Assembly (NCBI GenBank): GCA_003650925.1
Contig: QMSP01000021.1
Span: 1 to 34,264 of the forward strand
Length of the DNA stretch: 34,264 nucleotides
Source: Thermoprotei archaeon
Lineage (GTDB): Archaea; Thermoproteota; Thermoprotei; QMSL01
Direction of reading: 5' to 3'
Shown: in pieces, positions 1 to 34,264 of the stretch
How the letters are laid out: every line of letters begins with the position of its first letter
Numbering within the stretch: position 1 is the first letter of the stretch
Program-made: the position numbers and the translations under genes
The notes under the pieces: model-generated
Told to the model about the DNA's origin: nothing
Seen by the model: the letters and a program-made list of their open reading frames with translations, nothing else
Databases searched by the model: none

Positions 1-87
1 AAGAATACGTGCTTAGGAGCACTCCGAGGATAAACTTTTTCCTCAATTTCTTGAATATCAAGATGATGCACTTCTGGAGATGATAGC

Positions 88-1179
88 TTGAGCAGAATAC
101 TTGAAGGACTAGGCGTAAGGCTAATATGGTTTGATAGCTTGGGGGCCAAGAGCTCCTCAATAGCCATAGAGACTAGTGAGGGCGTATTAGTGATAGACCC
201 TGGCGTGGCTGCTATGCAGCCTAGCTATCCTCTATCGGTAGAGGAGAAGATACGCCTGAGGGAGCAAGCGCTTAAGCTAATAGAGACGTGGTGTAGGAGG
301 GCCTCAGCTATCATCGTGACTCACTATCACTATGATCATCATGTTCCTCCTCATGATCCTTCACTTGAAAACGCTAGAGCCATGTGGCTCAACTCTAAGC
401 TCCTCATACTCAAAAACCCCAACACGTATATAAACTCAAGTCAGTGGGAAAGAGCTAGAATCCTGCTCTCTGAGCTATTTGAGCTTACTGGTGTGAAGAT
501 GGATGATTACCTCTCTGAGCCTGAAGCCTCTGACTTTGAAGATCCCGTTTCCAACCTTAGCATAGCCATATCAAGAAGCTTTGGAAGCTACGATAAAAGG
601 AGAAGAGAGCTACTGGAGAAAGGCAGAAGATGGTTCATGAATCTCATAGATAAGCTATGGTCTAAAGGGCCTTGGATCAAGGAGGCTGTTCTACCTGATG
701 GTACCAAGATAGTGTGGGGAGATGGCAAGGTCTTCAACATAGGCGATGCCGAGGTCTTGGTTCTAGAGCCTTGGTTCCATGGAGTGGAGTATGATAGAAC
801 AGGATGGGTCACCCCATTGTTAATAAAGCATAGAAACTGGAGGATATTCTACTCAAGCGATTTAATGGGTCCGATAATAGAGGACTATGCTGAGTATATA
901 GCTAAGCTGAGGCCTGATGTCGTGATCCTTGATGGCCCTCCAACATACCTCTTCCCCTTCATGTTCAATAGAATTAACTTGAGAAGAGCTATTGAAAATG
1001 CTTTGACCATAATCTCAGCAGAGCCCAAGCTCATAATATATGATCATCATCTGCTCAGAGAGAAGAAATGGAGAAAGCGAGTTTCTGAAGTATTTGATGA
1101 GGCCAAGAGAAGGGATGTCCTCATACTCACGGCTGCCGAATATCTGGGAAGAAAGCCCTTGATCGATAGTATAGCGTGA
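88..1179 (+). CDS. UPF0282-type metallo-beta-lactamase-fold hydrolase
   Basis: The 363-residue protein has the metal-binding signature THYHYDHH at residues 78-85 (H79, H81, D83, H84), typical of metallo-beta-lactamase-fold hydrolases. It opens with a conserved stretch ending in VIDPGVA near residue 37. Overall length and the C-terminal YDHHLLR stretch match the archaeal UPF0282/COG2248 group, whose substrate is not established. It should be cytosolic, since there is no signal peptide or membrane segment. The start is a TTG preceded by GGAG at about 76-79, a good ribosome site. Bases 1-87 hold no recognisable gene, only an AT-rich TATA-like stretch near 31-40. The family assignment is firm; the biochemical role is unknown. 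Confidence 0.85.
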   Translation: MSRILEGLGVRLIWFDSLGAKSSSIAIETSEGVLVIDPGVAAMQPSYPLSVEEKIRLREQALKLIETWCRRASAIIVTHYHYDHHVPPHDPSLENARAMWLNSKLLILKNPNTYINSSQWERARILLSELFELTGVKMDDYLSEPEASDFEDPVSNLSIAISRSFGSYDKRRRELLEKGRRWFMNLIDKLWSKGPWIKEAVLPDGTKIVWGDGKVFNIGDAEVLVLEPWFHGVEYDRTGWVTPLLIKHRNWRIFYSSDLMGPIIEDYAEYIAKLRPDVVILDGPPTYLFPFMFNRINLRRAIENALTIISAEPKLIIYDHHLLREKKWRKRVSEVFDEAKRRDVLILTAAEYLGRKPLIDSIA

Positions 1180-1383
1180 GTAGTTCATGACGAGCTATTT
1201 CCATAATCTGACTATAATGTGAATCTGAACAGGCAAAATAATGAAGTATGAATAGTAACATAATTGCCCTGTACTATCAATACACTGGCCTACTTCCACA
1301 TCACTACGCATCCAACATTACACCATCTTTGCTGAGCTCCAAAACGCAAGTCCCCTCTGGAACTCGATCGTGCATGCGGTATC

Positions 1384-1391
1384 CTTATATA
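1384..1391 (+). promoter_or_regulatory. TATA box for antiporter gene
   Basis: A TTATATA stretch lies about 45 bases before the upstream GTG and about 90 before the preferred ATG of the antiporter gene. Transcription would start near 1413 by normal archaeal spacing. The rest of the 1180-1432 gap shows nothing recognisable. Confidence 0.45.
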
Positions 1392-1474
1392 CTGCATCTC
1401 AACCTAGCTTCTGCTAAGCTCTGGAGCATGAAGTGGTGAGGCGATATGAACAGTTGGAAGAGGAAGGTGATAGA

Positions 1475-3037
1475 ATGATCGGAGAACTGTTAGGGGTAGC
1501 TCTATTGATTTTCCTCGCGAAAATGCTTGAGGAGGTAATGGTCAGAAAAGGTATTCCTCCGCTTATTGGATGGTCTCTAGCAGGCATTATACTAGGTCCT
1601 GCCATACTGGGCTTAATACATCCAACCACTAGTCTAGTGCTTCTCTCAAGTGTAGGCATATACCTGTTCTTCTTCATCATTGGCCTTGAGGAGATAGATG
1701 TAAAGAGCCTTGCCCTCTCACTCAACACTAGATACCTCGTGTCGATGCTCATGGCAACATCAATAATAATGCTCACCACCTACGCTATTGGACTATGGCT
1801 TGGCTTGTCAAGTATAGAATCCATCTCCCTTGCAGTATTAGCCTCTCTACCGACAGCAAGTGTAGTGGCTAAAACTCTAAGCGATATGGGGTTGCTGAGG
1901 ACAAGTGTAGGCGCATTGACCTTTTCATACGCTCTGCTAGGTGAGACCATAGGATTGATACTGGCTGGCACCTTGCTTGAACTAGGTACTGTTGAGCAGC
2001 TTGACGTAAGGCGTGTAGCCTTGCAGCTAGGCGAGGTAGCGCTTTTCTTCATAATAGCTATTGTACTTGGAATACTCATAGCTCCACGCTTCATAGAAGC
2101 CGTTGGTCTCTACATGGTATCGAGAGGAGCTCAAGTGGGGGCCATATTTGGCCTGCTCCTACTCTTTGTGGCCATAGGAGAGGCCTTTGGCGTTCATGGG
2201 GCAATAGGTGCCCTTATCCTAGGCCTAGTGCTTTCAGATGTGCTTCAGGAGGAGTCCTCTAGAGCATCACTTGAAACTCTAAAGGGCATTGGTGATGGTG
2301 TCTTCATACCGCTTTTCTTTGCTGCCATTGGCCTTAAGTATGATTGGGTCTTCATAACTCATGATGCACTTCTCCTAGTAGTGATCCCTTTGATTCTGAC
2401 TCCTTATCGAGCCATGATTCACTATCTCACTCTTAGAGCACTTAGAGCACACTACTGCAAGGAGGTGGCTTCCTCTATGCTTGCACGAGGAGCCGTTGAC
2501 CTAGCAGTTCTCGCCACTCTGATGGAGGCAGGCCTTGTAAGCTCTGCTGTGTATTCATTGATAATAGCCACATCCATACTATCTCTCTTATGCTATCCGT
2601 TAGCAGCAAATCGTCTACTCAAGATCAGCCACAGAAAGGCTTATGAAGGGCCGCCTTTGATGCCCTTCGTGGCTAAGTATGTTCTCAGCCTTATAAGGGT
2701 ATGTGATGTAATGGAGGAGCCCGCCTTGATACCAGTCAACATGGCTAAGGAAGAAGCTATGAAGGCACTTGAGGACAAGAAGCTTGACTATGGCATAGTA
2801 GTAGACGAGGAAGGAAAGCTCCTTGGGATAGTTCATCGCTCAAGACTTAGCAGCTCAGAGACGGTTAAGGAGATAGTCAGAAAGCCTAAGCTAGTGGCTA
2901 AACCCGAGGAGAAGCTCCATGTAATTCTTCATGAAATGATAATTTTGGGTCAGCGTGTGGTTCCTGTAGTGGATGAGGCAGATAGAGCTATAGGCGTCAT
3001 AACGTTAAAAGGAGTTCTGAAATTCCTGTTCCGATAG
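1475..3037 (+). CDS. Cation:proton antiporter (CPA2/Kef type) with CBS domains
   Basis: A multi-pass membrane protein of about 520 residues. The N-terminal two thirds is a run of hydrophobic helices with family-typical segments: PPLIGWSLAGIILGP near the start and GEAFGVHGAIGALILGLVL in the middle, as in Kef/Nha-type sodium or potassium/proton exchangers. The last 110 residues form a pair of CBS domains (MEEPALIPV... and VVPVVDEADRAIGVI), which usually bind adenine nucleotides and gate transport. I chose ATG 1475 because AGGAAGGTGA precedes it and the first helix starts at once. An in-frame GTG at 1433, also with a GGAG site, would add 14 charged residues. The gene converges on the glycosyltransferase with one base between the stops. 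The transported ion cannot be read from sequence. Confidence 0.85.
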   Translation: MIGELLGVALLIFLAKMLEEVMVRKGIPPLIGWSLAGIILGPAILGLIHPTTSLVLLSSVGIYLFFFIIGLEEIDVKSLALSLNTRYLVSMLMATSIIMLTTYAIGLWLGLSSIESISLAVLASLPTASVVAKTLSDMGLLRTSVGALTFSYALLGETIGLILAGTLLELGTVEQLDVRRVALQLGEVALFFIIAIVLGILIAPRFIEAVGLYMVSRGAQVGAIFGLLLLFVAIGEAFGVHGAIGALILGLVLSDVLQEESSRASLETLKGIGDGVFIPLFFAAIGLKYDWVFITHDALLLVVIPLILTPYRAMIHYLTLRALRAHYCKEVASSMLARGAVDLAVLATLMEAGLVSSAVYSLIIATSILSLLCYPLAANRLLKISHRKAYEGPPLMPFVAKYVLSLIRVCDVMEEPALIPVNMAKEEAMKALEDKKLDYGIVVDEEGKLLGIVHRSRLSSSETVKEIVRKPKLVAKPEEKLHVILHEMIILGQRVVPVVDEADRAIGVITLKGVLKFLFR

Positions 3038-3038
3038 A

Positions 3039-4190
3039 TTAGGCATGTAGTGTTCTCTGTTTTGTCTCAAGCAAGCTCAGATACCCTACTACATCGCTTG
3101 CAAACCTATCAGGATTGAAGTAGAGTGCTTTTCTGTAGACCATCTTCTTCATGCTCAGATAGTCCTTCCTCGACATTCTAAGAACTCTCAGTATGTAGTC
3201 AGCTATCTCACTATCCTGCTGATACATGTAACCATTCCATCCATGTGTCAGTAGCTCAGCAAGCCCTGACTTCATGGGCAGTATGGGTATAGCCCCCTGG
3301 CTCATAGCCTCCACAGGAGCCATTCCGAAGTGCTCACCTATACGCAGATGCACATATGCCCTTGCCTCTCTATATATCTCGACTAGCTCCTTTGGCATCA
3401 AAGGCCTATCGATTACCTCCACATCTCTCGTGCTCTCAGCTAAAGAGAGCAGTTTCTCATGATAGTCTTTATACCTTGGGTCAACAACTCCAACTATGAA
3501 GAGCTTGGCCTCTGGGACCTTTGGCTTCACGTGATCTCTGAATATCTCAATCAATAGGTCGAGTCTCTTCTGAGGTACAAACCTTCCCACGCTTATGAGA
3601 CTAGGGCCAGGGTCGTATTCAAGGTCAGGCTCTAGCTTGAAGAAGCTCCATGGAATAGCAGGGTACACCACGTTGCTCTCAAGTCCAAAGTATCTGTAGA
3701 GAGCTCTGGCCGTGTAGTTGGAGTTAGTCATCTTAATATCGACAAATCGATACATGTCCTCATAGAATCCTGGGAATCTATACATCCTCAGGAATTGCTC
3801 TATGTTCTCCTTAGTGAGCTCCTCCTCGAAGGGGAAATGTATGAATACTGCTGTACCTACATTGGGCTTTATGACTTTGGACAATACCAAGTATATGGGC
3901 TCCTGGATCATGGAAAACACTATGTTGGTTTCGAACTCCCTGAAAGCATCGTCCAAGGTGAAGACAAGGTCAAGTAGCTGTTTGACCCTTAGCTCGCTGA
4001 CCTCGATATCCATTCTCTTAAACAGCCTGAACTTTATGTTCTTCGTCTCAGGGAAGTACTCTGGATTTCTAGCACCAGTGAGGACAAGCACTTCTGAGCC
4101 TCGCCTATCAAGCTCATATAGTAGAATTTGTGTAAGTCTTTCGCTTCCACCAACAACGTGAAGATGAGGATGTATTAGTATCAGTCGCAT
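3039..4190 (-). CDS. GT4-family glycosyltransferase
   Basis: The 383-residue protein has the GT-B/GT4 layout. The N-terminal acceptor domain opens with IHPHLHVVGGSER (glycine-rich loop, residues 6-18). A linker leads to the donor domain, beginning SVGRFVPQKRLDLL (R203, K208). The retaining GT4 E-x7-E motif is present in GEHFGMAPVEA (E286 and E294). It should transfer a sugar from a nucleotide-sugar donor to a glycan or lipid acceptor on the cytoplasmic face. The text around residues 115-185 recalls ALG11-like mannosyltransferases, but donor and acceptor are not determinable. Start ATG has GGTGGTGA just upstream. It diverges from the membrane-protein gene at 4391. Confidence 0.88.
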   Translation of the reverse strand: MRLILIHPHLHVVGGSERLTQILLYELDRRGSEVLVLTGARNPEYFPETKNIKFRLFKRMDIEVSELRVKQLLDLVFTLDDAFREFETNIVFSMIQEPIYLVLSKVIKPNVGTAVFIHFPFEEELTKENIEQFLRMYRFPGFYEDMYRFVDIKMTNSNYTARALYRYFGLESNVVYPAIPWSFFKLEPDLEYDPGPSLISVGRFVPQKRLDLLIEIFRDHVKPKVPEAKLFIVGVVDPRYKDYHEKLLSLAESTRDVEVIDRPLMPKELVEIYREARAYVHLRIGEHFGMAPVEAMSQGAIPILPMKSGLAELLTHGWNGYMYQQDSEIADYILRVLRMSRKDYLSMKKMVYRKALYFNPDRFASDVVGYLSLLETKQRTLHA

Positions 4191-4309
4191 GTCTTCACCA
4201 CCTCTCTACAGATCATAAATTTTAGCACTTAAGACTAAATCTCTTGTGATCAAGAAGTAAGGCAAAATACATGTTTAATAACTCACTATAGTTCACCTAC
4301 ATTAGATGT

Positions 4310-4325
4310 ATGACCCTTAGGTCAT
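4310..4325. promoter_or_regulatory. Perfect inverted repeat upstream of membrane-protein promoter
   Basis: ATGACC, loop CTTA, GGTCAT: a perfect 6-bp inverted repeat about 17 bases upstream of the TATA box at 4343. It sits in the divergent gap between the glycosyltransferase and membrane-protein genes, so it may be an operator. Nothing else in the gap is recognised. Confidence 0.35.
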
Positions 4326-4342
4326 GAGCGAGGGAGAAATCC

Positions 4343-4349
4343 TTATATC
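4343..4349 (+). promoter_or_regulatory. TATA box for membrane-protein gene
   Basis: TTATATC predicts a transcription start near 4372, just before the candidate start codons GTG 4376 and ATG 4391. Confidence 0.5.
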
Positions 4350-4390
4350 TCTCCACCTGAGGAGCTACCTCAGTAGTGAAGGTAGTCCAC

Positions 4391-5536
4391 ATGGGCGGAA
4401 AACAGTATTTGAGAATACTTCTGCCACTAATCATACTCCCAACCCTCCTCTACATCAGCCTTGCATGGCCAGCACTACTATACGGCATGTTTTACTACGC
4501 ACTCTCAAGTGGAAGAGAGTTCCTGAATGAGGTAAAGAACTCCGTCAGTCTCCTCTTCCGAGACAGCCTTGACTATCTAGGCGTAAACATAGTGCTCTCG
4601 CTGGAAGTCCATATATTCACTCTAGCAGTGCTAGCAGTATTTCGTGCTCTTCGCCCAGGAAAAGGTATCAAGGCTGAGATAGAGGACGCAGGATCTCTTC
4701 CGCTCAATCCGTCCTCCTATCTATCCCTCGCTTTGCTCAAGCACTCAATAATGATGGCCTATGACCTAAAGACTATCCTGAGCTTAAGGAAGTACGGCAA
4801 GTCAAGACCACATAGGAGAGTTAGACTCGACGAATCCTATCTGCTGGGCTCTCTCATGATAGGAGTAATAGCATCGACTATACTACTGCTCACATACGAA
4901 GTCAACTACGTGCTCTTCTGGAATGTGTTCCTACTCTACCTCCTGGTCATAATAGTGTTTATGATGGCCTTGGGAAGGGTCAGCATTCTGGATGAGGCAG
5001 CCGGTAAAAGCCTAGGTCTATGGCACCGAGGTAATAGCTTGATAGCCACCTATGGCACAGGTGAGCTTGTTGAGATGAGGATTGGAGAGAGGACTGCTAT
5101 ATTAGCGCTCTCTCTCAGTACAGGCATGTGTGGAGTGCTTACGACTCTAGGCTCAGTGCTCCTAAGAGCACCGCTAACCTTCACTTTAGTACCTATAACC
5201 TTCGACATGTTATCCGTCCTAACAGCCCTCATGGAGTTTCAAGGATTGAGATCTATTCCAAGGATGTTCTGGGACATGAAGATGTTAGGCATGAGCATAT
5301 TGACAATGTCTCTCGTCATATCTTGGGGAGTCTATCTGAGTGGCGTCGTCTACTACATATCAAAAATCCTTGAACTCTCAATATCAACGAACATGATAGT
5401 GACCATGGTCTCGTGTATGTGGATGATAATAGCGATAACCTCAAGCGCTCTCCTAAGGAATCTCTCTCCAACGAAGAGAGTAGCTCTACTAGGAGCTTTG
5501 CTCACTCTTATCCCGCCTTTGTTGTTATTTCTATGA
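4391..5536 (+). CDS. Unrecognised multi-pass membrane protein
   Basis: I do not recognise this family. The protein of about 381 residues has roughly eight hydrophobic segments: one at the N-terminus (ILLPLIILPTLLYISLAW), one near residue 65-90, a pair at about 150-200 and a cluster over the last 150 residues. A basic cytosolic-looking loop (RKYGKSRPHRRVR) follows the second segment. There is no ATPase motif, HExxH or other catalytic signature. The segment LDEAAGKSLGLWHRGNSLIA between helices is the most distinctive soluble part. ATG 4391 is preferred because AAGGTAG lies at 4379-4385; GTG 4376 is an alternative. Its 3' end overlaps the converging GH99-like gene fragment by six bases. A transporter permease or a membrane regulator would both fit. 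Confidence 0.7.
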   Translation: MGGKQYLRILLPLIILPTLLYISLAWPALLYGMFYYALSSGREFLNEVKNSVSLLFRDSLDYLGVNIVLSLEVHIFTLAVLAVFRALRPGKGIKAEIEDAGSLPLNPSSYLSLALLKHSIMMAYDLKTILSLRKYGKSRPHRRVRLDESYLLGSLMIGVIASTILLLTYEVNYVLFWNVFLLYLLVIIVFMMALGRVSILDEAAGKSLGLWHRGNSLIATYGTGELVEMRIGERTAILALSLSTGMCGVLTTLGSVLLRAPLTFTLVPITFDMLSVLTALMEFQGLRSIPRMFWDMKMLGMSILTMSLVISWGVYLSGVVYYISKILELSISTNMIVTMVSCMWMIIAITSSALLRNLSPTKRVALLGALLTLIPPLLLFL

Positions 5537-6334
5537 TTTCTTGAACTCCTCTACCCACCTTGCAGTCATGTTTAGGTACTGAAATCCATATTCGACACTA
5601 GGCTCTATCTCAGTTCCTTCATGCCATTCATTCCAGCTGGTTACTACGATCCACTCTGCTCCACTCTCAATGGCTATCTCCCAAGTCATGTTGTATATCC
5701 TTCCACCTTCTCTCTCAAGGAATAGCCCCGGCTTTCTAATGATCCTGTCATCATATCCTGGCATGACTGTAGCTACAAATATGCAGTTATATTTCTTAGC
5801 TATGTCTGCCATCCTCTTGTATGTTGTTCTTAGCGTGTCTCCACTCTTGTCTGCTAGCAAAAGGGGTAGTGGATTATAGATATGTATTCCATGAAATATC
5901 TTCGCATATGCTTTCTTCGTGGTGTCAGCTATCAGTATGACCTTAATATCCTCTCTCCACAGCCCTTTGAGAACTGCCTCCCAGAACGAGACATCTCGGC
6001 TCTCAACGGCGTATATGAAGACTACAGGGGTGTTATTTAGCTTGAGGAAAGCTCTACTCCCACCATACTCCTTGACTATATAAGCCAGCTCTCTACATAC
6101 CTTACCTACGTTTTCAGCAAGACCAAGGGTTTCATAGTATATTGTGAGCTTTACCTTGAGGTCATGATCCTCAGCTATATTCAACATCTTCCTGAAGACT
6201 TTATCCTCGAAGCTATTGATGCCCCACCATGAACATATAAACACATCTATGCCTGCTTTTTCAGCCCATCTGAAGTGTGTCAATAGAGTCTTCTCATCAT
6301 TACAATCATATGGACCTAGTATGGGGTAGAAACC
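5531..6334 (-). pseudogene. GH99-like glycoside hydrolase, 3' fragment (split by TnpB element)
   Basis: This open frame carries the C-terminal three quarters of a GH99-like (endo-mannosidase/WbsX-type) protein. Reading from the element edge it begins GFYPILGPYDCND, then GIDVFICSWWG, and ends with the family signature SWNEWHEGTEIEP, whose glutamates are the expected acid residues. The reading frame runs straight out of the tnpB stop codon, so there is no start codon of its own at the natural position; the first usable start would be TTG 6283, well inside the domain. The missing N-terminal part lies at 7742-8008 on the same strand. The two parts together would make a protein of about 355 residues. 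The fragment is unlikely to be active unless the element excises. Confidence 0.82.
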
Positions 6335-7387
6335 TTAGATTATAGTTTTCTGTATCAATTCGTATCCTTTTATACCTCTCAGGGCTATCAGGTATGCTGA
6401 TGCTGTATGAATGTCAATCCTCCTCGATAAGGCTATGCCTATTGCATCAATTGAAGTATATACTGGATTTACTTTAATGAGTGTACCACTGACTTTCTTA
6501 ATGAGCATCTCCATCTGCTGTTGATATTCTCTAACACTCCACTTTCTGATTTTACCTCTGATTTTATTTGGCTTGGATAGGTCCTCAATAACGAAATACT
6601 TCACGCCATGTGAAACTGCATACTCTACGAGCTTTGAGAGAGCTTCTTGTCTAATCGCTCTTGACTTATCTTTGTCATAGTTAACTACTTCAGGGAAGCG
6701 GATGTTTCTCACATCTCTAATTCTTCCATAGGAATCGACAATAACCATGTTTATTCTATCAACATTAAAGTCGAAACCAGCATAGAATCTATTCCTTGGC
6801 TTCACTTTAACTCTCTTACTAAAGTACTTTACATATAAACTAACTGGGATGTTGAGGTATAGGTAAAGTTTCTCCCTAAATACTCTTCTCCAGTCTTCTT
6901 TCTTACCTTTGAGCTTTATCGTTACACCAGCACCATAACTGTAACTACCGCTAATTAACTCTCGCATCAAGGGAAGGTACTTTTTACCAAACCTAACACC
7001 TACCTCAATCCATTCGTGTTTACCACTAGCGTGAGGTATTTTGATAAGTACTTTGTCTGTGCTTACCAATCTAATGTTGCGATTACTTTTCTCGCACCTA
7101 GCACCAACAGAATACAGTAGTGGTTTCCTAAGCCTTATTTTTGATTGCTCCTTATACAGCCTAGCAACTTTAATTGCTGAGTAGGCATACCAAGCATTAG
7201 ATAGGATTCTGGTCAACCTTCTCTTTACCTCGCTTTCACTAAGTTTCTCTCTAAAGAGGAGTGAGTGACCAAGCTCAACAGCATCTCTAAATTGCCTCAT
7301 TATAGTAAGTAATCTAGCTAGGGAAACTTCATCATTAAGAATCAGCTTGCCAACTACTGTAGCTTTTTCTTCACCTTCTCTAGCCAT
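6335..7387 (-). CDS. tnpB: TnpB, RNA-guided nuclease of IS605/IS607-type element
   Basis: The 350-residue protein has the RuvC-like nuclease triad: D206 in YAGFDFNVDRIN, E268 in FVIEDLSKP and D325 in DIHTASAYLIALRG. The usual TnpB zinc ribbon of four cysteines between E268 and D325 is absent, so this belongs to a short archaeal subgroup. TnpB proteins cut DNA next to a short target motif under guidance of an RNA from the element's end. ATG 7387 has a strong ribosome site (AGGAGG about 8 bases upstream). The gene overlaps the preceding small gene by 34 bases, suggesting translational coupling. The stop codon is essentially at the element edge, so any guide scaffold must lie inside the 3' coding part. 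Confidence 0.88.
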   Translation of the reverse strand: MAREGEEKATVVGKLILNDEVSLARLLTIMRQFRDAVELGHSLLFREKLSESEVKRRLTRILSNAWYAYSAIKVARLYKEQSKIRLRKPLLYSVGARCEKSNRNIRLVSTDKVLIKIPHASGKHEWIEVGVRFGKKYLPLMRELISGSYSYGAGVTIKLKGKKEDWRRVFREKLYLYLNIPVSLYVKYFSKRVKVKPRNRFYAGFDFNVDRINMVIVDSYGRIRDVRNIRFPEVVNYDKDKSRAIRQEALSKLVEYAVSHGVKYFVIEDLSKPNKIRGKIRKWSVREYQQQMEMLIKKVSGTLIKVNPVYTSIDAIGIALSRRIDIHTASAYLIALRGIKGYELIQKTII

Positions 7388-7506
7388 AATCTAATCGCCT
7401 CCTCTAATGCTTTCTTTATAGCACCATAATATCCAAACTTCCTAACTGCGTAAACCTCAAACTCTCTCCAAAGTTCATCTGGAACTTCTACTGTTTTCCT
7501 AACCAT
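7354..7506 (-). CDS. Small ribbon-helix-helix-like protein overlapping tnpB
   Basis: A 50-residue frame beginning MVRKTVEVPDELWREFEVYA and continuing with a helix (GAIKKALEEAIRLWLEKVKKK). The pattern of a short N-terminal beta strand (RKTVEVP) followed by two amphipathic helices is that of ribbon-helix-helix DNA-binding proteins such as CopG-type repressors and antitoxins. ATG 7506 has AGGTG upstream and a TATA box about 35 bases away. It overlaps the tnpB start by 34 bases, so the two are probably co-transcribed and coupled. A likely role is repression of the element's own promoter or a partner function for TnpB; both are inference. The fold call rests on pattern only. Confidence 0.75.
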   Translation of the reverse strand: MVRKTVEVPDELWREFEVYAVRKFGYYGAIKKALEEAIRLWLEKVKKKLQ

Positions 7507-7539
7507 CTCATACACCTATGAGAACTATGAGAAGTAAGA

Positions 7540-7548
7540 TTTATAAAA
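7540..7548 (-). promoter_or_regulatory. TATA box of the TnpB element 1 operon
   Basis: On the minus strand the sequence reads GTTTTATAAATC. Standard spacing puts the transcript start near 7517, about 11 bases before the small gene's ATG at 7506. Confidence 0.6.
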
Positions 7549-7577
7549 CTTCTCCTACAATCTACTACTGATGCTCT

Positions 7578-7731
7578 GAATTCGATGATTATTGAGGGTG
7601 ATGAATTGTTGATGAACCCCGATTACCTGAGGGTGGCTGTCCGCCGTAGGGTGGTCGGGAGGATTTTAGCCGTAATGAACCTATCCGTAGCAGATACAGA
7701 AAGATATAGCCCGCTATATGAAGCTACGGAT
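7578..7731. other. Noncoding left-end module of TnpB element 1
   Basis: This stretch between the element promoter and the hydrolase junction has no convincing gene. On the plus strand it carries GAATTCGATGA (7578-7588), AGGGTGA (7595-7601), TTGATGA (7609-7615), CTGAGG (7627-7632) and CCTATCCGTA (7680-7689). ATCCGTAGC at 7683-7691 pairs perfectly with GCTACGGAT at 7723-7731. Inside that is a second stem, ATATAGC (7704-7710) with GCTATAT (7713-7719). The same blocks recur in the same order beside the second TnpB gene. It could be a transposition end recognised as DNA hairpins, or encode a small RNA. The GATGA/CTGA blocks resemble box C/D signals, but no proper C/D RNA can be drawn. Confidence 0.55.
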
Positions 7732-7741
7732 CAGGAGAACG

Positions 7742-8008
7742 GTCATGAGAGCCTATTATCCTGTCTGTTGTAGTATCGATTATGCAATGGTCCCAGTGAA
7801 ACCATCGACCTGTAGGTCCATACTTTGAACCATACCAGGGATAGTAGAAGGCCAGTACAAGTTTTCTAGTCTTCAAGGTTTCCCTCTCGTAAGAATATGC
7901 GCTCGTATAGACTTCCTCCCTCTTTATGTAGTGAGGCAACATAGCTGTGAGCAATACTAGTATTGTTATGACCACTCCTGTGATAATCAAGACTACTGTT
8001 CTACTCAT
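7742..8008 (-). pseudogene. GH99-like glycoside hydrolase, 5' fragment
   Basis: This is the start of the hydrolase gene interrupted by the TnpB element. ATG 8008 is preceded by AGGGGAAT. The protein begins with an uncleaved-looking membrane anchor (VVLIITGVVITILVLLTAML, residues 5-24), then a short linker. It then enters the GH99-like domain with LVLAFYYPWYGSKYGPTG and RWFHWDHCIID, breaking off after IIGSHD. The remaining frame of five codons into the element ends at a stop at 7724-7726. In intact form the enzyme would be anchored outside the cell and act on a mannan- or glucan-like polysaccharide. The rest of the gene is at 5531-6334. It follows the 8095-8613 gene on the same strand with an 86-base gap. 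Confidence 0.82.
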
Positions 8009-8094
8009 GAAGTATTCCCCTATGGATGAGCCTTCTGGACCATCTGTTTCCTATTCATCCAAAACTCTATTATCCAGCATAGCCCTTTATCCTA

Positions 8095-8613
8095 TCATGA
8101 CCTCTCTGAACTTGAATACATCTCTCGAACCTTAGTGAGCTCTTTGAGACTCCTCCTTATAAGTGATAACACTTCCTCGACAACTCTCTTCTGAGAGCCT
8201 TTAGCTATCACTACCTCCACTGTGTTCTTTATGGTAAAGCCGCCATCCTCAGAGGACCTATAGCTGAGTATACAATCAACTCTTCTGACTATGAATGGTG
8301 AATACTGAGCTAGTTGTGAAGCCAATCTGTTAGCCAGAAGGAGGGCAATATCTCCACTGGCTATGTCAGCTATTATGATCTTCAAGCAGGTCTTATTCTC
8401 TTTGATCACCACAGCTGGCTCCCTAAGCCAAAGCTTTCTCAAAACTTTATAGCTCAAGTGGGGCGGGAGGCTTATCGCCTCCATAGCTTGTCTTGCCTTA
8501 TCCTCGCTATCTGCTATGAGCAGAACATCTCCTAGAGGATATATCCTGAGATCCTTGTTGGTACCAAGGAGTTTCTTCAATTCATCAAGGCTCTTGACCC
8601 TATATCCACGCAT
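8095..8613 (-). CDS. Unrecognised soluble protein
   Basis: I do not recognise this family. The protein of about 172 residues is soluble, with alternating charged helices and hydrophobic strands. Visible segments are LRIYPLGDVLLIADSEDKARQAM, a central TCLKIIIADIASGDIALLLANRL and a serine/arginine-rich end. There is no metal site or nucleotide motif. ATG 8613 is preferred over the in-frame GTG 8628, because GAGGA lies six bases before it and a minus-strand TATA stretch near 8649 predicts transcription starting around 8622. It is divergent from the radical SAM gene, with which it shares an AT-rich promoter box, and it precedes the split hydrolase gene on its own strand. Confidence 0.65.
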   Translation of the reverse strand: MRGYRVKSLDELKKLLGTNKDLRIYPLGDVLLIADSEDKARQAMEAISLPPHLSYKVLRKLWLREPAVVIKENKTCLKIIIADIASGDIALLLANRLASQLAQYSPFIVRRVDCILSYRSSEDGGFTIKNTVEVVIAKGSQKRVVEEVLSLIRRSLKELTKVREMYSSSERS

Positions 8614-8657
8614 CGGATATCCTCGCACTTATAGAGCTGCAGGCTTATATTTATGTG

Positions 8658-9428
8658 ATGCCAATACCCAGAGCACTTACGCCTAACATGCCAAGATTTG
8701 ATCCTGTAAAGCTAGCTCATGAAGTTGAGAGGATAGTCTGTAGGGATATTCAAGGTGAGCCAGCTAGGAAGTACCTCAGGTCAAGAATAGCCCGCTTCTA
8801 CAAGAAATGTGTTACACTTGATGTGATAGGATGCAATCTTCGTTGCTTCTTCTGCTGGGCTTCACCAGCACGAGAATATCCTGAGGAGTATGGCAAGTTC
8901 AAACTACCGATATCTGTGCTAAGAGAAGCTGAATCTCTTGCAAGGCGTCATAAGGTTAGAAGAGTGAGGCTCTCTGGAGGTGAACCAACTATAGGCAAAG
9001 ATCATCTTCTCAGGCTTCTAGAGCTTGTGGAGGACTCAAGGTACATAGATCAGATAATACTTGAGACGAACGGTATATTGATAGGAGCTGAGCCTGAGTA
9101 TGCAAGGAATTTATCGCGGTATTCCAAGCTCATCGTAAGGGTTAGTATAAAAGCTGGTGAACCCAAGGCCTTCAGTAGAAGGACAGGTGCCATAGAGGAG
9201 GCGTTTGAGCTTCCGCTCATAGCCATTGAAAGGTTGCTAGACAGCGGGGTTCATGTCTATGTGGCGTTAATGACTGACCCTAGAATAGTGGATGTAGATG
9301 AGAGAAAGAAGATGTTTGAAATGCTAGCTGCAATAGACCCTTCCCTGCCAAAAGAAGTTGAGGAGGAATGCATTGAGCCCTATCCTCTTTGCATCAGAAG
9401 AATGCAGCTAGCTGGTATTAGGTTATGA
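8658..9428 (+). CDS. Radical SAM protein
   Basis: The cluster-binding motif CNLRCFFC (C-x3-C-x2-C, about residues 59-66) is followed by the SAM-contacting glycine motif RLSGGEPT near residue 113. LETNG follows about 30 residues later, the usual order in radical SAM enzymes related to MoaA and pyruvate-formate-lyase activases. The protein of about 257 residues is compact; extra cysteines near the C-terminus (EECIEPYPLC) could bind a second cluster or be structural. The reaction is unknown. The start is unsure: GTG 8655, ATG 8658 (possibly leaderless from a TATA-like box near 8630) or ATG 8688 are all possible. Confidence 0.82.
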   Translation: MPIPRALTPNMPRFDPVKLAHEVERIVCRDIQGEPARKYLRSRIARFYKKCVTLDVIGCNLRCFFCWASPAREYPEEYGKFKLPISVLREAESLARRHKVRRVRLSGGEPTIGKDHLLRLLELVEDSRYIDQIILETNGILIGAEPEYARNLSRYSKLIVRVSIKAGEPKAFSRRTGAIEEAFELPLIAIERLLDSGVHVYVALMTDPRIVDVDERKKMFEMLAAIDPSLPKEVEEECIEPYPLCIRRMQLAGIRL

Positions 9429-9548
9429 TCCTCGTTTTCAGTGCATCAATGTGCAAGTAGTCGTGGAGGATACCATCTATGGAAAAGGCTATATGGAACA
9501 TTTGCATAGTGTTCATGAAGGCTGAGCTAGAGATCGTGTAGTGGGAGC

Positions 9549-10178
9549 ATGAAGTTCTTGAGCAGAATAGGCGGACTAATAATAGCTCCCAAGGATACTA
9601 TGAGAGCCATAGTTCATGAACGACGTGAGCTTATTGAAGCTCTTGCCGTAGTGCTTTTCTTCAGCTTCACTCAGTGGATGGCTTTTGCTCTCGCTCTCAG
9701 GCATTTGATTACATATCTAGCAGAGTGGAGGAGTATTCTTCCCCTAGCCTATGCCTGGCCCCCTAGGTTAACATCATCTATTGTTATAGCTCTTGGGGTA
9801 ACGGTAGACTTCCTGTTATGGATTCTCCTCAGCGTTGGAAGCTACATTGCTGCTAGAGCATTTGAAGGTTCTGGAGACCTCGAGATAACACTCCTAGTCT
9901 TAGGCTATGCCTATGTAAGCAAGACCTTCGCTATAGTGCCTCTAATGTTTTCTCCTTTAATGCCTCTAGCAAGCCTTGTAGCCTCACTTGTAGGATGCCT
10001 TGTAGGTCTTGTCTGGTTCATCTACGTGTCAAGTCTTGGCATGAGTGAGGCTCATGGGTTATCCCTTGAAAAGGCTGTATTTGCAATAGTGTTACCTCCA
10101 CTGGTAGTAATAGGTGTGCTTGCAATACTCTCTCTTGTGATGCTACCGATAAGGATATTCATGAGGTGGCCCATATGA
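9549..10178 (+). CDS. Yip1-domain-like integral membrane protein
   Basis: The protein of 209 residues begins with the short amphipathic opening typical of archaeal/bacterial Yip1-domain proteins (LIIAPKDTMRAIVHE). It continues with about five membrane helices, including ALAVVLFFSFTQWMAFALAL, IVIALGVTVDFLLWILLSVG and a long terminal helix. It should sit in the cytoplasmic membrane; prokaryotic Yip1 proteins have no well-defined function. The start ATG has GGGAG just upstream, and a TATA-like stretch (CTATATGG) lies near 9490. Its stop overlaps the next gene's start as ATGA (10175-10178), so the two are very likely an operon. Confidence 0.75.
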   Translation: MKFLSRIGGLIIAPKDTMRAIVHERRELIEALAVVLFFSFTQWMAFALALRHLITYLAEWRSILPLAYAWPPRLTSSIVIALGVTVDFLLWILLSVGSYIAARAFEGSGDLEITLLVLGYAYVSKTFAIVPLMFSPLMPLASLVASLVGCLVGLVWFIYVSSLGMSEAHGLSLEKAVFAIVLPPLVVIGVLAILSLVMLPIRIFMRWPI

Positions 10179-10954
10179 GTAGGGAGGAAATGGCTGGTCT
10201 TGCAATAGTGTTTCTCGTACTTCTTACCATACTCATAGAAGCTGTAGCTCCAGCTCAAGTAAGGATGGAAGCTCCTCAGAAGTTTGAGGAGAAACCGCCG
10301 ACTCTCAAGATAAGGCCCTCAGAGCGCTGGATGGTAGAGGTTTACTCTGAAGAGAAGAGCCTCTCTGAGCTTGAATACAAGCCTCTCCTAGTTGTGATGG
10401 ATGTAGCTGGCTGTAGTGTTGAGGTTAATAGCTTAGGAGAGGACGTAGCGTATAGGATATCGATATTTAAGACATCCTGGTCTAAGTATCACTATGAAGT
10501 GAAGCTTCTACGTAGGGAAGATGTCAATGTTCTCAGATTAATAGCGAGAGGTGTTGGCCTTCATCTAGAGCTTAATCCATCAGTGGTCAGATACATCAAT
10601 ATGTCGTGTAAAGGAGTAGTTCTTGAAGTTGCTCTCCTCGACGTAGAGACTCTGTCTATGGAAATAAATGCCCTGGGATGCACTATGAACTTGACGCTTA
10701 TCTATACTCAATCCGCTAAGAACATGATCTCACTAGACCTTGCTGGCTCCGCCCTGCTAGGACGTATAGAGGTTCCTGAAGGAGGCTCTGTTCTAATCAA
10801 GGCTGATGCCTTTAGCTCCTTGGTTGATGTAAAGGCAGAGGAATTGGGCACTATTCATCTATTATCTGGAAGTCAAGTCTTGGGTGAAGCTGGTGGCCTC
10901 GAAATAGAGCTGAACTGCAGCTCTTCTATGGTTAAGCTCAATATAGGACGATAG
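10175..10954 (+). CDS. Anchored extracytoplasmic protein of unknown function
   Basis: The 259-residue protein has one N-terminal hydrophobic helix (GLAIVFLVLLTILIEAVAPA) and then a wholly extracytoplasmic region. That region is rich in short beta strands with regular turns (VVMDVAGCSVEVNSLGED, LEVALLDVETLSMEINALG, LDLAGSALLGRIEVPEGG), suggesting a beta-helix or adhesin-like stack as in DUF4097-type domains. I do not recognise a specific family. ATG 10175 is preferred because GAGGTGG lies at about 10161-10167 and it forms an ATGA overlap with the upstream Yip1-like gene. GTG 10166 is possible. The Yip1-like partner may tether or process it. Confidence 0.68.
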   Translation: MSREEMAGLAIVFLVLLTILIEAVAPAQVRMEAPQKFEEKPPTLKIRPSERWMVEVYSEEKSLSELEYKPLLVVMDVAGCSVEVNSLGEDVAYRISIFKTSWSKYHYEVKLLRREDVNVLRLIARGVGLHLELNPSVVRYINMSCKGVVLEVALLDVETLSMEINALGCTMNLTLIYTQSAKNMISLDLAGSALLGRIEVPEGGSVLIKADAFSSLVDVKAEELGTIHLLSGSQVLGEAGGLEIELNCSSSMVKLNIGR

Positions 10955-11291
10955 TAGGCCTCCTCTAATGACTATCTTTCACATAACCTTCAGGAACTTG
11001 AGACATATCTGGGATAATATTGTTTTTCTCCACTTAATACTAATCCGTGTATAAGTTTATTATATGATATATTCATGATAATATTTCGATAAAAATAGTG
11101 AAATATTTTCAAGGTAATCTCCACGCGGGTCTTATAACTATATCGGAGAAGAAAGCGTTTCCCTTAAATAACCCCTCCTGTACTACACCTCTACCCAGCT
11201 GATATAGCTCCTGCCTGTACTAGGCCCCCTTAGGAGGAGATGAGGAAGGCCATGAATACATGCCATAACACTCTATGTCAAGGTGAGAATA
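10955..11291. other. Intergenic region without a gene
   Basis: These 337 bases are AT-rich in the first half and hold no credible reading frame. Several TATA-like boxes are visible (TATAAGTTTATTATATG near 11039, CTTATAACTATA at 11131-11142, CTTAAATAACC near 11163), any of which could drive the permease gene. A CTCCT/AGGAG inverted pair near 11208-11240 could form a weak hairpin in the leader. No RNA gene is recognised. Confidence 0.4.
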
Positions 11292-12647
11292 ATGAAACAG
11301 AGTATTCAGAGTAGTGGAGGATCTATTGAGGGAGGTTTGCACAAGGAATTGTCCTTATTGGAAATAGCGTCAATAGGCGTTGGTGCAATGATTGGTGGTA
11401 CAGTTTTCTCGACCATAGGTGTAGTGGCTATGAAGAGCGCTGTGGGCGAGCTTATACTGTTCTCGCTACTGCTCAACACCTTGATAACATTAGCTATAGG
11501 CTATAATTATGCAAAATTATCAGCAAAATACCCAAGCTGCGGAGCTGGATATGCCTTTGTATCCAAGGTATTCTCACGATACACCCCTCTCAAGCTCTTC
11601 ATAGGCTATTCAACTTTCTTCGCCTATGCCTCAGCATGTGCCTTCTATTCAGTTGTATTCTCCTACTATCTGATGAGGATTTTTAACATGAATCATCTCG
11701 GGCTCTTCACAGTAAAGCTAATAGCCATCATTATAGTCTTCATCTTAGTTTTAATAAACCTCTCTGGTGTTAAGAACATGGGTATAGTGGAGGACCTTCT
11801 TGTGCTCTTTAAGGTATCCATACTTCTCACAGTGATAATCCTTGGGTTTAAGCTCCTGGACTTAACGGTGGTGTATAAGGTAGCATCAAGGCCCTTATCA
11901 TATTTGGCTAAAGGAATACTCTACGGCTCTGCTACCACTTTTCTAGGGTTTGAAGGATTTGAAGCCGTGGTGAATGCTATTGAGGAGAGCAGGAGTAAGG
12001 AGCATGTAAAAAGGGGTATATTTACATCATTAGCCATAGCCTCCTCAATATACCTCATGGTAGCATGGCTTGCAATATCAATGCTAGAGAATGGCCTTCT
12101 ACAGAGCGATAAGATATGGCATGATGAAACTATACTCGGCGAAATAACTAAACATATCATAGGGACTTCAGGCGACCTTCTATTATCACTAGCTGCTTTG
12201 TCGGCAACTCTATCAGCCGCTAATGGAAGCCTCTATGCAGTCTCAAGAGTACTTTACGCCATGAGCAGAGACCATATAGTTCCAAAGGTCTTGAACAAGC
12301 TTAATAGAAATGGTGTTCCCTCCAACAGCATAGTGTTAGTAGGGCTTATGAGCATAGCTCTTATATTCTTCGAGGCAGGAGTTGAGAAGCTCGGTGAACT
12401 AACAAGCCTTGCTTTCCTCCTATGCTTTAGCCTAGTCTCTCTTGCCAACCTTAAGGCTAGGGAAGAGACATGCTCTAGTATGGTGCCATGTCTTATAGGC
12501 TTTATAGGCCCTCTAATCATAATGACCTATGCTGTCTTCTGCACTCCTAGGATAGCTTTCCTCCTCATAGCGTGGATAATAATCACCGTGACCATAGGAT
12601 TCCTGATCATGAGGCTAAGCTGTAGGAATGAAAAAGAATTTAAATAA
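11292..12647 (+). CDS. APC-family amino-acid permease
   Basis: A protein of 451 residues with about twelve hydrophobic helices. It starts with the APC superfamily signature: LSLLEIASIGVGAMIGGTVF, the unwound helix-1 glycine motif that contacts the substrate amino or carboxyl group. Later segments such as GFEGFEAVVNAIEESRS (helix 6) and SRDHIVPKVLNKLNRNGVPS (loop before the last helices) are also standard for the family. It should import amino acids or related amines using an ion gradient; the substrate is not determinable. ATG 11292 is preferred over GTG 11283 because AGGTGAG lies directly before it. It is followed closely by the UPF0248 gene on the same strand. Confidence 0.87.
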   Translation: MKQSIQSSGGSIEGGLHKELSLLEIASIGVGAMIGGTVFSTIGVVAMKSAVGELILFSLLLNTLITLAIGYNYAKLSAKYPSCGAGYAFVSKVFSRYTPLKLFIGYSTFFAYASACAFYSVVFSYYLMRIFNMNHLGLFTVKLIAIIIVFILVLINLSGVKNMGIVEDLLVLFKVSILLTVIILGFKLLDLTVVYKVASRPLSYLAKGILYGSATTFLGFEGFEAVVNAIEESRSKEHVKRGIFTSLAIASSIYLMVAWLAISMLENGLLQSDKIWHDETILGEITKHIIGTSGDLLLSLAALSATLSAANGSLYAVSRVLYAMSRDHIVPKVLNKLNRNGVPSNSIVLVGLMSIALIFFEAGVEKLGELTSLAFLLCFSLVSLANLKAREETCSSMVPCLIGFIGPLIIMTYAVFCTPRIAFLLIAWIIITVTIGFLIMRLSCRNEKEFK

Positions 12648-12678
12648 GCTTCATCAGTATCTTCCTCTGGCGATATGA

Positions 12679-12957
12679 TTGAAAAATCCTCTATCTGAGC
12701 TCTTAAACAGGATCTTGAAGAAGCCTTCACTCAGATGTGAAGACTTCGTCATATATTACATCGATAGAGGAACTGAGGAAGGATTCTCAACAATTAACTG
12801 CTCTCTCCTAGTCAAGGTGACTAGAGACTATTTTCACTTTCGCAGTCCTGAAGGCATACTTAAAGCTGTTCCACTACACAGGATTATAAAGGTAGTGGAC
12901 ATCAAAAGGAACATAGTAGTATACGAGAAAGGCATCAAGAGACCTTTACGCCTGTAG
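12679..12957 (+). CDS. UPF0248/DUF504 family protein
   Basis: A 92-residue protein with the UPF0248 pattern: an N-terminal helix, then DFVIYYIDRGTEEG near residue 23, and the closing motif PLHRIIKVVDIKRNIVVYEKG containing the conserved HRI. Members are archaeal and are sometimes found fused or adjacent to RNA-handling enzymes, so an RNA-related role has been suspected. No catalytic residues are obvious. The start is TTG 12679 with no strong ribosome site. It lies 31 bases after the permease gene and could be read from the same transcript. Confidence 0.72.
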   Translation: MKNPLSELLNRILKKPSLRCEDFVIYYIDRGTEEGFSTINCSLLVKVTRDYFHFRSPEGILKAVPLHRIIKVVDIKRNIVVYEKGIKRPLRL

Positions 12958-13065
12958 GTCGTATTATCATGGTCTTTCACTATCAATTTACATATTTATA
13001 TATAGGTAATATGTACTCTCAAAATGATGATGCATCTGTTTTGTCATATGTCAAACGTATGAATA

Positions 13066-13076
13066 CTTTTATAAGC
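13066..13076 (+). promoter_or_regulatory. TATA box for hydantoinase operon
   Basis: CTTTTATAAGC lies about 57 bases before ATG 13129. Predicted transcription starts near 13097, leaving a leader of roughly 30 bases that contains the GAGGTG ribosome site. Confidence 0.6.
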
Positions 13077-13128
13077 TGTGCTCTCCCAAGCATATTGTTA
13101 TTGTAGCTAGGAGTGCGAGGTGCTCTCA

Positions 13129-15258
13129 ATGAAACTAATAAATCGAACAACGTCTCATGGCCATGCTGAAGCTTTTGCTGCCAAGGTGAGGATAGGAATT
13201 GATGTTGGAGGGACATTCACCGACTTTATAGTATTTGACGTCAAGACAGGTGAGCTGCAGAGGCTTAAGATATCATCAACGCCCAAGAATCCTTCAAAAG
13301 CTATCCTAGATGGTCTAAGGCTGATCCTAAGAAGACTTTCTCCTGAGTCCATTGAGTTCATCGTGCATGCTTCAACCATAGGCTCAAACCTCTTCCTAGG
13401 ACAGCTTGGTCTGAGGATGCCAAAGACTGCCCTCATAACTACTAAAGGTTTCAGAGATGTGCTTGAGATAGGCAGGCAGAGGAGACCAGAGCTGTATAAC
13501 GTCTTCTTCATGAAGCCAAAGCCTTTAGTCCCTAGAAGGCTACGGTTAGTACTTAATGAGAGGATTGGGCCTGACGGTAGAGTCATAGTTCCCCTCCAAG
13601 AAGGTGAAGTTCACAGCATTGTCAAGTTGTTAAGGAGTGAGAAGGTCGAGTCCATAGCCATATGTCTCCTTCACAGCTATGTAAATCCTGTTCATGAAAG
13701 GAAAGCAGCTGAGATTATCAGAAAGAGCTATCCTGAGGCCTATGTAGTAGCTAGTCATGAGGTTGACCCTGAGTATAGAGAATATGAAAGAACCAGCACT
13801 ACAGTAGTCAATGCTGTTCTCATGCCCATCCTCACTAGGTATACGCTAGAGCTTGAGGAGGGCATGAGAAGGCTTGGTGTAAAGCCCAGGCTTCTGATGA
13901 TGCTTTCGAGCGGTGGTGTTGTGTCCTCCAGGAGAGTGATTAAAGTGCCTGCCGCTACCATAGAGTCAGGCCCAGCGGCTGGTGTGATTGCAGCTGCCTA
14001 TCTAGCTAAGCTGAAGGGCTTCATCAGGGTCCTCAGCTTTGACATGGGCGGAACCACAGCTAAAGTCTGCGCAATCACGCATGGAAGGCCTATCTTGACA
14101 TCAGAGTTCGAGGTAGGTGGTCGTACACATAGAGGTAGACTCATAAGAGGTAGCGGCTATGTTGTACGCTATCCTCACATAGATTTAGCTGAGGTCTCTG
14201 CTGGGGGAGGAACTATAGCATGGGTTGATGAAGCTGGGAGATTACGAGTTGGCCCCTACAGCGCGGGAGCTGATCCAGGCCCAGCTTGTTATGGAAGAGG
14301 AGGCTTAGAGCCTACGGTAACCGATGCTAATCTAGTCCTTGGAAGAATAAGCACTGTGCTGGCTGGAGGCGAAATAGTACTAAGGCCAGAGCTAGCCATG
14401 AAGGCCATTAGGGAGGGGATATGTAAGGAGACAGGCCTAGATCCCATTGAGGCGGCATATGGAATCATAAAATTAGCAAATACCGAAATGGCAAGAGCTA
14501 TGCGAATTGTCACAGTAGAAAGAGGCCTAGATCCTCGTCGCTTCACTATCATAGCCTTTGGAGGTGCTGGGCCCATGCATGTTTGTGAATTAGCAGAGGA
14601 CCTTAAGGTAGACTCGATCATAGTGCCTTTAGCTCCAGGTACCTTCTCAGCTCTTGGCCTTCTACTAGCAGATTATAAGTATGACCTTAAACTATGCCTA
14701 CTAAAGCCTCTCTCTAAGCTCGACTCTGAGGAGGTCGAGAGCCTTTTCAGGTCACTTGAGGATGAGGGTAGGGAGGCTCTGCTCTCTGAAGGAATTTCAG
14801 AGGACAGAATGGTCTTCATAAGATATGCTGACCTCAGATATCACAAACAAGCCTATGAGCTCATGATAGAGGTTCCCTCGCCCTTGACAAGTATTGACAT
14901 ACTTAGACACAGGTTCATCGAGAAGCACAAGGAAGTATACGGCTATGCAGTAGATGAGGAGATAACTCTGGTCAACTTGAGGATCAGCGCCATAGGGGTC
15001 ATGGAGAAACCTAAGTTGAGAAGTAGCCCTGGGATTGAGAGAAGGCCAGCTGAAGCTAAGGATTATCGCGAGGTATATTTTGGTGAAATACATGATTGGC
15101 TTAAAACACCAGTCTACGAGAGGAATGCACTCAAGCCAGGCCACTTAGTGGAGGGCCCAGCTGTAATAGAGGAGTATGACTCTACTACTGTCATACCTCC
15201 TGATTGGCAATGTGTAGTGGATGAGTACTCCAATCTGCTGTTGAGAAAGTCCAGGTGA
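13129..15258 (+). CDS. hyuA: Hydantoinase/oxoprolinase subunit A
   Basis: The protein of about 709 residues starts with the ASKHA ATPase phosphate-1 motif (VRIGIDVGGTFTDFIVFD). It contains the family blocks TIESGPAAGVIAAAYLAK, FDMGGTTAKVC and GPACYGRGG...PTVTDANLVLG, in the expected order and length for HyuA/5-oxoprolinase alpha subunits. With subunit B it performs ATP-dependent hydrolysis of a cyclic amide such as hydantoin, N-methylhydantoin or 5-oxoproline, in the cytosol. ATG 13129 is preferred over GTG 13120 because GAGGTG at 13118-13123 is then correctly spaced. The B subunit gene begins six bases after its stop. The nearby amino-acid permease may supply substrate or export product. The exact substrate is unknown. 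Confidence 0.9.
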   Translation: MKLINRTTSHGHAEAFAAKVRIGIDVGGTFTDFIVFDVKTGELQRLKISSTPKNPSKAILDGLRLILRRLSPESIEFIVHASTIGSNLFLGQLGLRMPKTALITTKGFRDVLEIGRQRRPELYNVFFMKPKPLVPRRLRLVLNERIGPDGRVIVPLQEGEVHSIVKLLRSEKVESIAICLLHSYVNPVHERKAAEIIRKSYPEAYVVASHEVDPEYREYERTSTTVVNAVLMPILTRYTLELEEGMRRLGVKPRLLMMLSSGGVVSSRRVIKVPAATIESGPAAGVIAAAYLAKLKGFIRVLSFDMGGTTAKVCAITHGRPILTSEFEVGGRTHRGRLIRGSGYVVRYPHIDLAEVSAGGGTIAWVDEAGRLRVGPYSAGADPGPACYGRGGLEPTVTDANLVLGRISTVLAGGEIVLRPELAMKAIREGICKETGLDPIEAAYGIIKLANTEMARAMRIVTVERGLDPRRFTIIAFGGAGPMHVCELAEDLKVDSIIVPLAPGTFSALGLLLADYKYDLKLCLLKPLSKLDSEEVESLFRSLEDEGREALLSEGISEDRMVFIRYADLRYHKQAYELMIEVPSPLTSIDILRHRFIEKHKEVYGYAVDEEITLVNLRISAIGVMEKPKLRSSPGIERRPAEAKDYREVYFGEIHDWLKTPVYERNALKPGHLVEGPAVIEEYDSTTVIPPDWQCVVDEYSNLLLRKSR

Positions 15259-15264
15259 GGCCCC

Positions 15265-16995
15265 GTGGTTGATCCCATAACAGTCGAAGTCGTGAGATGT
15301 TGCCTTGAATATACAGCTGAGGAGATGGGTATAGCTCTAAGGAATGCCGCATACTCTCCAAACATTAAGGAGAGAATGGACCATAGTTGTGCTATATTTG
15401 ATGCTGAAGGCAGGTTGTTAGCACAAGCTGAGCATATACCTGTTCATCTAGGCTCCATGGCCTGGGCCATCAAGAAGATCCTTGAACATCTCAGAAGTAG
15501 AGGCGCTGAGCTTCAGCCCAACGATGTCATAGCAGTAAATGATCCCTTTTTGGCAGGCACGCATCTTAACGACATAATAATGATAAAGCCTGTATTCAAT
15601 GAAGGCAATGTAGTAGCCTATGTAGCTAACAGAGCTCACCATGTGGACGTAGGAGGAATGGTTCCAGGAAGTATATCAGCTCATGCTGTAGAGGTGCACC
15701 AGGAAGGACTTATCATTCCTCCTATCAAGATTGTTGAAGACGGTGTATTTAAAGATGATGTACTTAGAATGTGGCTAAGGAATGTAAGAGCACCAGAGGT
15801 CGTAGTAGGTGATATTCGAGCCCAGGTAGCTGCTTGCCACGTAGGTGAGAAGAGGCTAAGAGAGCTCATGGAAAGGTACAACGTTGAGCAACTTCTCGAA
15901 ATATTCAATGAAATACTACGTCATAGCGAGAAACTTACTCGTCTCTCTATCAAAAAGCTTCCTGACTTCAATGTTGAAGCCACTGACTACCTTGAGGCTG
16001 TTGAAGGAGAGGATGTAATTATAAAGGTATCTATGAGGAAACAAGAGGATGAAGTCTTCATAGATTTCACAGGCTCATCGCCTCAAGTTTCAGCTCCTTT
16101 AAATGCTCCTATGGGCATAACTATAGCTGCCACAAGCTTTGTGCTGAAAACCATACTCGACCCAGACCTTGTTATAAATGATGGCTTCTACAGGCCAGTT
16201 CATATAATCGCTCCTGAAGGAAGTGTAGTGAATGCAAAATGGCCAGCTGCTGTGGGCGCTTCCATTGAAACTGCACAGAGGATAGTAGATGTCCTCTACA
16301 TGGCTCTATCCAAAGTAATACCAAAAAGAGTCCCTGCAGCAGCATGCGGGTCTATGAATAATATCCTCATAGGAGGAGTGGATCCTGAATCAGGCAAGGC
16401 TTGGGTATTCTATGAGACCGTGGCTGGAGGCTATGGAGGTAGACATGGTCTCGATGGAGTCGATGCAGTACATTGTAACATGACTAATACCATGAACACG
16501 CCCATAGAGGTCATAGAAGGTGAACTACCCCTTCTCTTCACTAGATATGAGATCAGGCCTGGGAGTGGAGGTGCTGGAAAGTGGAGAGGCGGCATGGGGG
16601 TCATAAGATCCTTCAGGATATTAGCTGGAAGAGCTCTAGTCACTATAGTAGGCGAGAGGGTTAAGAGAAGGCCATGGGGCCTCTGTGGAGGCCTACCAGG
16701 CGAGGCAGCAAAGTACTATGTGGTGAGAAAGGATGGCAGTATAGTTCATCTCGGAAGTAAGGGTAGTGTAGTGGTTCATGAGGGAGATGAGGTAGTAGTG
16801 GAGACAGCTGGAGGTGGAGGCTATGGAGATCCATTGGAGAGAAATCCTGAGGCTGTCCTACAGGACTACTTGAATGGTCTTATAGCAGCTGAAGATGCTG
16901 TTAATATCTATGGAGTTGTGATTAAAGAACAGAGGATAGACTATGAGGAAACCATGAAGCTCAGGAGTAAGAAGAGAGCTTTGTCGAAATCATAG
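15265..16995 (+). CDS. hyuB: Hydantoinase/oxoprolinase subunit B
   Basis: The 576-residue protein opens with DPITVEVVRCCLEYTAEEMG and carries the family blocks MDHSCAIFDAEGRLLAQAEHIPVHLGSM, VNDPFLAGTHLNDI and ANRAHHVDVGG. Near the C-terminus is the glycine-rich RPGSGGAGKWRGG with AGGGGYGDPLERNPE, diagnostic of HyuB. It is the partner of the upstream A subunit and probably carries the metal-dependent ring-opening site. The start is GTG 15265 with AGGTGAGG immediately upstream, overlapping the end of hyuA, so the two are translated as a unit. The gene converges on the carboxypeptidase gene with ten bases between stops. Confidence 0.9.
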   Translation: MVDPITVEVVRCCLEYTAEEMGIALRNAAYSPNIKERMDHSCAIFDAEGRLLAQAEHIPVHLGSMAWAIKKILEHLRSRGAELQPNDVIAVNDPFLAGTHLNDIIMIKPVFNEGNVVAYVANRAHHVDVGGMVPGSISAHAVEVHQEGLIIPPIKIVEDGVFKDDVLRMWLRNVRAPEVVVGDIRAQVAACHVGEKRLRELMERYNVEQLLEIFNEILRHSEKLTRLSIKKLPDFNVEATDYLEAVEGEDVIIKVSMRKQEDEVFIDFTGSSPQVSAPLNAPMGITIAATSFVLKTILDPDLVINDGFYRPVHIIAPEGSVVNAKWPAAVGASIETAQRIVDVLYMALSKVIPKRVPAAACGSMNNILIGGVDPESGKAWVFYETVAGGYGGRHGLDGVDAVHCNMTNTMNTPIEVIEGELPLLFTRYEIRPGSGGAGKWRGGMGVIRSFRILAGRALVTIVGERVKRRPWGLCGGLPGEAAKYYVVRKDGSIVHLGSKGSVVVHEGDEVVVETAGGGGYGDPLERNPEAVLQDYLNGLIAAEDAVNIYGVVIKEQRIDYEETMKLRSKKRALSKS

Positions 16996-17005
16996 GACGT
17001 AGTGG

Positions 17006-18502
17006 TCAGCGTTGCTCTGAGAGCTTCTCGAGATATCTCATGATGAACTCCTTGTTGTCTATTATGTATCTGAGAACTTTCACTACTTCCTGCACTATGT
17101 TCTCAATTTCTTCCTCGTTGGAAGGATTATAGATTTCGAAGTAGGAGTCCTCTCCTCGATATACTTCGAGTAGTAGAGCTGGTCTCTTAAGCGCACCATA
17201 GACCCACCAATAGGACTGTCCTATAGGGCCTGTAAAAGCGCAGTCGTATTGTATAACTGAAGCTACATTCTCTGCTAGATCACGCATTAAATAGTCCAGC
17301 CCTCTAACGCCCAAGGGGTAGATAACTACCTTGGTGAGAGCTCCTGAGTGTATGTCCATGAAGAACACCATGTTGTCGATAGTTAGCAAGAATTTCATCA
17401 AGGCCTTAACCTCTGGCTCAGGCAGAGGGTGGATTTCAGAGTGGATTAAGGTACATGCTCTCGACTCCCCTCCAGTATATGACAGCCTGTAAGGGAAATT
17501 TCTATTGAGATCGATCAATCTAGCATTCGCTCTAGAATAAAGCAGGAAGTAGTCCTCTGGCATTATCTTGCCTGCCTCTACTCCATCTGGGTTCAACATA
17601 GGTATGACTACAAGCTTCATTCTGTTGCTGGCTAGAAGCTTCAGTAGCTCTTTATACTCAAGAAACTCTCTCACTAAGCGCATGCTCACGGTAGAGGATA
17701 CTATTTCGCTACCATGAACTCCTCCAAGAACCACTGCAGCATAGCTGCCTTCAATATTTAAGATGAATGCATATATATCTCTTCCAAGCACAGACCTCCC
17801 TATACTCTTGACTATGACCTTTACCCCTCCTACGATGGTATTGTTCATTTCCTTCGCGTATTCTCTGAGTTTATACCAGTCTACGTGAAATCGATACTGC
17901 TCAGTTCTCCAGACCAAGTTAGTGCCCTTGAGCATAGCGTAGAGCTTGCGCTCTCCAATTCTCAAATCTCCTTTTATGAATACTCCAGAAAATGAGTCGA
18001 AGAACATAATGTCCTCTCCTCTTCTAAGAACCAGACACTTGAGTGAATATCTTCTGCCATCATCCAGGCTTATGTCAAGGATTCTATATCCTGTAATTTT
18101 AAAGTCTAAATTTGAGTAGAGTAATACATGATCCTCGACCTGAAGTCCCCTTGGTATCTGTAGAGGAAACTTGTACCATCCCAAGCCTTCATCAATCATG
18201 GTTCTATTGTGAAGAAACAGATAGCCACTGTAGGTGTGAGCGCAATTATGTTCTTTTACCTCAACTACTACGTAGAGCATGGGCACTTGAGAGGCGTTCT
18301 TATAGTCCTTGACGAGATATAGATGCACGTAGACCTCTCCTTTGCTGGTCTGATACCTTAGCCACACAGCTGCTCTCAAATCAACACAGTCGGGAACCGC
18401 ACTCCTAGTCTTGTCTTCATGTCTAATGGAGATCAACATGATAACGATTATGAAGAGAGCGAGAAGTGTTATGGTGACTCTCATGGAGGGCCTCTTCGTC
18501 AT
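17006..18502 (-). CDS. Membrane-anchored M14 zinc carboxypeptidase
   Basis: A single N-terminal hydrophobic anchor (residues 8-26) is followed by about 170 residues of beta-rich N-domain and then an M14 peptidase domain. All key residues are present: zinc ligands H263 and E266 in GGVHGSE and H385 in DIHSG, substrate arginine R334 in DLNRNFP, and the catalytic glutamate E446 in LLLEVYRGED. It should trim residues from peptides outside the cell while tethered to the membrane. ATG 18502 fits a minus-strand TATA box (TTTTTATCTC near 18535) with a leader of only a few bases; ATG 18484 is also possible. Its peptide products could feed the amino-acid uptake systems nearby. Confidence 0.88.
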   Translation of the reverse strand: MTKRPSMRVTITLLALFIIVIMLISIRHEDKTRSAVPDCVDLRAAVWLRYQTSKGEVYVHLYLVKDYKNASQVPMLYVVVEVKEHNCAHTYSGYLFLHNRTMIDEGLGWYKFPLQIPRGLQVEDHVLLYSNLDFKITGYRILDISLDDGRRYSLKCLVLRRGEDIMFFDSFSGVFIKGDLRIGERKLYAMLKGTNLVWRTEQYRFHVDWYKLREYAKEMNNTIVGGVKVIVKSIGRSVLGRDIYAFILNIEGSYAAVVLGGVHGSEIVSSTVSMRLVREFLEYKELLKLLASNRMKLVVIPMLNPDGVEAGKIMPEDYFLLYSRANARLIDLNRNFPYRLSYTGGESRACTLIHSEIHPLPEPEVKALMKFLLTIDNMVFFMDIHSGALTKVVIYPLGVRGLDYLMRDLAENVASVIQYDCAFTGPIGQSYWWVYGALKRPALLLEVYRGEDSYFEIYNPSNEEEIENIVQEVVKVLRYIIDNKEFIMRYLEKLSEQR

Positions 18503-18614
18503 CTCAAGATCATAAGACGAATCACTACGAGATAAAAATTCATCTCATGACTCAACCATAGGAGTGCAGGATTTTGACCGCCAAGGTCTTTGGAATTGCT
18601 AGATCTGAAAAAGG

Positions 18615-19616
18615 CTAAGATCTCATGTAAAATTCCTCAAAGCGCCTTACCTTATCAATCACTCTATTTACCATGTCTTGGGTTATTGAAAGCCCAATTC
18701 TCCTCAAGGCTATGACTATGGCCCCTATTATGGCTTGATGACCTACTATAGGCTCTCTAACTCTTGCTTTAGGCATCATTTCGATGACTTTACTCTTGAA
18801 GACCGAGGATACTATATGCGACTTAAACACACTACCAACACCACCTACTATTATGTCATTATTCTCCATATTGAGCTTCTTTGCAACAGCGTAGGCTGAT
18901 AAGGCCAGCTCCTCTCCAGCTCTAGTCATTATCTGCTTAGCTACATCGTCTCCCTTCATGGCCTCCTCATTCACTATCTCAGCTATCTCCGCTATATCAC
19001 TTATATCGAGGCTTTTTCTTCTATGTACTCTATCAATGACCTCTAGGAGATCGTCAACCCCATAGAACTCCTTGATCCTCTCAACAAGAGATGTCCAAGG
19101 CCCTCTTCCATCATATGCCCTAGAAGCCATATTTAGCGCTTGTAGTCCTATCCACGAAGCACTTCCTTCATCGCCTATCATCCATCCCCAGCCACTAGAT
19201 CGAGCCCTTTCACCATGCTCATTCATGCCAAAAGCTATGGCACCAGTACCAGCAATGACTGCCACTCCAGGCTCTCCCAAAGTGACTGCATAATACGCTG
19301 CTACAGCATCATGCTCAATTACTACTTTATCGCGAGGAAGGCCAAGCTCCTCGATACAGGACCAAGCGATTCCATAGTCCTTTTCGGAGTCCAGACTGGC
19401 CCAGCTGAACACTAGCAGATCAACATCCTTCAGCGATAGGCCAATCTGCACCAGACAAGCATTTAGTACATAACGAAGATTTCTAACTATCATGCTCTTA
19501 TCATCAAACAAAACGTCAGCAGGCCCTCCAACGGCGTATCCATAGATGTTCAACTCCTCATCAAAGAGAACGCCTAAGGTCTTCGTTTTTCCTATGTCAA
19601 AGGCCATTATATACAT
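18615..19616 (-). CDS. BadF/BadG/NagK-family kinase
   Basis: The protein has the ASKHA sugar-kinase layout: phosphate-1 loop FDIGKTKTLGVLFD at the N-terminus, VIEHDAVAAYY with the catalytic-region aspartate, phosphate-2 GTGAIAFG, then the signature SSGWGWMIGDEGSASWIG of N-acetylglucosamine/glucosamine kinases. The adenosine-binding glycines follow in VGGVGSVFKS. It probably phosphorylates an amino sugar or hexose imported by the neighbouring ABC transporter. I chose ATG 19616 because a minus-strand TATA box at 19645-19656 predicts transcription beginning near 19624; an in-frame ATG at 19643 lies upstream of that. Transcription is divergent from the ABC ATPase gene. The substrate is inferred from family and context. 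Confidence 0.85.
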   Translation of the reverse strand: MYIMAFDIGKTKTLGVLFDEELNIYGYAVGGPADVLFDDKSMIVRNLRYVLNACLVQIGLSLKDVDLLVFSWASLDSEKDYGIAWSCIEELGLPRDKVVIEHDAVAAYYAVTLGEPGVAVIAGTGAIAFGMNEHGERARSSGWGWMIGDEGSASWIGLQALNMASRAYDGRGPWTSLVERIKEFYGVDDLLEVIDRVHRRKSLDISDIAEIAEIVNEEAMKGDDVAKQIMTRAGEELALSAYAVAKKLNMENNDIIVGGVGSVFKSHIVSSVFKSKVIEMMPKARVREPIVGHQAIIGAIVIALRRIGLSITQDMVNRVIDKVRRFEEFYMRS

Positions 19617-19644
19617 CAGAGCACCCACATCAAGCATTCTCAAG

Positions 19645-19656
19645 GCAATATTAAAG
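19645..19656 (-). promoter_or_regulatory. TATA box for NagK-type kinase gene
   Basis: Minus-strand GCTTTAATATTG, about 30 bases before ATG 19616. It supports that start rather than the longer frame. Confidence 0.5.
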
Positions 19657-19695
19657 CGTCTCCTACTTCAGCTCAGGGTAAGTATGCAAATCACT

Positions 19696-19716
19696 CATAA
19701 CCCTCTTTTGGTTATG
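19696..19716. repeat. 7-bp perfect inverted repeat
   Basis: CATAACC, seven-base loop CTCTTTT, GGTTATG. It lies in the divergent gap between the sugar kinase and the ABC ATPase genes, about 40 bases upstream of the kinase TATA box. It may be an operator or a small hairpin. Confidence 0.45.
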
Positions 19717-19751
19717 ACGATAATGGATACCATTGACTTGAGCTCCATGAT

Positions 19752-19777
19752 CCTAAGGTGAGTTTAGCTGACCTTGG
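19752..19777. repeat. Imperfect inverted repeat AAGGT/ACCTT
   Basis: CC-T-AAGGT at 19752-19759 pairs with ACCTTGG at 19771-19777 across an 11-base loop, with one bulged T. It sits about 50 bases upstream of the ABC ATPase TATA box and may be a second regulator site. Confidence 0.35.
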
Positions 19778-19823
19778 ACTGGTATATGAGCTCATAAAGA
19801 TTATACAATTTGAGCTGGATTAA

Positions 19824-19833
19824 GCTTATATAG
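19824..19833 (+). promoter_or_regulatory. TATA box for ABC ATPase gene
   Basis: GCTTATATAG gives a predicted transcript start near 19855, compatible with ATG 19874 or 19880. Confidence 0.55.
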
Positions 19834-19879
19834 TTCATAATCGTAGGCTACTACTGGACTTAATATTTTGGGGATGGTC

Positions 19880-20956
19880 ATGGTAAGGGTTAAGCTTGAG
19901 AACCTTACCAAGAGATTCGGCAAAGTTGTGGCGGTGGATAATCTAAACCTTGAGATTAAAGATGGCGAGTTCATGGCACTGCTAGGTCCATCAGGCTGCG
20001 GTAAAACAACTCCTCTCCTCATGATAGCTGGAATATACAAGCCAACCAAGGGCTACATATACTTTGATGATGTCATAGTCAATGATCTTCCACCTAGGGA
20101 GAGGAACATAGGAATGGTCTTTCAGAACTACGCCCTTTATCCTCATATGACGGTATTTGACAACATAGCCTTTCCACTCAAGCTCAAGAAGCTCCCTAAA
20201 AAGGAGATAGAGAAGGAAGTAAGGAGAGTAGCCAAGCTCTTGCGCATTGAGGAACTACTGGACAGGAAACCTGCTCAACTAAGTGGTGGTCAGCAACAAA
20301 GGGTTGCTCTAGCCAGAGCTCTCGTGAAGAAACCTGACTTATTCCTCATGGATGAGCCCTTAAGCAACCTTGATGCTAAACTAAGAGTTGTCATGAGAGC
20401 TGAGCTTAAGAGGCTTCAAAAAGAACTTGGAATAACAACTATTTATGTAACACATGATCAAGTTGAAGCCATGACCATGGCTGATAGAATAGCCGTCCTG
20501 GATAGGGGTAAGCTTCAACAAGTAGGCACTCCTGAGGAGTTGTATTATAAACCAGCCAACCTCTTCGTAGCTGGCTTCATAGGAACGCCTCCCATGAACT
20601 TCATTGAAGGTACTCTCATCGAAAAAGATGGAAGGATAGTATTCAGACATTCAGAGTTCGACATAGTGCTCCCCGATGACCTCTATGAGCACCTCCAAGA
20701 TAAGGTTCCTAGAGATGTAATACTTGGTGTTAGACCTGAGGATGTGATAATAGATGTCCCTCAGGGCATTAAGGCCATGGTATACGTCATAGAGCCCTTA
20801 GGCAAAGACTTTATAGTGCACTTCAAGATAGGAGACTTCACCCTAAGGGCTCTAACATCTACTCTCAAGTATAGAGTAAATGACATAGTCCCCATTTCCT
20901 TCGATATGAGCAAGATACACCTATTTGATAAAAAGACAGGAAAGGCCATAATATAG
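19880..20956 (+). CDS. Carbohydrate ABC transporter ATPase (MalK/UgpC type)
   Basis: The protein of about 358 residues has all ABC motifs: Walker A GPSGCGKTT (about residues 36-44), Q-loop VFQNYALYPHMTVFDN, signature LSGGQQQRVALARAL, Walker B LFLMDEPLSNLDAKL and switch histidine VTHDQ. A C-terminal TOBE/regulatory domain of about 120 residues (VGTPEELYYKPANLFVAGFIG onward) is typical of MalK/MsmK/UgpC. It powers the import system encoded on the opposite strand just downstream; the stops converge with 30 bases between. One oddity is proline directly after GKTT where most relatives have threonine. ATG 19880 is preferred because of GGGG at 19870-19873; ATG 19874 is possible. Confidence 0.9.
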   Translation: MVRVKLENLTKRFGKVVAVDNLNLEIKDGEFMALLGPSGCGKTTPLLMIAGIYKPTKGYIYFDDVIVNDLPPRERNIGMVFQNYALYPHMTVFDNIAFPLKLKKLPKKEIEKEVRRVAKLLRIEELLDRKPAQLSGGQQQRVALARALVKKPDLFLMDEPLSNLDAKLRVVMRAELKRLQKELGITTIYVTHDQVEAMTMADRIAVLDRGKLQQVGTPEELYYKPANLFVAGFIGTPPMNFIEGTLIEKDGRIVFRHSEFDIVLPDDLYEHLQDKVPRDVILGVRPEDVIIDVPQGIKAMVYVIEPLGKDFIVHFKIGDFTLRALTSTLKYRVNDIVPISFDMSKIHLFDKKTGKAII

Positions 20957-20986
20957 GCCTTTCCAGCTCAAAATTATTTTTGGCAT

Positions 20987-21889
20987 TTATCCCTTGTAGG
21001 CTATGATCCTCATTGTCATCAAGTACTTCTGCGTCAATATGAAGAATATCACAGCTGGTATCATGTAGAACAGTGAGAAGGCTGCTAACATCCCATAGTC
21101 AATGAAGAGGAACTCAAACGTCAGGTCAGATAGTGCCACTGATAGGGTGTAGTACTCTTTTTGAGTTATATACACGTAGACTAGTAGGTACTCGCCCCAA
21201 CCTGAGAGAAAGGCAAATACGCTTACCGCTGCGATGCCTGGAAATATCATTGGCAGAACTACCCTTCTCCAAGCCTGAAACCTAGTACATCCATCAACTA
21301 GCGCTGCCCACTCAAGCTCCCAGGGCACGGAGTCGAAGAAGCCCTTTAACATCCATGTGTACATTGGAGTTTCTAGACCAGCCTTTATCAAGATCACTGT
21401 AAGCAGGGTTAGAAAGCCTTTTCCATATATTCCTAGATAGTTGAGCAAGTACATAAGAGCTATTAGGAAGAGAACTCCTGGTAAGGAGTGAAACACGACT
21501 ACACTTTTTAGCAGTGGATCTCTTCCCTTGAAATCAAACCTTGAGATCACGTAGCCTGCGAGGGATGAAGCTATGACCACTAGGCCTGTGGTTCCCAGTG
21601 CTAACAATAATGTGTTGCCTACTAGCTGCCAGAAGTTAGAGTATAGTACAGTTCCACCCTTCATGATTGGCCCAGAGAGGAAGTACCAGTTCCTTAGAGT
21701 GGGCTGATTGGGTATGAGCCATGTAACAGGTCTTCCACTGAAGGCCTGAATCACAAGCCATCCATACATCATTACTATTGGAACGAGTGGTATACAGAGC
21801 ACTGAGTATACTATTATATATCCTATCATTGTCCTGATCTTTGCCTTTCTTATCACGTTCCTATAGTATGTAGAGCTCCTCCTGCTCAT
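20987..21889 (-). CDS. Carbohydrate ABC transporter permease (MalG type)
   Basis: A 300-residue inner-membrane permease of six helices. The cytoplasmic EAA loop that docks on the ATPase is clear: EWAALVDGCTRFQAWRRVVLP. The N-terminal positively charged segment and the first helix YSVLCIPLVPIVMMYGWLVI are typical of MalG. Start ATG 21889 is three bases after the stop of the MalF-type gene, and its GAGGTG ribosome site lies inside the end of that gene, so they are translationally coupled. It should pair with the upstream MalF-type permease and the ATPase at 19880-20956. Confidence 0.9.
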   Translation of the reverse strand: MSRRSSTYYRNVIRKAKIRTMIGYIIVYSVLCIPLVPIVMMYGWLVIQAFSGRPVTWLIPNQPTLRNWYFLSGPIMKGGTVLYSNFWQLVGNTLLLALGTTGLVVIASSLAGYVISRFDFKGRDPLLKSVVVFHSLPGVLFLIALMYLLNYLGIYGKGFLTLLTVILIKAGLETPMYTWMLKGFFDSVPWELEWAALVDGCTRFQAWRRVVLPMIFPGIAAVSVFAFLSGWGEYLLVYVYITQKEYYTLSVALSDLTFEFLFIDYGMLAAFSLFYMIPAVIFFILTQKYLMTMRIIAYKG

Positions 21890-21892
21890 GGT

Positions 21893-22933
21893 CTACACCT
21901 CTATCCTAGATGGTTCAAGCATTCTCCTGAATCCAAATATCTTGAAGTATAGCGCCACTAGACCTAGTGATATTATGACCATCACTATGGCCAAGCTCGC
22001 GGAGTATCCAAACTCGTATGCCTCGAAGGCCTTGTGGAATGAGTACAGTGACCAGACCTCAGTACCTGAGACGTAGGCGAAGCCATTCCATATTGTTAAT
22101 ATCTGCACATATGAGCCTATCAGGGACAGTGTTTGCCACGCTGTTACGAATAGTATTGGCCACTTTAGAAGCGGTATTATTATCTTCGTTATTACTTGGA
22201 AGTCTGAAGCACCATCCACCTTTGCTGCGTAGAACAGCTCCAGAGGTATCGTCCTGACAGCTGATGCGAAGATCACCATGCCCCAGCTTGCGCCAACATA
22301 GCCATTCACTATTATCATGAGTATCTGCGAATAAGGCCTATCTAGGATCCATGATACCTCACCCAGGCCTATCCAACGCGAGATTATGGTGAGAGGGCCT
22401 ACGTGTGGGTCTGCAAACCATAGCCATAACAGGGCGTATATCACGACTGGAGTCATCCTGGGTAGAAACCATAGTAGCCTTATGGTCGTGGCAAGGGTTT
22501 CGTTCTTGACCATATAGGCTGTGAATACTCCTAGGATCAGCGCATATCCTGCATTGATGAGCAATGTAGCGCCTACGTAGAGTATCGTCACATAGGTGAC
22601 TTCCTCTATCCTAGGGTCAGCACCGCTGAAGATCACTTCATAGTTTCTCCAAAGAGGCCTACACCACGTAAACTCGAACTTCAAGCCCATATCCGTCAGT
22701 GACATCAATGCGCATAGGGCTGAGGGCACTGCATAGACTAGGATCAAGGACACGAGGAACGGTGATAGGAAGAAAGCTATGAAGATGAACCTTCCATACC
22801 TGCGAAGTATGCCTAAAAGCTTCCTCAGCAAGGTGCCCAGTATGAGCAGTAGGTATGCTAGGGCACTTTTGAGAGGCGCTAGATAGGACATTATGGCTTC
22901 AAAGTACCTCTCCAATGAGCCTAGAGAGCCCAT
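21893..22933 (-). CDS. Carbohydrate ABC transporter permease (MalF type)
   Basis: A 346-residue membrane protein with about six to seven helices. The EAA loop is FYAAKVDGASDFQVITKIIIP, the partner of the one in the MalG-type protein. An additional hydrophobic stretch near the N-terminus (ALAYLLLILGTLLRKLLGIL) precedes the core. ATG 22933 has GGGGTTAAGG right upstream. The gene follows the binding-protein gene with a 73-base gap that holds a T-rich stop-like tract and a motif shared with the binding-protein promoter. It may therefore have its own promoter as well as reading through from upstream. Confidence 0.9.
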   Translation of the reverse strand: MGSLGSLERYFEAIMSYLAPLKSALAYLLLILGTLLRKLLGILRRYGRFIFIAFFLSPFLVSLILVYAVPSALCALMSLTDMGLKFEFTWCRPLWRNYEVIFSGADPRIEEVTYVTILYVGATLLINAGYALILGVFTAYMVKNETLATTIRLLWFLPRMTPVVIYALLWLWFADPHVGPLTIISRWIGLGEVSWILDRPYSQILMIIVNGYVGASWGMVIFASAVRTIPLELFYAAKVDGASDFQVITKIIIPLLKWPILFVTAWQTLSLIGSYVQILTIWNGFAYVSGTEVWSLYSFHKAFEAYEFGYSASLAIVMVIISLGLVALYFKIFGFRRMLEPSRIEV

Positions 22934-22955
22934 ACCTTAACCCCATTATATAATG

Positions 22956-22965
22956 TTTCTGTGAG
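22956..22965 (-). promoter_or_regulatory. Candidate operator shared with binding-protein promoter
   Basis: On the minus strand this reads CTCACAGAAA, identical to 24511-24520 before the binding-protein gene. It lies between an AT-rich TATA-like stretch near 22987 and the MalF-type start codon at 22933. Confidence 0.4.
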
Positions 22966-22985
22966 TCTAAAAAACAAAAATGATT
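22966..22985 (-). terminator. T-rich tract after binding-protein gene
   Basis: Minus-strand transcript passes through two runs of T (TTTTTG then TTTTTTAG) directly after the binding-protein gene. Archaeal terminators are often just such tracts, so partial termination here would give more binding protein than permease. Confidence 0.4.
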
Positions 22986-23006
22986 TTAAAGATTATTCTA
23001 TGAATC

Positions 23007-24488
23007 CTAGTCCACAATCACTATATCAGGTATCTCAGCTTGTATAGCCTTTATCAGATCCTCAAGCGCTTTCTCAGGAGGCGTGCCCTTCTCTACTGCT
23101 GTCACAGCCTCAAAGACCAGCCTTATGTATGAAGGCATCTTTGGATGGTTGAATAGGACGCTTGTGTACTCGTGCATGTATACACATGAAGACAGGAATT
23201 TGTTCTCCTTGAACTCCTTTATGGCGTACGTAGTGGATCTGGCTGGGAGCTTTCCTCCATAGAGGCAGTGTCTGACATCAAAGGTTGGCATTGTTGCCAG
23301 TACACATATCAGGAAGGCCAGCTCTGGGTACTTGGACTGAGATGATATCATGAAGGCCCATGGGTGAGTGTTCGTTGCTGGCCTAAGGCCAGGTCTTGGA
23401 GCTGGAACTAGCGCAAACCCTATATTCTCCCATAGCCAGTCCTCAGGCACAGTGCCCAGCTCCTCGTGATAGGGCACTCTCTGATACTCTGCCCAGTGCC
23501 AAGTGCCTCCAAACCAGAACAGTACTCTTCCATTCACGAAGTCGACATGTACTGTCCTCCAGGACATTCCTGCCATGGGTGGCATTAGCTTCTCCTCATA
23601 AGCTATTCTGTAGAACAGCTTGAGAGTCTCTAGCCATGCACTTTTATCAAATATCAGCTTTCCAGTCTCTGGATCGCCTATTTTACCACCGAACTGTATG
23701 TAGAACACGAACATTGGCTGAGCACCAGGCGTGGGTCTGTGGTAGAAGCCCCACTTGACAAGGCCTTTAGCTACAGCCTCCTTTGCAACCCTTATGGCAT
23801 CCTCTATGGTCCACTCTCCTCTCCTTATCTTCTCCGGTAGTGCTTCTATCTCCTCCTCACTCCATCCAAGCTTCCTCAAGACATCCTTTCTGAAGTAGAA
23901 TGGCCTAGCCTCAGTGTCCTGTAGAATGCCATATACCTTGCCTTTCCACTTCATTGACTCCCAAGCCCAGCCATAGGGGAACCAATCCCTGAGCAGTATC
24001 TCATACTTCTTGATATAGTCATCAAGTGGTATTATGTAGCCTGCTTCAGCAAAAGGCCCAATCCACTCATGGCCAGCACCTAGGATGTCAGGTAGCTCGC
24101 CAGCTTTGTAAGCAGCGACTACCCTTTCTAGAGTTGCTGATTCGACCTCTCCTTTGAACTTAATCCTTACGCCAATTCCTAGAGCTTCAAAGATGTGGTT
24201 TAAAAGCTCAGCTGCATCCTTGAGGTTCTCCAACCTATACTTGTCGTAGGCTTTAGCTCCAGGCCATGCCTTTATGACGATCTCTCCTTTTGCCTTAGCC
24301 AAGTCCTCAGGTATAAGCTCTTTAAGAGTTTCATAAAGTGGCTTTATGCTTTCAAGCTCACTCTTGACTCTCTCATACTCCTCAGCTGGAACTCCTTTAG
24401 GTGCTACGAACCATCCTATGCCTGCGCCTATCAGGAGCCCTATAATGAAGCTCACTACGATGTATGCAGTAACTGGTCTTGCAGACAT
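23007..24488 (-). CDS. Carbohydrate ABC transporter substrate-binding protein
   Basis: The 493-residue protein has an N-terminal membrane helix (ITYIVVSFIIGLLIGAGIGWF-like, residues 8-28) that likely anchors it outside the membrane. A charged coiled stretch (VPAEEYERVKSELESIKPLYETLKEL) acts as a spacer, and then comes a family-1 extracellular solute-binding fold. Typical segments include DILGAGHEWIGPFAEAGYIIPLDDYIKKY and the closing region VFEAVTAVEKGTPPEKALEDLIKAIQAEI. It captures a sugar or oligosaccharide for the MalF/MalG/MalK-type partners encoded next to it. ATG 24488 follows a GAGGGG site and a TATA box at 24524-24533. The ligand is unknown. Confidence 0.88.
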   Translation of the reverse strand: MSARPVTAYIVVSFIIGLLIGAGIGWFVAPKGVPAEEYERVKSELESIKPLYETLKELIPEDLAKAKGEIVIKAWPGAKAYDKYRLENLKDAAELLNHIFEALGIGVRIKFKGEVESATLERVVAAYKAGELPDILGAGHEWIGPFAEAGYIIPLDDYIKKYEILLRDWFPYGWAWESMKWKGKVYGILQDTEARPFYFRKDVLRKLGWSEEEIEALPEKIRRGEWTIEDAIRVAKEAVAKGLVKWGFYHRPTPGAQPMFVFYIQFGGKIGDPETGKLIFDKSAWLETLKLFYRIAYEEKLMPPMAGMSWRTVHVDFVNGRVLFWFGGTWHWAEYQRVPYHEELGTVPEDWLWENIGFALVPAPRPGLRPATNTHPWAFMISSQSKYPELAFLICVLATMPTFDVRHCLYGGKLPARSTTYAIKEFKENKFLSSCVYMHEYTSVLFNHPKMPSYIRLVFEAVTAVEKGTPPEKALEDLIKAIQAEIPDIVIVD

Positions 24489-24510
24489 GCCAGAAGCCCC
24501 TCGGTTATTA

Positions 24511-24533
24511 TTTCTGTGAGAGGCCTTATAAAG
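24511..24533 (-). promoter_or_regulatory. Promoter and candidate operator of binding-protein gene
   Basis: Minus-strand CTTTATAAGG (24524-24533) is a clear TATA box predicting transcription from about 24501, a 13-base leader. The motif CTCACAGAAA at 24511-24520 lies between TATA box and start site and recurs before the MalF-type gene, so it may bind a repressor such as a TrmB protein. Confidence 0.6.
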
Positions 24534-24668
24534 ATATTACTTCCTACGAATATCACATTTTCTTCAATAGCTAAGTTATTGGATACAAGATTCCTGATAT
24601 TCGTCATGGGGATCAGGACGTCTCTCACCAGTCTATCATATATAGTGTGCCTTACCAATGAAATTATG

Positions 24669-24724
24669 GGATGATGAACAATCCCGTAGCTTAGAGCTGA
24701 TGCTGAGGGCGATTGGGTCTGACC
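24669..24724 (+). ncRNA. Box C/D guide sRNA
   Basis: All boxes of an archaeal methylation guide RNA are in order and properly spaced: C box ATGATGA (24671-24677), a 12-base guide, D' box CTTA (24690-24693), a 4-base spacer, C' box TGATGC (24698-24703), a second guide and D box CTGA (24719-24722). The boxes are closed by GG and CC on either side. Such RNAs assemble with L7Ae, Nop5 and fibrillarin to direct 2'-O-methylation five bases upstream of D or D'. Guide 1 would pair with CUACGGGAUUGU and guide 2 with about ACCCAAUCGC; I could not place these in an rRNA or tRNA. The RNA sits in the gap between binding-protein and HEPN genes. Confidence 0.72.
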
Positions 24725-24827
24725 GTGTTCTTCTAAGCCCAGAGAATGTATCAGAAAGAGTACTCACAAGGTAATAGATACAATCATCACCCCGTATCCT
24801 CATCATCTTATACTTCTTCATGCGATA

Positions 24828-24838
24828 CGTAAATATTG
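24828..24838 (+). promoter_or_regulatory. TATA box for HEPN gene
   Basis: CGTAAATATTG lies about 28 bases before ATG 24861, which predicts an essentially leaderless HEPN transcript. Confidence 0.5.
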
Positions 24839-24860
24839 AGGCGGAGCTCAAAGGTTACCG

Positions 24861-25271
24861 ATGAGAAGGAAACTTGAAGCAGAGCGATGGTTTAAGCAAT
24901 CATTAAGAGACCTCAAGGCTGCAAAAGATAGTTTAAGATGCGAAAACTTTGAATGGTCATGCTTTCAAGCTCATCAAGCTGCAGAGAAGGCTATTAAAGC
25001 ACTACTTCATGGACTAGGCAGGGGGGCTTGGGGCCGCAGCGTGACTGAGCTCTTAGGTCATCTTGAACATACGTACAGTGTGGAGCAGTTATTGACTAAG
25101 GCTAGGGAGCTTGACAGGCACTACATACCATCTAGGTACCCTAATGTGTACGAGTCTGGATATCCTGGAATGTACTACGACCACGAGACCGCCGAGAGAG
25201 CTATAAGGTGTGCTGAAGACATAATCAACTGGGTGAGGGAGAGACTACGAGAGATTGGCGTAAAGACCTAG
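24861..25271 (+). CDS. HEPN domain protein
   Basis: The 136-residue helical protein matches the archaeal HEPN group: AERWFKQSLRDLKAAK at the N-terminus, CFQAHQAAEKAIKALLHGLG in the middle and LDRHYIPSRYPN, then AERAIRCAEDIINWVRERL at the end. In two-gene HEPN/MNT systems the HEPN protein is usually the ribonuclease toxin and the partner nucleotidyltransferase the antitoxin, sometimes acting by AMP transfer. Start ATG appears leaderless. The stop TAG at 25269-25271 lies inside the neighbouring MNT frame, so translation of the two is coupled. The active-site R-x4-6-H is only partly clear (RELDRHY). Confidence 0.85.
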   Translation: MRRKLEAERWFKQSLRDLKAAKDSLRCENFEWSCFQAHQAAEKAIKALLHGLGRGAWGRSVTELLGHLEHTYSVEQLLTKARELDRHYIPSRYPNVYESGYPGMYYDHETAERAIRCAEDIINWVRERLREIGVKT

Positions 25272-25636
25272 AGGTCTTCATAGAGAAAATACGCAAAAAA
25301 CTGCCTGTTGAAGCTATTATACTCTATGGTTCATGTGCTAAAGGGGAAGAAGGCGTCTGGAGCGATGTGGATGTCCTTGTGATAAGCGATTTCTTCAAGA
25401 GGATGAAGATCATGGATAGGATAGGCTATTTGATGCAATTCAAGATAGGTAGAATAGAAGCGCTAGGATACACCTATGAGGAGCTTCGTGAGATGATGGA
25501 AGGTGTCAATCCTCTAGCTCTTGACGCTCTTGTAGAGGGCATACCCTTGCTTGAAAGTAACAGGGTTAGGGAGCTAAGGCATGAGGCCAAAAGGAAATAT
25601 ATCAAGGCTGGGAGGTTGTGGATAGCCAAGGAGTGA
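25268..25636 (+). CDS. MNT-type minimal nucleotidyltransferase with unusual start
   Basis: The open frame runs from 25238 and encodes DLEVFIEKIRKKLPVEAIILYGSCAKG followed by SDVDVLVISDFF, the G-S-x-x-K-G and D-x-D motifs of polymerase-beta-type MNT proteins. It overlaps the end of the HEPN gene. No ATG, GTG or TTG occurs in this frame before GTG 25367, which lies after the GS motif and would give an inactive 89-residue product. Translation must therefore start at a rare codon (for example CTA 25268, ATA 25280 or CTG 25301), arise by frameshift from the HEPN gene, or the gene is damaged. The start given is approximate. It is presumably the antitoxin partner of HEPN. Confidence 0.72.
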   Translation, partial: LEVFIEKIRKKLPVEAIILYGSCAKGEEGVWSDVDVLVISDFFKRMKIMDRIGYLMQFKIGRIEALGYTYEELREMMEGVNPLALDALVEGIPLLESNRVRELRHEAKRKYIKAGRLWIAKE

Positions 25637-25700
25637 TGGCATGTCGCACATAGAGTTCTGTCATCATAATTATCCAAAGCTACTTTGCCTAACGAAACTG

Positions 25701-26804
25701 TTAAACGTTTGATAGACAACTATAGATATTGATAACTCTTAACCCTCTTAGGGCTATGACGTATGCACTAGCTGTATGTCTATCTAACCCAAGTTTTTTA
25801 TGAATTTTTATAGCGTATCTAGTAGTCTTAAATGGAGGAACTAATATTATTGTAAAATCATGCTTTAGTCCTATTAAGATAGCATGTTCCAACATCCCCC
25901 TCTTAGCAAATCTAGTAATCTTCCTATTAGCAGTAGGATTGATAAGATACTTTCTACTCTTTATTTGAGAGAGATTTTCAAATGCTAAGTAGTCAACACC
26001 TATCTCTCTGGCGTACCTTATTAGCTTTGAGAGCGCTTTAAGTCTTAAGTATTTAGCCCTATCCCTTGATATACCTTGTAGTGTAGCTTCTTCAAACCAC
26101 TCTGTTCTTGTAGCAATAATATTCCTCTTTCCATCTATTACTGCTATATTTATCCTATCTGAGTTGAGGTCAAAGCCAGCTATAAGCCCATACCCCTTAG
26201 GCTTTGGTTTGGAGAAATATTTTAAGTATAGCCATAATGGCACTTGGATATGAATTCTTGGGTATTTTCTAAAACTTATAATGGCACCATAGCTCTCCTG
26301 CTTTTGGCTAGATAGCTTACAGAGTTCACAGAGTAGCGGTAGGTATCTTTCTCCAAAGTATGCCTTTGCGCTAACCCAAGTCCTATCCCAAGGATAACGT
26401 ATCTTGACTAGGAAGAAATCAGCATAGGGAGTAAGCTTAATGTTACGATTTCCTTTCTGTAGTCGTTCTCCTCTAGAGGCTATCCAAAATCTTCTTATGT
26501 GAGCTATCTCTCCTTTATTAGCTTTTAAGCCCTCCCAGATGAGCTTAGCCTGCTTGTAGGCTGTTTCAAGATACATATAGTTTGGGATTATATCATAGAG
26601 TTTCTTAGTAGCAGTTTTATGATTAGTATTCTGCTTTACATACTTAAGCATGGCTCTTACAGCTTTAGAATATGCTCTTGCTAATCTGCATAGCTTCATA
26701 TAATCTTGAGGACTCTCTACTATAAGCTTGCCATTAATAGTTATGGCTTTAATTATTTCATTAGCATTCTCTCTAGTAATTATTTTAGTTGAGTTCTTCA
26801 ACAA
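25701..26804 (-). CDS. tnpB: TnpB, RNA-guided nuclease (short archaeal type)
   Basis: The 367-residue protein has the RuvC triad D212 (IAGFDLNSDRIN), E276 (LAFENLSQ) and D341 (LDRHTASAYVIALRG). As in the first TnpB, the four-cysteine zinc ribbon between E276 and D341 is lacking, replaced by a basic stretch. The two copies differ widely in the N-terminal half, so they are not recent duplicates. The start is TTG 26804, strongly supported by AGAGGTGA about six bases upstream. It overlaps the preceding small gene by 20 bases. It should cut DNA with an element-encoded guide RNA, probably to keep the element in place. Confidence 0.86.
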   Translation of the reverse strand: MLKNSTKIITRENANEIIKAITINGKLIVESPQDYMKLCRLARAYSKAVRAMLKYVKQNTNHKTATKKLYDIIPNYMYLETAYKQAKLIWEGLKANKGEIAHIRRFWIASRGERLQKGNRNIKLTPYADFFLVKIRYPWDRTWVSAKAYFGERYLPLLCELCKLSSQKQESYGAIISFRKYPRIHIQVPLWLYLKYFSKPKPKGYGLIAGFDLNSDRINIAVIDGKRNIIATRTEWFEEATLQGISRDRAKYLRLKALSKLIRYAREIGVDYLAFENLSQIKSRKYLINPTANRKITRFAKRGMLEHAILIGLKHDFTIILVPPFKTTRYAIKIHKKLGLDRHTASAYVIALRGLRVINIYSCLSNV

Positions 26805-26943
26805 TTACAATCACCTCTTTATTAACAAGATTTAGCTCTTCAACTTTCTTTCTAAGATGTACTGGTATAAAGATAGCATATCTTCTACCACTAGCATCAA
26901 AGCCAGCTTTAGCAATCCTACCTTTAAATACTAGCCTCGCCAT
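26785..26943 (-). CDS. Small AbrB/SpoVT-like protein overlapping tnpB
   Basis: A 52-residue frame starting MARLVFKGRIAKAGFDASGR and ending with VNKEVIVIVEELN. The string FIPVHLRKKVEELN resembles the swapped-hairpin AbrB/SpoVT DNA-binding fold of antitoxin-type regulators (strand, proline, helix, strand). It overlaps the tnpB start by 20 bases and follows a TATA box at 26972-26983, giving a leader of about seven bases. It occupies the same place as the ribbon-helix-helix gene of element 1 but is unrelated in sequence. It probably regulates the element; direct evidence is lacking. Confidence 0.68.
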   Translation of the reverse strand: MARLVFKGRIAKAGFDASGRRYAIFIPVHLRKKVEELNLVNKEVIVIVEELN

Positions 26944-26971
26944 AGCTATCCAAGATATAGAATAGTTAGAA

Positions 26972-26983
26972 AAACTTATAAGC
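26972..26983 (-). promoter_or_regulatory. TATA box of TnpB element 2 operon
   Basis: Minus-strand GCTTATAAGTTT predicts transcription from about 26950, just before ATG 26943 of the small gene. Confidence 0.55.
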
Positions 26984-27008
26984 TTAGCTCTAACACTATT
27001 AATTGAAT

Positions 27009-27187
27009 GAACTCGATGAACCTATGGGAGGGTGACATTAGATGAGGCTTTACTTAGCCGAGGAAAGTCATACGGATGGAATGACCGAATGGGACTAATG
27101 AAGTATGGCTTTCGTAAGCTGGGTAAAGCTGAAGATATGGGGGATGAAGCCGATAAAAGTCCAATGAAGGCAGGACCCCTATCCGTA
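27009..27187 (+). ncRNA. Structured noncoding region, possible RNase P-like or element-borne RNA
   Basis: No gene fits here. Plus-strand features in order: GAACTCGATGA (27009-27019), AGGGTGA (27029-27035), GATGA (27041-27045), a small hairpin GGCT/AGCC (27046-27059), GAGGAAAGTC (27060-27069), TACGGAT (27071-27077), GATGAAGCCG (27143-27152), GGCAGGACCCC (27169-27179) and CCTATCCGTA (27178-27187). TACGGAT pairs perfectly with ATCCGTA at the end, closing a 117-base domain. GAGGAAAGTC after a hairpin is the hallmark of RNase P RNA conserved region I, and the late blocks weakly recall regions IV and V, but the near-invariant ACAGAA is not matched. The first and last blocks recur beside TnpB element 1. 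RNase P RNA is possible but not shown. Confidence 0.4.
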
Positions 27188-27200
27188 ACTTTTAAATATG
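27188..27200 (+). promoter_or_regulatory. TATA box for cysteinyl-tRNA synthetase gene
   Basis: ACTTTTAAATATG predicts transcription from about 27222, a leader of some 16 bases before GTG 27238. The short repeat AACTT/AAGTT flanks the box. Confidence 0.55.
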
Positions 27201-27237
27201 AAGTTGAGAGAAATCGAAGGGGGCTAAGGTATGGGAA

Positions 27238-28665
27238 GTGGTCGTCTTTGTGTTGTATAACACCTTGACCAAGAGAAAGGAGCTGTTTGAGCCAATAAAT
27301 CCTCCGTTTGTGAAGATCTACCTATGCGGAGTAACTCCTTATGATAGGACTCATATAGGACATCTAAGAGCTTACCTTGCTGTTGATGTACTGAGACGCT
27401 ATCTTCGCTACCTAGGATATCGAGACATAGCTGTCTCCAACTTCACTGATATCGATGATAAGCTCATTAGAAGGCAGCAGGAGACTGGAAGAAGCTATAA
27501 GGAGATAGCTGAGGAGAACATAAGAGACCTCTTTGAGGTGCTGAGAAAGGTCAATGTCCTTCCCTATGTAATATACCCCAAGGTGACCATGCACATAGAG
27601 GACATTATAGAGTTCATCAAAGGCCTCATCGAAAAAGGTCATGCCTATGTATCACATGGTAGCGTCTACTTTGATGTGGACACTTTCCCTGATTATGGGA
27701 AATTATCTGGGATAAAGTCAAAGGAGAAGTGGAGACAAGAGGAAGATGTCATTAAGGAGAAGAAGAATCCTTATGATTTCGCCTTATGGAAGCGAAGAAA
27801 ACCTGGAGAACCATATTGGGATAGCCCTTGGGGTCCTGGTAGGCCTGGATGGCATATTGAATGCTCTGTCATGTCATCAAAATACCTGGGCGAGCAGTTT
27901 GATATACATGCAGCAGGAAGAGACCTAATATTTCCTCACCATGAAAACGAGATAGCTCAGGCTGAAGCCTATTTTGGCAAAAAGCCCTGGGTCAAATACT
28001 GGTTCCATGTAGGCCTCGTGAGAATCAGAGGAGAGAAGATGTCTAAAAGCCTTGGCAATATAATCCCTGCCTCAGACTTCTTAGAGGAGCACGATGCTAT
28101 GGTCACGAGATATTTCCTGATAAAGACTCACTACAGAGACCCTCTTGATTATACGGATGAAGGATTCGCCCAGGCTGAAAAGGAGTATGAGTCCATGACA
28201 AGCACTATAAAGACGCTCAAGTCCATGCTGCCAAGTCTAGAGCCTGCCTATAGGCTATCATCCGAGGAGGAGCAGGTTCTTAGAAGGCTATGGAGCCTTG
28301 AAGAAGCTTTCTTTAATCATATGAACGATGATCTTGATATAACCTTAGCTAATGCTAGACTTCTCGAATTCACAAGACTCGTTAACAGGCACGTGATACC
28401 TTCAGAGAACTATTCACTAGCATTAGAGGCCTTGACCTTCTATCAAGAAGTAAACAGGATCTATGGAACATGGGATGAAGTCTTCTACGCTAAGGCTAAG
28501 GAGGAAGAGCTTGTATACAAGCTCATAGAACTCATCATAGACATAAGGAAGGAGCTTAGGAGAAGGAGGGACTATGAGCTCGCTGATGAGATAAGGTCAA
28601 AGCTCAGAGAGCTAGGCATCATACTCATGGATAAGGGTCTAGAGACCATGTGGAGAATGGAGTAG
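27238..28665 (+). CDS. cysS: Cysteinyl-tRNA synthetase
   Basis: A 475-residue class I synthetase. It has the HIGH motif (39-42, in YDRTHIGHLRAY), the KMSKS motif (267-271, GEKMSKSLGN) and the zinc site built from C30 (YLCGVTPYD), C209 (WHIECSVM), H234 and E238 (FPHHENEIA). The C-terminal helical domain with DALVRRRDYELADEIR-like ending reads RRRRDYELADEIRSKLRELG, as in other CysRS. It attaches cysteine to tRNA-Cys in the cytosol. GTG 27238 is supported by AAGGT shortly upstream; GTG 27250 (VLYNTLTKRKE) would match the family N-terminus almost as well. The gene converges on the TrmB-type gene with ten bases between the stops. Confidence 0.95.
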   Translation: MVVFVLYNTLTKRKELFEPINPPFVKIYLCGVTPYDRTHIGHLRAYLAVDVLRRYLRYLGYRDIAVSNFTDIDDKLIRRQQETGRSYKEIAEENIRDLFEVLRKVNVLPYVIYPKVTMHIEDIIEFIKGLIEKGHAYVSHGSVYFDVDTFPDYGKLSGIKSKEKWRQEEDVIKEKKNPYDFALWKRRKPGEPYWDSPWGPGRPGWHIECSVMSSKYLGEQFDIHAAGRDLIFPHHENEIAQAEAYFGKKPWVKYWFHVGLVRIRGEKMSKSLGNIIPASDFLEEHDAMVTRYFLIKTHYRDPLDYTDEGFAQAEKEYESMTSTIKTLKSMLPSLEPAYRLSSEEEQVLRRLWSLEEAFFNHMNDDLDITLANARLLEFTRLVNRHVIPSENYSLALEALTFYQEVNRIYGTWDEVFYAKAKEEELVYKLIELIIDIRKELRRRRDYELADEIRSKLRELGIILMDKGLETMWRME

Positions 28666-28675
28666 TTCACATTCA

Positions 28676-29731
28676 CTACTCAACTCTGATGATTCTTATC
28701 AGCCTGCCTTCAACATCCTCGAGGGTGGCGTTGTATCCCCCTATGCTTGTTCCATCATCAAGTATTATGCTGTATACATGCCTTACCACATCCTCTACCA
28801 CATCCCTTACCCATCCCTCTAACGCTATATCCTCCCCCGTCATGAGCTCCTTACCATAGACCTCTACTTTAACTCTATATCCCATCCTTAGGATCCTCTT
28901 TATGGCGTATACTGCCCTCCATATACTCGTAAAGCTTGTTCCCTCAAAATCCTCAGCATCAAGCTCCTTTAGAGGCCTTGAACCGAGAAATAGTGAGTAG
29001 TAATAGTAGAATGACATGACGTTGGCTAGCTCTGGGTCCACTATCATGACTCCATAATTCATGTTGCTCAGGCTTTGAAGAGACGCCTTATAGGGAGCTA
29101 CAACCATGTTAAGACAATCCGTAAGGCATATTATAGTACCTGGCACCTCTCTAAGGAAGATCTCAACCTGTTCTACGTCTTCCAAAGGAGTGAGCTTCTT
29201 CTCCTCACCTGCTTTACTGTCTTTGTACAGTATTATCAATGGTATGATGTTCCTAACTATGGCTCTCTCCAAAGCTCCTCTTATCGCTCTAACCGATGAT
29301 AGGGGTATCGCAAGCAAGCATTCATGTCTTGCATGATTTATAAACTCCTTCATCCTAGCCAACACATTCTCATACTCATACATCACCCATACGCTTGGCT
29401 GTCTTACTCCTCTCTCTTTGCTCATTTGCTTCAGAACTTCCTTTGCTTTATTGACTCTCTCAACTAGGCGCTTTTTGAGATTGTCGAGCGCTATGTCTGG
29501 AGGTATCACCCTATATCTTCTTGGCTTTGTCCCTGTTACTTCTATAAGGCCCTTATGATAGAGTGAGGTGAGAACATCATAGGCCCTTGGATGAGGTATG
29601 CCAGCTTCTCTTATGACCTCTAGAGCTGTAGCTTCCCCTAGAGATAACAGAGCTATGTAGGCCAGGGCCTCATATTTAGTTAAGCCTAACATCCGAAGTG
29701 TCTCTATCAAGCCTTCATCCACTGTTCTCAT
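28676..29731 (-). CDS. TrmB-family sugar-responsive transcription regulator
   Basis: The protein of about 351 residues has an N-terminal winged helix-turn-helix with the TrmB signature: LGLTKYEALAYIALLSLGEATALEVIREAGIPHPRAYDVLTSL, split here over residues 12-55. A coiled-coil linker (KKRLVERVNKAKEVLKQMSKE) follows, then a large effector domain resembling the sugar-binding module of Thermococcales TrmB. Such proteins repress sugar-transport operons until sugar binds, so the ABC importer and nearby dehydrogenases are plausible targets. ATG 29731 is the likely start: a TATA box at 29760-29768 predicts transcription from about 29737. The in-frame ATG 29768-29770 overlaps that TATA box and so cannot be used from this promoter. 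Confidence 0.87.
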   Translation of the reverse strand: MRTVDEGLIETLRMLGLTKYEALAYIALLSLGEATALEVIREAGIPHPRAYDVLTSLYHKGLIEVTGTKPRRYRVIPPDIALDNLKKRLVERVNKAKEVLKQMSKERGVRQPSVWVMYEYENVLARMKEFINHARHECLLAIPLSSVRAIRGALERAIVRNIIPLIILYKDSKAGEEKKLTPLEDVEQVEIFLREVPGTIICLTDCLNMVVAPYKASLQSLSNMNYGVMIVDPELANVMSFYYYYSLFLGSRPLKELDAEDFEGTSFTSIWRAVYAIKRILRMGYRVKVEVYGKELMTGEDIALEGWVRDVVEDVVRHVYSIILDDGTSIGGYNATLEDVEGRLIRIIRVE

Positions 29732-29753
29732 AGTATCACAGTGAATGATCTGA

Positions 29754-29776
29754 CCAATATTTATAAACATTCATTG
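29754..29776 (-). promoter_or_regulatory. TrmB promoter with candidate operator
   Basis: The plus-strand text CCAATATTTATAAAC includes the TATA box of the minus-strand regulator gene. CCAATATTTA is also found exactly at the dehydrogenase promoter (32024-32033), suggesting a shared binding site, perhaps for TrmB itself. Confidence 0.5.
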
Positions 29777-29870
29777 TGTTCCCACAGTTATGTAATCATG
29801 CGAGATGCCAACTAGGCACTTTGACTCAACCATCCCAAGAGGGTATTATAATGTTCCTCACCTCGATAAG

Positions 29871-29880
29871 CGTAATATAC
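29871..29880 (+). promoter_or_regulatory. TATA box for creatininase-family gene
   Basis: CGTAATATAC predicts transcription from about 29902 and a nearly leaderless message from ATG 29906. A second AT-rich block, CATTTAATATTTGG at 29891-29904, resembles the motif at the dehydrogenase promoter and would overlap the transcript start as an operator could. Confidence 0.45.
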
Positions 29881-29905
29881 CCAAAGTCCTCATTTAATAT
29901 TTGGG

Positions 29906-30826
29906 ATGAATATGGGCAGATATGAATCTCGCTTTACCAGAGTTGTCTTGAACAAATATGGAAAGAAGATATACTTTGATCAAATGAGTTCTCATGAGAT
30001 AGAGGAGAGGGTTAAGGAATGTGACATTGTAATAGTGCCCTGTGGTTCCATAGAGTGTCATGGTCCTCATGCCCCTGTAGGGGAAGATTCCTTCATAGGA
30101 GCCTACATAGCTGAGAGAGTGGCCTATGAGACTGGAGTCACAGTGGCTCCGCCGATATGGTACGGAAGCCATCCTTCTCATCACTATGGGATGATAGGCA
30201 CCATCCCCATAGAGAATAAGCAGACCTACATAGACTATGTGAGGTCGGTGTGTAAATGGTTGATACATAGTGGCTTCAAGAAGGTGCTCATACTTAATTC
30301 TCATGGCCAGGAATACGTACTGCCTATTGTTAAAGACGACCTGATAGTGAAGGATAGAGTCAAGGCCCTGATCATGGTGACCAGCTGGTGGAGCTGGGTG
30401 AGAGACCTATTGGCTAAAGTAGGAGAGGAGATAGCTCCTGGAGTTAAGTTCGAGACCCCCTTCATTCACGCCGATGAGGTTGAGACAAGCGTCATGTGGT
30501 ACATAGGGCCTGACCTTATAGACAAGGAGAAGCTCAAGAAGGCTAAGGCTGAGAAGATGGTTGGAGTTCTAAAGGATAAGCAGGATGTTTATGTTGATAA
30601 GGCTGGCAACGTATTTGGAAAGCCCTTTGGATGGTACGACATATCACAGCTTCCTGAGGTCAAGTACTATCCAGTAGGAGTTGTTGGTGATGCAACCAAA
30701 GCTGATCCCAAGAAGGGAGAGGTTCTCATCGAGACTTGCATCAAGAGGATGATTGAGTTCATAGAGTGGCTCAAGAAGACATATCCACCAGGCGTGGTTC
30801 CCGATGTTGTTCCACCCGTACCATAA
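29906..30826 (+). CDS. Creatininase-family amidohydrolase
   Basis: The 306-residue protein has the creatininase fold signatures: VPCGSIECHGPHAPVGEDSFIG (split motif with metal ligands E, H and D), APPIWYGSHPSHH and ILNSHGQ. Members open or cleave amide bonds, including creatininase, FAPy deformylase ArfB and mycofactocin MftE. A metal-dependent amidohydrolase role is expected, but the substrate is unknown. The C-terminal end is longer and proline-rich (PPGVVPDVVPPVP). ATG 29906 or ATG 29912 may be used. It is divergent from the TrmB-type gene, and T-rich tracts follow its stop. Confidence 0.87.
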   Translation: MNMGRYESRFTRVVLNKYGKKIYFDQMSSHEIEERVKECDIVIVPCGSIECHGPHAPVGEDSFIGAYIAERVAYETGVTVAPPIWYGSHPSHHYGMIGTIPIENKQTYIDYVRSVCKWLIHSGFKKVLILNSHGQEYVLPIVKDDLIVKDRVKALIMVTSWWSWVRDLLAKVGEEIAPGVKFETPFIHADEVETSVMWYIGPDLIDKEKLKKAKAEKMVGVLKDKQDVYVDKAGNVFGKPFGWYDISQLPEVKYYPVGVVGDATKADPKKGEVLIETCIKRMIEFIEWLKKTYPPGVVPDVVPPVP

Positions 30827-30840
30827 CCTTACCTCTCGGA

Positions 30841-30880
30841 CTTAATTTTTAATCAAAGTGACTTGTTTTTATTTTATGGA
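30841..30880 (+). terminator. T-rich terminator after creatininase-family gene
   Basis: Two pyrimidine tracts, TTAATTTTTAATC and TTGTTTTTATTTTA, follow the stop by 15-50 bases with no strong hairpin, typical of archaeal termination. The second tract also resembles a TATA box. Confidence 0.45.
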
Positions 30881-30894
30881 AACGACAAAGAGAA

Positions 30895-31021
30895 ACTACA
30901 AGTTATGATATGAGGCTTGAGGCAGGTGAGGGCGACTGAGTTGCAGGAGACGATCCCGTAGGTAAGCCCGTTAAAAGGAGCAAGAGGAAAGGAGATGCAT
31001 CATTAGAAGAGGCCCACTACT
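30895..31021 (+). other. GC-richer leader region before homing endonuclease gene
   Basis: This stretch is clearly GC-richer than the adjacent intergenic DNA and has no reading frame. GGGC (30930-30933) can pair with GCCC (30966-30969), and ATCCCGTAG at 30953-30961 also occurs as part of a guide in the box C/D RNA at 24681-24689. A TTAAAAGG box near 30971-30978 could be the endonuclease promoter. It may be a structured leader or small RNA; I do not recognise it. Confidence 0.35.
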
Positions 31022-31882
31022 ATGGCAGACAAAAAGGTGATGTGGATGCTTAGGGATAATATAATTAAATACGGGGATTTACCGAAGGATAGGAGAGAGG
31101 AGGTCAAAGAAATAATCAGAAACTTAAGAGAGAGGGATTATGGCTATGGGAAGATAAGAAGGTACCTCAGAGAAAACTTCAATATCGAGATACCAGTAGC
31201 TACATTACACAAACTAGTCAGGATAAAACTGAAAGATAAGAAATGGATTAAAAAGGTGCCAATATCTTGGGAGCCAAAGAGATGCAAAGAATTAGCATAT
31301 ATTATAGGAGTAACGCTAGGAGATGGAAGCATTACAACAAAGGATTACAGATACTGTTTCCGAGTCGAAAATATTGAAGTGAGTAAAAGAGGAGAATGCC
31401 ATTATCCATTCATAGAGTGTGTAGCCATGGCATTGAGAAAACTAGGGCTAGAGCCACAAATATACAGGTACAAGAGAAGGGGCACATGGTATTGGGGAGT
31501 AATGGTGTACTCTAAGAAGTTTACACTATTCTTAAAAAGCATAAGAGAGGATCCAGAGGAAGCCAAGAAGTACATCAAGGGCTATGAAGCAGAGTTCCTC
31601 AGGGGTTTCTATGAGTCAGAGGGGTGCTTATACGCTCGGTCGCCAACAAACTACGATATAAGGATCATCAATGCAAGTAAAGAATACATTAGCTTAGCCT
31701 CTTGGGCTTTGGATAGACTAGGAATTCAGCATACAATGCATATATACAAGAGGAGGAAGCCACTAAAGGACATTATCGTAATATATATTGGAAGGGATGC
31801 TAAGAAGTTTTTGAAAATTATTAGACCAGTAATAAAATGTAGGATAGTTGATAATCCCCCAAAGGCCCCCCAAGCCCTATGA
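31022..31882 (+). CDS. Free-standing LAGLIDADG homing endonuclease
   Basis: The 286-residue protein has two LAGLIDADG motifs: AYIIGVTLGDGS (about residues 92-103) and FLRGFYESEG (about 192-201), each with an acidic residue for metal-dependent cutting. It is therefore a single-chain, two-domain endonuclease. An N-terminal helix-turn-helix (RERDYGYGKIRRYL...VPVATLHKL-like, residues 36-65) may help DNA recognition. It stands alone between two metabolic genes and is not within an rRNA, tRNA or protein gene, so it is not obviously part of an intron or intein. Codon use appears AT-richer than in neighbours (many ATA/AAA), consistent with transfer. Target site unknown. Confidence 0.87.
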   Translation: MADKKVMWMLRDNIIKYGDLPKDRREEVKEIIRNLRERDYGYGKIRRYLRENFNIEIPVATLHKLVRIKLKDKKWIKKVPISWEPKRCKELAYIIGVTLGDGSITTKDYRYCFRVENIEVSKRGECHYPFIECVAMALRKLGLEPQIYRYKRRGTWYWGVMVYSKKFTLFLKSIREDPEEAKKYIKGYEAEFLRGFYESEGCLYARSPTNYDIRIINASKEYISLASWALDRLGIQHTMHIYKRRKPLKDIIVIYIGRDAKKFLKIIRPVIKCRIVDNPPKAPQAL

Positions 31883-31939
31883 GACGTTCTATATTATCAT
31901 TGATTTAAAGGATATATTTTGTCTTCACCTTCTAGGCAA

Positions 31940-31956
31940 CACCTTCTTTTTCTAAC
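31940..31956 (+). terminator. T-rich tract after endonuclease gene
   Basis: ACCTTCTTTTTCT lies about 60 bases after the endonuclease stop; a probable archaeal T-tract terminator without a hairpin. Confidence 0.3.
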
Positions 31957-32023
31957 GTATTCGCATGATATATACTTGCAGAAATATTCCCTGAGATTAC
32001 TATTCATTTGGATAAATATTATG

Positions 32024-32040
32024 CCAATATTTAAATGTTC
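32024..32040 (+). promoter_or_regulatory. Dehydrogenase promoter with shared CCAATATTTA motif
   Basis: CCAATATTTAAATGTTC contains a TATA box predicting transcription from about 32057, 13 bases before ATG 32070. Its first ten bases equal part of the TrmB promoter at 29754-29763. Confidence 0.5.
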
Positions 32041-32069
32041 AAGGGAGCAATATTTGTCTTGGAGATACC

Positions 32070-33248
32070 ATGAAGGAGAGGATGTTGGCTGCAGTACTTC
32101 ATGGAGAGTGGAAGCCTAGACCTGACTACAAGCCCACTCCTGAGGAAGAGCGTACCAAGAAGGTTAAGCATGGGAGCAGGGTTTGGAGAAACACGGAGCT
32201 AAAGCTTGAGGAGATAGAAAAGCCAAAGCCTGGACCTCGACAGCTAGTTATAAGAGTGAAGGCTTGTGGCATATGCGGCTCCGATATCCATATGTACGAG
32301 AAGGACGAAGAAGGCTATATGCTCTATCCTGGCATGGTTAGGCTGCCAGTCGTCATAGGTCATGAACTCTCAGGCGAGGTGGTTGAAGTAGGCAGTGAAG
32401 TAAAAGAGTTCAAGCCTGGTGATGCTGTGACATGTGTTGAGATGTGGTATTGTGGAGAATGTCCAAACTGTAGGCGAGGATACTTCGACCACTGTATTAA
32501 CCTGGAAGAGATGGGCTTTACCAAGAATGGAGGCTTTGCTGAGTATCTCCTCGTAGATGCAAAGTACTGCTGGAAGATAGATACCTTCCTTGATGTCTAT
32601 AAGATCGAGGATAAGATGTACGAGGCTGGCTCATTGGTGGAGCCATTCAGCGTAGCCTACAAGGCTATGTTCATCAGAGCAGGCGGTTTCTTCCCAGGAG
32701 CATACGTCGTAGTATACGGCTGTGGTCCTATCGGACTTGCTTGTATAATGTTGTCAAAGGCAGCTGGAGCGGGCAAGGTGATAGCCTTTGAGATCATACC
32801 TGAGCGAATAGAGCTGGCTAAGAAAGTAGGAGCTGACTACGTCTTCAACCCTAAGGAGCTGGAGAGAGAAGGCAAGACAATTCATGAGGTGATCCTTGAT
32901 GTCACAGGAGGATGGGGAGCAGACCTACAAGTCGAGGCTGCAGGCTATCCTCCACTACTATCAGAGATGCAGAAATGCCTAGCTGTAGGAGGGAAGATAA
33001 CTTGGATAGGAAGAGCCGACCGTGAGACTCCTATATGGCTTGAATACTTCCAGGTAAGGAGCTCTCAGATATATGGCAGTCAAGGCCATGTAGACATGGC
33101 TCCCTTCATGTGGGTTATAAGGATGGTCTCCGCTGGAATGATCGATCCCACCAAGATCATAACTGCTCGCTTCAAGCTCTCTGAAGTGCACAAGGCCATG
33201 GAGAGGGCCAGTGAGAGGAAGGATGCGAAGATAACGATAAAGCCATGA
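32070..33248 (+). CDS. Zinc-dependent alcohol/polyol dehydrogenase (MDR superfamily)
   Basis: The 392-residue protein has the catalytic-zinc motif CGICGSDIH, then GHELSGEVVEVG, the structural-zinc cysteines in CGECPNCRRGYFDHC, and a Rossmann motif VVVYGCGPIGLACIMLSKAAGAG with an acidic residue (FEI) that favours NAD. This is the layout of threonine, sorbitol and related medium-chain dehydrogenases. An N-terminal extension of about 45 charged residues precedes the usual start region. ATG 32070 follows GGAG and a promoter at 32024-32040. It converges on the Gfo/Idh gene, so the two likely belong to one sugar or polyol pathway. The substrate is unknown. Confidence 0.9.
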   Translation: MKERMLAAVLHGEWKPRPDYKPTPEEERTKKVKHGSRVWRNTELKLEEIEKPKPGPRQLVIRVKACGICGSDIHMYEKDEEGYMLYPGMVRLPVVIGHELSGEVVEVGSEVKEFKPGDAVTCVEMWYCGECPNCRRGYFDHCINLEEMGFTKNGGFAEYLLVDAKYCWKIDTFLDVYKIEDKMYEAGSLVEPFSVAYKAMFIRAGGFFPGAYVVVYGCGPIGLACIMLSKAAGAGKVIAFEIIPERIELAKKVGADYVFNPKELEREGKTIHEVILDVTGGWGADLQVEAAGYPPLLSEMQKCLAVGGKITWIGRADRETPIWLEYFQVRSSQIYGSQGHVDMAPFMWVIRMVSAGMIDPTKIITARFKLSEVHKAMERASERKDAKITIKP

Positions 33249-33279
33249 AATATAACAAAATTCAAAATATTTTTGTAAT

Positions 33280-34264
33280 TTACTGATATTTAACCTCCAC
33301 TGGCTTGCCTTCCCTGTATGATTCCCAACAAGCCTCAGCTATTTGAACAGCTCTTAATCCATCCTCGCCTGATACTAATGGCTTCTTATCCTCCACTATG
33401 CAGTCGATGAAGTGCTTATCCTCCTCAACATATGCATCGTAAAACCTCCTGAAGAACCAGGCCAGACCATAGTATGTTATGCCCCTTGAAGTCCCTATTG
33501 AGAAGAGTGTATCAGCGCTACAGCCGACGTAGAGAGTGCCTTCTGTGCCAAGAACCTCAGTTCTAAGATCATATCCAAAAGCTGACTTCCTACTTCCATG
33601 GATGAAGCCTAGTGCATCTCCCTCAAAGGTGAACTCTATGGCTACTACGTCCAAGTCGCCTTTCTCCTTCACCTCTTCATATATGTAGTTACCGCCTCTC
33701 ACATAGACAGTCCTCACCTCTGCACTCATGAGCCACCTCGCCATGTCGAAGTCATGCGATAACATGTCAAGGAATATTCCCCCACTGAGCTTGGTATCAG
33801 CTGCCCATCCTGGTGGCGGCGCGGGGTCTCTTGCTATGGCTATATACATGATAGGTCTTCCTATCTCGCCTTCCTCTATCTTCTTCTTAGCCTGCTGATA
33901 GGCATAGTCGAAACGTCTCATGTATGCTACTTGAAGCTTTACACCGGCCTTCTCAGCCTTGGCTACACACTCCTTAGACTCCTCTGATCTGACGGTTAAG
34001 GGCTTCTCGCAGAGGATGTGCTTGCCTGCCTCAGCAGCTTTAACTACCATCTCCTTGTGCAGATATGTCGGAGTACATATCACTACAGCGTCTACCTCAG
34101 GGTCTTCAAGGGCTTTATCATAGTCTGTATACCACTTCACCCCAAGCCTTTCAGCCTCAGCCTTGGCTAAGGCCTCATTCACATCAACAACAGCCACCAG
34201 TCTCGCTTTATCCACCTTTGAGCGGAAGATCTCTGCATGTATTCTCCCTATTCTCCCCAAGCCT
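33280..34264 (-). CDS. Gfo/Idh/MocA-family oxidoreductase (5' end cut by window)
   Basis: The frame runs off the right edge. It begins in the window with the second half of the N-terminal Rossmann loop (GLGRIGRIHAE), so only about eight to ten residues are missing; the TTG at 34258-34260 is an internal leucine. Further motifs are DPEVDAVVICTPTYLHKEM, the catalytic-region CEKPL and the substrate-binding GGIFLDMLSHDFDMARW with the conserved D-x-x-x-H. These match NAD(P)-dependent sugar dehydrogenases related to myo-inositol 2-dehydrogenase. It probably oxidises a sugar or inositol in the cytosol, working with the adjacent zinc dehydrogenase. A T-rich tract lies between the two convergent stops. 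Confidence 0.88.
   Translation of the reverse strand, partial: GLGRIGRIHAEIFRSKVDKARLVAVVDVNEALAKAEAERLGVKWYTDYDKALEDPEVDAVVICTPTYLHKEMVVKAAEAGKHILCEKPLTVRSEESKECVAKAEKAGVKLQVAYMRRFDYAYQQAKKKIEEGEIGRPIMYIAIARDPAPPPGWAADTKLSGGIFLDMLSHDFDMARWLMSAEVRTVYVRGGNYIYEEVKEKGDLDVVAIEFTFEGDALGFIHGSRKSAFGYDLRTEVLGTEGTLYVGCSADTLFSIGTSRGITYYGLAWFFRRFYDAYVEEDKHFIDCIVEDKKPLVSGEDGLRAVQIAEACWESYREGKPVEVKYQ

Follow-up and report, generated by a model that had tools for sequence, protein, structure and literature searches.

As a rule, the guide RNA of a TnpB nuclease is coupled to the 3′ end of tnpB, and therefore nuclease and guide move together. Elements of the IS607 family, among them the archaeal ISC1904/ISC1926-type elements, are described as carrying a GG core at each end and subterminal direct repeats, and as inserting at (G)GG without duplicating the target (PMC6188088). 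For S. solfataricus, RNA-257 1-4 were described as transcribed solo RNAs from the distal, tnpB-like part of the transposase of ISC1904, an element that also encodes a resolvase; they were presented as antisense regulators and are sense to the transposase gene (PMC3674436).

We analysed a stretch of 34,264 nt from an uncultured Thermoprotei archaeon (the window), in which a tnpB element separates two parts of a hydrolase gene. Ends, empty-site frame, RNA structure, orientation and solo copies were computed. Most likely, positions 6325-7742 represent a non-autonomous element of the IS607 type within a GH99 gene, equipped with TnpB and a divergent guide-RNA gene that ends at the element boundary.

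The interrupted GH99 gene and the ends of the element

Both hydrolase halves are encoded on the minus strand and match the Glyco_hydro_99 profile (PF16317). The N-terminal half (7743-8008) covers profile positions 5-38 (E = 4.6e-4, under the curated cut-off), the C-terminal half (5531-6324) positions 58-309 (E = 7e-34). The covered positions are complementary and do not overlap, which confirms the view of the first-pass annotation that a TnpB element interrupts one hydrolase gene. The halves are parts of one GH99 gene, and the split is real.

It had also been proposed that the hydrolase frame resumes directly after the tnpB stop codon (6335-6337), which would place the element edge near this stop. 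The edge is indeed close, 10 nt past the stop, but the frame is not directly continuous. The 8 bases at 6327-6334 and the GG core at 6325-6326 are element sequence, because GTTTCT(A/G)CC recurs at the ends of other copies (more than 20, with unrelated flanks). The GFY codons belong to the element and not to the hydrolase, which resumes at PILGPYD; the open frame across GFY is a coincidence of phase. Since these codons are element sequence, the hydrolase frame was ruled out as sufficient proof of the edge. When 6325-7742 was excised in silico, leaving one GG core, a frame of 353 codons without stop was obtained (predicted empty site GGC TCT CAT GAC CCC ATA CTA GGT, GSHDPILGPYD), while the other two core offsets led to stops at codons 92 and 95. 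Uninterrupted GH99 homologues had been expected to join GSHD to GFYPILGPYD within a few residues. In the intact relatives compared, the P of PILGPYD is kept (xP.LGPYD), but GFY belongs to the element and the junction loop varies; it is longer in L044, the nearest intact relative by N-terminal sequence. As these relatives are at most 47% identical and their loop is variable, there is no true orthologue that alone fixes the junction.

Alignments of the ends of multiple copies, and in-frame empty sites here and at locus L278, define an element of 1,418 bp with one GG core per end (6325-6326 and 7741-7742). Copies with unrelated flanks share the left end R|CCGTTC and the right end TTTCT(A/G)CC(C)(C). 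The right end in the window (6325-6390, plus strand; GG-TAGAAACC..., with TGTATC-like repeats spaced by about 10 bp, read by eye) overlaps the last tnpB codons and is retained in copies without tnpB. In the IS607 elements of relatives, it is mirrored by the end that precedes tnpA (GGG(G)CAGAAAC..., judged by eye; pairwise blast is weak). As is typical for IS607, the GG core dinucleotide is present at both ends and in the target, without duplication. The flank carries G at position −1 in 22 of 23 ends and at position −2 in 16 of 23, these 23 ends having been selected with a motif filter for which the core GG is obligatory. Flank GG and core GG together form GGGG (6323-6326, plus strand), the predicted side of the target-adjacent motif.

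At L278, a solo copy lies inside the tnpB of a relative, and the same core choice restores the frame there (ARG-HPRKKAW versus KGCPRQRAW). Apart from the window, gene-based empty sites gave no long frame over the joint for 16 copies at three offsets each (the L111 end is rough), nor for 9 of 10 copies in genome G178 (the L317 end is doubtful); these copies therefore neither support nor oppose the core choice.

No serine transposase TnpA is encoded within 6325-7742, which holds only a small ORF and tnpB; the four serine recombinases (PF00239) of the same genome all lie outside the element. Membership in IS200/IS605 was rejected because a gene for a Y1 (HUH) transposase is absent from this genome (0 PF01797 matches) and because no fixed target motif of 4-5 nt was found beside the left end, where 24 copies show just a purine before the CCGTTC-like end. 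Judged by their sequence, the element ends are IS607-type. They match those of serine-recombinase IS607 elements of relatives, and the element was therefore probably mobilised in trans by a serine transposase (TnpA_S).

A divergent RNA at the left end

On the plus strand, a putative guide-RNA scaffold was assigned to 7572-7742, based on covariation, on model R1 (modelled part 7602-7742) and on an orientation census, with its 5′ end placed according to a TATA box. This palindromic TATA-like box (TTTATAAA, 7540-7547) lies between tnpB and the RNA and may serve as a promoter, possibly a bidirectional one; a TATA-like sequence is kept in several solo copies. In 18 of 24 left ends (L110, L111, L114, L120, L134 and L136 were excluded for length differences) 91.2% of cells pair, and double changes occur in 16 of 31 pairs. 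The covariation score was 0.361, compared to 0.143 for shuffles and 0.07-0.09 for slid controls. R1 later recovered five of the six excluded ends at E ≤ 3e-16, and L136 merely at E = 0.09. G-U pairs outnumber A-C (56 versus 32), and the plus strand is therefore modestly favoured. In the aligned copies the RNA ends exactly at the element edge, which suggests that the guide probably begins at 7743, with the GGGG side as target-adjacent motif. The predicted guide (7743-7762, plus strand; length assumed) would be antisense to the N-terminal half of the hydrolase.

The RNA lies upstream of tnpB and is divergent in 25 of 26 tnpB-RNA pairs, as counted in 58 of 61 tnpB rows (the other three are second fragments of genes that were counted once). 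The one pair that departs from this involves the solo copy inside the L278 tnpB, and that interrupted tnpB is itself accompanied by a divergent RNA. In a second survey of 31 tnpB loci, all 24 RNA matches were divergent; seven loci had no RNA match, including the second tnpB that the window contains. Among 20 RF02814 loci, the window-type tnpB loci were divergent in 9 of 9 cases. No window-type element is confirmed to deviate from this upstream, divergent placement of the RNA.

Although R1 was built from left ends only, it also matches the tnpB 3′ ends of canonical IS607 elements, on the same strand and ending at the right end (L184, E = 2e-5; L187, E = 8e-5; L186, E = 3e-4; L194 partially). 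Among 8 canonical-type tnpA loci, L178, L179 and L183 gave no match at E ≤ 5, and L185 just E = 0.12. Some of these loci have a degenerate or cut-off tnpB. Overall, R1 matches canonical IS607 RNAs moderately well.

Many copies without tnpB retain the RNA. A search of G178 for RNA and tnpB returned 14 RNA matches and 2 tnpB; in this complete genome, eight solo copies share 94-98% identity, and no two of them have the same guide. The Rfam family RF02814 Sso133 (Sulfolobus sRNA133) coincides with the 5′ half of the RNA: in genome G223, all 6 RF02814 matches coincide with its 6 R1 matches, and within the G223 family 10 of 31 genomes have RF02814 matches over the cut-off. The relative L315 reached 39.2 bits (gathering threshold 44 bits), and the window RNA had no match to RF02814 at E ≤ 1.

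The match to an Rfam sRNA family would also fit a signal for transposition, or a regulatory sRNA acting autonomously, in place of a TnpB guide, and so would the TnpA-site-like repeats within the last ~60 nt of the left end and the transposon-derived antisense RNAs known in S. solfataricus (PMC3674436). We regard this explanation as unlikely, since helix 1, which covaries and encloses helix 2, is located ~83-124 nt from the end, while motifs at IS1535 ends are described as spanning 20-60 bp (PMC6188088), since canonical IS607 elements have the same RNA where TnpB guides usually lie, and since it stops at the host junction in the aligned copies.

The 3′ end of tnpB and the TnpB protein

The first-pass annotation had assembled the guide RNA from the 3′ coding end of tnpB and the C-terminal hydrolase flank. 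This is the usual layout of IS200/IS605 TnpB, as described (PMC11061315; PMC12817955), and conservation of the 3′ 58 nt extends to copies that lack tnpB. However, the 66 nt at the tnpB 3′ end contain no conserved base pair over 23 copies (23 right ends aligned from 29 references, after duplicates, spurious matches and the truncated L111 were dropped), and the 98-nt stretch that holds them has no folding advantage over shuffles (z = +1.18). That this end is conserved, also without tnpB, can be attributed to an IS607 transposase end, mirrored in IS607 tnpA elements. With a covarying RNA at the opposite end and no same-strand guide RNA at the tnpB 3′ end of window-type elements, the 3′ guide RNA was abandoned as best model and is very improbable. 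The idea that the promoter of solo copies transcribes the tnpB-side end was dropped as well, once covariation had revealed the RNA at the opposite end. The plus-strand left-end RNA is the better guide-RNA candidate.

TnpB itself (6335-7387, minus strand, 350 aa) matches NF040570 (E = 5e-6) and TIGR01766 (E = 1e-5) of NCBIfam, both under cut-off. It had no match in Pfam, none better than E = 0.36 to solved structures and no confirmed viral relatives in IMG/VR. The window protein and 20 relatives were aligned against three canonical TnpBs: RuvC D, E and D are kept in 21 of 21 lineage proteins, and the C-terminal zinc ribbon, partly present in canonical L184, L186 and L194, is missing from all 21. 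The conserved triad leaves hardly any room for a nuclease-dead, RNA-guided repressor whose divergent RNA regulates host genes, which the lost zinc ribbon and the many different guides of solo RNAs might suggest, these guides being simply the flanks of mobile copies.

The small ORF (7354-7506, minus strand, 50 aa) overlaps the tnpB start and appears ribbon-helix-helix-like by eye. It had no match in Pfam or NCBIfam, and its only clear homologue lies upstream of the G052 tnpB.

Proposed function and comparison with known systems

In the model that we favour, TnpA_S acting in trans would have brought the element into the GH99 gene at a GG target. One strand encodes the small ORF and a TnpB that is compact and retains the complete RuvC triad. 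The opposite strand carries the putative divergent guide-RNA gene, with a scaffold that stops at the element boundary; the adjoining host sequence would then act as guide. Compared to canonical IS607, tnpB is inverted relative to the ends and the RNA. Once transcribed, the RNA would be bound by TnpB, and both would recognise (G)GGG followed by the guide sequence. As this arrangement would exist in the empty site alone (...TATGGGG-TCATGAGAGCC...), cleavage by TnpB would be directed at the empty site and would promote renewed copying of the element, a form of homing. Copies from which tnpB was lost still have the putative promoter, the RNA and both ends, and could be solo guide genes using TnpB in trans.

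More broadly, and tentatively, these elements could well represent an archaeal TnpB lineage with the guide split from the nuclease. The guide gene would be independent and divergent, tnpB-less copies would be mobile single-guide cassettes sharing TnpB in trans, each insertion would add a guide to a genome-wide repertoire, and Sso133 would be the conserved guide core. Such a separate guide gene would uncouple guide from nuclease, which could explain how small tnpB-less elements remain mobile and protected. It also points to a possible role of the sRNAs in an Rfam family, and guides and target motifs of these elements should then be read from the opposite end.

In contrast to the window RNA, the Rfam model of Sso133 has just 73 positions, and no partner protein is mentioned in its record line. 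By their description, RNA-257 1-4 resemble the window-type solo RNAs in being element-derived, but they are presented as antisense regulators and are sense to the transposase gene. With the IS607 family the window element shares the GG core at both ends, the lack of duplication, the (G)GG target, subterminal direct repeats and an RNA at the element end that runs into the flank; unlike this family, it has no tnpA, its tnpB is inverted relative to the ends, and its RNA is divergent and upstream of tnpB instead of overlapping or following the tnpB 3′ end. Compared to TnpB/omegaRNA (reRNA) systems, the RNA is a separate divergent gene 5′ of tnpB and TnpB lacks the zinc ribbon, but both combine a RuvC nuclease with an RNA ending at the element boundary, and in the window element, as in these systems, the host flank would serve as guide, with the target motif at the other flank.

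Structured RNA divergent from tnpB

The noncoding region at the left end of the TnpB element (6325-7742), located on the plus strand at about 7572-7742 and upstream of tnpB (6335-7387, minus strand), could be aligned across copies and showed strong covariation in 31 pairs forming 4 helices. In this analysis, which took in 18 of 24 copies, 91.2% of cells were paired, 16 pairs had double changes, and covariation was 0.361, compared with 0.143 for shuffled and 0.07-0.09 for slid controls. No conserved pairs were present in the tnpB 3′ end of 23 copies of window-type elements (those like the one described here). The first-pass annotation had inferred a guide RNA that takes its scaffold from the tnpB coding region and its guide from the C-terminal part of the hydrolase; this inference is not supported.

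A covariance model of the left ends was searched against loci carrying IS607 tnpA. It matched the tnpB 3′ end, on the tnpB strand and ending at the element edge, in L184 (E 2e-5), L187 (8e-5) and L186 (3e-4); L194 gave a partial and L185 a weak match, and no match was seen in L178, L179 and L183. At the matched loci this RNA thus sits where a TnpB guide is usually found.

To describe orientation, 58 tnpB matches (three second fragments left out) were crossed with 123 RNA matches. The RNA lay within 1.5 kb of 26 tnpB genes and was upstream and divergent at 25 of them; for the remaining 32 no RNA match was obtained at the filters used. The single other case is L278, where an RNA copy is nested in a tnpB gene that has its own divergent RNA (L278 1619-1777). 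Direct search of 31 tnpB loci yielded 24 RNA matches, some previously missed, all upstream and divergent, and none at the other seven. When ten further genomes were searched, every tnpB match adjoining an RNA match was likewise divergent from it: G223 had three such cases, G178 two, and G119 and G292 one each. The element is probably a variant TnpB element that combines IS607-type ends with a guide RNA pointing away from tnpB.

The TnpB protein of the element has no Pfam match and only sub-threshold NCBIfam TnpB matches. In the alignment of 21 lineage proteins all three RuvC acidic residues are kept (21/21), and the zinc ribbon is gone. A small ORF (7354-7506, minus strand), ribbon-helix-helix-like by eye, overlaps the tnpB start and has a clear homologue in one genome only (G052). 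The TATA box lies between the arms of an inverted repeat (GAGAAGT...ACTTCTC), which may serve as the operator for the product of this ORF. A second, diverged tnpB (25701-26804, minus strand; TIGR01765 match) is preceded by a noncoding stretch at about 26998-27180 (plus strand) that by eye looks like this same RNA (GGCTTTACTTAGCCGAGG...GCTGGGTAAAGC) and was not matched by the covariance model at E <= 5.

Element ends and interrupted genes

When 61 genomes were searched with the element as query, many partial matches appeared at its two ends. Copies read with their flanks begin with R|CCGTTC on the left and close on the right with TTTCT(A/G)CC, in most cases with one or two extra C behind it. 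The right end in the window is GGTTTCTACC, so 8 bases past the tnpB stop and the core belong to the element, and not to the hydrolase gene as had been proposed when the edge was set at the stop.

The observation is partly confirmed, in that the split of one hydrolase gene stands: both flanking frames match a single family, GH99 (PF16317; profile positions 5-38 and 58-309). Intact relatives exist in other archaea and bacteria, with identity of at most 47% over the full C-terminal part. They indicate that the two halves belong together; since their junction region varies in length, they do not place the joint at single-base resolution.

The core CC within CCCC was chosen by reading frame. With 6325-7742 removed and one core kept, the frame stays open for 353 codons; the other two offsets run into a stop at codon 92 or 95. 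A second, natural empty-site test comes from L278 (G003:C102), where a solo element (an RNA copy lacking tnpB) at 564-836 interrupts the tnpB of a relative within this lineage: placing the core as above restores the reading ARG-HPRKKAW, and this aligns with KGCPRQRAW of intact relatives. Taken singly, each in-frame result has a chance of one in three. Joined flanks of other copies were uninformative.

The flank base preceding the core GG was G in 22 of 23 ends, and the base before it in 16 of 23. Measured target motifs of other IS607 TnpBs are AGGAG or GAGGG, according to the part of PMC11061315 consulted. In the empty site the predicted target is TATGGGG and then TCATGAGAGCC. Once the element is inserted, TCATGAGAGCC comes directly after GAACGG and would lack the motif.

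Solo copies and Sulfolobus RNAs

Nineteen of 20 fetched RNA-bearing loci contained no substantial tnpB in the stretch taken (several ended at contig ends), one of them (L295) retaining a 22-codon tnpB tail; L278 was the sole exception. In the complete, single-contig genome G178 the model found 14 RNAs against 2 tnpB genes. Ten of its eleven strong copies were fetched (L314-L323). Eight of these are solo elements, 287-309 bp long; compared with one of their number over about 272 nt, they show 94-98% identity, and the flank that would act as guide differs in every copy. Both full copies have this RNA part (201 nt) and end (77 nt) too, separated by about 1 kb of tnpB, so the solo copies of G178 are internal deletions that spread recently and kept the RNA. 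A broader sample of the phylum gave model matches in 23 of 300 genomes.

The RNA is matched over its 5′ half by Rfam RF02814 (Sso133, a Sulfolobus sRNA), in L315 with 39.2 bits, just below the gathering score of 44; the window copy, too diverged, was not matched. In G223 all six RF02814 matches coincide with the six model matches in position and strand. The family of G223 had RF02814 matches in 12 of 31 genomes. Among 20 such loci, all nine with a window-type tnpB were divergent; the other 11 lacked one, although L348 among them has a fragment of a canonical tnpB at a distance of over 1 kb. The part of PMC3674436 consulted describes solo RNAs that derive from ISC1904 and are transcribed. The accessible part of PMC12558985 reports circular RNAs of IS200/IS605 transposase genes, located at the 3′ end in S. 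acidocaldarius and at the 5′ end in S. solfataricus, which would fit the divergent RNA.

Relation to IS607 elements

A limited search of open-access literature, covering parts of PMC11061315, PMC6188088, PMC12558985, PMC12817955, PMC10711439 and PMC3674436, brought up no account of a TnpB guide RNA that lies upstream of tnpB in divergent orientation, which is weak evidence of absence. The genome of the window has no Y1 transposase and four serine recombinases. As tnpA is absent from the element itself, we infer that it is mobilised in trans.

Canonical IS607 tnpA-tnpB elements occur in relatives (L184, L186, L187, L194). In L184, L186 and L194 only about 10 nt (GGA(C/T)AAACGG) separate the tnpB stop from the flank, so noncoding right ends are short there too; L187 reads through the point where the other three stop. 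Relatives' elements with IS607-like tnpA start with GGG(G)CAGAAAC...TATATCTTTTTGTATC; the right end of the element here, when reverse-complemented, is the mirror of this start. For IS607, the sections of PMC6188088 consulted report that GG is present in the target as well as at both ends, that (G)GG is preferred and that no duplication arises; the subterminal direct repeats described there are short and, in IS1535, follow the helical phase. The window-type ends fit these reported features, with the repeats judged by eye.

Follow-up and report, generated by a model that had tools for sequence, protein, structure and literature searches.

The window, by which we mean the whole 34,264-nucleotide stretch of DNA analysed here, contains two elements of the same layout, in which a small gene and a gene for a TnpB-like protein lie on the minus strand and a structured RNA segment is located upstream of both on the plus strand (Table 1). 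The ORFs at positions 5531-6283 and 7724-8008 on the minus strand are the halves of a GH99-like glycoside hydrolase gene that is split by element 1, and a 286-aa ORF on the plus strand (31022-31882) is LAGLIDADG endonuclease-like by eye. No Pfam matches were obtained for the small genes at 7354-7506 and 26785-26943. The small genes that precede tnpB differ between elements of this subgroup (ribbon-helix-helix-like or AbrB-like, as judged by eye), and these DNA-binding-like proteins are possibly regulators of the palindromic divergent promoter.

Table 1. Positions in the window of the features assigned to elements 1 and 2.
Feature	Position	Strand	Basis
Element 1, candidate TAM GGGG, just outside the tnpB 3' end	6323..6326	+	GGG conservation over 26 elements
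Element 1, left terminus (TAGAAACC...), like IS607 left ends	6327..6345	+	Sequence comparison
Element 1, TnpB-like nuclease, 350 aa, RuvC D206/E268/D325, no zinc finger	6335..7387	-	
Element 1, small gene, 50 aa, ribbon-helix-helix-like by eye, overlaps tnpB start	7354..7506	-	
Element 1, TATA-like box TTTATAAAA for divergent RNA	7540..7548	+	Sequence; [CT]TTATA enrichment
Element 1, divergent omegaRNA-like scaffold	7578..7742	+	R1 match 7608-7742, covariation
Element 1, 5' kink-turn/kink-loop module UUC-GAU-GA-UUAUU-GA-GGG	7578..7598	+	
Element 1, hairpin H1, GAG/GUA internal loop	7617..7659	+	Covariation; homologous hairpin in IS607 RNAs
Element 1, 3' terminal hairpin (kink-turn) with C-stem CCGU/ACGG, up to element boundary	7670..7742	+	
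Element 1, flank, would-be guide (length inferred from other TnpBs)	7743..7762	+	Boundary from restored glycoside-hydrolase gene
Element 2, candidate TAM GAAA of its subclass, outside element; weak, few copies	25694..25697	+	By eye
Element 2, left terminus CTGTTAAACG	25698..25707	+	Comparison with few relatives
Element 2, TnpB-like nuclease, 367 aa	25701..26804	-	TIGR01765 above cut-off
Element 2, small gene, 52 aa, AbrB-like by eye	26785..26943	-	
Element 2, TATA-like box CTTATAAGC	26975..26983	+	Sequence
Element 2, divergent omegaRNA-like scaffold, family of element 1 RNA	27009..27179	+	R1 match 27038-27179
Element 2, terminal kink-turn hairpin, C-stem GGGG/CCCC, ends 27179	27139..27179	+	
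Element 2, flank, would-be guide	27180..27199	+	Inferred from scaffold end

Neither of the two TnpB-like proteins in the window matches a Pfam family. The element 1 protein scored 26 bits against the NCBIfam model guided_TnpB, for which the cut-off is 100, and a minority of 47 relatives match TnpB-related and Cas12f2 models. The RuvC triad (D206, E268 and D325) is invariant in the 47 proteins, and the C-terminal zinc ribbon (CxxC...CxxC) is absent from all of the 48 genes examined. The predicted fold has a pLDDT of 79 and its nearest solved structures are those of Cas12f (E 2.4e-8), while a profile comparison with the local IS607 TnpB gave an E-value of 9e-8 over RuvC. Assignment to TldR, a nuclease-dead TnpB repressor, was rejected since the RuvC triad is intact.

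A conserved RNA divergent from the TnpB-like genes

According to the earlier note on this DNA, both small-gene/tnpB pairs are preceded on the plus strand by the same blocks in the same order, and this was confirmed: GAA(T/C)TCGATGA, GAGGGTGA and GATGA follow one another in the regions that start at 7578 and 27009. A genome search with the first block, GAAYTCGATGA, stayed at chance level (eight matches, as compared to eight for the reversed control), and the motif alone was rejected as a signal, but four of the eight matches run on into a common structured RNA with a long variable stem, one of which (L004) is located far from any tnpB. The genome contains eight homologous tnpB genes; the same kind of segment was identified upstream on the opposite strand in seven of them, and the eighth sits at a contig end. 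Both window segments on the plus strand (7578-7742 and 27009-27179) are members of one conserved structured RNA family. The covariance model R1 matched the element 1 RNA, which belongs to its training set, with 126 bits, and the element 2 RNA, which is outside the training set, with 28.1 bits (E 1.5e-8 over 401 bases, filters off).

The conserved part of the RNA includes hairpin H1 with its internal GAG/GUA loop. The 3' terminal hairpin, composed of the C-stem CCGU/ACGG, a three-base loop (GAU or AAU), GA/GA and an inner stem, reads as a textbook kink-turn. The subgroup that holds both window elements has an extra kink-turn-like module at the 5' end, where the blocks fit the kink-turn/kink-loop pattern YYC-GAU-GA-loop-GA-GGR. 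This pattern was recovered in 15 of 48 upstream regions, as compared to 0.8 expected from shuffles, and almost always in the form GATGA...GGG. The motifs that had been described as C/D-like boxes are explained by these kink-turns. A further block, CCTATCCGTA, had been listed as part of the shared module, with a complementary arm in each element. In element 1, it forms the 5' arm of the terminal hairpin and the 9-bp arm (ATCCGTAGC/GCTACGGAT) is real. In element 2, the block lies partly in the scaffold, which ends at 27179, and partly in the flank. The 7-bp arm is therefore due to chance, and the presence of the block in both elements is coincidental.

The fold is supported by covariation. Among 14 sequences, compensatory changes occur at 22 of the 34 pairs, and 94.9% of the cells are paired as compared to 78% in shuffles. 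The covariation score for 27 terminal hairpins was 0.538, as compared to 0.163. In an alignment of 64 sequences, which is model-aligned and so leans to R1, 33 of the 34 pairs covary (score 0.543, as compared to 0.147 when shuffled and at most 0.12 for slid partners). The C-stem is swapped between CCGU/ACGG, GGGU/ACCC and GCGU/ACGC, and the covariation of the 165-nt scaffold tolerates G-U pairs. With this overwhelming covariation, and with more than 100 further copies located mostly beside tnpB or in tnpB-less mini-elements, the concern raised at the outset, that the blocks might lack both further copies and covarying stems, did not materialize.

A CRISPR array of the host (contig C38 of the same genome; L178, 1979-2051) contains a 48-nt spacer that matches the element 1 RNA, with 43 of 46 bases identical to the H1 hairpin (window about 7612-7657). 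As read from this match, the host CRISPR system carries a spacer against the putative guide-RNA gene of element 1.

Distribution of the RNA and the protein

In a class-wide protein search, homologues were identified in 28 of 81 genomes, and R1 RNA was identified in 23 of the 81. Of the 23 RNA-bearing genomes, 21 also hold the protein, as compared to only 7 of the 58 others (Fisher p 1.7e-11). A named survey across genome contigs recovered 134 relatives, the best 80 of which are nearly all from Thermoproteota, including Vulcanisaeta, Caldivirga, Ignisphaera, Staphylothermus, Pyrodictiaceae, Acidilobaceae, Zestosphaera and others. Among the 68 testable TnpB-like loci, i.e., those with enough upstream DNA, R1 RNA was found upstream on the opposite strand within 600 bp in 55 cases, or in 49 of 62 if the 6 training sequences are set aside. 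The median distance from the RNA to the protein match is 68 bp, and few R1 matches were obtained elsewhere in the 398 kb. No R1 match was obtained at 13 of the 68 loci, 6 of which are Caldivirga/Vulcanisaeta records, and related loci of this group show a diverged version of the RNA by eye. The diverged RNA of five Caldivirga-like loci (L074-L076, L088, L089), which was missed by R1, has another internal loop that replaces the kink-turn (CCGU-CGAGAAGG/CCGGAGAG-ACGG).

The motif [CT]TTATA is present upstream of 20 of 32 RNA loci, as compared to 4.2 in shuffles. The distances between RNAs correlate with those between proteins (Mantel r 0.42, 0 of 5000 permutations), which fits co-inheritance of the RNA and the protein and is no proof of binding.

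We also compared the RNA to families in Rfam. One RNA copy scored 34.4 bits against RF02814, Sso133 (Sulfolobus sRNA133), for which the cut-off is 44. The copies in the genome of the window fell short of E 0.001 with the Sso133 model, a value that is reached by relatives with the same arrangement. In a phylum search with the Sso133 model, 29 of the 30 fetched loci were also recovered by R1, with E-values of 0.025 or lower. Several Sso133 loci lie divergently upstream of the same TnpB-like protein family. This overlap indicates that Rfam already lists the 5' part of the RNA family as an sRNA. RNase P RNA, which was suggested by GAGGAAAGTC in element 2, was rejected as it gave no Rfam match.

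Element ends, mini-elements and relation to IS607

Joining the DNA to the left of TAGAAACC (6327) with the DNA to the right of ...GAGAACGG (7742) yields an open glycoside-hydrolase-like frame in which ...IIGSHD is followed directly by PILGPYD... Other insertions behave similarly, with SDR, MFS and winged-helix frames restored if the last G of the terminal CGG belongs to the flank. In the winged-helix case, three related genomes have the empty site TCTGGGGGTGAGG, as compared to the filled site TCTGGGG[CTGTATTC...GAGCG]GTGAGG. The restored frames and the empty sites show that the C-stem of the kink-turn is the element end to within 1 nt. In the left flanks of 26 elements, GGG at positions -3 to -1 is conserved (1.4, 1.5 and 1.7 bits), position -4 is weak (0.58 bits) and there is nothing further out, while the right flanks of these elements are near zero except for a pyrimidine at +1 (0.75 bits). 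By analogy, this geometry is TnpB-like, with a candidate TAM on one side and a would-be guide on the other. A strict IS607-style exchange of a GG core was rejected, since the empty site has one G more than a 2-nt core would allow.

Many RNA copies are without tnpB. The ten tnpB-less copies in which both ends are recognisable have a size of 215-283 bp and consist of the left end, a TATA box in many of them, and the RNA. That these copies have kept the promoter and the RNA but not the gene speaks for the RNA being the part that the element requires.

Contigs C57, C29, C65 and C8 of the same genome (L169, L170, L173 and L174) begin inside element copies. Such contig starts are expected if near-identical copies broke the assembly, and they hint at recent activity.

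Elements of the window type contain no serine-recombinase tnpA, but separate copies are located elsewhere in the genome, which encodes four serine recombinases of TnpA size. Such recombinases are also present in many relatives; no matches were obtained in G008, G011, G013 and G015, which are incomplete genomes with both protein and RNA. A Y1 transposase was rejected as the mover, with none found in the genome of the window and one in 11 of 81 genomes of the class. Four relatives (L308, L313, L316 and L318) have an IS607-type pair of tnpA and a tnpB of roughly 437-458 aa, and homologous parts of the RNA lie in sense orientation at the 3' end of these tnpB genes. Matches to H1 were obtained in three IS607 elements (E 1.5e-5 to 5.5e-4), with a weak one in L318, and matches to the terminal hairpin in three, with ...AAACG(G) as the last bases of the element; the R1 match to the IS607 RNAs is split into two modest matches. 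The element ends are also in common with the four IS607 elements, as judged by eye, with flanking GGG followed by CAGAAA... on the left and ...ACGG as the last bases on the right. Given the homologous RNA and the similar termini, the most plausible reading of the divergent RNA is that of an IS607-type omegaRNA, with tnpB in inverted orientation with respect to the element ends.

Interpretation and comparison with known systems

We consider the RNA, with a probability of roughly 0.8, to be the omegaRNA (reRNA) of an IS607-derived, tnpA-less mobile element, encoded by a gene of its own that is divergent from a diverged TnpB without zinc finger. The idea put forward in the earlier note, of a small RNA with C/D-like boxes that is read from the opposite strand and provides a scaffold elsewhere than at the usual 3' end, with a presumed guide role, has the anatomy on its side: the kink-turns account for the boxes, the scaffold stops at the element end, and IS607 relatives have the RNA in the canonical place. 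The RNA would be transcribed from the TATA box into the flank, and the guide would consist of 16-20 nt of this flank. The TnpB-like protein encoded next to the RNA would use it as guide, possibly together with L7Ae bound to the kink-turns, and protein and RNA together would cut the element-free donor site next to a GGG TAM, whereupon repair would restore the element. An IS607-type serine TnpA would move the element in trans, and the tnpB-less mini-elements would use the protein in trans. Both the guide activity and the partnership with the adjacent protein are put forward in this conditional sense; we infer the latter from linkage, and the IS607 TnpB could be the partner nuclease instead or as well. 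Points that speak against our reading are the missing zinc ribbon and the low guided_TnpB score of the protein, the 13 loci that gave no R1 match, the split and modest R1 matches to the IS607 RNAs, the comparison of IS607 left ends by eye in four elements, and the few relatives behind the TAM and left end of element 2.

It is conceivable that the IS607 TnpB (about 437 aa) serves the divergent omegaRNA in trans while the adjacent TnpB-like protein has another role. The homologous IS607 RNA and ends, the four serine recombinases of the genome and the many RNA elements without any TnpB-like gene would agree with such an arrangement, but the RNA is tightly linked to the adjacent protein, with distances that co-vary, the protein keeps its active site, and the four incomplete genomes mentioned above have protein and RNA without a serine recombinase match. 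We therefore consider service by the IS607 TnpB unlikely. An RNA that acts in the regulatory or antisense control of transposition, with no guide, is very unlikely, although the kink-turns resemble L7Ae sites and transposon-derived antisense RNAs have been reported in Sulfolobus (PMC3674436), because the RNA does not overlap with tnpB, its 3' terminus falls on the element end and a homologue occupies the omegaRNA position of IS607.

The terminal hairpin at the element end and the TATA boxes could also reflect a transposon end structure recognised by the transposase at the DNA level, or a promoter remnant, without an RNA function. The earlier note had allowed for a DNA end hairpin or promoter remnant of this kind, which finds no support in the 165-nt structured scaffold with its G-U-tolerant covariation, and the homology to the transcribed-sense omegaRNA region as well as the inclusion of the Rfam sRNA Sso133 in the family make it highly improbable. 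We give practically no credence to a box C/D or other housekeeping sRNA located near tnpB by chance: the GATGA motifs are C/D-like, but the best Rfam match to a box C/D sRNA, sR14, has only 14.4 bits with a cut-off of 38, and the RNA is confined within the element boundaries, occurs in many copies and has a different fold, so that boundaries and homology already contradict this explanation.

The known guide RNAs of TnpB correspond to the 3' end of the gene that encodes the nuclease, and this couples the supply of guide to the mRNA of the nuclease. With a divergent gene and a separate promoter, the guide would become independent of that mRNA, as it is with CRISPR arrays, and such an arrangement is one way in which guide and nuclease can end up as separate genes. 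On balance, we lean towards a widespread archaeal TnpB branch in which an independently transcribed guide gene is divergent from a zinc-finger-less nuclease and contains kink-turns to which L7Ae probably binds. This would allow tnpB-less mini-elements of 215-283 bp, made up of nothing but ends, promoter and guide RNA, to spread and to be maintained by a nuclease that acts in trans. If so, the mini-elements would be among the smallest guide-carrying elements, the orphan Rfam sRNA Sso133 may have an RNA-guided role, the host protein L7Ae may have been recruited into a guided nuclease, and a compact thermophilic nuclease would be on offer. The putative divergent guide arrangement would be common to many heat-loving archaea.

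We compared the arrangement to previously described systems. The reRNA of IS607 TnpB, which is derived from RAGATH-18 (Ren et al., 2024; PMC11061315), is similar in having a kink-turn and a possible E-loop in the guide scaffold, but is located downstream of tnpB, whereas the RNA studied here, preceded by a TATA box, is encoded on the other strand upstream of an inverted tnpB; no RAGATH-18 match was obtained in the Rfam scan. In the IS200/IS605 element ISDra2, about 16 nt of flank make up the last part of the reRNA, with the TAM at the other element end (Karvelis et al., 2021; PMC8612924). The scaffold at the element end, the flank as guide and the TAM on the opposite side resemble the elements described here, but the ISDra2 reRNA consists of the tnpB 3' end and the right end on the sense strand, whereas the divergent RNA is on the other strand. 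TnpB has been reported to process its own mRNA into omegaRNA (PMC10278001), which is impossible here because the strands differ. In OMEGA systems in general, the RNA is encoded in sense orientation at the tnpB 3' end, as compared to upstream and on the opposite strand in 55 of the 68 loci. Within the open-access PMC literature, we found no description that matches an upstream, divergent or kink-turn omegaRNA; a prior description elsewhere is possible.

The Rfam model of Sso133 covers the 5' 73 nt only and has no function or element context attached to it. In Sulfolobus solfataricus, the RNA-257 paralogues are stand-alone transcripts homologous to the distal end of the transposase gene of the IS607-type element ISC1904 (Martens et al., 2013; PMC3674436). 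They are likened here by description, as stand-alone RNAs related to an IS607-type transposase gene, but they have been described as antisense regulators and are not located upstream of a TnpB-like gene. Finally, Cas12f provides the solved structures nearest to the predicted fold, but the elements described here have no CRISPR array or tracrRNA, and their guide would come from the element flank.
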